Source of the DNA: Lysobacter sp. HDW10
GTDB lineage: Bacteria; Pseudomonadota; Gammaproteobacteria; Xanthomonadales; Xanthomonadaceae
DNA: 64,000 bases
NCBI RefSeq assembly: GCF_011300685.1
Contig: NZ_CP049864.1
Span: 612,885-676,884, forward strand
Reading direction: 5' to 3'
Shown here: piece after piece, positions 1 through 64,000 of the stretch
How the letters are laid out: each line of letters opens with the position of its first letter
Position numbering within the stretch: position 1 is the stretch's first letter
Position numbers and translations under genes: made by a program
Notes under the pieces: generated by a model
Seen by the model: only the letters and a program-made list of their open reading frames with translations
Database searches by the model: none
What the model was told of the DNA's origin: nothing

Positions 1-1
1 C

Positions 2-313
2 TACATCTTGGTGCTGGAGATGTTTTTGTGGACGCGCCCGGCGGGGCGTCGCGCGTTTGGCACCACTGACGCCTTTGCTGCGCAATCGAAGGTGCTAGCC
101 GCGAACCAGGGCCTTTACAACGGCTTTTTGGCCGCGGGACTGCTGCTTGGCTTGGCATTGGGCAGCGAAGGGCGGGTTTTCAAGATTTTCTTTCTGAACT
201 GCGTCATCGTGGCCGGACTCTACGGGGGTCTGACCGCTTCGCGCAAAATCCTGTTTATTCAGGCACTTCCGGCGGTATTGGCCTTGATTTGCGTGCTCTT
301 CAGCCCCGGGTAA
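2..313 (+). CDS. DUF1304 family membrane protein, 5' truncated
   Basis: The frame is open from the first bases of the window: codons for Tyr-Ile-Leu precede the TTG at 8, so the true start lies upstream. The 103 visible residues begin with a LEMFLWTRP block typical of DUF1304, a family of roughly 120-residue inner-membrane proteins of unknown function. Three hydrophobic segments are visible at about residues 38-54, 60-78 and 84-101, consistent with a four-helix protein missing its first helix. It ends in Ser-Pro-Gly just before TAA. The next gene on the same strand starts 99 bases later. Family assignment is from recalled motif similarity; no function can be inferred. Confidence 0.7.
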   Translation, partial: YILVLEMFLWTRPAGRRAFGTTDAFAAQSKVLAANQGLYNGFLAAGLLLGLALGSEGRVFKIFFLNCVIVAGLYGGLTASRKILFIQALPAVLALICVLFSPG

Positions 314-412
314 TGGCTTATTTTGGCGTTCACGATAGACTTGTATGAACGACCGTGCGCCTTGTTTTCAGTGGCTCGCACGGGATAGCGCAAAGACTCT
401 CGGAGAACGCAG

Positions 413-817
413 TTGAAACTTCCATCCATCATCATTACCCAGCAGGACGCTGACCGCCTCGAAGCGCTTTTGGAGCGCTTGTCGGAGCAAAATTTTCCCG
501 GCAAGGAGCAACTTGAGGCGGAGCTGGACCGTGCAACGATCGTGAGCCCGCGTGATGTGCCGGGCGACATCGTCACGATGAATTCAAAAGTATTGTTCCG
601 GACCGGCGAAGGCAAGGAGTTTTCCTTGAAGCTGGTCTATCCGAAAGATTCGGATGGTTCGCCGGAAAACATTTCCATCTTGGCACCGGTGGGCAGTGCG
701 CTGCTCGGCCTTAAAGAGGGCGACACGATCTCTTGGCCGATCAATGGCGGCGCCATGCAGGTGCAAGTGATCAAGGTGACAGAGCAACCCGAGCGCGACG
801 GTAACTTCGCACTCTAA
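413..817 (+). CDS. rnk: Rnk, GreA/GreB-like RNA polymerase-binding regulator
   Basis: A 134-residue protein of the size and layout of Rnk (E. coli protein about 136 residues): a short N-terminal helical hairpin around residues 10-50 followed by a C-terminal GreA/B-type domain from about residue 52, including an ISILAPVGSALLG block near residues 82-95. Rnk proteins bind RNA polymerase and lack the long coiled coil of GreA, so they compete with Gre factors rather than cleave transcripts. The start is a TTG at 413 preceded by GGAGA at 401-405, which fits better than any ATG. It is followed by a bidirectional hairpin terminator at 869-898 shared with the convergent cyclase gene. Confidence 0.85.
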   Translation: MKLPSIIITQQDADRLEALLERLSEQNFPGKEQLEAELDRATIVSPRDVPGDIVTMNSKVLFRTGEGKEFSLKLVYPKDSDGSPENISILAPVGSALLGLKEGDTISWPINGGAMQVQVIKVTEQPERDGNFAL

Positions 818-868
818 TCGTCAAACGCGCCATAAATCGCATGGCGCGCCTTCTGTTTCCACCTATTG

Positions 869-898
869 AACCCGCTGATTGGAATTGATCAGCGGGTT
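869..898. terminator. Bidirectional hairpin terminator between rnk and the cyclase gene
   Basis: An 11-bp perfect stem (869-879 with 888-898) and an 8-base loop lie between two convergent genes. The right arm touches the stop codon of the minus-strand cyclase gene. The plus-strand side is followed by a T-rich run. Confidence 0.7.
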
Positions 899-1923
899 TA
901 TTGTTGTGCGCGGGCAGTAGCGCGTTGGCGCTTCACGCTGTACATGGCTGCATCTGCGCGCGCGATCAATGCTTCAGGCTCACTGTCGTCTGCCTTCGCA
1001 AACACCAGCCCGATGCTTGGGCCGGCGTAATTGATCACTTCAGTGCCGAGTTTGAACTGCCCTTTTGTTGCAGCGTCGAGACGCGCCAGTAGCGCGGCAT
1101 GGCTTTCTGCGTCATCTGATTCGGTATTGCCGACAACGACAAACTCATCGCCGCCCAAGCGTGCCGTGAAATCATCACCGCGATGGCAGTGTGCCAATGC
1201 ATTGGCGATGGCGACGAGAAATTGGTCACCGATATCGTGTCCGTGGGTGTCATTGATTTGCTTGAAGCCGTCGAGATCAATGAAGGCGAGCCAGACGTAA
1301 TCGCCCAATCGATCGCGTCGATGCAGACGGCGCACGATGGCATCCACCAATGCGCGTCGATTGGGCAGACCGGTCACCGCGTCTGTCAACGAATGGTGTG
1401 CGAGTTGTGTATTCGCTTCCTGTAACGCACGCATGAGCCGTTCGCGTTCGATCTGCTGGCCGATGAGGTGCGAGAACATCTGTAGTACGCGCTCTGCACC
1501 TTCACGCAACGGCTTGCGTTCGTCGCTGGCTGCACACAAAGTCCCTTGTAGCGCACCATCGGATGTCCGGATCGGTGTACTGGCGTAGGTCGCAATGCCC
1601 AATGCTTTCGCCGCTTCCGAGTCATCCCAGCAATTGGCGACATCATCGGTGTAGGCGCGGCCTTCATCCAGCGCGCGCTTGCACAAGGTGTCCTGCCACG
1701 GCACGGTAATGCCCTCAGGAATTTGCAATCGACGCGAATTGCGCGCGTAGACCACGTGCTGCACGCCTGCCGCTTCGTCGATGGTGGTCATATAGGTGGA
1801 ATCGAGGCCGGTGACGACTTCGAGCAAATCCAACAAAGGTCGCACCAACTCTTCTAGAGATTTGGCTTCGACAATTGTGTCAACGAAGGTGGCGAAGAAA
1901 GTGTGTTCAGTGGCTTTCTGCAT
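898..1923 (-). CDS. GAF-GGDEF domain diguanylate cyclase
   Basis: A 341-residue cytoplasmic protein with an N-terminal GAF domain (about residues 8-155) and a C-terminal GGDEF domain (about 175-335). The active-site loop reads RLGGDEF near residue 256, the intact form expected of an active cyclase making cyclic di-GMP from two GTP. Five residues upstream is RGDD, which matches the RxxD inhibitory site where cyclic di-GMP binds. The Mg-binding DLDGFK and nucleotide-binding NDTHGHDIGD blocks are also present. A linking helix (about 155-172) joins the domains. There is no EAL domain and no membrane segment, so the input is probably a soluble ligand sensed by GAF. The ligand cannot be read from sequence. 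Confidence 0.9.
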   Translation of the reverse strand: MQKATEHTFFATFVDTIVEAKSLEELVRPLLDLLEVVTGLDSTYMTTIDEAAGVQHVVYARNSRRLQIPEGITVPWQDTLCKRALDEGRAYTDDVANCWDDSEAAKALGIATYASTPIRTSDGALQGTLCAASDERKPLREGAERVLQMFSHLIGQQIERERLMRALQEANTQLAHHSLTDAVTGLPNRRALVDAIVRRLHRRDRLGDYVWLAFIDLDGFKQINDTHGHDIGDQFLVAIANALAHCHRGDDFTARLGGDEFVVVGNTESDDAESHAALLARLDAATKGQFKLGTEVINYAGPSIGLVFAKADDSEPEALIARADAAMYSVKRQRATARAQQ

Positions 1924-2007
1924 GATGTTTTCATCATAGCCAAGCGATGTCTTCTCAAGGTAGAGATGCGCCTAGAATAGGCCGTACTTTGTTCAGATTG
2001 ACGCGCT

Positions 2008-2361
2008 TTGATCAAGCTTGACCCTCAATGGCACTATGCGGAATCCCCGGGTCGTCAGCACTATTTGCTGAAGGCGAAGCTGGGTCGTCACGTGATTGGG
2101 CGCGCGCATGGCTGGTATGCCGCGCAGGATCGCTTTGTGATTGAGAAAATCGAAATCGATCGAGCGCATCGATCGCAAGGTCATGGCAAGACCATGATTG
2201 CTGCGTTGCTTGCATACGCGCGCTCACAACAGTGCGAACAGTTGGCATTCACCGGTGTGATGCGAAAGAACGAAGGGGCGATACGCTTGTATCGCACATT
2301 GGGTGCCGAGGCCGGACCCTATTCAAACGAGCGTTGCGATTTCGTATTGCGTTTGGCTTAA
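2008..2361 (+). CDS. GNAT family N-acetyltransferase
   Basis: A 117-residue single-domain protein with the GNAT fold: the acetyl-CoA pyrophosphate loop is visible as RSQGHGKTMI (about residues 54-63, pattern R/Q-x-x-G-x-G/A), and the C-terminal block NEGAIRLYRTLGA (about 88-100) is the usual end of the fold. The start is TTG at 2008; no in-frame ATG precedes the conserved region. The substrate is unknown. The gene is divergent from the cyclase gene and convergent with the M28 peptidase gene, with a long hairpin between the two stops. Confidence 0.75.
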   Translation: MIKLDPQWHYAESPGRQHYLLKAKLGRHVIGRAHGWYAAQDRFVIEKIEIDRAHRSQGHGKTMIAALLAYARSQQCEQLAFTGVMRKNEGAIRLYRTLGAEAGPYSNERCDFVLRLA

Positions 2362-2384
2362 GGCCTGTCGCATACGGCATGACG

Positions 2385-2415
2385 CATCCCTTCTCCACGG
2401 CGTGGAGAAGGGATG
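2385..2415. terminator. Long near-perfect hairpin between convergent genes
   Basis: Two 15-base arms (2385-2399 and 2401-2415) are exact inverted repeats around one central base. It sits between the stops of the acetyltransferase (+) and the M28 peptidase (-), so it most likely terminates both transcripts. Confidence 0.7.
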
Positions 2416-2424
2416 GCCTTTGAC

Positions 2425-4041
2425 TTACTTCTTGGCCGGTGTTTCGACCATTTGCTTGCGCGGGAAGCGCTTGTTCATCATTGCCGCGTTGTAGGCAAAC
2501 GAAGCCACGATGGCCGATGCTTGCTTCAAGTCGGGTTCGGAGATGTGGTCTTGCACGTCCAGATGCGTGTGGTGCACGTGACTGAAATAGTCGAGACCGT
2601 CTTGTACGAACTGGAAGCCCGGCAGACCGACTTGGTCGTAAGACATGTGGTCCGTGCTGCCCGTGTTGCGCTGGGTGACGACCGTCGCGTCCATGTCATG
2701 GAACGGCTTCAACCACTCTTGGAAGATCGGAGCGGCTGCAAGGTTTTCTTGCGCATACACGCCACGAATCTTGCCGCTGCCGTTATCAAGGTTGAAGTAC
2801 ACCGAGAACTTGTCGTAGTCCGCTTTGCGCATGAGCTTGCCCTTGTCGGTACGCAAGAAGCTCGGCAGCGCCTTTTGTGCCGGATCGGTCGGCTCAGAAC
2901 GTTTGGCGAAATGTTCGGCGACGTAAGCTTGCGAACCAATCAGGCCTTGTTCCTCGCCGGTCCAAAGACCAACGCGGATCGTGCGGTTCGGCTTGGCGCC
3001 GACGGCCTTCAAGATACGCATGGCTTCCATCATCACGGCCACACCTGCACCGTTGTCAGCTGCACCCGAACCTGTGTGCCAGGAGTCCATGTGTGCGCCG
3101 ATCATCACGATTTCATCGCGGTTCGGGCCGGTGCCCGGGATCTCTGCAATCGTGTTGAAGCCCGGCTTGTTGGTGTCGTCGGTGAAGCGCGCATCGGAAC
3201 GCACACGCATCGTGACTTTGCCGTTGTCATCCAAGGCGCGCATGACGGTGTTGTAGTGCTCAGCAATCATCACAAATGCAGGCACGCCAACAGACTCACC
3301 TGCACGGCGCGAGCCGCCGCCCATCACGCGGACAATGCCGTCGTTCCAGCTGCTGATCGACACGGTTGCAGCCACACCTTCATCGATCAGGTACTTGTTC
3401 AAGAGCGGGCCGAATTCCATACGGTCACGGAAGCGCTTCATCATGACTTCAGGCGATTCAGCATTGGCCGGACGCGTGGTCGGCACCGGTGAAGACACGA
3501 TTTCTTCCAACGATGCTTTGTCATGACGTTGGAAGTCAGACTTTTCATTCGGCTTGTACGGACGGAGGTCGTCCAAGAACACAATCTTGCCGCGCAGCTT
3601 GCCCTTGAACTTTTCAAGGTCAGCCTTCGTCGCAAGTTTGGCAATCACAGCGTCGCCTTCGACTTCGCCGTTTGTACCCGGAGTCCAAGCCTTCGGCAGT
3701 GCATGCAGCGGCATGGCGCGTGGCACCAACATTTCAACGTGTGCGTCGGTGTAGACCCAACCGCGACCGAAATCGTCGACGGCTTCATCGTGCACATTCG
3801 ACAGACCCCACTCAGTGAACTTCTGGCGTGTCCAAGCGTTCGCTGCAAACATCGACGGCGAGTTGGTCAAACGCGGACCGATCACATCGGTGAGGTGGTT
3901 CAAGGTTTTCAGGACTTCCGAACGCTGCATGGCTTCCGCGCGGATGCGGCCGGTCATATCCATATCAACGGATTGCGCGTGCGCTATCCCGAAGCCCGCG
4001 ATACTTGCGGCGATCGCAAGCGCTTTAACTGCGTGTTTCAT
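2425..4041 (-). CDS. Secreted M28 family zinc metallopeptidase
   Basis: A 538-residue exported aminopeptidase/carboxypeptidase-type enzyme. The ATG at 4041 is chosen over an upstream one because it opens a classic signal peptide (Met-Lys-His, hydrophobic core, Ala-His-Ala cleavage site near residue 22). A PA-like insert region precedes the M28 catalytic domain. Zinc ligands and catalytic residues are visible in order: GAHMDSW, AADNGAG, TGEEQG, NLDNGSG and the late HHTHLD block. M28 enzymes use two zinc ions to release terminal amino acids, usually in the periplasm or outside the cell. Substrate specificity cannot be inferred. The gene appears to stand alone, 66 bases upstream of the next minus-strand gene. 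Confidence 0.88.
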   Translation of the reverse strand: MKHAVKALAIAASIAGFGIAHAQSVDMDMTGRIRAEAMQRSEVLKTLNHLTDVIGPRLTNSPSMFAANAWTRQKFTEWGLSNVHDEAVDDFGRGWVYTDAHVEMLVPRAMPLHALPKAWTPGTNGEVEGDAVIAKLATKADLEKFKGKLRGKIVFLDDLRPYKPNEKSDFQRHDKASLEEIVSSPVPTTRPANAESPEVMMKRFRDRMEFGPLLNKYLIDEGVAATVSISSWNDGIVRVMGGGSRRAGESVGVPAFVMIAEHYNTVMRALDDNGKVTMRVRSDARFTDDTNKPGFNTIAEIPGTGPNRDEIVMIGAHMDSWHTGSGAADNGAGVAVMMEAMRILKAVGAKPNRTIRVGLWTGEEQGLIGSQAYVAEHFAKRSEPTDPAQKALPSFLRTDKGKLMRKADYDKFSVYFNLDNGSGKIRGVYAQENLAAAPIFQEWLKPFHDMDATVVTQRNTGSTDHMSYDQVGLPGFQFVQDGLDYFSHVHHTHLDVQDHISEPDLKQASAIVASFAYNAAMMNKRFPRKQMVETPAKK

Positions 4042-4107
4042 AGCAACCCCAAGGTACATAGACATTTGAGTCTAGGTGACCGCCCTACTCGGCGGGGGTG
4101 CCTAAGG

Positions 4108-4965
4108 TCATGGTTTTTGAGACGATTTTCCAAATGTGCAGCCGATCACGTTTGCGATTTCGGCAGGCATTTCCATATGCAAATGGTGGGTGCCTTCAAA
4201 AAGGTGCAGTGTGCCCTGTTTGAGTTGTGCGACGTAGCGCTGTCTGACGTCATCTGGCAGGTAGGGCTGCGCGGGCTGGGCGAAGACCACTTGTGTCGGA
4301 CAGGCGATGTGCGTGAGCACGTCTTCGATTTGTGCATCGACCGGTCGAAGCCACGTCGGGACGGTGAGCCGTTGGTCGGTGCGCCACTGAAATCCACCGG
4401 GCACTTGTTTTAGACCGCGCTCTACGAGCAAGCGAGCGACGGGCTCGCTCAGACTGTTCGCCACCATGCGTGCTTTGATTGCGGGGGCGATGTCCGGGAA
4501 AACGCGCAGTGGTTTGTGTGCCATTGCGCGCGAGGCCGCCACGGATTCGCGCATTCTGAGCGCGGTGTTTTCTGCGACATCTGCAAGCCCGCCTAAGGCT
4601 TCAATGCATACCAGTGATTGAACGCGCTCCGGCGCACTTGCAGCGACGAGGCTTGCGATGCCCGCGCCCATGGAATGGCCGAGCAAATGGAATTCGTTCC
4701 AACCCAATGCATCGGCCATATCCAGCACATGCAATACGGCCAGCTCAAACGTGTAGGCAATGCCGGGCGGCAAATGTGTACTGCTGCCATGACCTGGCAG
4801 ATCCACGGCGACCAATTCGATGTCTTGCAAGTACGGCGCCATCGGTACAAAGCTTGCGGCGTTATCGAGCCAGCCGTGCAATGCGAGTACTTTGGGCGCG
4901 CTTGCATGGCCTTGCCGCAAGCCTGTGATTTTCCCGACCGGAATCTCGAGTTCAAACGGTTTCAT
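4108..4965 (-). CDS. Alpha/beta-fold hydrolase
   Basis: A 285-residue alpha/beta hydrolase. The oxyanion block LHGWLDNA is at about residues 29-36, the nucleophile elbow GHSMGAG at about 95-101 with Ser as nucleophile, and a C-terminal GTHHLHME segment supplies the catalytic His. It starts inside the last bases of hemH (ATGA overlap, 4962-4965), so it is translationally coupled to ferrochelatase. Nothing in the sequence connects it to heme chemistry; the reaction is most likely ester or thioester hydrolysis. Confidence 0.8.
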   Translation of the reverse strand: MKPFELEIPVGKITGLRQGHASAPKVLALHGWLDNAASFVPMAPYLQDIELVAVDLPGHGSSTHLPPGIAYTFELAVLHVLDMADALGWNEFHLLGHSMGAGIASLVAASAPERVQSLVCIEALGGLADVAENTALRMRESVAASRAMAHKPLRVFPDIAPAIKARMVANSLSEPVARLLVERGLKQVPGGFQWRTDQRLTVPTWLRPVDAQIEDVLTHIACPTQVVFAQPAQPYLPDDVRQRYVAQLKQGTLHLFEGTHHLHMEMPAEIANVIGCTFGKSSQKP

Positions 4966-5933
4966 GCGTGCGCGCCTTGTGCAATTCGGACCAGCGCGTC
5001 GGCGTGTGCATCGCTCTCATTGAGGCAGGGAATGTAATTCAGACGCACACCACCGGCGTGTTTGAAAATTTCCGCATTGGTATCGGCGATCTCTTCGAGT
5101 GTTTCCAAACAGTCGACCGCAAACCCCGGGCACACCACATCCACTGTTTTGATACCTGCCCTGCCCCAGGCTTCGAGTGTTTGCACTGTGTAGGGTTCCA
5201 GCCATTTGGCTTTGCCGAAGCGCGATTGATAGGTCATCACGATGTCTTCGCGTTGAAGCCCTGCAGCTGCCGCGATGGCGTGCACACCCGCTTCGCAATG
5301 TGCGGCATACGGATCGCCTTTGCGGACCAATGCTTCTGGAATGCCGTGAAAAGAGCACATCAATTTTTCGGCGCGGCCATGCTGTGCGAAGTGTGCGGTG
5401 AGTTGTTGGGCGACGGCTTCAACCCATGCGGGGTGATCGTGATACGACTTGATGACGTTGAATGTCGCGTCTTTAAATCGCGCACGCATCGCATCAATGC
5501 GATCTTCAACGGATGCGGTCGTCGTCGTGGAGTACTGCGGATACAAGGGCAACACCGTGATCTGACGAATTCCCTCGGCGTAAAGCTTCGCGATGGCGGC
5601 ATCGATGTTGTCGCGGCCGTATCGCATGGCCAGTTCAACGCGCGTGTCGGGCAGGCGTGCGGCGACTTTGTCACGCAGCGCTTCACTCAGCACTTTGAGT
5701 GGTGAGCCGCCTTGCATCCAAATGCCGGCGTATTTTTGCGCGACGGGTGCCGCACGTTTTGGCAAGATTATGTAGTTGAGAATTGGGGACCAAATGAATC
5801 GCGGAATCGCGACCACGCGTGGGTCCATCAAAAACTCGGCCAAGTAACGTTTGACCGAATCGGCATCGGCGCGTTCGGGCGTCCCGAGATTGACGAGTAG
5901 GAGGGCACTTTTCACGTGTTTTGCAGGTTCCAT
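4962..5933 (-). CDS. hemH: Ferrochelatase
   Basis: A 323-residue ferrochelatase, which inserts Fe(II) into protoporphyrin IX in the last step of protoheme synthesis. Family blocks are present in order: LLVNLGTPE near the N-terminus, GGSPL, TVLPLYPQYS, the metal-channel SFHGIP with its conserved His (about residue 196), and CPGFAVDCLETLEEI with the conserved Glu. Length matches gammaproteobacterial HemH. It heads a two-gene unit with a hydrolase and is divergent from the SYLF gene across 102 bases, where promoters for both must lie. Confidence 0.95.
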   Translation of the reverse strand: MEPAKHVKSALLLVNLGTPERADADSVKRYLAEFLMDPRVVAIPRFIWSPILNYIILPKRAAPVAQKYAGIWMQGGSPLKVLSEALRDKVAARLPDTRVELAMRYGRDNIDAAIAKLYAEGIRQITVLPLYPQYSTTTTASVEDRIDAMRARFKDATFNVIKSYHDHPAWVEAVAQQLTAHFAQHGRAEKLMCSFHGIPEALVRKGDPYAAHCEAGVHAIAAAAGLQREDIVMTYQSRFGKAKWLEPYTVQTLEAWGRAGIKTVDVVCPGFAVDCLETLEEIADTNAEIFKHAGGVRLNYIPCLNESDAHADALVRIAQGAHA

Positions 5934-6035
5934 TCAGCGCACTAGCTTAACGCGCAGCACGGCTGACTGCTGCTTCAGGTTTACCGCTTGTGCCGCAACG
6001 CTTAGCATCAAGGTTTCGCACACATGAGATGAATC

Positions 6036-6932
6036 ATGGACTCACGCGTCGCCACCACTGCAGTTCGTTGGTTTTTTCCGGCCTTGGTCATCGCGGGCAG
6101 CATCGCAGCCGGACCTACCGCTCAGGCGCGAGAAAAGCTCGACGAAGCTGCCCGTGCGCAACGCGCTGTGCAAGTCCTGCGTGACATCCAAGCGATTCCC
6201 GAGTCCGCCATTCCGGACAAATTGTTCGATGAGGCACGCGCGGTGGTCGTGGTACCCGACACCTTGAAGATCGGATTCATCTTCGGCGGTCGACGCGGTG
6301 AAGGCCTGATGTCGGTGCGTCGCCCGGATGGCAGTTGGTCTGCCCCTTCATTCGTCAAGCTCACCGGTGGCAGCATTGGTTTGCAAGCGGGCGTGCAATC
6401 GGCGGACATCGTCATGGTGTTCCATACGGATCGCGGCTTGGACAGCATCGTGGCGGGCAAATTCACCTTGGGCGCAGATGCGGGCGTCGCCGCGGGACCC
6501 GTGGGCCGTACCGCCTCAGCATCGACCGATGCGCAGTTGAAAGCGGAGATTTGGTCGTGGTCGCGGGCGCGCGGATTGTTCGCCGGTGTTGCCGTCGATG
6601 GCGCGGCCTTGTCGATCGATGACACCGCCAACGAACGTGTCTACGGTGAAGGCAGCACGCCTCGCATGATTTTTGAAGGCCGGACGCCGACGCGTACACC
6701 CAATGCGTTGGTGGACTTCAGCGATGCGCTTGAAGAAGCCGCTGCGGCGGCGCACGCGCGACGCTCGGATTCAGTCGCGCCGGCCGCGGCCAGCGCCACC
6801 CCGAACGTGGCACCCGCGGCGTCTGCGGCACCGCCCGCACAAGAGGTGGCTGCACCGGCAACCGCGCCTGCCGCACCGAATTCGACGATCACAACCGAAG
6901 CGCTGCCTGAAACACCGGCTAAGAAACCCTGA
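6036..6932 (+). CDS. Exported SYLF (Ysc84-type) lipid-binding domain protein
   Basis: A 298-residue protein with an N-terminal hydrophobic export signal (about residues 10-30, Ala-Gln-Ala near 31) and a SYLF domain over about residues 45-215. Family features are the VVVPDTLKIGFIFGG block, the GEGLMSVR strand and the repeated GxxAG segments (LGADAGVAAGPVGR). SYLF domains bind phospholipids or phosphoinositides in eukaryotes; the bacterial role is unknown. The last 60 residues or so are Ala/Pro-rich low complexity, probably an unstructured tail. It sits 52 bases upstream of tatA on the same strand. Confidence 0.85.
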   Translation: MDSRVATTAVRWFFPALVIAGSIAAGPTAQAREKLDEAARAQRAVQVLRDIQAIPESAIPDKLFDEARAVVVVPDTLKIGFIFGGRRGEGLMSVRRPDGSWSAPSFVKLTGGSIGLQAGVQSADIVMVFHTDRGLDSIVAGKFTLGADAGVAAGPVGRTASASTDAQLKAEIWSWSRARGLFAGVAVDGAALSIDDTANERVYGEGSTPRMIFEGRTPTRTPNALVDFSDALEEAAAAAHARRSDSVAPAAASATPNVAPAASAAPPAQEVAAPATAPAAPNSTITTEALPETPAKKP

Positions 6933-6984
6933 GTCCTTGGGGGCAATGCGGTATCCTTTGCGCTTAATTTAAAGAGGATTTGCC

Positions 6985-7173
6985 ATGAGTCTTTGGCATT
7001 TGATTGTCTTGCTGATCATCGTTGTGCTGGTGTTCGGCACGCGCCGTCTCACCAGCGGTGCGCGCGATCTGGGCAAGGCGGTCGACGAATTCAAGAAAGG
7101 CATGAACGGCGATCAAGCGCCGAAATCTCCGTCCACCGACAAAACGGACGACACACACTCCGACGCGCCCTAA
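6985..7173 (+). CDS. tatA: Twin-arginine translocase subunit TatA
   Basis: A 62-residue TatA: one N-terminal membrane helix (about residues 3-19), the FG(T/x)RRL hinge at about 17-22, then an amphipathic helix with [12 protein letters not shown] and a polar tail. TatA oligomers form the variable-size element that lets folded twin-arginine substrates cross the inner membrane. AGAGG-like purines (AAAGAGGA, 6971-6978) lie at Shine-Dalgarno distance. It is the first gene of tatA-tatB-tatC; the FGxxxL hinge with a short tail separates it from TatB. Confidence 0.93.
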
Positions 7174-7203
7174 TCGGCCCGTTTTCCCTGCGCGGCGACT
7201 GCC

Positions 7204-7494
7204 ATGTTTGAGGTGGGTTTTAGCGAGATGCTGGTCATCGGCATCGTGGCCTTGATCGTGCTGGGCCCCGAGCGATTGCCGCGTGCTGCGCGCATGGTGG
7301 GTTTGTGGGTACGCCGCATGCGTGCCTATTGGTTTTCGATGCAGGCGCAGTTGGAGCAAGAACTTGCTGCCGAAGAACTGCGCAAATCACTGCGTGAGGC
7401 GCAGGACGCCGTGGAAGAGATGAAGACCACACTCAAGGCGCCGCTGACGGCACCGGATGCCGAACCCACGGATACACCTCGTGACCCAAGCTGA
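7204..7494 (+). CDS. tatB: Twin-arginine translocase subunit TatB
   Basis: A 96-residue TatB with the diagnostic start MFEVGFSEML, the membrane helix to about residue 20 and the LGPERLP hinge. A charged amphipathic helix and coiled-coil-like stretch follow (about 40-75), ending in a Pro/Asp-rich tail. TatB partners TatC in the twin-arginine signal receptor. It is shorter than the E. coli protein (about 171 residues), as is common outside enterics. Its 3' end overlaps the GTG start of tatC. Confidence 0.93.
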   Translation: MFEVGFSEMLVIGIVALIVLGPERLPRAARMVGLWVRRMRAYWFSMQAQLEQELAAEELRKSLREAQDAVEEMKTTLKAPLTAPDAEPTDTPRDPS

Positions 7495-8242
7495 AGAAGA
7501 GCCCTTGTTGGGTGGCATGATCGCGCATCTGTTGGAGCTGCGTCAGCGCTTGCTGCGCGGTGTGATCGGGTTTGGCTTGGTGTTGTTGGCACTGCTGCCG
7601 ATGGCCAACCACCTCTATGCCCTGATGGCGGAGCCTTTGTTGCGCGTCATGCCGAAGGGCGGACAAATCATTGCCACGCAAGTCGCTTCGCCGTTTGTGA
7701 CGCCACTGAAGTTGGCGTTTTTTGTGGCGTTGATGATCTCCATGCCTTGGTTGCTTTACCAAGCATGGGCCTTTGTTGCGCCGGGCCTGTTCAAACGCGA
7801 ACGTAAATTGGCGGTGCCCATGTTGGTGGCGGCCTTGGGCTTGTTCTATACCGGGTGCGCGTTCGCTTACTACTTGGTTTTACCTACGGCATTCGGTTTT
7901 CTATCGAACACCTTGCCTGCGGGCGTGGCGATGATGACCGATATTTCGGCCTATCTCGATTTTGTGTTGGTGATTTTCTTGGCATTCGGTCTCAGCTTTG
8001 AACTGCCGATTGCCTTGCTGGTGGCGGTGATGCTGGGTGCTGTGACGCCCAAGCAACTGGCCGAATGGCGCGGCTACGCCATCGTTGCCATTTTTGCTGT
8101 GGCGGCAGTGATTACACCGCCCGACGTCGTCTCGCAATTGCTGCTAGCTGTGCCGCTGTGTGCGCTGTACGAGATCGGTTTGCTCTTCGCGCGCTTACTG
8201 TACACATCGCGCGCTGCCGAACGTGCAAACAACGCGTCCTGA
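7481..8242 (+). CDS. tatC: Twin-arginine translocase subunit TatC
   Basis: A 253-residue polytopic membrane protein with six hydrophobic segments and the TatC signature blocks HLLELRQRLL near the N-terminus, PWLLYQAWAFVAPGLFKRER at about 90-109 and the late ITPPDVVSQ segment. TatC recognises the twin-arginine signal peptide. I chose the GTG at 7481, inside the end of tatB, because it leaves a short N-terminus before the conserved HLxELR block; a longer in-frame extension exists but runs deeper into tatB. Confidence 0.93.
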   Translation: MTQAEEEPLLGGMIAHLLELRQRLLRGVIGFGLVLLALLPMANHLYALMAEPLLRVMPKGGQIIATQVASPFVTPLKLAFFVALMISMPWLLYQAWAFVAPGLFKRERKLAVPMLVAALGLFYTGCAFAYYLVLPTAFGFLSNTLPAGVAMMTDISAYLDFVLVIFLAFGLSFELPIALLVAVMLGAVTPKQLAEWRGYAIVAIFAVAAVITPPDVVSQLLLAVPLCALYEIGLLFARLLYTSRAAERANNAS

Positions 8243-8825
8243 CGCACATCACGCCGTGTTGCCCGCAGGCTTTGGTCGACGTGCCATCGCATGGTGCTTG
8301 GATGCACTCTTCGTCTTGCCCTTGGTGCTGATCGTTGTGTATACGCGCACCGATTGGCATGTGCTGTGGTCTGACTTGCAGGCACTGCAATTGCAAGTCG
8401 ATGGTCGCATGATGACGGCCGCAATGAATGACGCGGACTTTCTATCGGCACTGATCAGCCTGTGGCATGACGCGTCCGTACAGGTCAGCGCGCGTCATCT
8501 TGCGACTGGATTGCTCCGTGTCGTGATTCTGTTTGCGTGCGCGTTCGCGCTCTGTAGCGGCATCTGGCATGTGTTTTGGGAGACGCGCAACAACTACGGC
8601 GCGTCACCGGGTAAGCGTTTGCTCGACTTGCAAGTCGTTACTGCTGACACGCATCAAGCCTTGCGCTTGCCTCAAGCCATTGCGCGGCATTTGGCCGGCA
8701 CGCTTTCTTGGCTCAGCTTGAACGTGGGTCACCTGATGGCGGCGCTGCCACCCGAGCACACCGCCTTACATGACCGCCTCTCCGGCACGCGTGTGCTTAT
8801 TCGGGCGGCGTCATCTCACAGTTGA
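8223..8825 (+). CDS. RDD family integral membrane protein
   Basis: A 200-residue protein with the RDD-family opening GFGRRAIAWCLDALF (Arg and Asp flanking the first helix), hydrophobic segments at about 25-42, 100-122 and 160-175, and the family block ASPGKRLLDLQVV near residue 135. RDD proteins are small membrane proteins, some proposed to be transporters; the function here is unknown. The GTG at 8223 overlaps tatC by 20 bases, so it looks translationally coupled to the Tat genes. Its 3' end overlaps the convergent VOC gene by 29 bases. Confidence 0.75.
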   Translation: MQTTRPDAHHAVLPAGFGRRAIAWCLDALFVLPLVLIVVYTRTDWHVLWSDLQALQLQVDGRMMTAAMNDADFLSALISLWHDASVQVSARHLATGLLRVVILFACAFALCSGIWHVFWETRNNYGASPGKRLLDLQVVTADTHQALRLPQAIARHLAGTLSWLSLNVGHLMAALPPEHTALHDRLSGTRVLIRAASSHS

Positions 8826-9213
8826 TCATCCACGGCACGCCGAACGGATCCACACACATGCCGAATCGTTTGGCCCAAAAGGTCTCCGCCAACGGCATCG
8901 TGACCTCGCCGTTTTCGCTGAGTCCGGCGAACATACGTTCCGCTTCATCGATGTCTTTGGCGTGGGCGCTCAAACTGAAGCCGCCGAACGGTTTTTGATA
9001 TTCAGGCGGGCAATCCGCCGCCATCAAGATGGCGCCATCTGGAAACTGCAACGTGGCGTGCATGACGGCATCTTTGTCGCCATTGGGTGCGTCGCCTGCC
9101 ATGGGGCTCTCACCCCAGGTGTGCAGAAACAACAGTTTCGCATCCAGCACTTTCTGATAGAGCTCGAATGCGGGCCGGGTTTTGCCGGGCGGAAAATTGA
9201 GATAGGCGTTCAT
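8797..9213 (-). CDS. VOC family protein (PhnB/glyoxalase-like)
   Basis: A 138-residue protein with the paired beta-alpha-beta-beta-beta modules of the vicinal oxygen chelate superfamily and PhnB-type sequence: LNFPPGKTRPAFELY at the N-terminus, FGGFSLSAHAKD in the middle and the C-terminal block KRFGMCVDPFGVPWMINCE. These proteins often bind a metal, but PhnB-like members frequently lack glyoxalase activity, so no reaction is assigned. Its end overlaps the RDD gene on the other strand. It lies 26 bases downstream of the GFA gene on the same strand. Confidence 0.85.
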   Translation of the reverse strand: MNAYLNFPPGKTRPAFELYQKVLDAKLLFLHTWGESPMAGDAPNGDKDAVMHATLQFPDGAILMAADCPPEYQKPFGGFSLSAHAKDIDEAERMFAGLSENGEVTMPLAETFWAKRFGMCVDPFGVPWMINCEMTPPE

Positions 9214-9239
9214 ATGAAAATTCTTGGATGGGGACGCGC

Positions 9240-9587
9240 TTAGAAACTGCGGCCGTCGACTTTGTTCACGGGGATGGCATCAATGTCGTAGTTCTCAAGG
9301 CATCGCGCATTGACTGCATAGACCATGCTGCCATCTTCTGTCTTGCTTTGACCAAAGGCTTGGCAACCGCAGGTTTTACAGAATCGATGGTCGATGGCGT
9401 GCTTGTTGAAGCGATACGTCGTGAGTGCGTCTTCGCCTTGTTGAAGTGTGAAAGCGCTTCCGGGCACAAACCAAAGCTTGAATCCTTTGCGCTGACAATG
9501 CGAACAATTGCATTCCAATACCGATTCAGGCGTGCCTTCCGCCTCGAACTTCACTGCACCACAGTGACAACTACCTTGAAGCGACAT
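9240..9587 (-). CDS. GFA family (Mss4-like) zinc protein
   Basis: A 115-residue GFA/CENP-V family protein. Zinc-binding cysteines are visible as CHCGAV (residues 7-9 area), CNCSHCQRKGF (about 29-38) and CKTCGCQ (about 71-76). The family was named for glutathione-dependent formaldehyde activation, but most members are uncharacterised and the name should not be read as a reaction. It is followed on the same strand by the VOC gene, suggesting a two-gene unit of possible detoxification role (inference from families only). Confidence 0.85.
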   Translation of the reverse strand: MSLQGSCHCGAVKFEAEGTPESVLECNCSHCQRKGFKLWFVPGSAFTLQQGEDALTTYRFNKHAIDHRFCKTCGCQAFGQSKTEDGSMVYAVNARCLENYDIDAIPVNKVDGRSF

Positions 9588-9694
9588 AGCTCCGACTCCT
9601 CATCATTGAACGTGATTAGCGCACTGGCGTTGCCATGCGGCAGTTCGAACTTTAGGCGCTCAAGTGTTAGCCACGCGCGAAATTTTCAGCACAC

Positions 9695-10342
9695 TTAGAA
9701 CGTGTTGCGGTGTTTGCCTTGCCACGCGGTGTACCAGCTGCGAATACGTGCCATGTCTGACTCGAAGTCGTCACTGAGGATGACCGTCGGCCCGATGCCG
9801 ATGACCTTTTCGGGGTAGTGGAAGTACTCGAGAATGACGGGGACTTGCGCCTCGTGGGCGATCTTCCAGAATCCGGACTTCCATTTCTCGACGCGCTTGC
9901 GCGTGCCTTCCGGCGCGATGCCGAGCCAGAACGAGTCGGCATTGCGCATTTGCTCGACGGTCTGACCCACGAAACCGCCTTGCGCTTTGCGGTCGATCTC
10001 GATGACGCCAAGTGCGCGCAGAATCGGGCCCGCCGGCCAGAAAAACAACTCTTTCTTCGCGAGAATACGGATCTCCAAGCCCAGCGCGAGCTTGGCCGCG
10101 AAACCCCATATGCCATCCCAATTGGACGAGTGCGGTGCACCGATCAAAACCGCGCGCGGTACGTCGGGAAACTCGCCGACCATGCGCCAGCCGCCGAGCT
10201 TGAGCAAGGTCCGGCCAAACCATCGGGTGAAGCGATTGGGCTTCGAGCGCGGTGCATTGGGCGGCAGATTCAGAATCGTTCCGTCCGCGCTCGACGTCGG
10301 CAAGTGCGTGCCTTTTGCCGGCAAGTCATTAATCCCAATCAC
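9695..10342 (-). CDS. Lysophospholipid acyltransferase family protein
   Basis: A 215-residue PlsC-like protein. The acyltransferase catalytic motif HxxxxD is visible as HSSNWD (about residue 70-75) and the substrate-binding block as APEGTRKR (about 144-151). The family transfers acyl groups onto lysophospholipids at the inner membrane. The GTG at 10342 is preferred: it overlaps the end of arfB by 14 bases, whereas a longer frame would be buried in arfB. It is short, without a clear N-terminal membrane helix. A second PlsC-type gene lies at 50642, so this one may have a specialised acceptor. Confidence 0.8.
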   Translation of the reverse strand: MIGINDLPAKGTHLPTSSADGTILNLPPNAPRSKPNRFTRWFGRTLLKLGGWRMVGEFPDVPRAVLIGAPHSSNWDGIWGFAAKLALGLEIRILAKKELFFWPAGPILRALGVIEIDRKAQGGFVGQTVEQMRNADSFWLGIAPEGTRKRVEKWKSGFWKIAHEAQVPVILEYFHYPEKVIGIGPTVILSDDFESDMARIRSWYTAWQGKHRNTF

Positions 10343-10733
10343 GTTGCGTCCTTTGCTGTTTGAGATGACTCGCCTTTTTCTTGCTGTCCAATCGACGCTC
10401 CTTGGAGGCACGTGTGGGCCGTGTTGCGACACGCGTTTTGGGGACTTCGTAGCCATGCGCGATGAATTGCATGAGGCGCTCGCGCGCGTCATCCCGATTG
10501 CGTTCTTGGGTGCGGAAGCGTTGCGCATGAATGACCAACACGCCTTCGCTGGTGATGCGACGATCACGACGCGCCAACAAGCGTGCGCGCACCGCTTCGC
10601 TCAACGACGGTGAACCCGCGACATCGAATCGCAGCTCGACGGCAGTTGCCACCTTGTTGACGTTTTGGCCACCTGCGCCCGATGCACGTACAAAACGCTC
10701 TTCGATCTCAGGTTCGATCTTCTCAATACGCAT
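10329..10733 (-). CDS. arfB: Alternative ribosome-rescue factor ArfB
   Basis: A 134-residue peptidyl-tRNA hydrolase of the ArfB/YaeJ type. The catalytic GGQ is in GAGGQNVNK (about residues 21-29), and the C-terminus is a basic tail rich in Lys/Arg (SKERRLDSKKK region) that in ArfB enters the empty mRNA channel of stalled ribosomes. It lacks the codon-recognition domain of RF1/RF2, so it acts codon-independently. The ATG at 10733 is chosen because the conserved N-terminal strand starts there; upstream in-frame sequence belongs to truC on another frame. Confidence 0.92.
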   Translation of the reverse strand: MRIEKIEPEIEERFVRASGAGGQNVNKVATAVELRFDVAGSPSLSEAVRARLLARRDRRITSEGVLVIHAQRFRTQERNRDDARERLMQFIAHGYEVPKTRVATRPTRASKERRLDSKKKASHLKQQRTQRDWD

Positions 10734-10743
10734 TGCGTCGAGT

Positions 10744-11451
10744 CTAAACGAGGGCGGCGCTACTTTGCGTCTCGAACAGCGCAAGCGCACGCGTGAATTC
10801 GCCTTCCGGCGGGATACGTACTTCGATGCGCTCGCCCGTGTGTGGGTGCGCGAAGGCAAGTGTTTCGCAGTGCAGCAACATGCGATGAATCCCTTGCATG
10901 CGGAAGTTGCGATTGTGACGGCCGTCGCCATGGCTGGTGTCACCAATCATGTGATGGAAGGCGTGTTTCAGATGGCGGCGGATTTGCCGGAAGCGACCGG
11001 TTTCGGGCATCGCACGCAACAAGGCATAGCGCGACGTCTCATGATGCGCCGAGGCAATCGCAAGTTCGCACCGTGCCAACGTTTCGAATCGGGTGATGGC
11101 CGGCTTTTTCTGCGGTTTGCCCGGACCGCCATCCAAGGGATGGTCAATCGTGAATTGATCTTCTGCCGGCCAGCCCCTGCACACCGTGAGATAGGACTTC
11201 TCGACTTCGCCGGCCATCCAAGCCTTGCCCAGTGCGGACGCCGTGTCGCGATCGAGCGCCACCAATAGCGCACCGCTGGTGGCGCGATCCAGTCGATGTA
11301 CCAGAAAGATGGGGCAGCCAAGCTGCACGCGTAAGCGCTCTGCAGCGAAGTCTGTTTCGCCGCGCGCCAAGGCACTGTCGTGCACCATCAAGCCCGCGGG
11401 CTTGTTGACCACCACGAAGCGCGCATCGTGATGGACGATTTCCAAGTTCAT
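10744..11451 (-). CDS. truC: RluA-family pseudouridine synthase, probably TruC
   Basis: A 235-residue RluA-family enzyme with the catalytic HRLDRATSG block (about residues 52-60, catalytic Asp) and KSYLTVCRG strand. It has no S4 domain. Length and the [13 protein letters not shown] start fit TruC, which makes pseudouridine 65 in tRNA; the assignment to TruC rather than another RluA paralogue is a judgement from length and overall look. The ATG at 11451 overlaps the ubiB stop (ATGA), placing it in the ubiJ-ubiB-truC-arfB run. Confidence 0.85.
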
Positions 11452-13121
11452 CGACGGGGTGCGCGTCGCGGCCAAGCCGCAATGATGGCCCACACGCCAC
11501 CGAGTCCTGCGATCCACACCGACACCGGTGCGCCTAGCGTGCGCGGTCCGCCGGCATCAAGGGCATAGAGCAAGGCTGCGGCAATGAGCAGACCCGTGCC
11601 GAGAATGGCGGACACCATGCGCTTTTGCATTGCATGCAAATCTCGCGACACACGCATGAGGTCATCCGACTGCATGCGAATCTCGTGTTTGCCCTCGACT
11701 TGTTGACGCAACCAAGCGTGGATCAATGTCGGCACTTCAGGCGCGTGCGTCACCAACTCAGGCAATCGCTTGGCGAACTCTTTCACCAAGCGACGCGGAC
11801 TGTAGCGTTCAACCAAAATGCGTTCGAGCACGGGACGTGCCACTGCCCAGATATCGATATCCGGATCGAGTTGGCGCCCCACCCCTTCGATGTTCAACAG
11901 CGTTTTTTGCAGCAGGATCAACTGGGGCTGCAATGTGAGCTCGTAGCGTTGCGCCATCTTGAATAACTTCGCCAACACTTCGGCCAACGAGATTTGCGAC
12001 AAGGGGCGTGTGAAATAAGGCTCGCAGATACCGCGCGCGGCCGCTTCCAGTTCGTCAATGCGCACATGGCCCGGCATCCAACCCGCTTCCACGTGCAACT
12101 CAGCGATACGTCGATAGTCGCGATTGAAGATCGCCATGAAGTTCTCGGCCAGGTAGTACTGGTCCTTGCTCGAGAGCTGGCCCATGATGCCGAAATCCAA
12201 GGCGATGAAACGTGGATCGCGTTTGCGCGATTCTGCTTCGTCCACCCAGATATTGCCGGCGTGTGCATCTGCGTGAAAGAAGTTGTCGCGGAACACCTGT
12301 TGATAAAACACACGCACGCCTTTTTCAGCGAGGCGTTTGCGATCGATCCCTTGCGCATCCAAGCTTGCGACGTCATCTGAGGGAATGCCGTAGACGCGTT
12401 CCATCGTCAATGCTTGATTTGCCGAATGTGTCCAGATCACATCAGGCACATAGAGGTCGGGCGAGTTCAACCAATTGCGTCGCAAAACTGCGGCATTGCC
12501 GGCTTCCCGTTGCAGATCCAATTCGGCTTGCAGTGTGGCTTCAATCTCTGCCACGACTTCGCGCGGGCGAATCTTGTCTGCATTCGGGTGAATGCGTTCA
12601 ACGACACCCGCCAATGAGTGCAGCAACTCGACGTCGGCGCGGATGTGTGTGTCGATGTTGGGACGCAAGACCTTTACCACGACATCGCGTCCATCGTGCA
12701 TCTTGGCCGCGTGAACCTGTGCAATGGATGCCGAGGCCAAAGGCGTCGTATCGAAATCCGCGAATGCCGTTTCGATGTCCATGCCCAAAGCGCGCTCGAC
12801 GATGCGCTTGGCTTCGTTGCCATCGAAGGGCTTCACTTGCGCTTGAAGCAAGGTCAGTTCGTTGGCGATGTCTTCGGGAATCAAGTCACGGCGCGTGGAA
12901 AGAATCTGTCCGAACTTGACGAAGATCGGCCCGAGTTCTTGCAGGGCCAATCGCAATCGCACGCCACGCGGCAACTCGGTGACATCTGCTGATGCTTTGG
13001 GAACCAAGGGCCGTGCAAGCTTCAACCAAGCTTCGGCGCGCGTGTTGTCGAGCAAGACATCCAGTCGATAGCGCAATAAGGTGCGCACGATGCGCCAGGC
13101 ACGCCCCACCCCGAAACTCAT
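11448..13121 (-). CDS. ubiB: UbiB, ABC1/ADCK atypical kinase for ubiquinone biosynthesis
   Basis: A 557-residue protein of the UbiB/COQ8 family. Family blocks are visible in order: the KxGQ motif as FVKFGQ (about 69), the Ala-rich loop [10 protein letters not shown], the catalytic DAHAGNIWV and the ALDFGIMG metal site. Two hydrophobic helices close the C-terminus (about 505-550), as expected for membrane anchoring. UbiB is an ATPase thought to extract or present hydrophobic ubiquinone intermediates to the Ubi complex. It overlaps ubiJ by ATGA at 13118-13121 and truC by ATGA at 11448-11451. Confidence 0.95.
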
Positions 13122-13789
13122 GCGCTACGTCCTGTGTTGAGTCGGTCGAAACGGGCTTGTAGGCGTTCCGCATCGTCGCGGATATGATCAACATCGCTAT
13201 AGAAGGCGCGCAGCTCTTCCTTGCCGACCACATCACGCGATTCTTCAGTGAGAAAGTCTGCGGAGTCGCGTGCAAAACCACTCGCGACAGCGCGCGTACC
13301 GCGCAGGCCGGCCGCTAAAGCATTCGCAATTTGCACGCCCATCACGTCGCCAAACACGCGGGTGAACGGCTGCACCCAATCCGGATCAAAACGCTCAGCC
13401 ATCCGCTGCAATCGACGCGCCAATTCCGCGTCACCTTCGACCCGCATCGCACCGAGCGGCGCCGCTTTGCGCCCGCGCATGAAAGGCAGTTGGCCGAGGA
13501 TGCCGGCGAGTGTGCTGCGCACAGACAAATCAGCGAGATCCGCATCTTCGACCGGGCCCACGCGCAAACGCTCACCCGCCACGCTGATTTGCAGTGCAAG
13601 TGCAGGTGCATCCAACTGCAAGGCCACACAGCGGCCATCCAGCGAAGGCAAGGCAGCACGTGTTTCCGGATCGAGCGATACGGCGTGATTCAGTGCGCTT
13701 TCAAGCACTTGGCCTGCCGGCACTTTCCAGTTGGGCAAAGTGAAGGCGAAGGGCGCTGCGTTGTTTTCAAATGGATTGACCATGCGCAC
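13118..13789 (-). CDS. ubiJ: UbiJ, SCP2-domain ubiquinone biosynthesis accessory protein
   Basis: A 223-residue protein with an N-terminal SCP2-like lipid-binding domain (about residues 25-115) and a C-terminal helical region with a coiled-coil-like end (about 185-215). UbiJ binds lipids and, with UbiK, supports the soluble complex that assembles ubiquinone. It sits directly before ubiB with ATGA overlap, the standard linkage. A methionine two codons downstream (13783) is an equally good start. UbiE, often in front of ubiJ, is not here; the upstream neighbour is oleD. Confidence 0.88.
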
Positions 13790-13792
13790 ATT

Positions 13793-14791
13793 CTAGCGAG
13801 TGGCGTTCCATGCGATGCGAACGCGTGCCAAGCCTTCTTCGGTCGACACTTGCGGGCGGTAGCCGAAATCGCGCGTGGCGGGCGCCATGCTGTACCAATG
13901 CGTCGTCGAGAGCTGTTCGGCAAGGAAGCGTGTCATCGGCGGTTCGCCCGGGCGCCGCAGCACAGGCCAGAGCCACTCGCTGACCGCACCGATCGCGTAG
14001 GCGACTGAGAACGGAATGTGACGGGTCACCGGCGCCACCCCTGCTGCGCCCAAAAGATCGTTCAACAAGGTGTGCATAGGGCGCGGCTCACCATTGCTAA
14101 TGAAATAGGCCTTGCCTGCACAGGCGCTACCGACATCGAGGTGATCGAGTGCGTTGAGATGCGCTTGTGCCGCATTGTCGACATAGGTGCTGTCGACGAG
14201 ATTCTCACCATCGCCGACGATCGCCAATTTGCCGGCGCGTGCGCGGTCGACCAAGCGCGGCAGAATTTGCGTGTCGCCCACGCCCCAGATCAAACGCGGA
14301 CGCAAGGCCACGGTGGCAAGGTCAGGACCGTTGGCCGCCAGCACTTCAACTTCTGCGATCTGTTTGGTCGTGGCATACGGTGCTTTGAAATGCACGCCAT
14401 AAGGCACGTCTTCTGCGGTGCCGCCTGCAACCGGATGGTTGGCGCGGTGCGTGACGCTGGGTGTGGAGGTGTACACCAATTTGCGAATGCCGGCGTGTTT
14501 GCAGGCGTCGATGACGTTGTGTGTGCCTACCACGTTGGCTTGGTAGTAGCTTTCGTAGCTGCCCCATGCGCCCGCCTTGGCCGCATTGTGGATAACGGCG
14601 TCGCAGCCTTGCACGGCCGCACGCACGGCGTCGAGCGCTTGAAGATCGCCTTGAATCTGTTTGACACCCAAAGCATCGAGCGCCGGGTAATGCCCACGAC
14701 TGAAACTTTGAACCTCATCGCCCCGCGCACGCAGTGCCTTGCACAACGCTTGCCCTAAAAAGCCGCCGCCGCCCGTCACTAACAGTTTCAT
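13793..14791 (-). CDS. oleD: OleD, 2-alkyl-3-ketoalkanoate reductase
   Basis: A 332-residue short-chain (extended) reductase. The N-terminal Rossmann loop is GGGGFLGQ (about residues 7-14), and the active-site Tyr-x-x-x-Lys is in YATTKQ (about 149-154). In the olefin pathway OleD uses NADPH to reduce the 2-alkyl-3-keto acid made by OleA to the 2-alkyl-3-hydroxy acid that OleC closes to a beta-lactone. I place the start at ATG 14791, overlapping the oleC stop (ATGA), because the Rossmann fold begins immediately. Membership of the ole cluster is what distinguishes it from other 3-beta-HSD-like reductases. Confidence 0.9.
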
Positions 14792-16440
14792 GGTTTCAGT
14801 CGCACATGCTTGGCCGCCCATGCCGCAAGTTTTTCGCGGCCAACTTTGGCGTTGTGTCGAATATCTACGGGGAAGGCTTTTGGATACATCAGAAAATGTT
14901 CTACACGGGCAGTAAGGACAGAACCGTTGGCCAAATGGCGCAATTCGTCTTCGATGCGCGGCCAGGCGGTTGATGCGATGCCGGGTTTCAGTTCGACACA
15001 GAGCACAGGCACCTGTGCGCCTTTGTTGCCGAGGCCGACAAGCGCCGTGCGCAAGACATCGGGATGCGTGTTGAAGACCGGTTCGATTTGTTCGGTACAC
15101 AAGGTGAGATCGCGACTGACAACGACGCGTTGTGTTTTTCTGCCGCAAAACCACAGGCGGCCTTCTTTATCGAAATAGCCAAGGTCGCCCATGCGATGCA
15201 CGATGCGTTTGCTGTTGTCTTGTAGGGTCTCTTCAATCTTCGCAAGTTTGGTTTGCGCATCACGATTGAAGTAGCCATCGGTCGTCGTTGGGCCTGCGAC
15301 TGTGATTTCACCCACGATCCCTTGCGGCACTTCGCGGACATGCTTCCATGTGTGCAATGCGTCTTCTGTGATGTGAATGATGCGCACCTCATTGGGTGCG
15401 ACAGGTCGACCCACGCAGGTGCCCGCACCGCGTTCGGTGTGCGAACGCAATTGCACCAACTCGCGTCCTTCAATCAATGCGACGGGCAAACACTCCGTGG
15501 CGCCATAGGGTGTCCAGAAACGTGCATCTTCTGGCAGCAAGGCAAGCAATCCGGCCACCACGTCAGGCGGCACCGGCGCACCGGCGCTGGTGACTCGCTT
15601 CAATCCTGTGAGTGCCACGCCATGTTTGACCAGGACGCGCATCAACGCAGGCGAGCCGAACAATTGGTCCACATCGAACTTTTGCATGGCGGCCAATAGC
15701 TTCTTCGCATCGGCCATCGCAGGACGCGTCGGATCCATGTCCGGAATGATGGCGCTCAAGCCCAAGCCCGGATCAAACAATGCAAACGGCGGGAACGTCG
15801 GCATATCGACGCCGCCCGCTTGAATCTGCAATCCCTCGCGCAGCATTTCGAGCTGCGCTAGGAAATGGCGATGGCGATAGATCACGCCTTTGGGAATACC
15901 GGTCGAGCCGCTGGTAAATAGAATCGCGGCGACATCGTCGGCGGACGGCGGCGGCACAGTGAGCACGCGATTGTGCCCATGAAATTCGAGATCTTCGAAC
16001 CGCGTGTCTGCAATCCATTTGGCCGCACCGACGCACACGGTCTTCTTTGCAGACTTTGCCCAGCCAAAGAGTTTGCGCCCGAACAGCGCCAACGGAATGC
16101 CGATGAAGACATCTGGCTTTGCTTCATCAAGACAGGTTTTCAGCGCTTTCTTGTCGATGCCCGGATCGACCAACACAGGCACCGCGCCCAGTCGGAACAA
16201 GGCGAACATCAAAATGAAAAATTCGAAGCTGGGCCGCACCATGACCACGACGTGCATGCCGGGTCGCACACCGAAGTGGTGCAAGCCGTAGGCCACGTCA
16301 TCGCTGCGTTGATGCAGCTCGGCAAATGTCAGTGCCGCTGCATAGCGCCCGTCTTTGCCGGGGATGCGCATGGCCACCGCTTGAGGCTGTGCCGCTGCGA
16401 TGGCTTCCAAACGAGCGGTCAGGGTGGGCGCGTCACTCAT
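14788..16440 (-). CDS. oleC: OleC, beta-lactone synthetase (acyl-AMP ligase family)
   Basis: A 550-residue ANL-superfamily enzyme. The ATP-binding block [12 protein letters not shown] is at about residues 174-185, TPYGATE at about 302-308, and [19 protein letters not shown] near 420-438. OleC activates the 2-alkyl-3-hydroxy acid with ATP and forms a cis-beta-lactone, rather than loading CoA. It is translationally coupled to oleD. The 44 bases between its start and the divergent YkgJ gene must contain a promoter, so oleCD may be transcribed separately from oleAB. Confidence 0.92.
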
Positions 16441-16484
16441 CGCCGCATTGTCGCAGGCAAACCGACTTCACGGCAAAATATGGC

Positions 16485-16838
16485 ATGCCTGCCTCTATCC
16501 ATCCGTGCCTGTCCTGCGGCGCCTGTTGTGCCGCCTATCGTGTCGCCTTTCATTGGTCGGAGGCGGACGACGCTGCGGGTGGCACCGTGCCCGTGGATTT
16601 AACCTTGGCCCTTCGCACGCACGAGCGCGCGATGCGCGGTACCGATGCGGTCTCGCCGCGATGCGCGGCCTTGGCGGGGACGGTGGGTGTTGCTACGCAC
16701 TGCAGCATTTATGATTTGCGGCCTTCGCCGTGTCGTGCGGTGCAGGCGTCTTGGGCGGATGGCGCGGCGGATGCGCAGTGTGATCGCGCGCGCATAAGGC
16801 ACGGTTTGCCCGTGCTGACGCCTGAAGACTGGTGTTAA
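16485..16838 (+). CDS. YkgJ family Cys-cluster (putative Fe-S/zinc) protein
   Basis: A 117-residue protein with the YkgJ/CxxCxxCC signature: CLSCGACC at about residues 8-15, a further Cys near 80 (THCSIY) and CRAV at about 91, which together could bind a zinc ion or Fe-S cluster. The function of the family is unknown. It is transcribed opposite to the ole genes and sits between oleB and oleC, overlapping the oleB stop by 4 bases. No Shine-Dalgarno sequence is evident before the ATG at 16485. Confidence 0.8.
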   Translation: MPASIHPCLSCGACCAAYRVAFHWSEADDAAGGTVPVDLTLALRTHERAMRGTDAVSPRCAALAGTVGVATHCSIYDLRPSPCRAVQASWADGAADAQCDRARIRHGLPVLTPEDWC

Positions 16839-17731
16839 TGCGCGTCTAAGAAGGCGCGAATTTCGGGAACGATGATGGCGTGCTTGTCTTCCAGCACGTA
16901 ATGACCGGCGTCTTCAAACGGATGCTTTTCGGCATTCGGCAATGCACGTTCGAAGCCGCGATAGAAATTTACGTCGAACACAAAATCGCGCAAACCCCAG
17001 GCGATATAGACGGGCAAGTGCGCATAACCCGGCAGTGCACGCGCTGTGTCCTCAAGCAAAGGCCAAGCGCGGTCTTTGCTGCTCAGGGGAATGTCTTGCA
17101 TGAAACGCAAAGTCGCGATCGCGTTTTGCCAGCCGTCGTACACGTGTGTGTAAGCATGCCGAACATCCGCTGACAAACGACGGCGGGTTCCAAAGCGTGC
17201 TGCGCCGCGCGCAAACAGATTGAACTTGCGGATCAAGTAGCCGCCGATGCGCGAATGTCGGCCCATGGCGATTTGCCACGGCATGCCTTTCTCTGCGGGG
17301 AGTGGAAATGCAGCGGTGTTGGTGAAGACCCAGCGTTTGATGCGAGCGGCGTGGTTCAAGGCCCACGCCGAACCGATCATGCCGCCCCAATCGTGTACTG
17401 CGAGGGTCACGGGGCCGTCTACGCCGAGGTGTTTGAGCAATGCATCCAAATCTTCAACGCGTGACTGCAGGGTGTAGTCATAACGCGGCTGTGCGTTCTC
17501 GGCATCATCGGGTTTATCGGACAGACCCATGCCGACATGGTCCGGCACGATGCAGCGGTATCTGTCGGACAAACCTTTGACCAAATGGCGCCAGTAATAG
17601 CTCCACGAAGGATTGCCGTGCAGCATGATCACTATCTCGCCGTCGCGCGGGCCTTCGTCGAGATAGGACATCTCGATGCCGGGACGCACTTCGAAACGCT
17701 TCGGCGTAAAGGGGTAATCAGGCAGAGTCAT
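16835..17731 (-). CDS. oleB: OleB, beta-lactone decarboxylase (haloalkane dehalogenase fold)
   Basis: A 298-residue alpha/beta hydrolase whose nucleophile is Asp114 in VHDWGG, with the oxyanion block HGNPSWSYYWR near 38-48 and the catalytic His277 in DAGHYV. These positions agree with the haloalkane-dehalogenase-like OleB proteins. OleB decarboxylates the cis-beta-lactone to the cis-olefin. It lies 49 bases downstream of oleA, probably one transcript with it, and is separated from oleC by an opposite-strand gene. Confidence 0.92.
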   Translation of the reverse strand: MTLPDYPFTPKRFEVRPGIEMSYLDEGPRDGEIVIMLHGNPSWSYYWRHLVKGLSDRYRCIVPDHVGMGLSDKPDDAENAQPRYDYTLQSRVEDLDALLKHLGVDGPVTLAVHDWGGMIGSAWALNHAARIKRWVFTNTAAFPLPAEKGMPWQIAMGRHSRIGGYLIRKFNLFARGAARFGTRRRLSADVRHAYTHVYDGWQNAIATLRFMQDIPLSSKDRAWPLLEDTARALPGYAHLPVYIAWGLRDFVFDVNFYRGFERALPNAEKHPFEDAGHYVLEDKHAIIVPEIRAFLDAH

Positions 17732-17780
17732 GCGACACCTTGCATTGCGCGCGCGGTCGCGAGACCGACGGCAATTGTGT

Positions 17781-18797
17781 TTACCAAACGACTTCCGACA
17801 TCGTGCAGTTCAAACCCGAACCAATGCCGAGCAAAGCGATGCGATCGCCTTTCTTCAGCTGGCCTTTGCTCTTCAATTTGGACAACACGATCGGCACCGA
17901 GGCCGGACCGATGTTGCCGAACTCACCGAAGATGGTCATGACCTTGGCGGGATCAATGCCCAACTTTTCAATCATGCTTTGTGTGTGCACACGGCTCACT
18001 TGGTGCACGACGAATTGGTCGAGCTCGCCGACAACCCAACCCAAGCTACTGACGGCTGCTTGGAAGGTTTTGTAAGCCAAGTGCATGCCTTGAATCAGCA
18101 ACTGACGCGTGTCGGTGACCATGCGATCAAGATTGCCGCGGCACAAGGTGTTCCACTCGGTCGCCGAACGGCTGACGCCGCCTTTATAGCGCGGTGCATC
18201 GGGTGCGAGACGCGTATGTGACAACACCATCGCGGCAGCGCCCGAACCCAAGGTAAGCGTGGCGAGTTCGTTGCGGAAATCTTCGTCGGTGGTGGTGTCG
18301 CGCTTCATGCGCTCAAGCGTTTTGCGATAAGCGAGATCGGCGGTTTCACCGTCGACCACGAGTGCGTATTCGATTTCGCCGCGTTCGATCATGCGCGCGG
18401 CCAAGTCCATGCCATTGATGAACGCCAAACAGGCATTGGCAATGTCAAAGTTTTGACAGGTGTCGGACACTTTCAGATTGCCCGCAACGATGCTGGCGGT
18501 TGAAGGTTCCAGATAGTCGCGGCTGACCGAGGTGTTGACCAACAAACCAATCTTGCTGGCATCGATGCCGGCGTCGGTGAGCGCCAAACGTGCGGCCTCG
18601 GTTGCGGCATCCGACGCCAAACGCTCTTCGCCCCACAAGCGGCGCGCGTTGATGCCTGCGATGTCCTTCAGCACATCGGTCCGGATACCCAAGCGATCCA
18701 GCGTGGGTTTCAGTTCTGCGTTGATTTGCTCCGAAGTGACGGAGACCGGTGCGTCCACGTGAGACAAACCGGCAATGGCGACGTTTTGAAAGAGCAT
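17781..18797 (-). CDS. oleA: OleA, long-chain acyl-CoA head-to-head condensing thiolase
   Basis: A 338-residue thiolase-superfamily enzyme. The catalytic Cys123 is in NACLAFING, with His265 in VVHQVS and Asn295 in GNIGPAS, matching the Cys-His-Asn triad of Xanthomonas OleA. OleA joins two fatty acyl-CoAs by non-decarboxylative Claisen condensation to a 2-alkyl-3-keto acid, the first step toward long-chain cis-olefins. Length equals the Xanthomonas enzyme. It opens the cluster; a hairpin terminator at 18859-18888 insulates it from the upstream lipoprotein gene, so its promoter should lie in 18798-18858. Confidence 0.95.
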   Translation of the reverse strand: MLFQNVAIAGLSHVDAPVSVTSEQINAELKPTLDRLGIRTDVLKDIAGINARRLWGEERLASDAATEAARLALTDAGIDASKIGLLVNTSVSRDYLEPSTASIVAGNLKVSDTCQNFDIANACLAFINGMDLAARMIERGEIEYALVVDGETADLAYRKTLERMKRDTTTDEDFRNELATLTLGSGAAAMVLSHTRLAPDAPRYKGGVSRSATEWNTLCRGNLDRMVTDTRQLLIQGMHLAYKTFQAAVSSLGWVVGELDQFVVHQVSRVHTQSMIEKLGIDPAKVMTIFGEFGNIGPASVPIVLSKLKSKGQLKKGDRIALLGIGSGLNCTMSEVVW

Positions 18798-18858
18798 CGA
18801 ATCCGACTGGAAAATGAGGCAAGTCCACTAGGATACCGCGATCGACGGGTTTCCCATA

Positions 18859-18888
18859 GCAAAACGCCCCGTTTCAGGGGCGTTTTGC
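18859..18888 (-). terminator. Intrinsic terminator downstream of the M16-DUF4156 unit
   Basis: A perfect 12-bp inverted repeat (18859-18870 with 18877-18888) with a 6-base loop; the GC core is flanked by A/T runs so either strand gives a U-containing 3' side. It separates the DUF4156 gene from oleA. Confidence 0.8.
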
Positions 18889-18917
18889 GGTTTGCACTCA
18901 GGGTTTCCAGACGTCTG

Positions 18918-19235
18918 TCACGGACAGCGGTACAGCTTGAAGCGCTGTTCGCCCATGTCAGGGCTTGAAACGGCCAGAACGGCGTTGGCACTTTGCTTGG
19001 CTGCTTCATTGCGTGCCAAGGTTTCCAGCTCGTCCTTGACGCGCAGTGCGTTGCGGTCGATCGGCCCGACATTGCCGGTCACGGAGACCTCGACTTCGGA
19101 CAGTTCGGTGCATCCCGTCGGCGCCGCGCTCAGTACGCGGACGCCGGTGGCAGCGCGGTCCAACGGTGCCAAGGTGCAGGCAGAAACTGCCCACACCATG
19201 CACACCGCTGCCACACACGTGCGCATCCGGTTCAC
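18918..19235 (-). CDS. DUF4156 domain-containing lipoprotein
   Basis: A 105-residue lipoprotein. The N-terminal signal ends in a Val-Ser-Ala-Cys lipobox (about residues 17-20), so the mature protein is lipid-anchored. The rest matches the small DUF4156 family, with conserved CTEL and LRVKDELETLARNEAAKQSANAV-type helix sequence (only parts quoted). Function is unknown. The GTG start at 19235 overlaps the stop of the M16 gene (GTGA, 19232-19235); an ATG three codons later is an alternative. The overlap implies coupled expression with the peptidase. Confidence 0.75.
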   Translation of the reverse strand: MNRMRTCVAAVCMVWAVSACTLAPLDRAATGVRVLSAAPTGCTELSEVEVSVTGNVGPIDRNALRVKDELETLARNEAAKQSANAVLAVSSPDMGEQRFKLYRCP

Positions 19236-22081
19236 TTTTTGCTGACCGGATTGCCGTCGGTATCGATGACGGTGACATTGCCCAAGTTCAAAGCACGCAC
19301 GCCGGCTTCGATCTTGGAGAGATCACCCACCACCACCCAGGTCAGGCTTTCGGGGTGGATGATTTCTTTCGCAGCTGAATTCACCGCGGCCAACTTTTGT
19401 GCTTCCAACTCACCCTTCAGGGTTTGCACGTAGTTGTCGGGGCGGTTGTACAACTGGTTGCCGACCAAGGTCGACATCACAGCGTCGATGGTTTCGTACT
19501 GACCCGGCATCGCGCGGATGGCGTTGTTATTGATCTTGTCTTGCTCGGCTTGGGTCAACGGCTTGTCGTTACGCACCCAATTCACTTCCTTGACCATTTC
19601 GGCCACGGATTCAGCGGTCTTGTCGGTTTGCACCGGTGCCACCATGCGGAACATGCGCTCGTGTTGCGCATTGCCGATGCCGCTGCGTGCGCCATACGAC
19701 CAATGCTTGTCTTCGCGAAGGTTCATGTTGAGACGCGAAGTGAACGCGCCACCGAATGCGCCGTTGGCCGTGTTGATGTCGAGGTTGTTTTGCACCGAGG
19801 TCGGTGGTGCGATGTCACCTGCGATGACCACGGACTGTTGTGCGCCCGGCTTGTCCACCAAGAACACGCGCGGCTTGCTTTGACGTTTGGCCGCAGTGAA
19901 GTGCTTCGACCCACGTGCAACGTCGGCTGCTTTCCAGTTACCGAATGCGGCGTTCAATTCGCGGGTGATCTCGGCCATCGTGGTGTCACCGGCTACAACG
20001 ATCGTGACGTTGTCAGGGCGGATCCACTGCGCGGTCCAGTTGCTGATGTCATCACGGGTGATCGACTTCACCGAGGCCGTGGTGCCCGAACCGGTGCCCG
20101 GCACCGCATACGGATGACCATTGCCATACACCAAGGGTGCCAACAAACGCGCCGCGATTTGGTCGGGCTCGGTCTTTTCTTGTTCGATCTGTGCCAACCA
20201 TTGGCCGCGCAGACGTTCGATGTCGGCGGTGTTGAACGCAGCATTGCGCACAACGTCTGCCACCAACTCAAGCGACGGGGTCAGATTCGACTTCAATGCA
20301 TTGGCGGTCACGGTGCAGGTGTCGAGGCTGCAACCGGTGCCGAGGTTCAAGCCCAAGCGTTCGCGGTCTTGTGCGATTTGCGTGGCGGAACGCTTGGCCG
20401 TGCCTTCATCGAGCATGCCGGTGGCGAAGCCTGCCAGACCCAGCTTGTGGCCGGCATCGCTGGCCGCGCCTGAGTCGAACAACATGTTCAGAGCAACGAC
20501 CGGTACCGAGTGGCGCTCGGCCAAGATCACTTCGATGCCATTGTCGAGCTTGCCGCGTTGCACGTTCGGGAAGCTGATCTCCGGGAACGAGGTCACGGCC
20601 GGCACGCCCAGTTTGCGATCCAGTGAGGAAGGCGTGGCTTTCAGTTTGTCTGTCGAAGCGCCAGCGATATCGGCCGGACGTGCCCCTGCGGGCAGCGGGG
20701 TGATCTTCGGTTCTGCAGGCGTGCCTTTTGCCGGGACAACAGTGATGGTGTAGTCGCCTTTGCTGATCCACTGCTTCGACGCAGCCAAGATATCGGCAGC
20801 TGTCGCGGATTGGTTCCAATCAAAGGTGCGCTTCCAGTTGTTGGCGTTGCCCAGATAGAGTTCGCTTTCAGCCAACAAGTTGGCCTTGGTGTTGATGCGT
20901 TCAAGGCTGCGCGTCATCGAAGCGCGGTTCGCCATCTTGATGCGCGACAACTCATCGTTGGTCGGGCCGTCTTTGAGGAACTTGGCCCACTCTTCGGCGA
21001 TCACGGCTTCAACCTTGGCCGGATCGACGCCCTTTTTCACGTCAGCAAACAATTGGAATTGGCTCGCCAACTGGAACGGGGTGATTCCCACGCTCACACT
21101 GTCCGCCAACTTGTCTTGGAAGACCAAGCGCTGATACAGGCGCGAGGTTTTACCGCCGCCCAAGACGTCGGCTGCGATATCAAGCAACACGTAGTCGCGT
21201 TCGCTGCGGGCCGGCACGTTCCATTCGCGGTAGATGCGCGTTTGTGCAACGCGGTCTTCCATTTGATTGCGCGTCGACGTTGCACGCGGCGCGGCCCACT
21301 CGGCTTGACGGGCAACCGGATGACCCGGTGCGATGTCGCCGAAGTACTTCATGACTTTTTCTTTGGCGGTCTTGGCGTCGATGTCGCCGGTCAGAACGAG
21401 CACCGTGTTTGCAGCGCCGTAGTAATCGCGGAACCAGTTCTTGACGTCTTCAAGCGAAGCGGCGTTCAAGTCGTCCATCGAACCAATGGTGTCGTGGTGA
21501 TACGGGTGATTCGACGGGAAGGTTTCCGGCAGCATCACTTCGTCGACGCGGCCATACGGTTGGTTCTGACCTTGGCGCTTTTCGTTTTGAACGACGCCGC
21601 GTTGTTCGTCGAGCACCTTTTGATTGATGGCACCCAGCAAGTGACCCATGCGGTCGGATTCCATCCACAGCGCCATATCGAGCGCAGTGGTCGGGACCAC
21701 TTGGTAGTAGTTGGTGCGATCCAACCAGGTGGTGCCGTTGATGTTGCTGACGCCGGCCTTTTCAAACGGACCGAAGTATTCGCCCGGATGGTTCTCTGAG
21801 CCGTTGAACATCAAGTGTTCGAACAAGTGGGCGAAGCCCGTCTTGCCTGCCGGTTCGTCTTTCGAACCCACGCGGTACCACACATGCAAGGCCACGACGG
21901 GCGCCTTACGGTCTTCGTGCACGATGACCTTCAAACCATTCGGCAAGGTGAATTGCGTTGCCGGGATGGCGAGCTGCGCACCTTGCGCCTTTGCCGGCGA
22001 GGCGGCCATGGCCGGGTTCATCGAAATGAGCGCCGCACCGAGCGCGAGGGCAAGTGAGGCTGGACGAAGCTTCATGTTCAT
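19232..22081 (-). CDS. Periplasmic M16 (pitrilysin-type) zinc peptidase, two-domain
   Basis: A 949-residue exported peptidase. The signal peptide runs to about residue 28 (Pro-Ala-Met-Ala-Ala region). The first M16 half carries the inverted zinc motif HLFEH (about residue 85-89) with a downstream Glu in the conserved EKRQGQNQ region, so it should be active. The second half (from about residue 510) has the fold but no HxxEH, as expected for a two-half M16 protein. Such enzymes degrade peptides in a closed clam-shell chamber. ATGs at 22081 and 22075 are equally possible. The next gene, a DUF4156 lipoprotein, overlaps its stop. Confidence 0.9.
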   Translation of the reverse strand: MNMKLRPASLALALGAALISMNPAMAASPAKAQGAQLAIPATQFTLPNGLKVIVHEDRKAPVVALHVWYRVGSKDEPAGKTGFAHLFEHLMFNGSENHPGEYFGPFEKAGVSNINGTTWLDRTNYYQVVPTTALDMALWMESDRMGHLLGAINQKVLDEQRGVVQNEKRQGQNQPYGRVDEVMLPETFPSNHPYHHDTIGSMDDLNAASLEDVKNWFRDYYGAANTVLVLTGDIDAKTAKEKVMKYFGDIAPGHPVARQAEWAAPRATSTRNQMEDRVAQTRIYREWNVPARSERDYVLLDIAADVLGGGKTSRLYQRLVFQDKLADSVSVGITPFQLASQFQLFADVKKGVDPAKVEAVIAEEWAKFLKDGPTNDELSRIKMANRASMTRSLERINTKANLLAESELYLGNANNWKRTFDWNQSATAADILAASKQWISKGDYTITVVPAKGTPAEPKITPLPAGARPADIAGASTDKLKATPSSLDRKLGVPAVTSFPEISFPNVQRGKLDNGIEVILAERHSVPVVALNMLFDSGAASDAGHKLGLAGFATGMLDEGTAKRSATQIAQDRERLGLNLGTGCSLDTCTVTANALKSNLTPSLELVADVVRNAAFNTADIERLRGQWLAQIEQEKTEPDQIAARLLAPLVYGNGHPYAVPGTGSGTTASVKSITRDDISNWTAQWIRPDNVTIVVAGDTTMAEITRELNAAFGNWKAADVARGSKHFTAAKRQSKPRVFLVDKPGAQQSVVIAGDIAPPTSVQNNLDINTANGAFGGAFTSRLNMNLREDKHWSYGARSGIGNAQHERMFRMVAPVQTDKTAESVAEMVKEVNWVRNDKPLTQAEQDKINNNAIRAMPGQYETIDAVMSTLVGNQLYNRPDNYVQTLKGELEAQKLAAVNSAAKEIIHPESLTWVVVGDLSKIEAGVRALNLGNVTVIDTDGNPVSKK

Positions 22082-22163
22082 GTGTGATTTAAGGTCCGAG
22101 GGAAACATCAAGGGTAACGCGATCTTTCCTTTGGCACACTAGGCAACAAGTCAGGGAACTCCG

Positions 22164-22631
22164 ATGTTGCACGTCATTCTTCACCGCCCCGAAATTCCGC
22201 CGAATACCGGCAATGTCATCCGCCTCTGTGCCAATACGGGGGCGCATTTGCATTTGGTCGAGCCCTTGGGCTTCAAGATTGACGACAAGCAAATGCGTCG
22301 CGCCGGGCTCGATTACCACGAATTCGCCCGAATGCAGGTGCATCCGGACCTGGAAACCGCCTTGGCCGTCATTGCCCCGCGCCGGGTCTTCGCACTGAGC
22401 ACGCGGGGCCGTGCGCGCTATGACCAAGTGGCATGGCAAGACGGTGATGCCGTCCTATTTGGCAGTGAGACTGCGGGCCTGCCACAGGCTGTTTTGGATG
22501 CCTTACCGCCCGAGCAACGTCTGCGGGTGCCGATGCGTCCTGACAATCGGAGTCTGAACTTGTCGAACACCGTGGCGGTGGTGGTGTTCGAAGCGTGGCG
22601 GCAATCGGGCTTCGAAGGGGCCGCAATCTGA
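22164..22631 (+). CDS. trmL: TrmL, tRNA (cytidine/uridine-34-2'-O)-methyltransferase
   Basis: A 155-residue SPOUT methyltransferase. Family blocks are visible: HRPEIPPNTGNVIRLCANTG at residues 7-26, FGSETAGLP at about 98-106 and the knotted C-terminal RSLNLSNTVAVV at about 128-139 that binds S-adenosylmethionine. TrmL methylates the wobble ribose of certain leucine tRNAs. Length matches the family. It is divergent from the M16 gene across an 82-base gap and followed by a structured, non-coding stretch. Confidence 0.95.
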   Translation: MLHVILHRPEIPPNTGNVIRLCANTGAHLHLVEPLGFKIDDKQMRRAGLDYHEFARMQVHPDLETALAVIAPRRVFALSTRGRARYDQVAWQDGDAVLFGSETAGLPQAVLDALPPEQRLRVPMRPDNRSLNLSNTVAVVVFEAWRQSGFEGAAI

Positions 22632-22661
22632 ATCGGGGGTGACCACTTTGGCCCTGATATG

Positions 22662-22838
22662 TGCCGAGGATCACTATCCAGACTTTCGGCATAGGCAAGT
22701 GGGGTCCAGGCAGACCATACTGGCCTTGCCGGTGGTTCAAGACTCCCCTCTTACCACCGTGCCGATGCGTCGTCACCTCCCTCCCCGGCGACGTATTCAC
22801 CCTCGCAAGGCCCGGCTCCCCCCGGGCCTTGTTTTTTT
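22662..22838 (+). ncRNA. Candidate structured RNA downstream of trmL (or trmL 3' UTR)
   Basis: Between trmL and the convergent trpA end there is no credible gene, but on the plus strand there are five successive hairpins: 22662-22691 (6-bp outer stem, 3-bp inner), 22694-22730 (6-bp outer stem with an inner 4-bp helix), 22731-22758 (6 bp), 22768-22793 (5 bp) and the strong terminator 22806-22831 with a T run. It could be an independent small RNA or a processed 3' UTR. No known RNA family was recognised and no promoter is obvious. Confidence 0.35.
22806..22838 (+). terminator. Strong intrinsic terminator
   Basis: A 10-bp GC-rich stem (22806-22815 with 22822-22831), 6-base loop, then seven T residues on the plus strand. 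It ends plus-strand transcription coming from trmL or from the candidate RNA; it also stands 10 bases beyond the trpA stop on the other strand. Confidence 0.9.
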
Positions 22839-22847
22839 ATCCGGACT

Positions 22848-23591
22848 TTATTTAGTCAGCGCTGCGAACGTGGTGGCTAGCGGCTGTGTCGAACCCAGCG
22901 CTTCTACGAGGGCCGAGCCGACAATCGGGGTGACGCCCATGGCGCGCACGCGCTGCAAACTGTTGGCATCGCCTAAACCGAATCCCACTGCGAGCGGACG
23001 CTCGGTGATGCCTTGCAGGGCTTGCACGCGCGCGTGGATGTCATCGAATGCGTGCGTGTTTTCACCGGTGATCCCGAGGCGTGCGACGACGTAGGCGAAG
23101 CGCTGCGCGAAGGGCGCTTGTGGCCCGGGGTCCGGGCGTTCTGCAAGCACTTGTTTGGCGCGTTCGATCGAGGTTGTCGGTGTGAGCAGCGGAATCAAGG
23201 GATAGCCCGCTTCGCGCAAAGCAGTTTCGAAGTCTGGTGCTTCACCGAAGGGTAGATCGACGACGAGCAGCGCACGCACAGGGGTATCACGCAGTGCCTC
23301 TAACAACTCGTTCAAGCCGATCTGAAGCAATGGATTGAAATAGCTGAAGAGCACGATGTCGGGCGTGTCTTTCAAGCCCACCAGTGAAGACAGCACCGAG
23401 CGCAGGTGTGTGCCATTGTGGATGGCAGCGTGTGCGGCCGCTTGCAGTACCGGGCCATCCGCGATTGGATCAGAGTGCGGAATGCCGAGTTCGATGGCCT
23501 CGATGCCTGCGTCTTTCGCCGCAGCCAATTGTGCGAGATGCGCGTTATGCGTCGGGTAGCCCGCCATGATGAAAGGAAGGACTTGGCTCAT
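22848..23591 (-). CDS. trpA: Tryptophan synthase alpha chain
   Basis: A 247-residue TrpA, which cleaves indole-3-glycerol phosphate to indole and glyceraldehyde 3-phosphate and passes indole to TrpB. The catalytic Glu is in IELGIPHSDP (about residue 33) and the catalytic Asp in the same block, with the phosphate site near VGFGLGD (about 207-213) and VGSALVE. It begins almost directly at the first strand (VLPFIMAGYP) and so lacks most of the N-terminal helix seen in enteric TrpA (268 residues). Last gene of the trp operon; its start overlaps the trpB stop (ATGA). Confidence 0.92.
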   Translation of the reverse strand: MSQVLPFIMAGYPTHNAHLAQLAAAKDAGIEAIELGIPHSDPIADGPVLQAAAHAAIHNGTHLRSVLSSLVGLKDTPDIVLFSYFNPLLQIGLNELLEALRDTPVRALLVVDLPFGEAPDFETALREAGYPLIPLLTPTTSIERAKQVLAERPDPGPQAPFAQRFAYVVARLGITGENTHAFDDIHARVQALQGITERPLAVGFGLGDANSLQRVRAMGVTPIVGSALVEALGSTQPLATTFAALTK

Positions 23592-24772
23592 TGCAATTCG
23601 CCCATGTGTGATTGATAGGTGGCGAGGTCTTTATCACCGCGACCGGAGAGGCCAAGCAAGACATCTGACACGCCTTCTGACGCAAGGCGCGACAGCATCG
23701 CGAGGGCATGGCTCGATTCAAGTGCAGGCAAGATGCCTTCCAACGCGCACAGCTGATGTGCGGCGGCTAATGCTTCTGCGTCACTCGCACGCCACACCTC
23801 AATCCGGCCTTCCAATGCGTGCGCAGCAATCTCTGGCCCGAGTGCGGGATAGTCGAGTCCCGCGCTGACAGATGCCGTTTCGGCGGTGTGACCGTAGGCG
23901 TTTTGTAGCACCAAGGTTTTGCAGCCGTGCAGTACTCCGAGCGTGCCGCCCTCGAGTCTCGCTGCATGTTCGCCCAAAGCCGTGCCATGACCACCCGCCT
24001 CAACGGCAATGCGACGTACGTCGTCGTGTATGAAAGGCATCAGCAAACCGCTGCTGTTGCTGCCACCGCCGACACAGGCAATGACCGCTTGCGGCAACTG
24101 ACCGGTGCGTGCCACGTATTGTTCGCGCGCTTCTTCTCCGATCACGGTTTGCAGGCTGCGCACAATGGTGGGAAAGGGATGCGGGCCGAGGGCACTGCCC
24201 AGAATGTAGTGCGCCTGATCGCATCGTGCTGCCCACGCGCGCAAGGCTGCATTGACGGCCTCTTTGAGTGTGCCCTGCCCGCTTTCAACACCAACGACTT
24301 GCGCACCAAACATGCGCATGCGTGCCACATTCGGCGCTTGGCGTGCCATGTCGGTGACACCCATGTAGACGGTGCAAGGCAGACCTAGTCGCGCGCATGC
24401 GGCGGCAGTGGCCACACCGTGTTGACCTGCGCCCGTTTCCGCAATGATTTCTTTCTTGCCCATGCGTACCGCAAGCAATGCTTGGCCGATCGCGTTGTTG
24501 ATCTTGTGTGCGCCTGTGTGGCACTGGTCTTCGCGCTTCAAGAACACGCGCTTGAGACCGGTGGCTGCTGCCAGTCTCGGCGCTTCGGTTAGCGCGGTGG
24601 GACGACCGACGAAGTCACGCAATTGCGCGCGCAGTTCGCCTGAGAAGCCCGGGTCTGCCATGGCTTCGATAAAGGCACGCTCAAGTTCGAGCAGCGGCGT
24701 CATCAAGGTTTCTGGCGCAAAACAACCACCGAGTTGTTCGCGTCCAAAACGTGTGGGGAGTTCAAACTGCAT
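23588..24772 (-). CDS. trpB: Tryptophan synthase beta chain
   Basis: A 394-residue PLP enzyme joining indole and serine to tryptophan. The PLP lysine is in HTGAHKINN (about residue 88), catalytic Glu in AETGAGQHG (about 109), the PLP phosphate loop in GGGSNSSG, the conserved Asp in SAGLDYP and Ser in LSGRGDKD. Some usually invariant positions differ: REDQCHTG where REDLNHTG is usual, GGGSNSSG for GGGSNAIG, and TASVSAG for THSxSAG. The ATG at 24772 is preferred because GAGGTA lies 8-14 bases upstream; it starts inside the end of trpF. Confidence 0.93.
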   Translation of the reverse strand: MQFELPTRFGREQLGGCFAPETLMTPLLELERAFIEAMADPGFSGELRAQLRDFVGRPTALTEAPRLAAATGLKRVFLKREDQCHTGAHKINNAIGQALLAVRMGKKEIIAETGAGQHGVATAAACARLGLPCTVYMGVTDMARQAPNVARMRMFGAQVVGVESGQGTLKEAVNAALRAWAARCDQAHYILGSALGPHPFPTIVRSLQTVIGEEAREQYVARTGQLPQAVIACVGGGSNSSGLLMPFIHDDVRRIAVEAGGHGTALGEHAARLEGGTLGVLHGCKTLVLQNAYGHTAETASVSAGLDYPALGPEIAAHALEGRIEVWRASDAEALAAAHQLCALEGILPALESSHALAMLSRLASEGVSDVLLGLSGRGDKDLATYQSHMGELQ

Positions 24773-25385
24773 AACGATGTACCTCATTTACAAATGCATT
24801 AAGCCGATCAAGGTCTTTTCGACCCGGTGTGGACTCGAGTCGACTGGCCGCGTCGAAACCGCGGAGTGCAGATCGCGCGATCGGATCAAGCGCGTCAGCG
24901 CGCGCGGCCACGGTCTCTGCCGACATACCGCCTGCAAGGAGAAAAGGGCCTGGTGGCGGATAGCGTCCCGAATGTGTTTGACCTGAGCCACCATGCACAC
25001 CGGTGTCACCCTGCGCGGTTTCCCAGATATAGAGTTCGGCGTCGATGTGCGGTTGATCGGGCGCGTCGTACCACGGGAGCAACACTTGGTAACCCGCGGC
25101 ACGAAGTTCGTGTACCGCGGCGGCGCGCACGTCCACAGGCAGATACGGTTGCACGCGTTGCAGCGGTGTTTGCGCCAGCAGCGCAAGGATGGGTGCAAGC
25201 GTGTCCGCGACGGTCACCAAGACACCGCGATCGCCGGCTTGCGGTGCAAGCTGCAGCAGATCTTGGCAATGCCGTGGGCTCTCAGGATGGAAAACGAAAC
25301 CGAGCAGCTCCGCGCCCACCGCCTGTGCGCGGGCGAGATCCGTTGCATGGGTGAGACCGCACACTTTGGCCAACATGCGCGTCAT
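24762..25385 (-). CDS. trpF: Phosphoribosylanthranilate isomerase, divergent
   Basis: A 207-residue (beta-alpha)8 protein in the TrpF position of the operon. The catalytic Cys is in AKVCGLT (about residue 9), and the GGSG phosphate-binding turn and LLAGGM strand are present. However, where the family has Phe-Asp-Trp just after GGxGxx, carrying the catalytic Asp, this protein reads Thr-His-Ser-Gly, and the last phosphate loop is AASRLE instead of the usual SSGVE. The frame is intact with no sign of a shift. Either another residue acts as acid, or activity is reduced. The start overlaps the trpC stop (ATGA). Confidence 0.8.
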   Translation of the reverse strand: MTRMLAKVCGLTHATDLARAQAVGAELLGFVFHPESPRHCQDLLQLAPQAGDRGVLVTVADTLAPILALLAQTPLQRVQPYLPVDVRAAAVHELRAAGYQVLLPWYDAPDQPHIDAELYIWETAQGDTGVHGGSGQTHSGRYPPPGPFLLAGGMSAETVAARADALDPIARSALRGFDAASRLESTPGRKDLDRLNAFVNEVHRYAV

Positions 25386-26194
25386 GCGTACACCGCCTCC
25401 AAGAATTTTTGCGGGTCTTCGCTGCGCATCAAAGCTTCACCAATCAACACGGCATCGAAGCCCTGCGCAAAGGCGGCTTGAATGTCTTCAGGATCGCGCA
25501 GGCCGGACTCACGAATCAAAACGGCATCCGGAAATGCAGCACGCAATGGGCTGGCATCGGGTGAACTGATTGAAAAACTGGCGAGGTCGCGCGCATTGAT
25601 ACCGACCAATCGCGCCTTCGCTTGGCGCGCATAGTCGATCTCGGAAAGATCATGCAGCTCGACCAGCGGCTCAAGACCTGCACTGCGTGCAGCGTCTGCG
25701 AAGACTGCGGTGTATGCCTTCAACACGCGCGCAATCAGCAGCACCGCCTGCGCACCGCTCGCCTGTGCCTCTTTGAGATGTGCCTCACCTAAGACAAAGC
25801 CTTTGTAGATGCGCGGCATGCCGAATTCCGCAGCCGCCACGACATCCGCTGTGCTGCCTTGAAACAAGTTCGGTTCAGCCAAGATCGAGACGCAGGCAGC
25901 GCCGCCGTTGCGATAGGCGAGCAGTTGTTCGCGGAAATCGCGATCAGCGGCGAACGCACCTAATGACGGTGAGGCGCGTTTGTACTCTGCAATGATGGCG
26001 CCACCGCGCTGTTGTTTCGCGTTTAGCAGTGCGCGCTCGAATGTATGTTCCAAAGGCCGTGCTTCAAGTGGACTGTTCGGCATGACGTGTGCGCGTTGCG
26101 CTTCAGACAACACCACGCGTCCAAGATGTGTCGCTGGCGTTGGTGCAGCGGCCGCCAGCACTTGGTCCAAGGTGGGCAATACGGGCTTATGCAT
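25382..26194 (-). CDS. trpC: Indole-3-glycerol phosphate synthase
   Basis: A 270-residue single-function TrpC that closes the indole ring. Catalytic residues are recognisable: Glu and Lys in AEYKRASPS (about residue 68-70), Lys in IYKGF (the family usually has RKDF), Glu in LVELHD, Asn in GINARDL, and Glu-Ser in IRESGL. The ATG at 26194 overlaps the trpD stop by 8 bases. TrpC and TrpF are separate proteins here, unlike the fused enteric enzyme. Confidence 0.93.
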   Translation of the reverse strand: MHKPVLPTLDQVLAAAAPTPATHLGRVVLSEAQRAHVMPNSPLEARPLEHTFERALLNAKQQRGGAIIAEYKRASPSLGAFAADRDFREQLLAYRNGGAACVSILAEPNLFQGSTADVVAAAEFGMPRIYKGFVLGEAHLKEAQASGAQAVLLIARVLKAYTAVFADAARSAGLEPLVELHDLSEIDYARQAKARLVGINARDLASFSISSPDASPLRAAFPDAVLIRESGLRDPEDIQAAFAQGFDAVLIGEALMRSEDPQKFLEAVYA

Positions 26195-27218
26195 GTGCGG
26201 CCTCGCGTGCAAAGGGTGCGGTGAATCCGCGTTGCAAGACAGCCTTTGCTTCATGCAGGCCGTCGCACAGAGATGTCAGTGCTTGATCACGATGCAGCAC
26301 CAGACCTAAGGCAGCTTGCAGCGCTACGGCATTGGCGACTTCGTCTCGGTACGCGGGGTGTAACTGGCCCGCAAGCATGGCTGAGGCGACATCGATGGCT
26401 TCTTCGCGCGATTCGATCCGCAATGCGTGTTGGGCCGGCATGCCCATCCCGAGTTCGCGCGGTACCAAGGTGACTTCTTCACGCACTGTGTTGTCGCGCA
26501 CTTCCACCACAAAGCTGGGCCCTTCGATGGACAGCTCGTCCATGCCGCAGCCCTCGGCGGAGAGACCGTGCACTACGAATGCACGTTCGATGCCTTGCAT
26601 CGCAAGTGCCTGCGCCATGGGCTGCATCAAGCTGCGCCGATTCACACCTAAGACTTGCAGCGCAGGCCGTGCGGGATTCAGCAGCGGTCCCAACACATTG
26701 AAGATGGTCGGGATACCCAAGCGCTTGCGAATTTCTTTTAATCGACCCAGCAAAGGGTGGTAGCTCGGTGCAAACAAGAATGCGAATTGATGTGTCTGCA
26801 GGTCGTTTGCCACGGCTTCGGGTGTGCGTTGCAAAACGTAGCCCAATCCTTCCAGCACATCGGCACTGCCGCACAAGGACGTGGCCGCCCGATTGCCATG
26901 TTTCGCCACTGGCACACCCAGATGTGCCAACAGCAGCGCGGCGAGTGTGCTCAGGTTGGCAGTACTTGCGCCGTCACCGCCGGTGCCGCAGGTATCCAAC
27001 AAGCGCAGCGATGAACGGGGAAACGGTTCGGCTACCTTGAGCAGCTCTTGCGCAAATGCAAACAGTTCGTCTGCGCGCGGCTCACGTTGCGCCATCAGCG
27101 CGAGGCAAGCGCCCACCAAGAGTGGGTCGGTGTCTTGATCGATATACATGCGCATCAATTCCGCCGCTGTGTCGGCGGAAAGCGCATGCATGGGATTGTG
27201 TGTGGTGAGTAAAGTCAT
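26187..27218 (-). CDS. trpD: Anthranilate phosphoribosyltransferase
   Basis: A 343-residue TrpD transferring phosphoribosyl from PRPP to anthranilate. The glycine-rich PRPP loop is DTCGTGGDG (about residue 77-85), with KHGNRA (about 108), TIFNVLGPLLNP (about 173-184) and the Asp-Glu metal site in GMDELS. Between VVHG and the Asp-Glu pair there is a short SAEGC insertion relative to common TrpD. The ATG at 27218 overlaps the trpG stop (ATGA). No glutaminase domain is fused. Confidence 0.93.
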   Translation of the reverse strand: MTLLTTHNPMHALSADTAAELMRMYIDQDTDPLLVGACLALMAQREPRADELFAFAQELLKVAEPFPRSSLRLLDTCGTGGDGASTANLSTLAALLLAHLGVPVAKHGNRAATSLCGSADVLEGLGYVLQRTPEAVANDLQTHQFAFLFAPSYHPLLGRLKEIRKRLGIPTIFNVLGPLLNPARPALQVLGVNRRSLMQPMAQALAMQGIERAFVVHGLSAEGCGMDELSIEGPSFVVEVRDNTVREEVTLVPRELGMGMPAQHALRIESREEAIDVASAMLAGQLHPAYRDEVANAVALQAALGLVLHRDQALTSLCDGLHEAKAVLQRGFTAPFAREAAHA

Positions 27219-27790
27219 TTGGTCAGTCCGGACATGCGGAGGAAGTTGCGAAGAAGGGCTGCGCCATCGGGCGTAAGAATGCTTTCGGGATGAAATTGCA
27301 CGCCCCAACGTGGAAGCGCGAGATGTTCGATCGCCATGATTTCTCCGGCGTCGGTGTGTGCGGTGGCGCGCCAGCACGCGGGCAGTGTGGCCGCATCGGC
27401 AATCAAGCTGTGGTATCGACCGACTTTTAAAGGCTGTGGCAGCCCTTCAAACAAGTTCACGCCGTGATGGCTGATCAAGGTGTGTTCACCGTGTAGGGGC
27501 TCCACCGCTTCAGTCACCTTGCCGCCGGTGCCAGCAACCAAGGCTTGCTGGCCGAGACACACACCGAGGATCGGAATTTGAAGATCGCTTGCCGCGACTT
27601 GCATATGCGGCGCGCACTCCGTCGGATGGCCCGGGCCTGGCGACAGCACGATGGCTTGTGGTGCGCGCGCGTGAATGTCGTTGAGCGTGATGGCGTCATA
27701 GCGCGCGACTTCGACGTCGGCACCGATCATTTGAAAGGCTTGCACCAAGTTGTAGGTGAAGCTGTCGAGTGCGTCGATGAGCAGAATCAT
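27215..27790 (-). CDS. trpG: Anthranilate synthase glutamine amidotransferase subunit
   Basis: A 191-residue class I glutaminase. The nucleophile Cys is in GVCLGQQ (about residue 78) and the His-Glu pair in FHPES (about 167-171); the SPGPG turn is at about 51-55. TrpG supplies ammonia to TrpE for anthranilate synthesis and could also serve aminodeoxychorismate synthase (PabA) if no separate pabA exists. ATGA overlaps on both sides couple it to trpE and trpD. Confidence 0.93.
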   Translation of the reverse strand: MILLIDALDSFTYNLVQAFQMIGADVEVARYDAITLNDIHARAPQAIVLSPGPGHPTECAPHMQVAASDLQIPILGVCLGQQALVAGTGGKVTEAVEPLHGEHTLISHHGVNLFEGLPQPLKVGRYHSLIADAATLPACWRATAHTDAGEIMAIEHLALPRWGVQFHPESILTPDGAALLRNFLRMSGLTK

Positions 27791-29184
27791 GCCGACACCT
27801 CTGACATCAGCCCCGCCAATGACACACCGAGCGCCTGTGCGGGCGCGGCCATCTTGTGCAAGGTTTCGAGGTATTCGGCTTCCGGGTCACTGGCTCGAAC
27901 GATGCCGGCACCCGCTTGCAGCCATGCACTTCCATTGGCGTAAATCGCTGTGCGCAGAATCAAGGCACTGTCGAGCGCGCCATCGGGCGACAGTCGAATG
28001 AGTGCACCGCCGTAAGGGCCACGTGCATTGTCTTCCATTTCACGAATGCGCTGCGCCGCGCGAATCTTCGGCGCACCACTGACAGTGCCCGCCGGGAATG
28101 CGGAAGCAAGCACGTCCAAAGCATCCAAGTCGGGTTGCAGTGTGGCCTTTACCGTTGTCGTGATGTGCAAGACGTGACTGGTGCGTTGCAAGGCCAAGGG
28201 GTTTTCAACACGCACACCGCCCGGGCGCGCAACGCGACCGAGATCATTGCGCGCGAGATCAACCAACATTTGATGTTCGGCAAGTTCTTTCTTGTCGGCA
28301 ATCAGCGCTTCAAAACGTGCGCGATCTTCCGCATCGTTTGCACCGCGCGTGACGGTGCCGGCGATCGGCAACGTTTCTGCCTCTTGCTGCGCCACACGCA
28401 CCAACATTTCGGGGGATGCACCCGCAAGTGAAACGGCATCCCACTCAAGCAAAAATCCGTAGGGACTGGGGTTCAAGCGACGCATGCGGCGGTATGCCGT
28501 AAGCGGTGAAGGCGGCGCATCGACGCGAAGTCTTTGGCTCGGCACCAATTGATAGACATCGCCGGCCTTGATGCGTTGCAGTGTGTCGCGCACGTGCTGT
28601 TTGAATTCGTTGCGCGAGATCAAAGGATGCAAGGTGGGTTGGCCCGCATCATCGCGTGGCAACACCGGCTGGTACACCGCGATTCGAATTTGCCTGATCT
28701 TTTCGCACGCGTGCGCGTGCGTGTCCGCGCGCACTTGGATCTCTGCGACTTGATGCAAATGATCAAACACCACGGCCGCATCGAAACGCTTGGCATACAC
28801 GCTGGGTAGGCCGAAGCTGTTCCGCGTGGGTAAACCAATCGTCGTTTCATTCGCCGCGAGTGCTTCGAAACCCACGTAGCCTGCAATGCCGACGCCTGTT
28901 GGCATCGGTGCGCGCGCATCGTCTGCGAGCTCTGAGTCTTGCATCAACTCACCGCGCGACGCATCCAATGGCCCGGCCAAATCGCGCAATGCCTGCACCC
29001 AGCCTGTCGCCGGCATTGCAAGTTGCACCTCACCCTCGCCTTCCAGCAAGACAAAGCTATGACGGCCGACGCGTTCGCCTTGGTCAGCACTTTCCAACAG
29101 CAAACTCGCGCCGTGCGAACGCAAGGCCAGATAGGTGCCTAGCGGTGTAATCAGGTCAGCAGGTAAGCGGTAGCGCAACAACAT
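27787..29184 (-). CDS. trpE: Anthranilate synthase component I
   Basis: A 465-residue chorismate-utilising enzyme making anthranilate with TrpG. The tryptophan feedback motif LLES is present at about residues 30-33, and the chorismate site blocks appear later: PIAGTVTRG, LVDLARNDLGRV, SGAPKIRAAQ and GPYGGA. The LLES motif supports TrpE rather than PabB. It follows a leader peptide and attenuator at 29211-29358 and opens the seven-gene run trpEGDCFBA. Confidence 0.93.
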   Translation of the reverse strand: MLLRYRLPADLITPLGTYLALRSHGASLLLESADQGERVGRHSFVLLEGEGEVQLAMPATGWVQALRDLAGPLDASRGELMQDSELADDARAPMPTGVGIAGYVGFEALAANETTIGLPTRNSFGLPSVYAKRFDAAVVFDHLHQVAEIQVRADTHAHACEKIRQIRIAVYQPVLPRDDAGQPTLHPLISRNEFKQHVRDTLQRIKAGDVYQLVPSQRLRVDAPPSPLTAYRRMRRLNPSPYGFLLEWDAVSLAGASPEMLVRVAQQEAETLPIAGTVTRGANDAEDRARFEALIADKKELAEHQMLVDLARNDLGRVARPGGVRVENPLALQRTSHVLHITTTVKATLQPDLDALDVLASAFPAGTVSGAPKIRAAQRIREMEDNARGPYGGALIRLSPDGALDSALILRTAIYANGSAWLQAGAGIVRASDPEAEYLETLHKMAAPAQALGVSLAGLMSEVSA

Positions 29185-29210
29185 GGCGATCCTTCAGTGA
29201 ATTTCAGGCA

Positions 29211-29240
29211 ATAAAAAAGCCCGGTCTTTTGGACCGGGCT
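29211..29240 (-). terminator. trp attenuator (rho-independent terminator before trpE)
   Basis: Read on the minus strand: a 9-bp stem (29232-29240 with 29218-29226) with a 5-base loop, followed directly by six U residues (29213-29218). It lies 27 bases before the trpE ATG and after the leader peptide stop, as in amino-acid attenuators. Confidence 0.88.
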
Positions 29241-29292
29241 CGGGAGGTGATGAACAAGCGGGCGCTCAGGCGCCTGCCGAAGCCCCCGAGCC
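29237..29292 (-). promoter_or_regulatory. trp antiterminator pairing
   Basis: Bases 29285-29292 (just downstream of the tandem Trp codons) are complementary over 8 bp to 29237-29244. The second arm overlaps four bases of the terminator stem, so the two structures exclude one another. A ribosome stalled at the Trp codons would leave the first arm free to form the antiterminator. Confidence 0.7.
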
Positions 29293-29358
29293 ACAACGCC
29301 ACCAACCGCGCAGTGCTGCGCGTGTATCGAGTGTCGAATGTTGCTGTTGGGTGTTCAT
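29266..29358 (-). CDS. trpL: trp operon leader peptide TrpL
   Basis: A 30-codon reading frame with ATG at 29358 and TGA at 29266-29268. Residues 19 and 20 are consecutive Trp codons (TGG TGG at 29299-29304), the hallmark of tryptophan-sensing leader peptides. It is too short for routine gene calling. It begins 8 bases after the gpsA stop and no Shine-Dalgarno sequence is visible before it, so it may be translated from a nearly leaderless transcript. The alternative, chance tandem Trp codons, is unlikely given the overlapping antiterminator and terminator directly downstream and trpE next. Confidence 0.85.
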   Translation of the reverse strand: MNTQQQHSTLDTRAALRGWWRCGSGASAGA

Positions 29359-29365
29359 GGTCAGC

Positions 29366-29395
29366 ATCAAACCGCAGAATCAGTCGGGCTGTCAA
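29366..29395 (-). promoter_or_regulatory. Putative sigma-70 promoter of the trp operon, inside gpsA
   Basis: On the minus strand a perfect TTGACA (29390-29395) is followed after 18 bases by TTTGAT (29366-29371, 4 of 6 to consensus). A start about 7 bases further falls at the leader peptide ATG. Both hexamers lie within or at the very end of the gpsA coding sequence. Confidence 0.55.
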
Positions 29396-30425
29396 GCGGC
29401 CCCTTGAACAAGGTGTGCGGATATTCGGGTTTCTGATCGCGTGACAAGAGCCGTTGCAAACCTTCGACCGGCGAGCATTCGCCATGCAACACCGCTTGAA
29501 CACCCGCAGTGATCGGCAGATCAATGCCTTCGCGATGTGCCAATCGCATCACTTCGTCGGCCGTTTGAATCGACTCCACGACTTGGCCGATCTCGCGCAC
29601 CGCGTCTTCAATCGATTTGCCGCGCCCGATGGCGAGACCCAATCTGCGGTTGCGCGACAGATCGCCGGTACAGGTGAGCACTAAATCGCCCAAGCCTGCC
29701 AAGCCCATCAGGGTTTCGGGCTTTGCACCGATCGCCGCAGACAAACGCAACATTTCATTGAGGCCGCGTGTGATGAGTCCGGCGCGTGCATTTAGACCTA
29801 AACCCATGCCGTCGGAGACACCGGTCGCCACGGCCAGGACGTTTTTCATGGCGCCACCGAGTTCGGCGCCTTTCATGTCGTCGCCGGTATAGGCGCGGAA
29901 ATCACTCCCGTGCAATATGTCTGCCACTTGTTGGGCAAAGGCTTCATCGCCGTGCACGGTGAGCGCAGTGGGCAGCCCTTCGGCCACTTCTTTGGCGAAA
30001 GAGGGACCTGTCACAACGGCCAAAGGCACATCTTCGCCTACGACGGATTCGGCAACTTCGTGCAAGAAGCGGCCACTCCCCGGCTCGAAGCCCTTGGTGG
30101 CCCAAGACACGCCCGTACCTGCCTTGCGATGGGGCGCAAGCGCACGCAAGGTTTCCGCAAATGCGTGTGAGGGCACCACAACCAATAACAAATCCGCTTC
30201 GGCGACCGTGCCCGCGAAATCCGTGCTGGCACGCAAATTCGTTGGCAAGGAGATGCCCGGTAAATAACGCGGGTTCTCGTGCCTTGAATTGATGGATTCA
30301 ATCATGTTGGCGTCCCGCCCCCAAAGGGTGACGGGATGCCCGTGCCGCGCAATGAGCGCGGCGAGTGCCGTGCCCCACGAACCGGCACCGAGGACGGTAA
30401 TGCGGGGCGCGTTTTCCGCCGTCAT
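29367..30425 (-). CDS. gpsA: Glycerol-3-phosphate dehydrogenase [NAD(P)+]
   Basis: A 352-residue soluble dehydrogenase making sn-glycerol 3-phosphate from dihydroxyacetone phosphate for phospholipids. The nucleotide loop [10 protein letters not shown] is at about residues 13-22, GPSFAKEVA near 140, KNVLAVATG with the catalytic Lys near 193, and [10 protein letters not shown] near 255. It begins 3 bases after the secB stop, continuing the rhodanese-secB-gpsA run found in related bacteria. Its 3' end appears to contain the trp promoter. Confidence 0.95.
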
Positions 30426-30428
30426 GGA

Positions 30429-30947
30429 TCAGGCGTTTCCTGCGGTCTCCGTGCCATCGGCCAAGGCCGGTGCACCTTCCGCACGTTGTTGCAAGCTTTG
30501 GGCGTACAGCGCGTCAAAATTGATCGGCTGCATGTAGAACGGCGGGAAGCCGCCAGCAACGATCATGTCGGAAATGGATTGACGTGCATACGGATACAAG
30601 ATGTTCGGGCAATGTGCGCCGAGCATGGCGTCGAGGCCTTGTGCATCAAAACCTTGCAAGCCGAAGATGCCGGCTTGTTGCACTTCTGCGAGGTAAGCAT
30701 TCTTACCGTTCATGGTGCAGGTGATGGTGACCGTCAACACGACTTCGTAGACGTTTTCTGCGATTTGGCCCATGCGCTGTGCAAGGTTCATTTGCAATTC
30801 CGGCTGGCCTTGTTCGGTAAACACTTGCGGCGCATTCGGCACTTCGAACGAAATGTCGCGGGTGTAGATCTTTTCGATCATGAAGGTCGCGCCGGTGGCT
30901 TCTGCCGGTGCCTCTGCGCCGTTCAAGGCGATGTTTTCGTCGGACAT
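30429..30947 (-). CDS. secB: Protein-export chaperone SecB
   Basis: A 172-residue SecB. The family core is clear: [14 protein letters not shown] at about 22-35, [18 protein letters not shown], and the [18 protein letters not shown] block at about 110-127. SecB keeps Sec-dependent preproteins unfolded and delivers them to SecA. The tail after about residue 150 is Ala/Gly-rich. It lies between a membrane rhodanese gene and gpsA on the same strand. Confidence 0.95.
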
Positions 30948-31026
30948 GGTCGTTCCTGAGTGAATTTCGGGTGAAAGATGGAATTATTGCATGCGGCGGT
31001 TTTCCGCCGTCTTTTAAGACTTGGGG

Positions 31027-31470
31027 TCAGTTCCGGCCTTTTACCAGTGGCAGGTCTGCACTTTGCCAAGCACCGATACCGCCGTCGAGCACGGACACTT
31101 GCTTGAAGCCGGCTTTGACCAGACGTTTGGCAGCACCGGATGCAGTGGTGCCGGCTTTGCACACCAGCACGATGGGCAGGGTTTTGACGCCCGAAAGCAG
31201 CTTGTTTTCAGGGTCAAACTGGTTCATCTGCACATTTTTAGAGCCGGAAATGTGCCCGGCTTGGAATTCGCTGGACGAGCGCAAGTCGACCACCAAGGCA
31301 TTCTCATGATTCATGAGACGGGTCATCGTGGCGGGGTTAATGCCTTTGAAACCCTGAAACAGACGCATGACCTCGGTATAGATCAAGGCCAAGGTGATGC
31401 CGACAAGGGCCATCGAAAGGAGCGCATTGTGCCCCGCAAACTCTATGATTTCTTGCACGTTTCTCGCCAC
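31027..31470 (-). CDS. Membrane-anchored rhodanese-like domain protein
   Basis: A 147-residue protein with one N-terminal membrane helix (about residues 15-33) and a rhodanese domain. The active-site Cys is in LVCKAGTTA (about 102), and VVDLRSSSEFQAGHI is the usual first strand-helix. Rhodanese domains carry sulfur as a persulfide; the partner is unknown. The start is GTG at 31470. In several gammaproteobacteria a glutaredoxin gene (grxC) lies between this gene and secB; here only 79 bases separate them and none is present. Confidence 0.85.
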   Translation of the reverse strand: MARNVQEIIEFAGHNALLSMALVGITLALIYTEVMRLFQGFKGINPATMTRLMNHENALVVDLRSSSEFQAGHISGSKNVQMNQFDPENKLLSGVKTLPIVLVCKAGTTASGAAKRLVKAGFKQVSVLDGGIGAWQSADLPLVKGRN

Positions 31471-31523
31471 ATGGGATCAGAGCTAGGTCAAGGATTGTCC
31501 CCTACCTGCGCCCGATTGCCAAC

Positions 31524-31943
31524 TTAGTGGCCTTCCCAGAAATTTGGCAGGCCGCTGGTGACCCACCAGGCCTTGGATTCCGCGTCGTAATGCCAGCGCT
31601 CGTTGTAGGTGACATTTCGTGCCGACATATCTTTTTTGGTAACAACCGTGATGTCGATCGTGCGCTCGAAATCTTCGGGGCCGAGCGTGTTCGAATCCAT
31701 CACGGTGTAACCCGTGACTTCCACCAACTTGTAGCGGCTGACAACAATGTCGGTCAACGCGTGCTGGGTGCGGTAGTCGGGATCGAGTTGCTTCCATGCG
31801 CCTGGAATATCGCCCCAACGGATCGCGGCAGTCCATGCATATTGCGCACGTTCCAATGCGGTCATTTGACGCTTGCCTTCGGTGGCGCAGCTCGAAAGTC
31901 CGAGAACCGCTGCCAGTATCAAGATCCACTTCAAAGATCGCAT
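31524..31943 (-). CDS. Small lipoprotein of unknown function
   Basis: A 139-residue lipoprotein with a signal peptide ending in a Leu-Ser-Ser-Cys lipobox (Cys about residue 19). The mature part has alternating strands and a Trp-rich C-terminus (WHYDAESKAWWVTSGLP). I do not recognise a named family; the layout resembles small NTF2-like or SnoaL-like envelope lipoproteins but this is only an impression. It stands between the rhodanese gene and a hotdog protein, all on the minus strand, with its own short flanks (53 and 32 bases). Confidence 0.7.
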   Translation of the reverse strand: MRSLKWILILAAVLGLSSCATEGKRQMTALERAQYAWTAAIRWGDIPGAWKQLDPDYRTQHALTDIVVSRYKLVEVTGYTVMDSNTLGPEDFERTIDITVVTKKDMSARNVTYNERWHYDAESKAWWVTSGLPNFWEGH

Positions 31944-31975
31944 GCTGCTACTCCGTCGCTGTTCGCGCTTTGATC

Positions 31976-32446
31976 TTACTTGATGATGGCGGCGTAAACG
32001 GCAGACATCACAGCACCCGTGATGCCATCGGCGCCTTCGATCTTGGCTTCGGTCCGCACGCGCACTTTGCCGCGGCGGTGCATTTGCAGGGCCAAACTTT
32101 CAAACGAATTGGCCGCGAGCCACACCGTTGCAATCATGTCTGTTGTGACGATGCGGCTGAAATGCGAAGAAGATTCGGTGACGAACACATCGGGGTGACA
32201 GGTGTCATCCATCAGGTTTTGACTCACCAAAAGCCAACCACCGATGGTCATCAATGAGGCCATCGAGCCACCGAAGGCGGTGCCTTTGTCATTGAGATTG
32301 GGTGCCAACGGTGCCGCAATGCGCATGCGTCGGCCATCGTAATCCAGCACCCGTGCCTGCATATGTTGCAGCGGCAACATCGCGTTGAATTCCGCCAGAA
32401 GTTTCGGGTGTATTTCCACAGTCACGCTATGCTCTCTTTTTGCCAT
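31976..32446 (-). CDS. YiiD/PaaI-like hotdog-fold thioesterase domain protein
   Basis: A 156-residue protein with the hotdog pattern of the YiiD C-terminal domain family: a long helix preceded by NLNDKGTAFGGSMASL (about residues 49-64), where the Asn-Gly-Gly segment lies in the active-site turn, followed by strands ending in EAKIEGADG. Such domains hydrolyse acyl-CoA or acyl-ACP thioesters; the substrate is unknown. The start ATG at 32446 is only 15 bases from the divergent hemD start, so the two promoters must overlap the opposite coding regions. Confidence 0.8.
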   Translation of the reverse strand: MAKREHSVTVEIHPKLLAEFNAMLPLQHMQARVLDYDGRRMRIAAPLAPNLNDKGTAFGGSMASLMTIGGWLLVSQNLMDDTCHPDVFVTESSSHFSRIVTTDMIATVWLAANSFESLALQMHRRGKVRVRTEAKIEGADGITGAVMSAVYAAIIK

Positions 32447-32461
32447 TACCAAGCACGGAAA

Positions 32462-33253
32462 ATGAATTCACCGGCCCGCTGGCACTTACTTTCTACGCGC
32501 CCTTTGTCCTTGAGTGCGCCACTTTCAAATGCAGTGGCTCAGGCCGGTGGTCAATTGATGCCACTCGACGCTTTGGACATCGAAACGCGCTTGGGGGACG
32601 ACACTTTAACCCGTTTACTTTACGCGTTGCGCAAGCCGCTCGTCTTGTTTACAAGCCCTACGGCAGTGAATGTTGCTGCAGAAGTGCTGGACCTTGCGGG
32701 CGCATTGAATCGAAAGACGGTGATCGCAACAGGTGCCGGCACGCAGAAAACTTTGGTCAATCGCGGCGTTCGGCAAACGCGTGCGCCAGACCGCATGGAT
32801 AGCGAAGGCCTGTTGGCGATGCCCGAGCTCACCGAAGTCGACGGCCAGGAGATTGGTTTGGTGACAGGTGTAGGCGGGCGCGGTGTGTTGCAGCCCACCT
32901 TGGAAGCGCGTGGCGCAGTGGTGACGCGCGCAGATATCTATGCGCGTGTGCCGCGTGAAATCACCGCATCGGAATGGCGTGCGGTGTGTGCAGCGGTGGG
33001 ACCACGTGTGTTGGCATTGACCAGCGCGGAGGCGTTTGAAAACGTGTTGCGCTGGGTCCCGCAGGACGCACGGTTTGAAGACTGGCTTATTGTGGCGGCG
33101 AGTGAGCGCTTGGCGAAAATGGCTTCGAACATCGAAGCAAGCCAACTGCCCCGATATCCGGAGACCGCCGCCTTTTCAAATCGCGTTGTGCTCGCGCACT
33201 CGCCCATGCCTGAAGATTTGGTGGCGGCAGCGCTGACTGCGCTGCGCGCCTGA
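32462..33253 (+). CDS. hemD: Uroporphyrinogen-III synthase
   Basis: A 263-residue HemD-type protein, which cyclises hydroxymethylbilane to uroporphyrinogen III in heme synthesis. The family is poorly conserved, but the two-domain pattern is present: LLSTRP at the start, VLFTSPTAVNVA at about 61-72, ATGAGTQKTLVNRG at about 87-100, YARVPRE at about 158, and ALTSAEAFENVL at about 182-193. It is not next to hemC here. It ends 7 bases before the convergent thiolase gene. Confidence 0.85.
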   Translation: MNSPARWHLLSTRPLSLSAPLSNAVAQAGGQLMPLDALDIETRLGDDTLTRLLYALRKPLVLFTSPTAVNVAAEVLDLAGALNRKTVIATGAGTQKTLVNRGVRQTRAPDRMDSEGLLAMPELTEVDGQEIGLVTGVGGRGVLQPTLEARGAVVTRADIYARVPREITASEWRAVCAAVGPRVLALTSAEAFENVLRWVPQDARFEDWLIVAASERLAKMASNIEASQLPRYPETAAFSNRVVLAHSPMPEDLVAAALTALRA

Positions 33254-33260
33254 TACGGCA

Positions 33261-34538
33261 TTAGCGTTCCAAAATCGCAACCACACCCATACCACCCGCC
33301 GTACAAATGCTGACCAAGCAACGGCCACTGCCACGCTGCGCCAGCTCTTTTGCCGCCGTTGCAATGATGCGTGCGCCGGTTGCAGCAAACGGGTGGCCTG
33401 TCGCCAGGGACGAGCCGTTGGGATTCATTTTTGCGGGATCGATGGCGCCGAGTGCAGCGGGTAAGCCAAGACGTGTTTTGCAATAGGTTTCGTCTTCCCA
33501 TGCCTTCAAGGTGCACAACACTTGCGCGGCGAAGGCTTCATGAATTTCGTAGAAGTCGAAGTCTTGCAAGGTCAAGCCGTTACGCGCCAGCATTTCCGGC
33601 ACTGCAATCGTCGGCGCCATGAGCAGACCTTCGCCACCAACAAAATCAACGGCTGCCGATTGCGCGTCGCGCAAATAGCACAGAGGTTCAATGTTGTGCG
33701 CGCGCGCCCATTCTTCGCTGGCTAGCAAACAGGCGGAAGCGCCATCGGTGAGGGGGGTGGAGTTTCCTGCAGTCAGTGTGCCTTTGCCTGAGGTCTTGTC
33801 GAACGCCGGCTTCAAGGTTGCGAGTTTTTCAATGCTGGAATCCGGGCGCAGAATGTTGTCGCGTTTGACACCGCGGAACGGCACAACGAGGTCATCAAAG
33901 AAGCCCCGCTCGTAGGCGGCTGCGAGCTTTTTGTGCGAGCTGACGGCGAGTGCATCTTGCGCTTCGCGTGTGATGCCCCATTGGCGCGCCATCTCTTCGC
34001 AATGTTGGCCCATGGATTTTCCGGTACGCGGCTCTGCAACGCCCGGGAACGAGGGCTTCAACGCACTCAAGCGAAACTTGGTGAAGGTCTTGAGCTTGTC
34101 CATCGTGGTCTTTGCAGCATTTGCGTTCAACAAAATGCGGCGAAGTTTGTCGCTGTACACAATCGGCACATCAGAGGTGGTGTCGGAACCCCCACCGATG
34201 CCCGCTTCGATTTGGCCTGTGGCGATTTTGTTGCCGATGGCGACGAGCGCATCGAGTGACGTACCGCATGCGCGTTGCAAAGTGATTGCCGGTGTCAGCG
34301 GCGACAAGCCCGAAGACAACACGGCTTCACGCGCGAGATTCCAATCCGACGAATGTTTGATCACGGCACCCATGATCACTTCGCCCAAGACTTCACCTTG
34401 CAGATCGAATTTTTCAACCGTGGCACCCAAGGCACGAATCGACAATCCCAAATTGCCCACATCGGCATAGGCCGTGTTCTGACGACAAAACGGAATTCGG
34501 CTACCGCCGAGAACGGCGACGGGTCGCAAGCTTTTCAT
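33261..34538 (-). CDS. Acetyl-CoA C-acyltransferase (thiolase), FadI-like
   Basis: A 425-residue thiolase. The nucleophilic Cys is in QRACGTS (Cys about residue 91), the second active site His in GHPFAATGAR and the second Cys in CTAGGMG near the C-terminus, plus the NEAF-equivalent block IHEAFAAQ. Thiolases either cleave 3-ketoacyl-CoA in beta-oxidation or condense acetyl-CoA. Length and internal sequence resemble the FadI/long thiolase group, but no fadJ partner is adjacent. The ATG at 34538 has AAGGA ten bases upstream. It is a lone gene, convergent with hemD. Confidence 0.85.
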   Translation of the reverse strand: MKSLRPVAVLGGSRIPFCRQNTAYADVGNLGLSIRALGATVEKFDLQGEVLGEVIMGAVIKHSSDWNLAREAVLSSGLSPLTPAITLQRACGTSLDALVAIGNKIATGQIEAGIGGGSDTTSDVPIVYSDKLRRILLNANAAKTTMDKLKTFTKFRLSALKPSFPGVAEPRTGKSMGQHCEEMARQWGITREAQDALAVSSHKKLAAAYERGFFDDLVVPFRGVKRDNILRPDSSIEKLATLKPAFDKTSGKGTLTAGNSTPLTDGASACLLASEEWARAHNIEPLCYLRDAQSAAVDFVGGEGLLMAPTIAVPEMLARNGLTLQDFDFYEIHEAFAAQVLCTLKAWEDETYCKTRLGLPAALGAIDPAKMNPNGSSLATGHPFAATGARIIATAAKELAQRGSGRCLVSICTAGGMGVVAILER

Positions 34539-34636
34539 TTCAGAATCCTTGTTCCAAGTGTGCGTCAACGCGCGTGCGTGACTGTCACTTACAATTAAAG
34601 CCTATTCAGCCGGTTTTCCGAAGCGTTCAGAGCGAG

Positions 34637-35521
34637 ATGAGCCTAAATACCGACCGCAATGTGCGCTGCCTGATTGCACTGGAGCTTTCGCCGGGGACAC
34701 AACCCGAACATGCCGCCCTAAACCGTACGGACGCAGAGACCTTGGCGGGTTTGTTGGCACACGACCTCAGTCTGTTGGTGCCGGACGTTGCGAACTTTGA
34801 TTTGACCTTGGCAGCTGCCCATTTTGATCCGGCGGAAGCAGTGCGCCCGGGCTGGCCTTTGCATCAACGTTTGATCGAACTGTATGCGCGTGCACCCGGG
34901 CAAACTTTGGATGCGCGTGTGATTGCATTGGGTGCGGATGACACCGGTGAAGTGCCCCTACCGCTGCAGTGCGATGTCGATATGCGTGGCGGCGCGTTGC
35001 GCATCATGCCGTTCTTGGTGTCGGCGCGCGTCGGACAAACAGAAGCGCTCGCCAAGCTCGCGGACACACTCGAAAACGAACTGTTGGACCGCGGTATGGC
35101 GCGCGCAGAAACAGCGTTGTTTCTACAGAACGTACTCGGTGCAAAAATCGAACACGTGCGATTTCTGACCTTGAATGATTTGATCGCCATGACGTCTATG
35201 CAGTACGACAATATGGGGCTGACCGCGGTGTGGCCCTTGATTGAGTCGGCATTGTTTGCACCGAACGAAACGACTTGGTTGGATGCAGGCCCCGAGCCGC
35301 TGGTGAAGCTTGAACGCGGTGAGGCGCATATGGCCTTGTTCACGCCTGAGGCGTGGCGCGCGCACTACGGCGATGCGCAAGATGATGAAGCGCGTATTGG
35401 CCGCATGCTGAAATTTTTCGAAGCGCGTCAGCGTCAGATCGCTGCGGTGTTGGAAACACACGGCATTCCTGTCGTGTTTGACTGCTGCGCGGGCCTGACG
35501 GATGCCCGCGCGCAGCTGTGA
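34637..35521 (+). CDS. Protein of unknown function
   Basis: A 294-residue acidic soluble protein with no signal peptide or membrane segment. I do not recognise a family. Visible features: repeated alpha-helical segments rich in Leu/Glu (for example the run around residues 145-180), an MRGGALRIMPFLVSAR strand near 120-135, and a late Cys pair in FDCCAG near residue 283. The ATG at 34637 has purine-rich GAGCGAG upstream. It stands alone, divergent from the thiolase gene and convergent with sodC with only 3 bases between the stops. Intact length and good codon use suggest a real gene. Confidence 0.65.
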   Translation: MSLNTDRNVRCLIALELSPGTQPEHAALNRTDAETLAGLLAHDLSLLVPDVANFDLTLAAAHFDPAEAVRPGWPLHQRLIELYARAPGQTLDARVIALGADDTGEVPLPLQCDVDMRGGALRIMPFLVSARVGQTEALAKLADTLENELLDRGMARAETALFLQNVLGAKIEHVRFLTLNDLIAMTSMQYDNMGLTAVWPLIESALFAPNETTWLDAGPEPLVKLERGEAHMALFTPEAWRAHYGDAQDDEARIGRMLKFFEARQRQIAAVLETHGIPVVFDCCAGLTDARAQL

Positions 35522-35524
35522 GCC

Positions 35525-36073
35525 TTACTTCAGCGTAATCACGCCACAAGCGATGCGATCGCCCGCATTGCCGGAAGGCTGCGATGTGTAGTCATCCGGC
35601 TTGGCATGCACGATCAGTGCGCGGCCGTTGATATCGGTGGCACTGCCATCACCCAATTCGACATTTTCGATATGGAAGCTCACGCGCGCGGTACCGTTGG
35701 CGTCCGATTTGATGTTGTCCATGTCACCGGCATGGTGTGCGTTTGATTCGGCACTGCCATGGGGTTGGCCTGTGGGGTTGAAATGTCCACCGGCGCTGGT
35801 GGCATCGGCTGCACTGCAATCCCCTTTTTCATGCACATGAAAACCGAATGACTGGTTCGGTGTTAGACCCGTGAGCGTACCCATCACGTGCACACCCTTC
35901 CCCATCGTCATCATTTCCAAGGTGCCTGCGACTTGGCTGCCGGATTTTGCCGCCATCACCGCGCTTGCTGCCTTGTCTGCGCTTTCTTGCTGGGTGGCGC
36001 TGCCTTCTTCACGCGGGCTGGCGCATGCCGCCAACGCAAACACGGCCACACTCAAGATCAATCCATTTTTCAT
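35525..36073 (-). CDS. sodC: Periplasmic Cu/Zn superoxide dismutase (lipoprotein)
   Basis: A 182-residue SodC. The signal peptide ends in an Ala-Ala-Cys lipobox (about residue 17), so it is probably lipid-anchored in the envelope. Metal ligands are present: HVHEKGDC (about 79-86), GGHFNP, HHAGDM and a late conserved His in ALIVHAKPDD, with the stabilising Cys pair (DC and IACG). It dismutates superoxide outside the cytoplasm. It lies 51 bases downstream of ntrC on the same strand. Confidence 0.95.
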   Translation of the reverse strand: MKNGLILSVAVFALAACASPREEGSATQQESADKAASAVMAAKSGSQVAGTLEMMTMGKGVHVMGTLTGLTPNQSFGFHVHEKGDCSAADATSAGGHFNPTGQPHGSAESNAHHAGDMDNIKSDANGTARVSFHIENVELGDGSATDINGRALIVHAKPDDYTSQPSGNAGDRIACGVITLK

Positions 36074-36124
36074 CGTTCTTGACTCCTCATTTCGAATAGT
36101 GATTCAAACATTTCCGGTGTGCAC

Positions 36125-37531
36125 TTAGTCTGACGACGTCTTATCGCGCGATGAGCCGAGCTTGCGCGTGAGCGTGTTGCGGCCAACGCCTAAACGCTGG
36201 GCCGCGTCGCCGCGGTGCCCGCGCGTCACTTTCAAGGCTTCACGCATGAGGATGTCATCCATGCGCGCTTTGGCGTGGGTATAGGGCGCAGATGCGCCGC
36301 TGGCTAAGGCGTCTGCTGCCCATTCACTCAGTGCGCTTTCCCAAGCACTGTCGGCCGCTTCGCGCGGGCCCTGCATGACGGCCTCCACTTCACGCGCACC
36401 GATTTTTTCAGCTGCGGACAACGCGGTGACGCGCCAACAGAGATTCTCCAGCTCGCGCACATTGCCTGGCCAGTCGTATGCCCGCAGCAGTTTGAGCGCG
36501 CCGCGATCAAAATGCTTCTTGCGTACACCCATCTTGTGCGCGCAGGCGGCCAAGAATGCATTTGCTAAGTCGGGCAGGTCTTCTTTGCGCGCGCGCAATG
36601 GCGGCACAACGACGCGGATGACATCCAAGCGATGCAACAGATCCGCGCGAAATCTGCCTTCACTGACCAAACGCTCCAAAGGTTGGTGGGTGGCAGCAAT
36701 GATGCGCACGTCTACACCGATCAACTCTCGACCACCGACACGAAAGAACTCACCTTCTGCCAACACGCGTAACAAGCGTGTTTGCAAAGCCGCCGGCATA
36801 TCGCCGATTTCATCTAAAAACAGTGTGCCGCCGTTTGCCTGTTCAAAACGGCCCAGATGTCGCTTCTGCGCGCCCGTGAACGCGCCCGCTTCGTGACCAA
36901 AGAGTTCTGACTCCAGCAACTCCGTGGGAATGGCCGCCGTGTTGAGCGCAATAAAAGGTGCCGCCGCACGTCGCGATTCCAGATGCAGCGCGCGCGCAAT
37001 GAGTTCTTTGCCGGTACCCGTTTCTCCGGTGATCAGCACGCTCATCGGCGTTTGTGCCGCACGCCCCAAGGTGCGGAACAAGGCTTGCATCGACGGTGCT
37101 TGTCCGATCAGCTGCGGAATTTCCAGCGCAGGTGGCGTGTCGATCACTGGCGCTTGATCGATGGTGCCGAAGGCACGCGCAACGACTTGCACGGCGTCGT
37201 CGAGATCAAACGGTTTCGAAATGAAATCGTAAGCGCCATTGCGAAACGCGCTGGCGGTGGATTTGACGTCGGTGAACGCGCTCACGACGATCACGGGTGT
37301 ATCTGTGTGTGTCGCCTTGAATCGTGCAAGAAAGCTCAGGCCATCTTCGCCGGGCATGCGGACATCGGTTAACAACACGCGGGGTGCGCGCCCTGACGCA
37401 AGTGCCTCTTCAACTGCGGCGATGTGTGCGAATGACGCCACCGCGTAGCCGGCATCGGAGAGCGCAGTCGATAGCACGAAGCGAACGGCCGGATCGTCGT
37501 CGACGACCCAAATGGAAGATTCATTCGTCAT
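36125..37531 (-). CDS. ntrC: NtrC, nitrogen regulation response regulator
   Basis: A 468-residue sigma-54 activator in three parts: receiver domain (residues 1-120, phospho-acceptor Asp in LLTDVRMPG about residue 53), AAA+ domain (about 140-380) with Walker A GETGTGKE, the sigma-54-contacting GAFTGA and Walker B LFLDEIGD, and a C-terminal Fis-type helix-turn-helix (GDAAQRLGVGRNTLTRKL). It activates nitrogen genes such as glnA when phosphorylated by NtrB. ATG 37531 (or 37537) overlaps the ntrB stop by 11-17 bases. Confidence 0.93.
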   Translation of the reverse strand: MTNESSIWVVDDDPAVRFVLSTALSDAGYAVASFAHIAAVEEALASGRAPRVLLTDVRMPGEDGLSFLARFKATHTDTPVIVVSAFTDVKSTASAFRNGAYDFISKPFDLDDAVQVVARAFGTIDQAPVIDTPPALEIPQLIGQAPSMQALFRTLGRAAQTPMSVLITGETGTGKELIARALHLESRRAAAPFIALNTAAIPTELLESELFGHEAGAFTGAQKRHLGRFEQANGGTLFLDEIGDMPAALQTRLLRVLAEGEFFRVGGRELIGVDVRIIAATHQPLERLVSEGRFRADLLHRLDVIRVVVPPLRARKEDLPDLANAFLAACAHKMGVRKKHFDRGALKLLRAYDWPGNVRELENLCWRVTALSAAEKIGAREVEAVMQGPREAADSAWESALSEWAADALASGASAPYTHAKARMDDILMREALKVTRGHRGDAAQRLGVGRNTLTRKLGSSRDKTSSD

Positions 37532-38555
37532 CGCCATCACTCGGGGCATACGGCAGGGTGAGCGTAAACACGGTGTGGCCAGGTCGTGATTTGTAACTGA
37601 CAGTGCCACGATGTTCACGCGCCACTTGTTGCGCCAGTGCAAGCCCGAGTCCACTGCCCTCGGCGCGCCCGGTGACCAGCGGTAAAAACACTTGTTCGGC
37701 GAGCGACTCAGGCACGCCTGTGCCGTCGTCAACGATGTCGAGTCTGAGGCACAAAGCGTGTTGTACATCGGCGATGCGCGTGCCGTGCTCTGCGCGCGTG
37801 CGCAAAATCACTTGGCTCGAGCCTGCTTCAATTGCATTGCGCACCAAATTCCAAACCGCTTGGGTCAGCCGATCGGCGTCGCCTTCAATGTCGGGCAGAC
37901 TCGGATCGAAATCACGATTGATCTTGACCGCCCAGCCTGCGTCGGTTTCGGCGAGGCGCTGAACGCGATCCAATATGGCGTGCATGTTGAGCGCACTGTG
38001 CGGCGTTTCGGCATGCGGCGAAATGAGTCGATCCAACATGTGTGTAAGGCGATCCACTTCGGATTGAATCAATCGCAACAAGGTGTCGTCTTGGACTTCG
38101 TCACGTCGGCGCTCGAGCAACTGAGTGGCCCCACGAATGCCCGCCAAAGGATTGCGCAGTTCGTGTGCGAGTCCTTTCATCGCTGCAGCGATCGCAGCGG
38201 ACAGCGCTTCGCTACTGGTTGCGGTGGAGAACTCATCCACCGGATGCGCTTCCACGACAAAGCCATCCTGCGTGTGGGCGATCAGCACGTCGGCGAATCG
38301 CGTCAGCGGCAGACCCGGCATGGCAAAGGCGACACGGTGTAATTTGACGGGCGGCGATTCGGCTTTGAACTCGACCAAGGTGTCGGTCAAGCGACGGTCT
38401 TGCATTTCCAGCGCGCGGACCGGCTGATTGAGCAAGCGGCGTTGGCCGACTTGGAGCCAGCGCGCGAACGCAGGGTTCGCGTGCTGGATGATGCCCGCCG
38501 CGTCACAGCACAGGACCGGTGTTTGCAGAGCATCGATGTGTGCGCCGATAGCCAT
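37521..38555 (-). CDS. ntrB: NtrB, nitrogen regulation sensor histidine kinase/phosphatase
   Basis: A 344-residue soluble kinase without membrane segments: a PAS-like N-terminal part (about 1-110), the H-box LAHELRNPLAG (His about residue 122), N-box LVRNAIEA, and G boxes DDGTGVPE and GSGLGLAL. NtrB phosphorylates or dephosphorylates NtrC in response to PII. ATGs at 38555 and 38579 are both possible; the first is chosen because conserved NtrB sequence begins there. It forms a two-gene unit with ntrC. glnA, its usual partner, lies about 3 kb away beyond the copper genes. Confidence 0.92.
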   Translation of the reverse strand: MAIGAHIDALQTPVLCCDAAGIIQHANPAFARWLQVGQRRLLNQPVRALEMQDRRLTDTLVEFKAESPPVKLHRVAFAMPGLPLTRFADVLIAHTQDGFVVEAHPVDEFSTATSSEALSAAIAAAMKGLAHELRNPLAGIRGATQLLERRRDEVQDDTLLRLIQSEVDRLTHMLDRLISPHAETPHSALNMHAILDRVQRLAETDAGWAVKINRDFDPSLPDIEGDADRLTQAVWNLVRNAIEAGSSQVILRTRAEHGTRIADVQHALCLRLDIVDDGTGVPESLAEQVFLPLVTGRAEGSGLGLALAQQVAREHRGTVSYKSRPGHTVFTLTLPYAPSDGDDE

Positions 38556-38615
38556 TGCACCATTATGGGGCAAATGCAACGCATCGGCCCCCTATGACGC
38601 ACGGCGCAACGGGTG

Positions 38616-40694
38616 CTAGCGCCAGGTCAACTTCAACCACAGCGTCCGACCGGGTTCATTGATGCGGATGGGATTCGCCGGATAGCCGAAATCGACGCTC
38701 CCTGTGCGGTTCAGATGCTCGCTGTAGAGACGGTTGAACACATTGTCGACACCGGCACTCAACAGCCACTGCTTGTTGAGGTGCCAGCTCGTATTGATGG
38801 CCCACGTACTGAAACCGCGGCTGCCTTCAAGATCACGCCCCACGACGTTGCCCTGGCCAGGCGCAATACGGTGTTGCCCGCGAACACCGCGGCCCAAGAT
38901 GGATGCACTCCACTTTTGGGTTTCGTAGGCAATGGACCCGCGCGCCTCCATGGGCGTGATCTGACCCAAGGGTCGACCTTGGCTGCGATTCTCACCCCAG
39001 GCGTAGGCCACGCTGCCTTCCGTTTTCCAGTGACCTGCGAAACGCCAACTGCCACCCGCTTCAAAGCCGCGGATGCGTGCGTCGATATTGTCTGCGCGCG
39101 CGCCAATCATCATGCCCATCTGCAGATTGGTGAATTGAATGTAGTCGTGCACGCGACCGAGATAGCCATTCGCCCAGAGTTGCAACGCAGGTGTGCGATA
39201 CGCCACCCCGAAATCCCATTGCGTGGTGCGTTCGGGTTTGAGTGCGGTAAATGCATTGACACTTCCGACCGGCCCGACGCTCGCGGAAAAGAATTCCCAA
39301 TAGTCCGGCATGCGTTCCACATGGCCGAGACCGGCGTAGACCGCCAAGCGTGGCGACAGATTGTGCTCAAAGCGAAGGAAGCCACTTTGCAAGTCGGCAG
39401 TGCGCGTTTGATTGAAACTTGGATTTGCGCGCGGCATCATGCCGTCGGTTTTTGCACGCAGATCGTGCACACGTGCAGTATCCGTGCGTGCACCGAAGGC
39501 GAGTTGCGAGCGCCCGGTGAACTTCCACATCCCTTCGACGAATACGCCTGTGTTGTCTATGCGCGCATCTTCGACCCACGGCAGATGTTCGGGGGCAATC
39601 GCCGCGCTGCCGGAGCGGTTGCGATGTTGACTCCGACTGAAGTCGGCGCCGGTCACGAGTTCGACTTGGCCTAGCGCCCAAGTGAGCGCAGCGCGGCCCC
39701 CGAGTGTGGTGCGGTCGACATTGGCGAACATAGGCATCGCCATCATGCTCTGCGGATGGGGTGTGCGCAGACTGTAGTTGTCCATGACGTGATCGGCGCG
39801 GTTGTAATACAGCGTTGCTTCATAGCCGTTCAATCGGCCGACGAGATGCTGCGTGCGTGCTTGCACAGAGACGTGCTCACGTTTGAACTGGCGACCGTCC
39901 ATGCCGCGTCCTGCGTACTTGGCTTCACCATCTCCCGTGCCGACATTGAGTTGAATCACCGTGTCATCGTTCGGTGTGTAGCCAAGACTGACATCGGCAT
40001 TCCACTTCTTCCAAGCAGATGGCACAGCAACGCCATTGCCATCTTCGTAGTCATTGGATTCGGCTTGATTCAGTGTTGTGCGTACAAACGCGGTGGGCGT
40101 GCCAAAGCGAAGATCGACCGCTGCATCGCGACGATCAAACGCGCCGACCATCAGATGGCCGTTGCCTTCGAAACCGCCCTCCGTCATGCGTTGGCCAAGG
40201 CGATCGAAGCGAATGGTGCCCGCTGATGCGCCTGGCCCCCACTGCACCGTTTGCGGCCCCTTCACCACGATCAGCCGGTCGAAGTTCTCCGGCGAGACGT
40301 AGGACAGCGGATTGTCCATGCGCGCAGGACAGCCGCCCGGCATGTTGCCTTCGTTCGTCAAAATGTTGAGCCGTGAGCCGTGCATGCCGCGAAGCACGGG
40401 GTCACCATTGGTGCCGCCATTGCGAATGGCATTGAAACCCGGCACGGTTTTCAGATAGTCCGCACCATCGCTGGCGGGCATGGGTTGCCGGGGCAGTTTC
40501 GTTTCTACTTCAAACACAAGCGGCGAAACGGGTGTCGCGGTCACCACGACGTGCTCGAAGTAAGTGTGTTGGTCTTGCGTTTGTGCGTTGTCGTTCGTTT
40601 TTTCTTGCGCAGCCGCAGAGGTGGCGTAGAGGGCGCAAGCGACAGCCATAGCCAAGCAGGCGCGTGCAGACGCGACCCTTTTATAAGCGTTCAT
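38616..40694 (-). CDS. TonB-dependent copper receptor
   Basis: A 692-residue outer-membrane receptor. A signal peptide runs to about residue 28 (Ser-Ala-Ala-Ala-Gln). The plug domain holds a TonB-box-like VVVTATPV segment and the copper-receptor landmark NEGNMPGGCPARMDNPLSY (about 125-143), shared with NosA/OprC-type proteins; the Met/Cys-rich block fits copper binding. A 22-strand barrel with a C-terminal Arg/aromatic end (LTWR) follows. It probably imports copper or a copper-carrier complex. A DUF2946 gene sits just upstream on the same strand. Confidence 0.88.
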   Translation of the reverse strand: MNAYKRVASARACLAMAVACALYATSAAAQEKTNDNAQTQDQHTYFEHVVVTATPVSPLVFEVETKLPRQPMPASDGADYLKTVPGFNAIRNGGTNGDPVLRGMHGSRLNILTNEGNMPGGCPARMDNPLSYVSPENFDRLIVVKGPQTVQWGPGASAGTIRFDRLGQRMTEGGFEGNGHLMVGAFDRRDAAVDLRFGTPTAFVRTTLNQAESNDYEDGNGVAVPSAWKKWNADVSLGYTPNDDTVIQLNVGTGDGEAKYAGRGMDGRQFKREHVSVQARTQHLVGRLNGYEATLYYNRADHVMDNYSLRTPHPQSMMAMPMFANVDRTTLGGRAALTWALGQVELVTGADFSRSQHRNRSGSAAIAPEHLPWVEDARIDNTGVFVEGMWKFTGRSQLAFGARTDTARVHDLRAKTDGMMPRANPSFNQTRTADLQSGFLRFEHNLSPRLAVYAGLGHVERMPDYWEFFSASVGPVGSVNAFTALKPERTTQWDFGVAYRTPALQLWANGYLGRVHDYIQFTNLQMGMMIGARADNIDARIRGFEAGGSWRFAGHWKTEGSVAYAWGENRSQGRPLGQITPMEARGSIAYETQKWSASILGRGVRGQHRIAPGQGNVVGRDLEGSRGFSTWAINTSWHLNKQWLLSAGVDNVFNRLYSEHLNRTGSVDFGYPANPIRINEPGRTLWLKLTWR

Positions 40695-40716
40695 GTGTAC
40701 TCCAAATTCGTTGACG

Positions 40717-40732
40717 GCAGGCCGTGGCCTGC
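40717..40732 (-). promoter_or_regulatory. GC-rich inverted repeat between DUF2946 and the copper receptor
   Basis: A 7-bp inverted repeat (40717-40723 with 40726-40732) around two bases lies 15 bases after the DUF2946 stop and 22 bases before the receptor ATG. It may be an operator or attenuate reading from the upstream gene; no U run follows, so it is not a clear terminator. Confidence 0.35.
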
Positions 40733-40747
40733 AACGTGAGTCAGGAA

Positions 40748-41137
40748 TCAGGCGTACAGCGGTGGGCCTCGCGCACCCAGCGTGTTTGTGCAAGCGATCG
40801 AATAGGCAACACGTTGCGGCCGTGGCAACAGCACGCGCGCGACCGTTGCGGTCGCCACAATCAAGATGGCAATGGCAAGCAGCGCGGTACCGTTTAGCAA
40901 GGCGCAATAGCCACACGTCTCTGCGTGTTTGCTTGCAGGTGTTGCCGCCTTGTCATGAATGCTCATCGGCAGACTGATGTACTGCATGCCGACTTTTGTG
41001 CACATCGCTTCCACGATCGTGCCGATCGGATTGGACGGCTCCGCCAACATCCGACTCACGCCCGGTGCAAAGGCCATCAGCAGCGCTGCAAACAACGCGA
41101 GTTGGGTCAGCAGAGGATGGCGACGAGGGACGTTCAT
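40748..41137 (-). CDS. DUF2946 family membrane protein
   Basis: A 129-residue protein with two hydrophobic segments (about 12-30 and 82-100), a periplasmic HAETCGYC block (about 70-77) and a C-terminal Arg-Gly-Pro-Pro motif, the DUF2946 pattern. Cys/His pairs in this family and its frequent linkage to TonB-dependent copper receptors suggest a role in copper handling, but the function is not established. The ATG at 41137 is used because an upstream TTG adds only three residues. It is the probable first gene of a two-gene copper unit. Confidence 0.8.
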   Translation of the reverse strand: MNVPRRHPLLTQLALFAALLMAFAPGVSRMLAEPSNPIGTIVEAMCTKVGMQYISLPMSIHDKAATPASKHAETCGYCALLNGTALLAIAILIVATATVARVLLPRPQRVAYSIACTNTLGARGPPLYA

Positions 41138-41158
41138 TCCGCGCAAATTCTACGCTTT

Positions 41159-41647
41159 TTATTGCTTGGCGATGACCGACCAAGTGAACTTGAAGCGCGA
41201 CACTTCGGTGCCATCCGGCATCACGCCGACGCTTTCAAGATCGACCAACACCGGCGCACCGGTTTGAACAGCTTCTTCGACCGCGGCGGTGATTTTCGCA
41301 CCCTCAGTGCAGGTAAAGGCTGCAATGTCGATCGCGCGCTTTCCGAAGTCGGCACTGAGGTGCTTGACCAGCATGCCGGTCTTTAATGGCAATGCATCCA
41401 GCTCTGCCAAGAGCATGGCGCCGGTGGAGAGTTCTGCCGCCATGCTTTGCGCTGCAAAGTACGTGGATTTGAACGGGTTCGTGCTGCGCCAGCCATGCGG
41501 CACGGTGACCGTGCACTGCTGCGCATCGAGCCGCGTGATACGCAGGCCAGCAAAAAAGGCCAAGGGCATTTTGTAACTGAAAAAGAGGCCGACTTTCCAG
41601 CGGCTTGTCATGCGTGCGCGAAACACGCTCGGGTCTTTTTTCTTCAT
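41159..41647 (-). CDS. DUF4442 hotdog-fold protein
   Basis: A 162-residue protein resembling the DUF4442 group of acyl-CoA thioesterase-like hotdog proteins: FFAGLRITRLDAQQCTV-type first strand, GWRSTNPFKSTYFAAQSMAAEL active helix region (about 55-76) and EGAKITAAVEEAV helix near 125-137. No catalytic residue can be fixed and the substrate is unknown. It lies between DUF2946 and glnA, ending 21 bases from the DUF2946 start; the glnA terminator at 41665-41689 separates it from glnA. Confidence 0.75.
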   Translation of the reverse strand: MKKKDPSVFRARMTSRWKVGLFFSYKMPLAFFAGLRITRLDAQQCTVTVPHGWRSTNPFKSTYFAAQSMAAELSTGAMLLAELDALPLKTGMLVKHLSADFGKRAIDIAAFTCTEGAKITAAVEEAVQTGAPVLVDLESVGVMPDGTEVSRFKFTWSVIAKQ

Positions 41648-41664
41648 CAAACAAGCATAACGAA

Positions 41665-41689
41665 AGACCCCCGCAGTGCGCGGGGGTCT
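41665..41689 (-). terminator. Terminator downstream of glnA
   Basis: A perfect 10-bp stem (41665-41674 with 41680-41689) with a 5-base loop, 18 bases after the glnA stop in the minus direction. The minus-strand 3' side is followed by TTTCGTT, a weak U tract. Confidence 0.7.
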
Positions 41690-41706
41690 GTCCATTCGAA
41701 ACAGGA

Positions 41707-43116
41707 TCAGATCGTGTAGTACATCTGATACTCGAGCGGGTGCGTCGCAGCGCGAAACGCTGTGACTTCCTTGTGCTTCATACCGATATAGGCATCGATG
41801 AAATCGTCGGTAAACACACCGCCGGCTTTGAGGAAGTCGCGATCTTTATCCAGCGCTTCCAAGGCTTGGTCGAGTGAATGACACACGGTCGGAATGTTCT
41901 TTTCTTCTTCCGGGGGCAAGTCGTACAAATCTTTGTCACTCGGGCTACCCGGATCGATTTGGTTCTTGATGCCGTCGAGACCCGCCATCATCAAGGCGGC
42001 AAAGATGAGGTAGCCGGAGTTCATCGGATCCGGGAAACGAATTTCGATGCGACGTGCTTTCGGATTCGCGACGTGCGGAATACGACAGGAAGCGGAGCGG
42101 TTCGAAGCCGAGTAGGCCAACATGACCGGTGCTTCATAGCCCGGCACCAAACGCTTGTACGAGTTGGTGGTGCTGTTGGTGAATGCATTGATGGCGCGCG
42201 CGTGTTTGAAGATGCCGCCGATGTACCACAAGGCCATTTGTGACAGACCGCCGTAGCCGTCACCCGAGAACAAGTTTTGACCGCCTTTGGCCAAAGACAT
42301 ATGCACGTGCATGCCGCTGCCGTTGTCGCCGACGATGGGCTTCGGCATGAAGGTCACGGTCTTGCCTTCGCGATGTGCGACTTGCTTGATGATGTATTTC
42401 ATCGTCAACAAATCGTCTGACTTCTTCACCAAGGTATCGAAGCGCGTGCCGATTTCGCATTGGCCGGCGTTTGCGACTTCGTGGTGATGCACTTCGACTT
42501 CGATGCCGGCATCGGTCAAGGTTTTGCACATTTCAGCGCGGATGTCGTGCAAAGAATCGAGCGGTGCGACCGGGAAATAGCCGCCCTTCACCATCGGACG
42601 GTAGCCGTGGTTGCGACCGTCGTAGTCGCGGCCTGAGTTCCAATGCGCTTCTTCGGAATCCACTTGGAAGAAGGTGTGACCCATCTCGTTGGCGAATCGT
42701 ACGGAATCGAAAATGAAGAATTCCGGCTCCGGGCCGAAGAACGCTTGGTCTGCGATGCCGCTTGCCTTCAAGTAGGCTTCCGCACGACGCGCGACACCGC
42801 GCGGATCGCGCGAGTAGGCCTGCATGGTTGCGGGGTCAAGAATGTCGCAGGTCAAAATCAACGTCGGGTGCATCGTGAACGGGTCGATCACCGCGGTCGA
42901 TGCGTCCGGCAACAAGACCATGTCGGAATTTTGGATGCCGCGCCAACCGGTGATCGAGCTGCCGTCAAACATGCGGCCGTCTTCGAACAGGCTTTCGTCG
43001 ATGATGTTGGCTGGGAAGGTGACGTGGTGCTGCACGCCACGCATGTCCGCGAAACGCAGATCAACGAATTCGATGGCGTGGTCTTTGACGAGTTTCAGGA
43101 CATTTTCGATGGACAT
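41707..43116 (-). CDS. glnA: Glutamine synthetase type I
   Basis: A 469-residue GSI-beta enzyme, the exact length of the enteric protein, making glutamine from glutamate, ammonia and ATP in a dodecamer. The metal and ATP blocks include [21 protein letters not shown] and [22 protein letters not shown] sequence. The adenylylation Tyr is in [10 protein letters not shown] (about residue 398), so it should be controlled by GlnE. The upstream region carries a sigma-54 promoter and an NtrC-type palindrome, indicating nitrogen-limitation control by the ntrBC genes nearby. Confidence 0.97.
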
Positions 43117-43148
43117 GGTCGGCTCTGGCGGAAGGATGCTTTGTTTAA

Positions 43149-43165
43149 AGCAATCCGCGTGCCAA
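43149..43165 (-). promoter_or_regulatory. Sigma-54 promoter of glnA
   Basis: On the minus strand: TTGGCACGCGGATTGCT. It carries the invariant GG (43162-43163) and GC (43150-43151) of -24/-12 promoters with correct spacing. It lies about 33 bases before the glnA ATG. Confidence 0.85.
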
Positions 43166-43246
43166 CTATTCTTCAAGCCTAAGTCATTGATTCAATGATC
43201 AATTACGCGATTGCGCCGGCAAGATTGCACCATCTAGGACTGACAT

Positions 43247-43263
43247 TGCACTTAGTTGGTGCA
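43247..43263. promoter_or_regulatory. NtrC-type enhancer upstream of glnA
   Basis: A 17-bp palindrome TGCACTTAGTTGGTGCA matches the NtrC consensus (TGCAC, seven bases, GTGCA). It lies about 110 bases upstream of the expected glnA start. A related half-site TGCACC occurs at 43226-43231, 16 bases before it. Confidence 0.78.
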
Positions 43264-43282
43264 AATCTAGCGCGCTTTGGTT

Positions 43283-43792
43283 TCAGCCGACGGATGCCTT
43301 TGGCGCCGCGTATCGCATCGCGACATCGCAGCGTTCGTAGCGCGTGCCAAAGCGTTTGCCGATCTCTGCGTCGTGGGTGAATCCCAGCTTTTCATACAAA
43401 TGAATCGCCGCCGCACACTTTCGGTTGGTGAGCAGGTACAGCGGGTCGGCACCCAGCTCCAACGCACGGGCAATGACGTGCGACAGCAAGAACTCACCCG
43501 CTTTGAGACCACGCACCGACGCACGCACGCCCATCTTGGTGAGCTCGATGCTGTGTTCGCCGGTCCGCTGCAGTGCACATGCGCCGACGATGCCCATGCC
43601 GTCCATCTCTGCAAAGAGGATGTCGCCGCCCGCATCGATGATGCGGGCGCGCGGATTTTCCAAAACATCCCGATCGGTGTCTTCGAGCTTGAACATCGAC
43701 GTGATCCATTCCGCATTGATGTCATGGAAGTCCTGGGCCAAATCGTCCGAGAACTGTCGCAACTTCAATCCTGAAGGGATTACGTCTGTCAT
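43283..43792 (-). CDS. GNAT family N-acetyltransferase
   Basis: A 169-residue GNAT protein: GIVGACALQ strand near 65-73, the acetyl-CoA loop region RGLKAGEFLL (about 93-102) and the C-terminal AAIHLYEKLGFTH block (about 129-141). The substrate is unknown. Its start overlaps the RND pump stop (ATGA, 43789-43792), so it is translated with the efflux genes; a link to drug modification is possible but unproven. Confidence 0.8.
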   Translation of the reverse strand: MTDVIPSGLKLRQFSDDLAQDFHDINAEWITSMFKLEDTDRDVLENPRARIIDAGGDILFAEMDGMGIVGACALQRTGEHSIELTKMGVRASVRGLKAGEFLLSHVIARALELGADPLYLLTNRKCAAAIHLYEKLGFTHDAEIGKRFGTRYERCDVAMRYAAPKASVG

Positions 43793-46700
43793 GGTGACGG
43801 CACCTTTTGCGTTGCCGGTTTTGCGATCTCGTCTTCGAGTCGATCACCCAGCATCCAACGCACGGCGACGTAGAACACAGGAATGAACAACAGGCCGAGC
43901 ACGGTCGCAAACACCATGCCGCCAATCACGCCGGTACCGATCGCGTGACGCGCGTTCGCGCCGGCACCTGAAGAAATGGCAAGCGGGAAGACACCTGCGA
44001 TAAACGCGAGCGAGGTCATCAAGATTGGCCGCAAGCGAAGTCGCGCGGCTTCCAAAACGGCCGCACCCAAGGGCTTGCCGTCTTGGCGCGCGAAGATCGC
44101 GAACTCGACAATCAAGATGGCGTTCTTCGCCGCCAAGCCCATCACCGTGATCAAGCCGATCTTGAAGTAGATGTCGTTTGGCAAGCCGCGCAACATCGAG
44201 AAAATGACCGCACCCATAATGCCGATCGGCACAACAAGCAGCACGGCAATCGGCACAGACCAGCTTTCATACAACGCGGCCAAGCACAGGAAGACCACGA
44301 CGATCGACAGCACCATCAACATCGTCGTTTGATTGCCCGACAGAATTTCTTGATAGCTCTGACCTGCCCAGTCGTAACCGAAGCCTTGCGGCAGATCTTT
44401 CTCGACGATGCGTTCCATGGAGTCCATGGCATCGCCTGAGCTATAGCCTGCGGCCTGTTGGCCCACCACTTCGATCGCCGCAAAGCCGTTGTAACGCTGC
44501 AATGCGGGTGGCGCAATTTGCCACTTCGAAGACACCACATTGGTGAGCGGAATCATTTCCGACACGCCGGAGGCATCTTGCGTCTTGGACGGCGAATAGA
44601 AGTGCGACAAGGATTCCGCACCCGTGCGATACGCGCCTTCCGCCTGCATGGTGACGCGCTTCACGCGGCCGCCTTGCACGAAGTCATTGACGTACACCGG
44701 CGCCAACATCAATTGGATTGCCGAATAGATATCGCCCACCGACAGTCCCATTGCTTGCGCTTGAACGCGATCCACATTGAGCTTCAACTGCGGCGCATCT
44801 GCCAACAAGTTGGGACGCACGGCCATCAAGGATTTGTCCTGACTCGCTTTGCCCATCAACGTGCCGAGTGCTTGGCCGAGGGCCTCGCGTCCGGCGCCGC
44901 TTCGATCTTGCAAGTACATATCGAAACCACCGAACTGGCCCAGACCACTGACCGTCGGCAAATTCATCACGAAGACTTGCGCATCGCGAATACCAAACAT
45001 GGCGCCATTGGCCTTGGCAATAAATTCAGTGGCCGTGGCATCGCGCTCACTCCAATCTTTGAGCTTGATGAAGCCCATGCCGACGTTTTCGCCTTGACCC
45101 ATGAAGCTGAAACCCGATACCTGCATGAGGCTTTCAAGCTCAGGCATCTTTTCCAGATTCTTACGGACTTCATCGAACACAGCGTCAGTACGACGCAAGG
45201 TGGCACCCGCGGGTAACTGCACCATGACCATGGCATAGCCTTGATCTTCTTCCGGCAAGAAGCTGCCTTTCATCTTGGTGAAGAGGAAGCCGCCGACGAT
45301 CGCCAAAGCCAGGAACACCACCATCCAACGCGGTGTGTGGCGAATCGCACTGCCAATGTGACCGACATAAGTGGTTTGCACTTTGTCGTAGACCTTGTTG
45401 AAGCCGCGGAAAATCGGATTGCGGCTTTCGTGGTGCGCAGTGGGTTTCAACAAGCTGGCACACAAAGCAGGCGTGAAGCCCAATGCCAAGAACGCCGAGA
45501 AGAACATGGCGATGGCAATCGTGAGCGCGAATTGCTTGTACACCGCACCCGCACTACCCGTTTGCAGCGCGCTGGGAATAAACACTGCAGCGAGCACCAA
45601 GGTGATTGCAATCACAGCGCCGGTGATTTGTTCCATCGCCTTCTTGGTGGCTTCGTAGGGCGACAAGCCCTCTTCCGTCATCAAGCGTTCGACGTTTTCA
45701 ATCACAACAATGGCGTCATCCACCACGATCCCGATCGCCAACACCATGCCGAATAGGGACAGCTGGTTGATGGTGAACCCGAGTACGTACAAGCCGAGGA
45801 AGGTGCCGAGCAATGCAACGGGAATCACCAAGGTCGGAATGATCGTGGCACGCAAGTTCTGCAAGAACAGCAACATCACCAAGAACACCAAGACAACGGC
45901 TTCCGCCAAAGTCTTGATCACTTCCTTGACGGAGATCTTGACGAAGGTCGAGCTATCGAACGGCGAGAACCATTGCACCCCAGCCGGGAAGCTCGGTTGC
46001 AATTCATCCATGCGCGCCTTGACATCTTCAGCCACCGCCATCGCGTTGGCACCCGGTGCGAGCTGCACGGCAAAACCGGCCGCAGGCGCGCCGTTCCACT
46101 TCATATTGAAGCCGTGGGCACCGGCCAGTTCAACGCGTGCGACATCTTTCAAATGCACAGAGGCACCCGAAGCATCTGTGCGCAGCAAGATGTCTTCGAA
46201 TTCTTTCGCGGTTGAAAAGCGTCCTTCAGCGGACACAGTCGCGGTAAACATTTGCGACTCAGGTGAGGGCTCGCCACCCACCGAACCTGCCGAGAACTGC
46301 ACGTTCTGACCACGCACGGCCGCCAACACTTGCGACGCCGACAACCCATACGAACGCAGCTTTTCTGGATTCAACCAGATCTGCATCGAGTATTCGCCAC
46401 CGAAGACTTGGGTGCTGCCGACGCCCGGCACGCGGGAAATCTGATCCACCACGCGCGACGCAATGAGGTCACCCAAGGCATCACGATTGACGGCCGGATT
46501 GGTCGTCTTCAGTGCCACCACCATCAAGAAGCCGGCGTTCGCCTTGGCCACGGTCAAACCGGACTGAATCACTTCAGACGGCAGGCGTGCGGTTGCCTGT
46601 GAGACTTTGTTCTGCACTTGCATCTGTGCAATGTCTGGGTCGGTCCCTGGCTTGAACGTCAGGTTGATGCTGGCGCGACCGCTGGCACTGGAGGAGCTGA

Positions 46701-46932
46701 AGTAGTCGAGGTTGTCGATGCCAGAGAGCTGTTGCTCGATGACCTGAGTCACCGCGCGCTCGGTGGTTTCAGCACTCGCACCCGGGTAGCTCGCGCCGAC
46801 CGACACTTGCGTCGGTGCGATATCAGGATAGGACTCAATGCCGAGCTTGGAGATCGCCAACACGCCGGCAAGCGAGACGAGAATCGCAATCACCCATGCG
46901 AAGACGGGATGCTCGATGAAATAACGGGGCAC
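43789..46932 (-). CDS. RND efflux transporter, inner-membrane pump
   Basis: A 1047-residue AcrB/MexB-type hydrophobe/amphiphile exporter with 12 membrane helices in two repeats and large periplasmic loops. The GTG start at 46932 opens MPRYFIEHPVFAWV, the standard N-terminus. The proton-relay Asp pair is in GIVVDDAIVVIENVER (about residue 405). It exports small hydrophobic compounds using the proton gradient. It follows the adaptor gene by 4 bases. No outer-membrane channel gene or regulator is adjacent, so it probably uses a TolC encoded elsewhere. Confidence 0.93.
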   Translation of the reverse strand: MPRYFIEHPVFAWVIAILVSLAGVLAISKLGIESYPDIAPTQVSVGASYPGASAETTERAVTQVIEQQLSGIDNLDYFSSSSASGRASINLTFKPGTDPDIAQMQVQNKVSQATARLPSEVIQSGLTVAKANAGFLMVVALKTTNPAVNRDALGDLIASRVVDQISRVPGVGSTQVFGGEYSMQIWLNPEKLRSYGLSASQVLAAVRGQNVQFSAGSVGGEPSPESQMFTATVSAEGRFSTAKEFEDILLRTDASGASVHLKDVARVELAGAHGFNMKWNGAPAAGFAVQLAPGANAMAVAEDVKARMDELQPSFPAGVQWFSPFDSSTFVKISVKEVIKTLAEAVVLVFLVMLLFLQNLRATIIPTLVIPVALLGTFLGLYVLGFTINQLSLFGMVLAIGIVVDDAIVVIENVERLMTEEGLSPYEATKKAMEQITGAVIAITLVLAAVFIPSALQTGSAGAVYKQFALTIAIAMFFSAFLALGFTPALCASLLKPTAHHESRNPIFRGFNKVYDKVQTTYVGHIGSAIRHTPRWMVVFLALAIVGGFLFTKMKGSFLPEEDQGYAMVMVQLPAGATLRRTDAVFDEVRKNLEKMPELESLMQVSGFSFMGQGENVGMGFIKLKDWSERDATATEFIAKANGAMFGIRDAQVFVMNLPTVSGLGQFGGFDMYLQDRSGAGREALGQALGTLMGKASQDKSLMAVRPNLLADAPQLKLNVDRVQAQAMGLSVGDIYSAIQLMLAPVYVNDFVQGGRVKRVTMQAEGAYRTGAESLSHFYSPSKTQDASGVSEMIPLTNVVSSKWQIAPPALQRYNGFAAIEVVGQQAAGYSSGDAMDSMERIVEKDLPQGFGYDWAGQSYQEILSGNQTTMLMVLSIVVVFLCLAALYESWSVPIAVLLVVPIGIMGAVIFSMLRGLPNDIYFKIGLITVMGLAAKNAILIVEFAIFARQDGKPLGAAVLEAARLRLRPILMTSLAFIAGVFPLAISSGAGANARHAIGTGVIGGMVFATVLGLLFIPVFYVAVRWMLGDRLEDEIAKPATQKVPSP

Positions 46933-46936
46933 GGGC

Positions 46937-48112
46937 TTAGCCTTGTTTTGCGGCGGGTGCGGATGCGGCGCCAGGCTTGGGCGCATCCGCCGGAACACCC
47001 TTCACCGGCTGACCCGGTTGCTGGATGCGTTGCAATCCACTCACGATCACCTTGTCGCCCGGGGCGAGTCCGGACTCGACAATGTAATCAGCACCTTCTT
47101 GGCGACCTTCAGGCAATCCTTTGCGGGCTGCTTTACCTTGCGCGTCAACGACCAACACAAACGGACCTTGTGCGTCACGCTGAATCGCGGTTTGCGGAAT
47201 TCGGAATGCACCTTTTTGCTCGGCCAAGGAAGCGCGAACGGTGACAAAGGTGCCCGGCATCAAGATGCGCTCGGGGTTCGGCAAGATGGCGCGCAATTGC
47301 ACCGCACCCGTGGCGGGATTCACCACGTTGCCTGCGTAATCGAGTTTTGCCTTGTGCGCGTATTCGCTGCCATCCGGCAAATACACCGTAATGACACTTG
47401 AGCCATTGCCATCACTGTTTTGGCGCAGGCGGGTCAATTCATTGCCACCCACTGAGAACTCGATATACAACGGATCGATTTGATCAATGGTCGTAAGCAA
47501 AGTCGCTGTGCCTTGACCGACCAATGCGCCTTCAGTCACTTGTTGAATACCGGCACGACCGGAAATCGGCGCACGTACCGTGGCATAGCCTTGATTGATT
47601 TGCGCACCACGCACCGCAGCTTGCGCTTGTTGCACAGCAGCGTTGGCACTGCGTTCTGCGGCCAAAGCTGCATCCAAATCATTTTTCGAAATGAACTTGC
47701 CCGGCGCCAACTTGCGTGCACGCGCTGCACTTGCGCTGGCATTCGCAGCCTCTGCCTTGGCGCGCGCCAATGAGGCCATCGCAGCACTGGAATCGGCTTC
47801 CAATTGCGAGGGATCAATGCGGAACAACACTTGGCCCGCTTTGACATCACTGCCTTCGTCATACAAACGACGTTGCACGATGCCCGGAACGCGTGCGCGC
47901 ACATCGGCTGTTCGATAAGGGGTCAGACGGCCGGCGGCTTCCGCGTTGAAAGAGACATCCGCCGGTTGCGCCACGATGTAGCCGACTTCTGCCGGTGGCA
48001 TACCACCCGCTGGGCCACCCTGCGTGGGCGCGCCGGATTTTCCGCCACAGGCTGTGAGCAACAAGGCGGCGGCAAGCGCCGGAGCAAGACACGTGAGCGT
48101 GCGATTCTGCAT
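46937..48112 (-). CDS. RND efflux periplasmic adaptor (membrane fusion protein)
   Basis: A 391-residue lipoprotein with a Leu-Thr-Ala-Cys lipobox (Cys about residue 22). The adaptor layout is clear: lipoyl half-motifs RARVPGIVQRRLYDEGSDV-type and GYATVRAPISGRAGI, a coiled-coil hairpin rich in Ala (about 105-165) between them, then a beta-barrel and membrane-proximal domain. It bridges the RND pump to an outer-membrane channel. ATG 48112 is chosen for the signal peptide; it is the first gene of the three-gene unit, divergent from uppP. Confidence 0.92.
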   Translation of the reverse strand: MQNRTLTCLAPALAAALLLTACGGKSGAPTQGGPAGGMPPAEVGYIVAQPADVSFNAEAAGRLTPYRTADVRARVPGIVQRRLYDEGSDVKAGQVLFRIDPSQLEADSSAAMASLARAKAEAANASASAARARKLAPGKFISKNDLDAALAAERSANAAVQQAQAAVRGAQINQGYATVRAPISGRAGIQQVTEGALVGQGTATLLTTIDQIDPLYIEFSVGGNELTRLRQNSDGNGSSVITVYLPDGSEYAHKAKLDYAGNVVNPATGAVQLRAILPNPERILMPGTFVTVRASLAEQKGAFRIPQTAIQRDAQGPFVLVVDAQGKAARKGLPEGRQEGADYIVESGLAPGDKVIVSGLQRIQQPGQPVKGVPADAPKPGAASAPAAKQG

Positions 48113-48154
48113 CTTTCGAACCTCTGAGAGAGCGCTATAGTTTATTGAGGGGAC

Positions 48155-48177
48155 ATGTGCAAAATGTAGATGCACAT
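48155..48177. promoter_or_regulatory. Candidate operator upstream of the RND adaptor gene
   Basis: A 7-9-7 inverted repeat (ATGTGCA, nine bases, TGCACAT) lies 43 bases upstream of the adaptor ATG in the 232-base divergent region. This shape suits a TetR- or MarR-type repressor, but no regulator gene is nearby. Confidence 0.4.
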
Positions 48178-48344
48178 AGTCATGTCTTTCGCGGGGGAGC
48201 AAAGTACAGCGCGGTACTTGTCAGACGCTAATTTTCGCACTCTCGGCCGCATTTGTATCGTCTTGACTTGTCTGCGGAATCGTGGACACACCACGCGCGT
48301 TCCCAGTTTCGTTTTACTCTATGTTTTTTTCGACGTGAAGCCCT

Positions 48345-49196
48345 ATGCCTGAAGCTCTTAACGCCCTCCTGCTCGGCATCATCGAAGGCATCACCGAATT
48401 CTTGCCGATCTCAAGCACGGGCCATTTGATCATTGCAGAACAGTGGCTTGGCCATAGAAGCGTACTGTTCAATGTCGCCATTCAGGCAGCAGCCATCCTT
48501 GCGGTCGTCTTCATCTATTGGCGAAAGTTGCTGGCGTTGGCCCAGGCGTTTATGGGTCGCCGCGACGTGCTGCATCCTGAAACTCAGGAAATCATCAGCG
48601 TGGCCTTTGCGCGCGACTTCGTACTCAAACTGGGCGTCGCGTTCGCCGTCACCGTTGTGGGCATGTTGGTGGTCAAGAAGCTCGGCTGGGAGCTTCCCGA
48701 CAAAGTTCGACCGATTGCATACGCGCTTGTGATCGGCGCTGTTTGGATGGTCATTGCCGAGCATTTCGCTGCAAAACGGGCTGCGCGCGAAGGTGAGCGC
48801 ACACGCATTACTTGGACCATCGCGATTCTCGTTGGCTTGGCGCAAGTCATTGCAGGTGTTTTTCCGGGCACATCGCGATCGGCCGCGACGATTTTTGTGG
48901 CATTGCTCGCGGGTTGTACATCGCGTGCTGCGGCAACGGAATTTGCGTTCTTAGTCGGCATCCCCACCATGTTTGCCGCGACCGGCTATGAGTTTTTGTC
49001 TTTGACCAAAGACGGTCAACTCGGTCAGGAAAATTGGACCTCGCTCGGTATTGCAAGCATCGCGTCTGCAGTCACCGCGTTCATCGCCGTGAAATGGTTG
49101 CTGCGCTATATTCAAACGCATCGATTTACTGCGTTTTCGATGTATCGCGCTCTGTTGGCGGGTGTGTTGCTGGCCTTGGTGCCTGCGGCTGCTTAA
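48345..49196 (+). CDS. uppP: Undecaprenyl-diphosphatase UppP (BacA)
   Basis: A 283-residue inner-membrane phosphatase with about eight helices. The signature EGITEFLPISSTGHL is at residues 13-27 and PGTSRSAAT at about 175-183, the two catalytic motifs. It dephosphorylates undecaprenyl diphosphate to recycle the lipid carrier for peptidoglycan and gives bacitracin tolerance. A single gene, divergent from the RND unit; 38 bases before the META-domain gene. Confidence 0.95.
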   Translation: MPEALNALLLGIIEGITEFLPISSTGHLIIAEQWLGHRSVLFNVAIQAAAILAVVFIYWRKLLALAQAFMGRRDVLHPETQEIISVAFARDFVLKLGVAFAVTVVGMLVVKKLGWELPDKVRPIAYALVIGAVWMVIAEHFAAKRAAREGERTRITWTIAILVGLAQVIAGVFPGTSRSAATIFVALLAGCTSRAAATEFAFLVGIPTMFAATGYEFLSLTKDGQLGQENWTSLGIASIASAVTAFIAVKWLLRYIQTHRFTAFSMYRALLAGVLLALVPAAA

Positions 49197-49234
49197 GGAC
49201 ACAGCAGCGCGTCAAACCCAACTAGGGAGTTGTC

Positions 49235-49663
49235 ATGAAAATTCAAGCTGCCGTTTTATCGTGTTTGTTGGCTGGGTGTGCTGCATCCCAATCGGGCGCT
49301 CCTGCAACCTCGCCGCCGCAACTTGAAGGCACGACGTGGTCGTTGGCCACGGCCACTGACAGCAAGGGCGTTATTGCCGCCCTGGTGAACAAGCCGGGCA
49401 AGCCGCTCAGCGTGCAATTTGAAGCGGGTCGCATCGGTGTGCGCGAAACGTGCAATGTGCTGAACGGCCAATATGTCCTCACCGGCAACACAATGAAGAT
49501 CGACAGAATGATCTCAACGATGATGGCGTGCGAACCCGCCCTGATGCAGGCAGACTCGGAAATTGCGCGTCAGCTCGAAGGCAGTTCGAAAGTTGACATG
49601 GCCGGCGAACAACTCGTTCTAAAAACAGCGCAAGGCGCGACGCTCAGTTTCGACCGTAAATAA
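49235..49663 (+). CDS. META domain-containing lipoprotein (HslJ-like)
   Basis: A 142-residue lipoprotein with a Leu-Ala-Gly-Cys lipobox (Cys about residue 15) followed by one META domain: LEGTTWSLATA start (about 31), FEAGRIGVRETCNVLNGQY (about 63-81) and a closing strand LSFDRK. META domains occur in HslJ and related envelope proteins; the function is not established. It has GGGAG at 49224-49229 as Shine-Dalgarno. Its last 20 bases overlap the convergent hydrolase gene. Confidence 0.85.
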   Translation: MKIQAAVLSCLLAGCAASQSGAPATSPPQLEGTTWSLATATDSKGVIAALVNKPGKPLSVQFEAGRIGVRETCNVLNGQYVLTGNTMKIDRMISTMMACEPALMQADSEIARQLEGSSKVDMAGEQLVLKTAQGATLSFDRK

Positions 49664-50639
49664 GATCGATCTTGCGAACAAACCAAGACTCCGCATAGCC
49701 CTGCATGCGCCAGTCCGATAAAAAGCCGCAATGCCCGCCCCACCGTTGTAATTCGTAGTCGACATTCGGAATCCGATCCAGACCTTCATAGTCTGCGATC
49801 GGAATCACCGGGTCGTCTTCTGCCATCAGGATGTGCGCGCGTACCGCTGCGGTGGCAAGTGCGTCCTTGGGGACGAGGTAGGCATCGAAATAATCTTCGA
49901 TAGACGCAAATTCCGTGTGTGCGTCAACCATCCACTGTGTCAGCGCACGCATGGGCAAGGCGAGCACATCGTCTGCGAACGCATGCAGCTCGGGAAACAG
50001 TTCGCGCTTCTTGCGTAAGGAGCGGCGCCATTTGTGTTCGAAGTAATTGAGGTAGATCCGCGGCCCCGTTTCCATTTGGTGCATGGTGTGGTGCGGATTG
50101 AGTGGCGGGCACACCGCCAAGGTGCCGCGCAGTGTGGGCAAGCGATCTGCCCCTTGAACGCCCGTGCGTAACGCGAAGTTGCCACCCAACGAATAGCCGC
50201 CGACAAACAACTCGCTATGGTCGACCTCATCGGCGACGCGCGCCACGGCATCAATGACTTCATCGATGCGTGCTGAATGGAAGATTTCAGGATTGAGGTG
50301 ATGGCTGTCGCCATGATCGCGAAAATTCAGGCGAAAAACGTGATAGCCCGCCGCAAGCAGCGCAGCGGCCGTGACCCGCATATAGTTCGAATCGACGCTG
50401 CCTTCCCAACCGTGCAGCAAAACAACGAGTGCGGATTTTTGTTGCGCACGCGGCGTACTCAAGACACCTTGCAATTGCACGCCGTTACCGGAGTCGATGA
50501 TGTCCTGCCTGTGGGTGGCATGTGCGTCCGCCAAAACACGTTGCGCATACCGGCCGCGCCAAGCGCTCGACGACAACAAGGTCTGGACGTGCGCACTTCG
50601 CAGCCCGAAGGCGGGGCGAAAGCGCAGGTCCGCTGACAT
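49644..50639 (-). CDS. YheT-like alpha/beta hydrolase
   Basis: A 331-residue protein of the YheT/ABHD1-3 family: PAFGLRSAHVQTLL opening (about 9-22), LLHGWEGSVDSNY at about 76-88, the nucleophile elbow GYSLGGN (about 151-157) and the late Asp/His blocks EDDPVIP and GGHCGF. Family members are esterases or lipases acting on lipids; the substrate is unknown. ATG 50639 is two bases downstream of the preceding plsC-like stop, so the two lipid-related genes probably share a transcript. Confidence 0.85.
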   Translation of the reverse strand: MSADLRFRPAFGLRSAHVQTLLSSSAWRGRYAQRVLADAHATHRQDIIDSGNGVQLQGVLSTPRAQQKSALVVLLHGWEGSVDSNYMRVTAAALLAAGYHVFRLNFRDHGDSHHLNPEIFHSARIDEVIDAVARVADEVDHSELFVGGYSLGGNFALRTGVQGADRLPTLRGTLAVCPPLNPHHTMHQMETGPRIYLNYFEHKWRRSLRKKRELFPELHAFADDVLALPMRALTQWMVDAHTEFASIEDYFDAYLVPKDALATAAVRAHILMAEDDPVIPIADYEGLDRIPNVDYELQRWGGHCGFLSDWRMQGYAESWFVRKIDLIYGRN

Positions 50640-50641
50640 GA

Positions 50642-51409
50642 TCAGCTCAAACCAAGCGCGGCGGCGATGCGCGCACGCGCGGTGTCTGCAATGCCGCTTC
50701 GGCCATTGAAGGCTTCGGGCTGAATCGGCTCGAGGTAATGCACTTCCACATCGCACGCAGGTTCGCCGATCAGACGCCACAGATTGCTGCCGAAGCTTTC
50801 ACCCTTCTGGAACGCAATGCGCGACTGCGACGCACCGTCTTTTCCGTATTGGATGGCCACCGGCTGTACCGGCGCCGGCGCTTCAACGGCTGCAAAGAAA
50901 ATGCGCGCATGGAAGGGACCGAGCTCGGTGCCATTGCGTGTGCCGCCTTCAGGAAATGCACCGACCGATCGACCCGTGCGCAGCCTGCGCACCATGGTTT
51001 CAAGCACACCGCCCAAGGAGTCTTGGCTGCCGCGCTTATGAAAGATGGTTTGCCCGCGACGCGCCATCCAACCGACTACCGGCCAGCCATTGATTTCTTG
51101 CTTGGCCACGAAGCCCATCAGGCGGGTGCCATGCAGCGCAATGATGTCCAACCAACTCACGTGATTTGCAACGAACAACGTCGCAACGGGCGACTGCACG
51201 CCGATGGATTTCACGCGAAGGCCAAAAATCCGCATCATGCCGCGCGACCACCAGCCGACCGCCCAAGCTTCGAGTGAGGTGTGGCCCACTTTGACGCCAT
51301 GAAAGATTGGCAGCATCAGAAAGACCGCAATCGGCAAGTCGATCACCGCATGCCAAGCAATCAAGGGCAAACGGTAGGCGTAGCGGATGAAACGTTGGAA
51401 ACTTGCCAT
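50642..51409 (-). CDS. 1-acyl-sn-glycerol-3-phosphate acyltransferase (PlsC-type)
   Basis: A 255-residue PlsC-family enzyme with an N-terminal membrane helix (about 15-35). The catalytic NHVSWLD (HxxxxD, about residue 82-88) and FPEGGTRNG (about 152-160) motifs are intact. It likely acylates lysophosphatidate to phosphatidate. ATG 51409 is preferred over 51445 because conserved sequence starts there. It is divergent from recC across 145 bases and followed by a YheT-like hydrolase. A second acyltransferase gene is at 9695. Confidence 0.85.
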   Translation of the reverse strand: MASFQRFIRYAYRLPLIAWHAVIDLPIAVFLMLPIFHGVKVGHTSLEAWAVGWWSRGMMRIFGLRVKSIGVQSPVATLFVANHVSWLDIIALHGTRLMGFVAKQEINGWPVVGWMARRGQTIFHKRGSQDSLGGVLETMVRRLRTGRSVGAFPEGGTRNGTELGPFHARIFFAAVEAPAPVQPVAIQYGKDGASQSRIAFQKGESFGSNLWRLIGEPACDVEVHYLEPIQPEAFNGRSGIADTARARIAAALGLS

Positions 51410-51554
51410 GTACGCAGTCAATTGAGCGAAACAACCAGCGGTCATTTTACGGTTTCACCTGATCAAACTGTAACGCGGGGGTATGCGTCTACCCAATTCA
51501 TTAAAAGTGCGGAAAGTCTCAGGCCTTGCGACCTTGCCCGCATACACTGTGGTG

Positions 51555-54500
51555 ATGACAGCAGCGGACAGCGCACATCTAGAAGGCTTCGAGCCCTATC
51601 AGCCTGGCAAGACGCCTTCCGGCATGGTCGTCTTACGCGCCAGCCGCCTCGAAGCCTTGGTGCCTCAGCTGTTCGACCTGATGGGTCAATTGCCGCCCGA
51701 TGACATCTTGGCGCCGCATACCGTGATTGCCGCGCACGCCGGGATGCGGCAATGGTTGCTCGCTGCGCTTGCCCGTCATGCGGGGCCCGGCGGCATCATC
51801 GCCAACATTGATGTCCAGCTCACCAGCACATGGGTAGACAGTGAAGCCAAGCGTTTGCTGGGCCGCCCGGCGATCCAGTTGCCGCGGTATCAACCAGATC
51901 ACTTGCGCTGGCGCATTCTCGATGTCTTGGAAGACCCGAAACGCGCGGGCATGCAAGATGCGCGACTATCACGTTATCTGGCACCCGTTCCTGAAGATCA
52001 AGCCGGCGAGCTGGCAGTGCGACGCTTTCAATTGGCCGATCGCTTGGCGCGAATCTATTCGCAATACATGGTCTACCGACCGCACTGGTTGAAGGCATGG
52101 CAGCAGGGCCAGTTTTCATCTGTCACGAAGCACATGCAGAGCAGCACCTGGCACAGCACGGAGGCCGAACTGCTCGGCCCCTTGTGGCAATACCTGCATC
52201 GCGATGCGGGCGCGCATCGCGGCGAGATCATTTCAGATCTCATTCAAGCGTTGGCAACAGATACGCGCGCACCCACACATCCATTGCATGTGTTCGGCGT
52301 GAGCCATCTTCCGCCAAATGAACTTGCCGCATTGAAGGCCGCGGCCTTGCATCGCATCGTGGTGTTTCATGTGCCCGACCCCTGCCGCGAGTATTGGGCG
52401 GGCCTTGGTAAAACAAGTGTCCCAGCGCTACATGGGGCGCTCTCGCAAGCGCAAGAAGAAGCGCAAGTCGCAGGGCAAGATGATGTTTGGCACACCGACA
52501 TGCATCCCTTGCTGACGCGTTGGGGGCGCTTGGGTCGTGACTATCTGTTGCAGCTGGTCGAGCACAACGATCGCATCTTGGTCGACATTCGACACAACTT
52601 GGATGACGAGGCTAAGGCGCCACAAGATCGATTGGCCCGTGTGCAAGAGAGCATTCGACAAGATCAAATTGATCTTTTGGAATGCAAAGCAGATCTCGTT
52701 GAAGATGCAAGCTTGCGCATCCACGTTTGCCACACGCGTGTGCGTGAATTGGAAGCCGTGCGCGATGCGATATTGGATGCAATAGACCGAAGCAAGGCAA
52801 CAGCGCAGCCTTTGCAGCCCTCGGATATTGCTGTCGTCGCGCCGAATATCGGCGCATACACCGCATTGATACCGGGTGTATTTGGCGGAGAGGCCGATCG
52901 ACATGTGTGGCCACCGTATGCCATCAGCGACAGCAGCACGCGCGCGGCGCATCCGCTTTTTGCAGCGTTTGCAGCATGGCTTGCAATGCCGGGTTCGCGC
53001 TACACCGCGAATCAAATCATCAACTTGATCGAACAGCCTGCGATTGCGCGCGCGTACCGATTGGACACTGCATCAGCCGCTGCAATCAACACGTGGTTGA
53101 CGACTGCACGCGCGACATGGGGCATGGATGCCACACAACGGCACGATTCAGGCGCACCCGAAGGCAGCACGCAGAACAGTTTGCATTGGGCAACAGATCG
53201 CTTGCTGGCGGGTTTCATCTACGGCAATCGCACAGCGTCCGAAACACCCGCAGTCTATACCTTGCCGCAAGGCGCATTGGCACCTGCTGCGGACATTCAT
53301 GGCCCCGAAGCGGATGCGTTGGGGAGCTTGCATGCCCTACTCACGGATTTGCGTGCATTCGAACGACTTGCGTCCAACAGTTTCAACGGCGAAGTCTGGG
53401 CCGATACGTTTGAAACTTGGTTGGCGAAAAGCTTTCGAATCGATTTGAATGATGCGGAAGAGAAGAAGGCTTTGAGCCAGCTGCGCACCCTCATTCAAAG
53501 TCTGGCCAACGAGTCTCGTGCGGCCGACGCTGCGCCACGCTTGCACTTCGATGTCGTGAGAACCGTGCTCAACGCCGCATTGGATGCGTCGCCGTCGAAA
53601 GGCAAATTCTTGCGCGGCGGCATCACGTTCGCCGGGATGGTGCCGCAACGCGCCGTGCCCTTCCGATTTATCGCGGTGCTGGGTTTGAACGAAGGTGAGT
53701 TTCCGCGTCGCACCCGCGATGCAGGCTTGGATTTGATGTCGCAAGTACATGCCCTAGGCGATCGTGATTTGCGCAGCGATGATCGCTGGCTATTTCTTGA
53801 AACCTTGATGTCGGCGCGTGATCAACTTCACCTGAGCTATCTCGGACGCAGTGCATCCAAGGGCGAACCGCTGAATCCCGCGACACCGCTCGCTGAGTTG
53901 GACACGCTGCTGACGCAGTATTGGCAGAAGAACGCGTCGGTCGCTGATCCGAAGAAAAAAGCTAAGCCCGTACCACCGTGGCACGTGCTGCATGCCTTGC
54001 AGCCTTTCGCGCCACAGTATTTCACTCAGCACGACCCGCGCATGTTTTCGTACAACGAGACGCTTGCGGGAATTGCAGGCACACCCGAAGGCTCCGCACT
54101 TCCCCCTTTTGCGGCCGCTTCGTATGCAGCGGATAGCGTCGTCACAGTTCGCGAGCCATTGACGCTCCAACAGGTGCTTGCCTATTACAAAGATCCGGCC
54201 AAATTTGTTTTTCGCGTGCCATTGAAAGCGACTGTCGGTGATGCGGCGGATGAGACGCTTTCGGAACACGAACCGCTCGACGCGATGTTCGAGTCGCGCG
54301 ATACCGTGGGTCGCGATGTCCTGTTTGGCGACATCATTCCTGCGCGCAACGTGCCTGAGCTGCCGCCGGCTTGGCTCGGCGCGAGCGGTGTCCTCCCCGT
54401 GGGAGATGCAGGTACGAATGCGTGGGCACAGCTCAGGCGTGTGTTGTCTGATGCATGGGCGCAACTTGCGCCTGTGTTGACCGCTGAAATGAAGCCCGTT

Positions 54501-55115
54501 GATATACCCGTGTCAGTTGCATTGCGTTCGGAGACGACTCTTGAAGGTGTCATCCGGCACGTGTGGTGCGATGACGCGGGACAGTGGCGACTGATCCGAT
54601 ACCGCGATGAGCAGGGCGCGGCTCTGCTCAAGACCGAGAGTTTCGATTTCAAGGTCAAGGTGCCGCTCTTTATGGAATGGGCGGCACTTCGTCTAAGCCT
54701 TCCCGATGAGGCGCAGTTGCTTTGTGTCTTCCCGCACATTGAAAGCGACAGCGTTTCAATTGTTGATCAATTGAATGCTTGGCAGTCCAACTTCTCGGCG
54801 GCTGATGCATCGATTCGAGAAGGGATGAAGGCAGATTTGCGCAGACGCCTGTTGCAGTTGGTGCAATGGGCAGAATCAGCGGCGCTCACGCCACTTGTCT
54901 ATTTTCCCAAGACATCCCATGCGGCTATGTCGGGGCGTAACGCCAGCGATGCGTGGATGGGGAGCAATTTTCATCTTGGTGAGGTCCTGTATTCGACACA
55001 GGCGCGTCTACTCGGTCGCGGACAGGATTTCAGCGCGGGCACCGCAGCCTTTGAGGCGATGAAGCAACGCGCACAGGCGATGCAAGACCTGATCGACGTG
55101 GGGCGCGCAGAATGA
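51555..55115 (+). CDS. recC: Exodeoxyribonuclease V gamma chain RecC
   Basis: A 1186-residue RecC, the Chi-recognising scaffold subunit of RecBCD that processes double-strand breaks. Family features include the helicase-like N-terminal part, VFGVSHLPP (about 250), RIHVCHTRVRELEAVRD (about 388-404) and the GLNEGEFPRR block (about 707-716). It lacks functional Walker motifs, as expected. ATG 51555 (or GTG 51552) is used; an ATG at 51483 would add residues without family character. It overlaps recB by ATGA. Confidence 0.93.
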   Translation: MTAADSAHLEGFEPYQPGKTPSGMVVLRASRLEALVPQLFDLMGQLPPDDILAPHTVIAAHAGMRQWLLAALARHAGPGGIIANIDVQLTSTWVDSEAKRLLGRPAIQLPRYQPDHLRWRILDVLEDPKRAGMQDARLSRYLAPVPEDQAGELAVRRFQLADRLARIYSQYMVYRPHWLKAWQQGQFSSVTKHMQSSTWHSTEAELLGPLWQYLHRDAGAHRGEIISDLIQALATDTRAPTHPLHVFGVSHLPPNELAALKAAALHRIVVFHVPDPCREYWAGLGKTSVPALHGALSQAQEEAQVAGQDDVWHTDMHPLLTRWGRLGRDYLLQLVEHNDRILVDIRHNLDDEAKAPQDRLARVQESIRQDQIDLLECKADLVEDASLRIHVCHTRVRELEAVRDAILDAIDRSKATAQPLQPSDIAVVAPNIGAYTALIPGVFGGEADRHVWPPYAISDSSTRAAHPLFAAFAAWLAMPGSRYTANQIINLIEQPAIARAYRLDTASAAAINTWLTTARATWGMDATQRHDSGAPEGSTQNSLHWATDRLLAGFIYGNRTASETPAVYTLPQGALAPAADIHGPEADALGSLHALLTDLRAFERLASNSFNGEVWADTFETWLAKSFRIDLNDAEEKKALSQLRTLIQSLANESRAADAAPRLHFDVVRTVLNAALDASPSKGKFLRGGITFAGMVPQRAVPFRFIAVLGLNEGEFPRRTRDAGLDLMSQVHALGDRDLRSDDRWLFLETLMSARDQLHLSYLGRSASKGEPLNPATPLAELDTLLTQYWQKNASVADPKKKAKPVPPWHVLHALQPFAPQYFTQHDPRMFSYNETLAGIAGTPEGSALPPFAAASYAADSVVTVREPLTLQQVLAYYKDPAKFVFRVPLKATVGDAADETLSEHEPLDAMFESRDTVGRDVLFGDIIPARNVPELPPAWLGASGVLPVGDAGTNAWAQLRRVLSDAWAQLAPVLTAEMKPVDIPVSVALRSETTLEGVIRHVWCDDAGQWRLIRYRDEQGAALLKTESFDFKVKVPLFMEWAALRLSLPDEAQLLCVFPHIESDSVSIVDQLNAWQSNFSAADASIREGMKADLRRRLLQLVQWAESAALTPLVYFPKTSHAAMSGRNASDAWMGSNFHLGEVLYSTQARLLGRGQDFSAGTAAFEAMKQRAQAMQDLIDVGRAE

Positions 55116-58100
55116 GCGCGGCTCACATCGATCAAACGCAGCGCTGGGAAAGCCTGCCTTTGGGCGGTGATGGCCGAAGCGCCATTACCGCCAGTGCCGG
55201 CACAGGCAAGACCTACACCATTGGCATGTTGTACCTGCGTGCTCTGTTAACGCTGGATCTCTTGCCGCGCAAAATACTGGTCACCACGTTTACGCGCGCG
55301 GCAGCTGCGGAGATTTCAGGGCGTGTGCGTGCTGTGTTGGAAGACGCGTTTGACTATGCGTCGGGCCGAACCATCGCGCATGAGGGCGTTCAATCTTGGC
55401 TGACGACGCGTTGGTCAGAAGACAAAACGACCTCTCCCGCGACAGATGCGCAAATTTTGGCGCGCGCCATTTCGGGTTTCGATCAAGCGGCCATCGGCAC
55501 ACTGCACTCGATTTGCCAACGCATCTTGTCGGATCACCCGTTTGCGGTGCGCGCGGGTTTCATTGCACCCGATCTGATCCAAGGCGGACCTTTTTACGAC
55601 GAAATCGCGCGCGATATTTGGCGACACATGATTTCACCGCAAGATCAGAGCGGACTGCGCGAAGCCTACCTGGCATCGGGGCTCAAGTACACGTTGAAGT
55701 CGTTCTCCAAGGCATTCCGCGGGTGCGTCCATGACGCGCATGCGTTGGAAGCCACAGATACACGGCTGCTTGAAGTTTTTGAATCCAATCCAGCAAGGCG
55801 CCATTGGTCGAGCGCGGAGGCGGCGGCGTTTTGTGAACTTGCCGCACTCACGAAGCGTACCAAGGCGACAATGAGCATCGTTGCCTTTCTTGCGCACTAC
55901 GAATCATGCGGTGATGACCTTTCCAAGATGACTTGGGACGATTCATTTGAAAATGCGCTGATTGAGCCGTGGAAGTACAACAAAGGCAAAGCCGCGAGTG
56001 AATCAGAAATAGAAGCCTTCAAGCGTTTCATTCATTCCGGCGTACGTGGTTTGCGCGAAAAGCATCGCGCGGCGGTGCTCGCGTTCTGGCAAAACGTCTT
56101 CGCACTGGAAACGCAGCTCAGCGAACGCCGCATGGCGGCCTCACACACGCTCACATTTGATGCGGTGCTCACACGCGTCCGCGATGCATTGGACACCGAA
56201 GCAAATACCAGGTCCGATGCACGTCCGCTCGCCGATGCGCTCTTTGACGCATGGCCGATGGCTATGGTCGATGAGTTTCAAGATACGAACGGTGTTCAAT
56301 TCGACATTTTGGATCGCATCTATTCGCATGCCGACGGCACACCGCGCGGTCGCCTCATGATGATCGGGGATCCGAAGCAATCGATCTATCGCTTCCGCGG
56401 CGCAGATATCAATGTGTTTACGCGCGCGACAGAGGGTGACGCAGCGCCCGACAAATTGATTCTTGGAAAGAACTTCCGCTCGAGCGGGCCGTATGTTCAG
56501 GCGATCAACTACCTGTACGAACACACGATTCGACATCTGGGGCCCGGGACGTCGATTACGTATGAAGCCGTTGAGGCCAGTGATCGGTGTGACAACATGC
56601 CGTTTACGGTCGCCGGACGTGCAGCGACGCCGCTCACGATATGGGCCAAAGGCTTCGACAAGAACGCGCAAAAGAACGACGGCAACGAGGTTGAATCGGA
56701 CGCTGAGTCGGCGGAATTCGATGCGCTTGAAACCTGTGCCCAGCAGATCGCGACCTTGCTTTCTGATCCCAGCGCAAAAATTGGCGACGCGCGCCTCAAG
56801 CCTGCCGACATCGCTGTGTTGCTGACATCCAACAATGACGTGCAGACCTTGGTTCAGGCGCTGCGCGCGCATGGCGTGCCTGCGGTATCAAAAAGTAGCA
56901 GCAGTGTTTTCGCGAGTGAAACGGCATACGAGCTGCAGGTGTTATTGCACGCGGTCCTGCATGCAGGTGACCCCGCGATTCGACGTGCGGCGGCGGCGAC
57001 CAGTCTATGGGGTGCGTCCTACGAGACGGTGCTGGCGTGGTCGATGCAAGAAGGTTTGGACGCTGACATGGCCGACACCCTCAACACATGGCATACCGCG
57101 TGGCGCCAAAACGGGCCGCTGCACTTGGTCGCCCAGATCATTGCGCACACGGCCCCCCATCAATTGACGGCGCAATCCGGCGAGCGCGTTCTCACAGATT
57201 TGCGTCACTTGGGCGAATGCTTGCAAGACAACACCGTGACCGGCGATAGCATGGCGTCGCAGTTGGCGTGGTTCGTCAGGCAGATTGAGGACAGCGACGA
57301 CGATCGCGATGAAGACAGCATTGAATCGAACGCCTTGCGCATGGAATCTGACGAAGCGCGTGTACAGGTGATGACCCAGCACGCCAGCAAGGGCTTGGAG
57401 TTTCCTATCGTGTTTCTGCCGACGGCGAGCAAAGGGCCGGCACATGACACATCGCCATTCGTTTATACCGATGCCGCGGGCGTCCGTCGATTGACACCCT
57501 TTGACGATGCCAAGGCGGCGCGCAACAGTGCGCGGGATGAAGAGCGAAGGCGCTTGCTGTATGTATCACTGACACGCGCCATCCACGCCTGTCATGTGTA
57601 TGCGGCGCCTTCCAGGCAGCCCGCGGCCATTCTTGAAATACTCAACGGTTTTGGCGACGTCCTGTCTGACCCGCAGGCGCGCGATGCGGGTGTCGTACGC
57701 ATGCCACATTGGCCGCAATGCGACCCTTCTGTGCACTATCGCGGTGAGGATGCACATGTGCAGCAACGCACTGCGCGCGCTACCCCCGAACGACCGAAGC
57801 ATGCATTGCCGGAGCATCACAGCTTCACGACCCTGACCCGCAGTGGTAAACATGCACATGCGCAAGAAGTGTCGGCAGCGGACGACGAGCACAATGCAGT
57901 TGGCGTGCTGACGCAGCTGCCCGATGCAGTCGATGAGATCGCCCACTTGGACGGTGTCAAAGGTGCGGAAATCGGCAATGCGTTGCACGCCGTGATGGAG
58001 CATCGTGATTTTGATCTGCCACTGGCCGCTCAACTGGATTTGATTGCCAACCAAATCGCGGCCTGTGGCGTGCCGATGGTCAAAGATAAGAAGGCATTGA

Positions 58101-58675
58101 CCCTCGCCTCTGCTGAGATGTTGGATCGCGCAATGCATGCCTCCCTTCAGTTGGCACAGCGATCAGATTTCACGCTGGCGCATCTCAGGCCGGAAAGCAC
58201 ACGTGCAGAACTTGAGTTCCATTTCGAGCTTTCCGGTTTTCAGTTCGGCACGCTTGGCAAAGTACTCGCCGCACATGGCTTGGGCGACATCTTGCCCGGC
58301 CGACACTTTGAAGTGCGCGGCTTGTTGAACGGCAAGATTGACTTGGTGTTCGATGCGGGTGGTCGATTCCACGTGTTGGACTACAAGAGCAATGCCTTGG
58401 GCGCAACTGATGCAGAGTACAGCGGTCATGCGTTGATCGCGCATATGGACAAACACTATTACCGCTTCCAAGCCTTGATTTATGTCGTCGCGCTGGACCG
58501 CTATTTGGCATCGCGTCTGCCGCATTACGCGCGCGCCACGCACTTAGGCGAAGCCGTGTATCTGTTCCTGCGTGCGGCGCGTCCGGGCAGTACCGCAGGC
58601 GTTTGGTCTTATCGTTTTGATGATGCGCTGATTGAAGCGGTGCAACGCGTATTGGGTGGCATGCAAGATGAATAA
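55112..58675 (+). CDS. recB: Exodeoxyribonuclease V beta chain RecB
   Basis: A 1187-residue UvrD-type helicase/nuclease. Walker A is ASAGTGKTY (about residue 29-37), Walker B region MVDEFQDTN, motif III GDPKQSIYRFRGAD (about 418-431), and motif V/VI blocks MTQHASKGLEFPIVFLP and LLYVSLTRA. The C-terminal nuclease domain carries VLDYKSN with the catalytic Asp-Lys pair (about 1088-1094). RecB is the 3'-5' motor and loads RecA after Chi. It is coupled to recC (ATGA) and recD (8-base overlap). Confidence 0.95.
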   Translation: MSAAHIDQTQRWESLPLGGDGRSAITASAGTGKTYTIGMLYLRALLTLDLLPRKILVTTFTRAAAAEISGRVRAVLEDAFDYASGRTIAHEGVQSWLTTRWSEDKTTSPATDAQILARAISGFDQAAIGTLHSICQRILSDHPFAVRAGFIAPDLIQGGPFYDEIARDIWRHMISPQDQSGLREAYLASGLKYTLKSFSKAFRGCVHDAHALEATDTRLLEVFESNPARRHWSSAEAAAFCELAALTKRTKATMSIVAFLAHYESCGDDLSKMTWDDSFENALIEPWKYNKGKAASESEIEAFKRFIHSGVRGLREKHRAAVLAFWQNVFALETQLSERRMAASHTLTFDAVLTRVRDALDTEANTRSDARPLADALFDAWPMAMVDEFQDTNGVQFDILDRIYSHADGTPRGRLMMIGDPKQSIYRFRGADINVFTRATEGDAAPDKLILGKNFRSSGPYVQAINYLYEHTIRHLGPGTSITYEAVEASDRCDNMPFTVAGRAATPLTIWAKGFDKNAQKNDGNEVESDAESAEFDALETCAQQIATLLSDPSAKIGDARLKPADIAVLLTSNNDVQTLVQALRAHGVPAVSKSSSSVFASETAYELQVLLHAVLHAGDPAIRRAAAATSLWGASYETVLAWSMQEGLDADMADTLNTWHTAWRQNGPLHLVAQIIAHTAPHQLTAQSGERVLTDLRHLGECLQDNTVTGDSMASQLAWFVRQIEDSDDDRDEDSIESNALRMESDEARVQVMTQHASKGLEFPIVFLPTASKGPAHDTSPFVYTDAAGVRRLTPFDDAKAARNSARDEERRRLLYVSLTRAIHACHVYAAPSRQPAAILEILNGFGDVLSDPQARDAGVVRMPHWPQCDPSVHYRGEDAHVQQRTARATPERPKHALPEHHSFTTLTRSGKHAHAQEVSAADDEHNAVGVLTQLPDAVDEIAHLDGVKGAEIGNALHAVMEHRDFDLPLAAQLDLIANQIAACGVPMVKDKKALTLASAEMLDRAMHASLQLAQRSDFTLAHLRPESTRAELEFHFELSGFQFGTLGKVLAAHGLGDILPGRHFEVRGLLNGKIDLVFDAGGRFHVLDYKSNALGATDAEYSGHALIAHMDKHYYRFQALIYVVALDRYLASRLPHYARATHLGEAVYLFLRAARPGSTAGVWSYRFDDALIEAVQRVLGGMQDE

Positions 58676-60368
58676 CAGTGCACGTCAGCCCACGGATTTT
58701 CTTGCCGCAGCTGTTGCGGAATGGACACAACGCCAAGGCGGCAGCGCGCAGCTCGCGCAATGGGCGGCAATGGCAGCTTCCGCCGACCTTGCGGGCAATT
58801 CCGCAGTGGCGATGTCTGAGTCAGAGTTCGCACTGATCTCAGAGGAGGCGCTCATGCAGGGTGCCGACGCTCCGTTTGTGTACGAGCTGGCACACTTTTA
58901 CCTGCGCAGGAACCAAACGCATGAAGCCGGTGTGGCGCAAGCGATACGCAGCCGATGGCTGAAGGCACATGCTGACCTTCCGCTGCAAGACGCGGACATG
59001 CTGCATTTGTTTGAAGCACGCGAAGATGCAGCCGATGGTCCGCAACGCCAAGCCGTGATATCGGTGCTTGGCAAACCGTTGTTTGTTTTGACGGGTGGCC
59101 CTGGCACTGGCAAAACCACAACGGTCTTGCGGATGTTGGTGCGGCTTGATCAGGCATTCCGGGCGACGCATGCGCGCGCACCGCGCATTGTGTGTACGGC
59201 GCCGACCGGTAAGGCTGCGCAACGCTTGTCGCAGGCATTGCAGTCGGGTGCAGCATCCCTGTGCGCACGCATGCCTAACGCCGCGCTGCAAACGACCGTC
59301 GATAACATTCTGCTGCATGATGCGAGCACCGTGCATCGTTATCTGGGCGCGCTGGAACGCGATGCGCGTGCACGCGCTGATATCGTCGTGTTGGACGAGG
59401 CCTCGATGCTGGATTTGGCGATGATGCATCGCTTGCTCGGTTCAATCGACGCAGAGACACAATTGGTGTTGGTCGGGGATGCAAACCAGTTGACCTCCGT
59501 GGAAACGGGTTCAGCCTTTTCAGATGTCGTGCAAGTGTTGCGCGACACACATGCAGATGGCTGGATTGAACTCACGCACAGTTTTCGCTCTATGCCAGAA
59601 CTTCAGGCATTGAATAAGGCGGCGGGTGAGGGAGATGAAGCCGCGTTTGAATCGGCGATGCGCACTTCGTCGGGCCACGCGCAACGGATCGATCTTTCGC
59701 GCGATGGCGCGTTTGGGGCGGCGTTGAGTGGGTGGTCCGAGAAGATCGGCACGGCGCTGTCCGAATCAGGTGCGTTTTCAGCGCTGCCATTAGAGACGGA
59801 GGCGCGGCATGCTCAAGTCCTTCGTGTTCATGGCGCGCTGGCCGAGCGTCAATTGTTGTGTGCGGTGCATCCGGGCCCACAGGGCACCATCCAGTGCAAT
59901 GCATCGATTGAAGATGTGGTGCGCAGCTACGCACAGGTGGATTCGGAAGCCGTGTGGTATCCGGGGCGGGCCGTTTTGATTTCCAAGAATGACTACGCGC
60001 TCGGTCTGTTTAATGGCGATGTCGGTGTTTGTCTGCAAGATCATACCGGCGACCTGAAAGTGTGGTTTTTACGCACGCGCGTGGGCGATGCCGTTGAGCC
60101 TATTGGTTTGGCACCGCAAGCACTGCCGGCCTACGTGCCTGCCTTTGCCATGAGCATCCACAAGAGTCAAGGTTCTGAATATCCCGAGGTCGCCGTGGTG
60201 CTGCCCGCAGATGCGCACGCCGGGTTGTTGACGCGTCAGCTGCTCTACACCGCTGTCTCACGTGCGAAGCGCCAAGTGCAGCTGTGGACCAGCGATGCTG
60301 CACTGAAAACCGCGCTCGATTCGCACGTGGCGCGCGTCGGCGCACTGCGCCTGCGTCTCACGTCCTGA
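58668..60368 (+). CDS. recD: Exodeoxyribonuclease V alpha chain RecD
   Basis: A 566-residue SF1B helicase. The N-terminal domain (about 1-120) precedes Walker A LTGGPGTGKTTT (about 139-150), Walker B VLDEASM, LVGDANQL and the C-terminal HKSQGSEYPEVAVVLP and LYTAVSRAK blocks. RecD is the 5'-3' motor of RecBCD. ATG 58668 lies inside the last codons of recB, so all three subunits are translationally coupled in the order C-B-D. Confidence 0.94.
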   Translation: MNNSARQPTDFLAAAVAEWTQRQGGSAQLAQWAAMAASADLAGNSAVAMSESEFALISEEALMQGADAPFVYELAHFYLRRNQTHEAGVAQAIRSRWLKAHADLPLQDADMLHLFEAREDAADGPQRQAVISVLGKPLFVLTGGPGTGKTTTVLRMLVRLDQAFRATHARAPRIVCTAPTGKAAQRLSQALQSGAASLCARMPNAALQTTVDNILLHDASTVHRYLGALERDARARADIVVLDEASMLDLAMMHRLLGSIDAETQLVLVGDANQLTSVETGSAFSDVVQVLRDTHADGWIELTHSFRSMPELQALNKAAGEGDEAAFESAMRTSSGHAQRIDLSRDGAFGAALSGWSEKIGTALSESGAFSALPLETEARHAQVLRVHGALAERQLLCAVHPGPQGTIQCNASIEDVVRSYAQVDSEAVWYPGRAVLISKNDYALGLFNGDVGVCLQDHTGDLKVWFLRTRVGDAVEPIGLAPQALPAYVPAFAMSIHKSQGSEYPEVAVVLPADAHAGLLTRQLLYTAVSRAKRQVQLWTSDAALKTALDSHVARVGALRLRLTS

Positions 60369-60407
60369 GACGCGAAAGCGCCACCCTCCAACAAGATTGG
60401 AGGCACT

Positions 60408-62819
60408 ATGGCGCGCGCTACACCCTTAAAACACGAACTCGCATTTCCCTCACCCGAGACACATGAGCCTACCGACGCTTGGGTGACCCGGCTTAAGCGC
60501 AAGTATGGCGACCGCATCACCGGTGCGTTTGTCTTGCCCGCGCGCGAGGCACAGTACGTCGATTTTCCGGAAGCACTGCCGCCACCCTTGGTTCAAGCCT
60601 TGCGAGCGCGTGGTCGTACACAGTTGTATTCGCATCAGCGCGCAGCTTGGGATGCCGTTGCGCGTGGCGAAGATATCGTTGTTGTCACGCCCACAGCATC
60701 AGGAAAAACGCTGTGCTACACCTTGCCCGTCGTCACCGCCGCGATGCAATCCCGCAGCAAGGCGCTGTATCTGTTTCCGACGAAGGCCTTGGCGCAAGAC
60801 CAGGTTGCTGAGCTGATTGAACTCACACGCGCAGGTGAACTGGGCATTCGTGCGGCAACATTTGACGGCGACACGCCAGGTGATCAACGCCAGTCGATTC
60901 GTCTCAATGGCGACATCGTGGTGACCAATCCCGACATGCTGCATCAAGGGGTCTTGCCCCACCACACCAAGTGGGCGCAGTTCTTTGAGCAACTTAAATA
61001 CGTCGTGATCGATGAGGTGCATGCCTATCGCGGTGTGTTCGGTTCGCACTTGGCCAATGTCTTGCGCCGGCTCGAACGTGTGTGCGCGTTTTATGGCGCG
61101 AAGCCGCAGTACATTTTGTGTTCGGCCACCATTGGGAATCCGCAAGCGCATGCCGAAGCCTTGCTGGGACGCACAGTCACCGCAATCACTGAATCGGGTG
61201 CGCCCAGTGGAGAGAAGCATGTCCTGCTTTGGAATCCACCCGTGGTGAATCCGGATCTCGGCTTGCGTGCATCTGCACGTTCGCAGTCGAATCGGATCGC
61301 GCGTTTGACGATCAAGGCGGGATTGAAAACCTTGGTGTTTGCACAGTCGCGCACCATGGTTGAAGTACTGACGAAATATTTGAAGGACGTGTTCGATCAC
61401 GATCCGCGAAAACCGGCGCGCATCCGTGCCTATCGTGGCGGGTACTTGCCCACCGAGCGAAGGGAGGCCGAACGCGCTATGCGCGAAGGTCGCGTGGACG
61501 GTGTCGTGGCCACATCCGCGCTTGAGCTCGGTGTCGATATCGGCGCGCTGGACGTGGTGGTGCTGAACGGCTACCCGGGCAGCATCAGCGGTACGTGGCA
61601 GCGCATCGGTCGCGCCGGTCGGCGACAGCAAACGAGCTTGGGGATTTTGGTCGCGAGTTCGGATCCACTTGATCAGTACGTCGTGCGGCACCCCGAATTT
61701 TTCTCCGATGCATCACCGGAACACGCGCGGATCGCGCCAGATCAGCCGGTGATTTTGCTCGATCACATTCGCTGCGCTGCCTTTGAATTGCCCTTTCTTG
61801 AAGGCGATCAGTTCGGCAGCGTGCATCCGGATATTTACTTGCAGGTCTTAGCCGAAGATGGCGTGTTGCATCCGGAGGGGCGGCGCTGGGAATGGATCGC
61901 TGACAGCTATCCCGCCAATGCGGTGAACTTGCGCTCGGTCGCTGATGGCAATTTCGTTGTGGTTGATCGCACTGAAGGTCGACAAGTCATCATCGCCGAG
62001 GTCGACTTCAACAGTGCGCCGCTGATGTTGTATGAAGGCGCGATCCACATGGTGCAGTCCGTGCCCTATCAAGTTGAGACGCTGGATTGGGAGGGCCGCA
62101 AGGCCTATGTCACCCGCACGCATGTCGACTACTACACGGACGCCATCGACTACACGCGACTCAAAGTGTTGGAAAGCTTCGAATGCGATGTGGCAGGTGT
62201 GGGTCAGGTGCACCATGGCGAGGTGCATGTGGTGCGTCGCGTCTCCGGCTACAAAAAAATCCGTTACTACACGCACGAGAATATCGGCTACGGACCGGTC
62301 AACCTGCCCGATCAAGAAATGCACACCACCAGTTGTTGGTGGACATTGCCAGAGCCTGTTTTGGATGCCTTGTTTGAAGCACGTCATGATGCGCTGGAAG
62401 GCTTCTTGGGTGCGGCGCATGCCTTGCATGTCGTTGCGCGCATTGCGGTGATGGCAGACGGCGCAGATCTACAGAAGGCCGTTGGCAGTGGCGATGGCGC
62501 GTGGTCTGCAACCCGAGATCGCAGTGGTCGTGGTCAATTGCGCGCGGCGGAAGGTGGCGCCTTGCAAACCGATGGCATGGCACGCTTCGAGCCGACGGTG
62601 TTTTTGTATGACAACTATCCGGGCGGTGTGGGTTTGTCTGAACCGCTGTGGCAGCGTCAACGCACTTTGTTGGAAAACGCACAAGCGCTTGTGCAAGCCT
62701 GCGAATGCCGCGCGGGTTGTCCGTCCTGTGTCGGCCCGGTGCTAGAAGAAGACGGTACACAGGCGCCTTCGCCGAAGCAGTTGGCATTGAAGGTGTTGTC
62801 CGCCTTCTACGCCGTATGA
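60408..62819 (+). CDS. mrfA: MrfA/Hrq1-like SF2 helicase with DUF1998 zinc domain
   Basis: An 803-residue DExH helicase. Walker A is TPTASGKTLC (about residue 94-103), DEVH at about 199-202, SATIGNP at about 240, and motif VI QRIGRAGR near 400. The C-terminal DUF1998/MZB domain holds a four-Cys cluster CECRAGCPSC (about 763-772). This matches B. subtilis MrfA (YprA), a 3'-5' helicase that acts in mitomycin lesion repair, and yeast Hrq1. GGAGG (60400-60404) precedes the ATG. It is coupled to the next gene (ATGA), which encodes an MrfB-like nuclease, and follows recD by 39 bases. Confidence 0.88.
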   Translation: MARATPLKHELAFPSPETHEPTDAWVTRLKRKYGDRITGAFVLPAREAQYVDFPEALPPPLVQALRARGRTQLYSHQRAAWDAVARGEDIVVVTPTASGKTLCYTLPVVTAAMQSRSKALYLFPTKALAQDQVAELIELTRAGELGIRAATFDGDTPGDQRQSIRLNGDIVVTNPDMLHQGVLPHHTKWAQFFEQLKYVVIDEVHAYRGVFGSHLANVLRRLERVCAFYGAKPQYILCSATIGNPQAHAEALLGRTVTAITESGAPSGEKHVLLWNPPVVNPDLGLRASARSQSNRIARLTIKAGLKTLVFAQSRTMVEVLTKYLKDVFDHDPRKPARIRAYRGGYLPTERREAERAMREGRVDGVVATSALELGVDIGALDVVVLNGYPGSISGTWQRIGRAGRRQQTSLGILVASSDPLDQYVVRHPEFFSDASPEHARIAPDQPVILLDHIRCAAFELPFLEGDQFGSVHPDIYLQVLAEDGVLHPEGRRWEWIADSYPANAVNLRSVADGNFVVVDRTEGRQVIIAEVDFNSAPLMLYEGAIHMVQSVPYQVETLDWEGRKAYVTRTHVDYYTDAIDYTRLKVLESFECDVAGVGQVHHGEVHVVRRVSGYKKIRYYTHENIGYGPVNLPDQEMHTTSCWWTLPEPVLDALFEARHDALEGFLGAAHALHVVARIAVMADGADLQKAVGSGDGAWSATRDRSGRGQLRAAEGGALQTDGMARFEPTVFLYDNYPGGVGLSEPLWQRQRTLLENAQALVQACECRAGCPSCVGPVLEEDGTQAPSPKQLALKVLSAFYAV

Positions 62820-63658
62820 CCGTTTCACTCGAACGCTTACGCGCTTTGCGTCAGCAGTCTGGCACGCCGCCGTCTGCAGGAACGCCGTCACGGTCGGATT
62901 CGCGCACGCAGATTGATGCACTCCGCAAATTAATTCGCCTGAAAGAAACGGCGCAGCCCAAACGGGCACCGGCGCAAACGCGGGTGATACCTGGCATTGA
63001 AATATCGGAAGGCCTTTGGTTGGAAGAGTCGGTGCATGACTTGGGTTTGATTTGGCCAGATGCGCTGTGCTGCAAGTTTGATCGCCGTGAGGTGCCCATT
63101 CAAACGCGTGACCTTTTGTTCTTTGATACGGAGACCACCGGATTGTCTGGCGGGACCGGCACACGGGCGTTCATGATTGGCGCGGCGGATATCCAGGGTG
63201 CGCTGCTACGCGTTCGACAATTGACGATGAGCACGCTGCAGGCCGAAGTGGCCATGCTGCAAACCTTTCAAAGCTGGCTCTCTCCAAGCACCGTGTTGGC
63301 AAGTTATAACGGCAAGTCCTATGACGCACCGCTATTGCGTACGCGGTATCGCTTGATGCGCTTAGCGGAACCACTCACCGGACTTGATCATGTCGACCTG
63401 CTCTACCCGTCACGCAGACAATGGAAAGGTCAGTTCGAAAATTGCCGTTTGGCGACGATCGAGCGTCATGTGTTGCGCGTCGTGCGTGAAGATGACTTGC
63501 CAGGAAGTGAAGCGCCTGCCGCATGGCTGCACTATCTGCGCGGTGGCAGTGCAACGCTTTTGCGCCGGGTTCTGGCACACAACCATCAGGACGTAGTCAG
63601 TTTGGCGCGTCTATTCATACGTTTAAGTGAAATGGGCGCAGTCGACCGCGTGAGATGA
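62816..63658 (+). CDS. mrfB: MrfB/YprB-like DEDD exonuclease
   Basis: A 280-residue RNase H-like 3'-5' exonuclease. The DEDD core is visible: FDTETTG (about residue 102-108), the middle Asp in NGKSYDAPLL (about 164-173), the HVDLL strand (about 191) and the last Asp with its upstream His in HNHQDVVSL (about 258-266). It matches YprB/MrfB, the nuclease partner of MrfA. It is shorter than the B. subtilis protein and lacks its C-terminal tetratricopeptide region. Overlap with the helicase gene (ATGA) supports a joint function in excising damaged DNA (inference). Confidence 0.82.
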   Translation: MTVSLERLRALRQQSGTPPSAGTPSRSDSRTQIDALRKLIRLKETAQPKRAPAQTRVIPGIEISEGLWLEESVHDLGLIWPDALCCKFDRREVPIQTRDLLFFDTETTGLSGGTGTRAFMIGAADIQGALLRVRQLTMSTLQAEVAMLQTFQSWLSPSTVLASYNGKSYDAPLLRTRYRLMRLAEPLTGLDHVDLLYPSRRQWKGQFENCRLATIERHVLRVVREDDLPGSEAPAAWLHYLRGGSATLLRRVLAHNHQDVVSLARLFIRLSEMGAVDRVR

Positions 63659-63692
63659 TCCAACTAATGCACGCGTATGAGGATGCGCACCC

Positions 63693-64000
63693 GTGGATAT
63701 CAAAAGTGGTTATCCCTTTTGGGCTGTCAAAAACGGTTTGATGCATGCGTTTCCGGCGCTCACGCGCGATGTGCGTTGTGATGTGGCTGTGCTGGGTGGC
63801 GGCATTTCCGGCGCATTGATTGCACACGAACTGCTGACGCACGGGCATTCGGTGTGTGTCTTGGACAAGCGCGATATCGGCTGGGGAAGCACCTCCGCAA
63901 GCACGGCACTTCTGCAGTATGAAATCGATACACCCATGTGCGAGCTCGCGAAAATGTACGGCGAAGACAATGCCGTGCTGGCCTACTTGGCGTGCATGCA
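63693..64000 (+). CDS. FAD-dependent oxidoreductase (DAO family), 3' truncated
   Basis: The first 102 codons of a flavoprotein cut by the window end. After a short lead (SGYPFW) the Rossmann FAD loop is VAVLGGGISGALIAHEL (about residues 32-48), followed by the Asp of VLDKRD that binds the ribose (about 58-63) and GWGSTSAST, the usual DAO-family segment. Such enzymes oxidise amino or hydroxy acids. The GTG at 63693 has GAGG nine bases upstream; no in-frame ATG precedes it. It follows mrfB by 34 bases on the same strand; no functional link can be inferred. Confidence 0.75.
   Translation, partial: MDIKSGYPFWAVKNGLMHAFPALTRDVRCDVAVLGGGISGALIAHELLTHGHSVCVLDKRDIGWGSTSASTALLQYEIDTPMCELAKMYGEDNAVLAYLACM

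Follow-up and report, generated by a model that had tools for sequence, protein, structure and literature searches.

Ribosome-mediated attenuation of trp operons is already known, and leaderless trp leaders have been described for trpL of Sinorhizobium meliloti (PMC7298713) and trpL1 of Streptomyces lividans (PMC8079986), with rnTrpL and peTrpL of S. meliloti also reported to act in trans (PMC7298713). A database of predicted attenuators is named in PMC1173090, the available portion of which does not mention the leader family described here, and a search of titles and abstract beginnings in the open literature, with the Vitreschak and Merino surveys outside its scope, returned no account of attenuated trp operons from Lysobacter, Geothrix or Acidobacteria. 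Here we describe a leader upstream of trpE in a 64,000-nt stretch of the Lysobacter sp. HDW10 genome (the window), which belongs to a family below the Rfam Trp_leader cut-off, and through which the trp operon is in all probability controlled by ribosome-mediated transcription attenuation, judging from sequence comparison.

All parts of the attenuator are on the minus strand of the window, a point left unmentioned in the original prediction. The leader ORF (trpL, 29266..29358, with the ATG at 29358-29356 and the TGA stop codon at 29268-29266), which is predicted to be leaderless, encodes the 30 aa peptide MNTQQQHSTLDTRAALRGWWRCGSGASAGA, with tandem TGG control codons (29299..29304) as codons 19 (29304-29302) and 20 (29301-29299). 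Six bases separate the last Trp codon from region 2, the 5′ strand of the antiterminator (GGCTCGGG, 29292-29285), which is located within the ORF and is the exact reverse complement of region 3, the 3′ antiterminator strand (CCCGAGCC, 29244-29237), and region 3 in turn overlaps the 5′ arm of an intrinsic terminator (regions 3:4, 29213..29240). The terminator consists of a 9-bp stem with arms AGCCCGGTC (29240-29232) and GACCGGGCT (29226-29218), a CAAAA loop and a T run (29218-29213), and is followed after 28 bases by the trpE ATG (29184). Regions 2 and 3 were assigned from sequence and covariation and the terminator from covariation and a terminator scan, which gave two overlapping reports for this hairpin versus 0.6 ± 0.8 in shuffled sequences, and the 162-nt leader also folded better than its shuffles (z −2.1, with 6 of 200 shuffles as good). 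The original prediction, made from the letters of the window, is borne out in its 30-codon frame with TGG TGG at codons 19-20, its 8-bp pairing of 29285-29292 with 29237-29244, where “7 bases after” the Trp codons corresponds to 6 bases in between, and its position directly before trpE, while the predicted 9-bp overlapping terminator with six U required a small correction, as the first of the six T doubles as the last base of the stem. A 6-bp hairpin (CGCGCA/UGCGCG, 29307..29322) immediately preceding the Trp codons may possibly, as a tentative assignment, represent an RNA polymerase pause signal: this stretch had a mean z of −1.0 across the 51 aligned leaders described below (25 below −1), in a statistic which ignores relatedness, with two control stretches at means of +0.18 and +0.35 (7 and 3 leaders below −1, respectively).

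Relatives were collected by searching the window TrpE against genome contigs, which yielded 66 loci. The loci with 62–72% TrpE identity (L002–L053) comprise a few Lysobacteraceae, many Holophagaceae/Geothrix, one Opitutaceae MAG and other records titled Acidobacteria or Proteobacteria; 13 TrpE matches at 35–38% identity and L054, where the contig begins inside trpE, were left out of the leader comparison, and five loci were added from the family sample (L068–L072, with L068 being the window itself). This gave 57 loci with a TrpE at least 60% identical and readable upstream sequence, including the window locus and three duplicate loci, all 57 of which have a Trp-rich leader ORF with its stop codon between regions 2 and 3. 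The alignment contains 51 distinct leaders, as the three exact duplicates were left out together with L025, L030 and L051, which were missed by the search pattern and match the leader model with 75–139 bits. The last Trp codon is TGG in 51/51 aligned leaders, with three Trp codons within four codons in 31 leaders and two in the other 20, and the distance from the last Trp codon to region 2 is exactly 6 nt throughout. Each of the 51 leaders has an in-frame stop codon 11–13 codons past the last Trp codon, located 16–22 nt past region 2 and 15–27 nt ahead of region 3, and inside the ORF the lengths between codon blocks differ by 3 or 6. The conservation of both the frame and its stop codon argues that the peptide is translated.

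Both helices contain compensatory substitutions among the aligned leaders. In helix 2:3 (9 pairs tested), 94.8% of cells were paired with 14 double-sided changes, and in helix 3:4 (9 pairs) this was 99.8% with 28 double-sided changes; neither count was reached by any of 500 shuffles, and pairing dropped to 1.5–58% in slid controls. The clearest compensatory change in helix 2:3 is at columns 73-132, where six rows have U-A in place of C-G, and the pair at columns 68-137 is unpaired in 18/51 leaders, including the window. Helix 2:3 had two pairs with a double change and six pair types, and helix 3:4 had five pair types, none of which was above the shuffles, and the four pairs with a double change in helix 3:4 were reached by 1/500 shuffles. 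The original prediction had recognised the logic of attenuation, had proposed covariance of the two hairpins in related genomes as a check, and had named loss of the Trp codons or the alternative pairing in close relatives as evidence to the contrary; the covariance was found, neither loss was seen, and sequence comparison supports the ORF, its Trp codons, both helices and their spacing.

The window ORF starts right past the stop codon of the upstream gpsA gene, and there is a weak match to the leader model just past gpsA in three other Lysobacteraceae genomes (L171, L172 and L176), as might be expected if the hairpin was a plain terminator of gpsA accompanied by a chance Trp-containing ORF. 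However, the leader goes with trpE and not with gpsA: six further leader-type genomes of the genus have gpsA and trpE on separate contigs, with the leader preceding trpE in 6/6 and absent 3′ of gpsA in all five for which that stretch was covered, and the antiterminator covaries as well as the terminator. None of the 57 leader-type loci is without a leader, and the reading as a gpsA terminator alone or a chance ORF was rejected as having next to no probability.

The start of the leader transcript was predicted from a candidate promoter, with a −35 element (TTGACA, 29390..29395) inside the 3′ end of gpsA and a −10 element (TTTGAT, 29366..29371) that overlaps the gpsA stop codon, 18 nt past the −35 element and 7 nt before the leader ATG, both on the minus strand. 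The corresponding pattern (TTGAC[ACT] - 16-18 - [TC][TCA][TCA]NAT - 5-8 - ATG) was matched strictly by 46/51 leaders, all of which have TTGACA, with a spacer of 18 in 40 leaders and 17 in six, and with 7 bases from the −10 element to the ATG in 37 leaders and 6 bases in nine. In the five leaders missed by the pattern (L007, L014, L016, L048 and L050), TTGACA is still present and its distance to the ATG is similar, with TGAGAT at the −10 position in three of these and no recognisable element there in L007 and L048. A consensus σ70 scan did not call a leader promoter, with the −10 element being weak (4 of 6, with T at position 2), and the promoter assignment rests on its conserved place in the relatives. 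Judging from this conserved promoter, the transcript is predicted to start at the leader AUG, hence trpL is likely to be transcribed from A29358 or the base next to it as a leaderless mRNA, and a σ70 start on or beside the A of the AUG would leave no room for a Shine-Dalgarno sequence. An in-frame ATG three codons before 29358, which overlaps the gpsA stop codon, was set aside as start codon because it is within or directly after the −10 element, and the conserved distance from the promoter is that of the ATG at 29358. Read-through from gpsA may also occur. The window gpsA has approximately 11 additional C-terminal codons (29367-29400) when compared with other members of the genus, where except for G149 the gpsA matches end at residue 327–343 of 352, and these extra codons contain the −35 element and most of the −10 element of the trp promoter.

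Termination at this leader would release a leaderless RNA of ~146 nt containing the peptide ORF, and as this predicted product resembles rnTrpL (PMC7298713), the short RNA or the peptide could act in trans, besides or instead of attenuation in cis. We consider this quite unlikely, since, apart from its Trp and region-2 codons, the peptide is very different between the window and the Holophagae.

In the attenuation mechanism that we propose, transcription would begin no more than one base from the leader AUG, and the 5′ end would be loaded with a ribosome that translates 18 codons before meeting the two Trp codons. A shortage of Trp-tRNA would stall the ribosome with a Trp codon in its A site and leave region 2 ahead free for pairing with the emerging region 3, which would prevent formation of the terminator and allow transcription of trpEGDCFBA. 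When Trp-tRNA is plentiful, the ribosome would pass region 2 and reach the stop codon, located midway in the 34–46 nt loop that connects regions 2 and 3; regions 2 and 3 would thereby be kept apart, the 3:4 hairpin would form and transcription would end near 29213-29211. Both the position of stalling and the steric effect of a ribosome at the stop codon are inferred.

These ribosome states were modelled by folding transcripts ending just past region 3 with the ribosome-covered part removed, where the folds represent equilibrium rather than kinetics and the front edge of the ribosome is assumed to be 12 nt past the first A-site base. Textbook behaviour was reproduced for the E. coli leader, where the probability of region 3 being paired upstream was 0.07 in the absence of a ribosome, rose to 0.83 when a ribosome was stalled and was 0.01 with the ribosome at the stop codon. 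In the 51 leaders, upstream pairing of region 3 had a mean of 0.99 (minimum 0.86) without a ribosome, and also a mean of 0.99 with the ribosome stalled at the penultimate Trp codon. A stall at the last Trp codon reduced the mean to 0.63 or 0.56, depending on which of two measures was used, and to 0.03 in the window, as the front edge then covers part of region 2, such that only the stall at the penultimate Trp codon is clearly productive in this model. With the ribosome at the stop codon, region 3 was partly paired with other upstream sequence (mean 0.38, minimum 0.01).

Sequestration of region 2 ahead of the synthesis of region 3 was not found as a common property of the 51 leaders, with their consensus fold at this stage reaching only −2.9 kcal/mol. 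In the eight Lysobacteraceae leaders a local downstream hairpin (−17.4 kcal/mol) is predicted to hold region 2 at this stage, which helix 2:3 must displace, and helix 2:3 wins in the fold once region 3 exists. A 1:2 protector like that of E. coli, which would free region 3 without a ribosome, was not predicted in this family, and from this we infer read-through as the default without translation, although in our estimate the chance that this holds for the family is about even. Neither the predicted leaderless start nor the lack of a predicted E. coli-like 1:2 protector was part of the original prediction.

The folding results also bear on whether the leader is a classical four-region attenuator of the enteric type, with a 1:2 protector and pause hairpin, a leader ORF led by a Shine-Dalgarno sequence, and termination as default without translation. 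The Rfam Trp_leader model RF00513 aligns to the window leader end to end, 1:2 positions included, LRGWWR around the Trp codons resembles LKGWWR of the E. coli peptide, and the Lysobacteraceae subset can hold region 2 in its local hairpin before region 3 is made. However, the RF00513 score of 30.3 bits is below the curated cut-off of 41, which was reached neither in the window nor by any of 20 relatives (0/20), upstream pairing of region 3 without a ribosome is 0.99 versus 0.07 for the E. coli leader, the consensus fold preceding region 3 is marginal, and provided that the promoter is right, the Shine-Dalgarno sequence could not be accommodated. An enteric-type attenuator is thus unlikely in our assessment, and attenuation through regions 2, 3 and 4 is preferred. 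In the reverse direction, a model of the leader family of the window gave no match to the E. coli leader at E 0.01. The original statement that the sequence is unrelated to the enteric leader is correct only in part, and given the end-to-end alignment with its sub-threshold score, the absence of relatives reaching the cut-off and the outcome with the family model, common descent with the enteric leader is neither shown nor excluded.

The operon downstream of the leader starts with a Holophagae-type trpE (465 aa, 27787..29184, minus strand), assigned by sequence searches and a TrpE tree, followed on the same strand by trpG, trpD, trpC, trpF, trpB and trpA (22848..27790), which were named from their sequences and are ordered as in the relatives. 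The seven genes are contiguous as trpE-G-D-C-F-B-A, and six Acidobacteriota loci (L197–L201 and L212) have the identical gene order with 45–80% identity across the seven proteins, versus 34–50% identity between the window trp genes and those of four native members of the genus. In these native members, trpE-G-D-C (three genomes) or trpE-G-D (one genome) was found, without trpFBA in the 13–14 kb read. The leader-type TrpE is present in 8/17 genomes of the genus, and all eight have the leader (in G206 via the split contig L116); eight others have the native type and one has only a weaker PabB-like match. This last genome, G210, has neither TrpE type at E 1e-40, with the weaker match showing 38% identity over residues 90–455, and may be a Trp auxotroph or contain an assembly gap.

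This TrpE type was found in 16/199 Acidobacteriota genomes, all from the class of Geothrix limicola, compared to 5/198 genomes in the family sample and only the genome of the window itself among 398 Pseudomonadota; in Verrucomicrobiota it was found in 1/194 genomes at 64% identity, with four others at 42–44%. The leader model likewise scored >55 bits in 54/93 genomes of the class of Geothrix limicola (63 at E 0.001) and in 2 of 200 Lysobacterales genomes (82 at E 0.001), with the third best of the latter at 36 bits. Strong leader-model matches with locus sequence were located before trpE in 32/32 cases, and weak matches with locus sequence were in none of 18 cases near genes resembling the window trp genes; the weak matches (21–36 bits, 80/200 Lysobacterales genomes) were not accepted as leaders and were taken for terminator look-alikes.

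In a TrpE tree of 42 chosen rows, the eight Lysobacteraceae copies are nested within those of the Acidobacteriota and group there with the Acidobacteria MAG L007 (92/89), the union of the Lysobacteraceae leader-type copies is modestly supported (84/54), and a single clade with the native Lysobacteraceae TrpE was rejected (AU test, p 0.00026). An earlier quick tree of 89 rows agrees in placing the window TrpE with the Acidobacteriota type, apart from the native Lysobacteraceae TrpE. Both L007 and L048 are MAGs, and misbinning is possible for these two. Among the named relatives, Lysobacter silvestris (L005) is the closest. The operon is located between gpsA and trmL in the window and in G149, gpsA is on a separate contig from trpE in the other six leader-type genomes of the genus, and in L176, from another Lysobacteraceae genus, gpsA and trmL are near each other without the operon.

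With trpEGDCFBA following a leader and the TrpE positioned among Acidobacteriota copies, the operon is of the Holophagae type and was very probably transferred from a Holophagae-like donor, a transfer that sequence comparison also supports. A single Lysobacteraceae sublineage appears to have obtained the leader jointly with the operon, and since the gpsA tree unites the eight leader-type genus members in one clade (100/99.9), one acquisition within the genus suffices. That same clade, the presence of the operon in one genome of another genus (G034), and the weak grouping of the Lysobacteraceae TrpE copies as each other's nearest relatives would also fit an operon which is old in the Lysobacteraceae and was lost in most lineages, without inter-phylum transfer. 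This alternative is very unlikely in view of the scarcity of the TrpE type in the family and in other Pseudomonadota compared to the Acidobacteriota, the nesting of the Lysobacteraceae copies among those of Acidobacteriota, and the rejection of one native clade. Transfer with the operon also means that the leader is not the independent instance suggested originally, and instead belongs to a leader family that also occurs in the Holophagae. More tentatively, the cassette could have functioned at once after transfer because, if leaderless as predicted, it would need only a promoter and a ribosome. In the Opitutaceae MAG (L202, G200, Verrucomicrobiota) the operon and leader are present and trpF is missing between trpC and trpB, with the best trpF match elsewhere in G200 at only 26%; its operon reflects either a binning error or a further transfer.

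The idea that native Lysobacteraceae trpE genes are without a leader was rejected, as a different Trp-rich ORF was found upstream of these genes (L073–L097 and L107–L114), with the DNA sequence TGGCGATGG encoding WRW or (W)WRWW. This ORF is located ~100 nt before trpE in 31/33 loci (misses L087 and L094), or in 32/33 loci with a looser pattern, with L087 being in the trpE frame; a −10-like TACAGT or TAAAGT is often located just ahead of its start, and many of these ORFs overlap the trpE start. A TTTTT run was absent from the 450 nt upstream of native trpE in 33/33 loci, and the stretch immediately preceding the Trp codons is able to form pairs close to the start of trpE (mean z −1.5 in 31 loci, using mononucleotide shuffles). 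The native ORF is possibly a translational Trp attenuator that operates without a terminator. Many Holophagaceae (such as L009, L010 and L012) have a second recurrent frame with GWWWG or a similar sequence, often ending in SNHT, ~220–320 nt before trpE and upstream of the leader promoter.

When compared with E. coli trpL, the leader described here shares the tandem Trp codons, a short ORF, mutually exclusive 2:3 and 3:4 hairpins and a U run before trpE. The Trp codons are at nt 55–60 from the predicted transcript start, and at nt 54–59 in E. coli, where the transcript presumably starts 26 nt before the leader AUG. It differs from E. coli trpL in its predicted leaderless start, in the lack of a predicted 1:2 protector, and in an ORF that spans region 2 and continues for 10 codons past the Trp codons. 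The trpLE(G) attenuator of S. meliloti, to which we liken it by layout, has a trpL ATG that forms the RNA 5′ end, consecutive Trp codons and attenuation before trpE, but encodes a peptide of 14 aa with three Trp residues at codons 10–12, and in this alphaproteobacterium controls trpE(G) alone (PMC7298713). Similarly, S. lividans trpL1 is a leaderless Trp leader peptide (WWW) upstream of trpE (PMC8079986) and is alike in layout, but in this actinobacterium the peptide has 18 aa and trpE is monocistronic. It is a tentative proposal, to which we assign somewhat less than even chances, that the leaders form a distinct family of leaderless three-segment trp attenuators, with read-through as default, a ribosome parked at the stop codon as the cause of termination, and a cassette of switch plus operon that has moved between phyla. 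Predicted ribosome-mediated trp attenuation is here extended to the Holophagae and a Lysobacteraceae sublineage, providing an example of a regulator moving with its operon across phyla and of a natural attenuator that is seemingly functional without the textbook 1:2 hairpin. Its tandem or near-tandem Trp codons, conserved terminator and overlapping antiterminator are those of a ribosome-mediated trp attenuator, which is probably leaderless and probably belongs to a family of its own outside RF00513.
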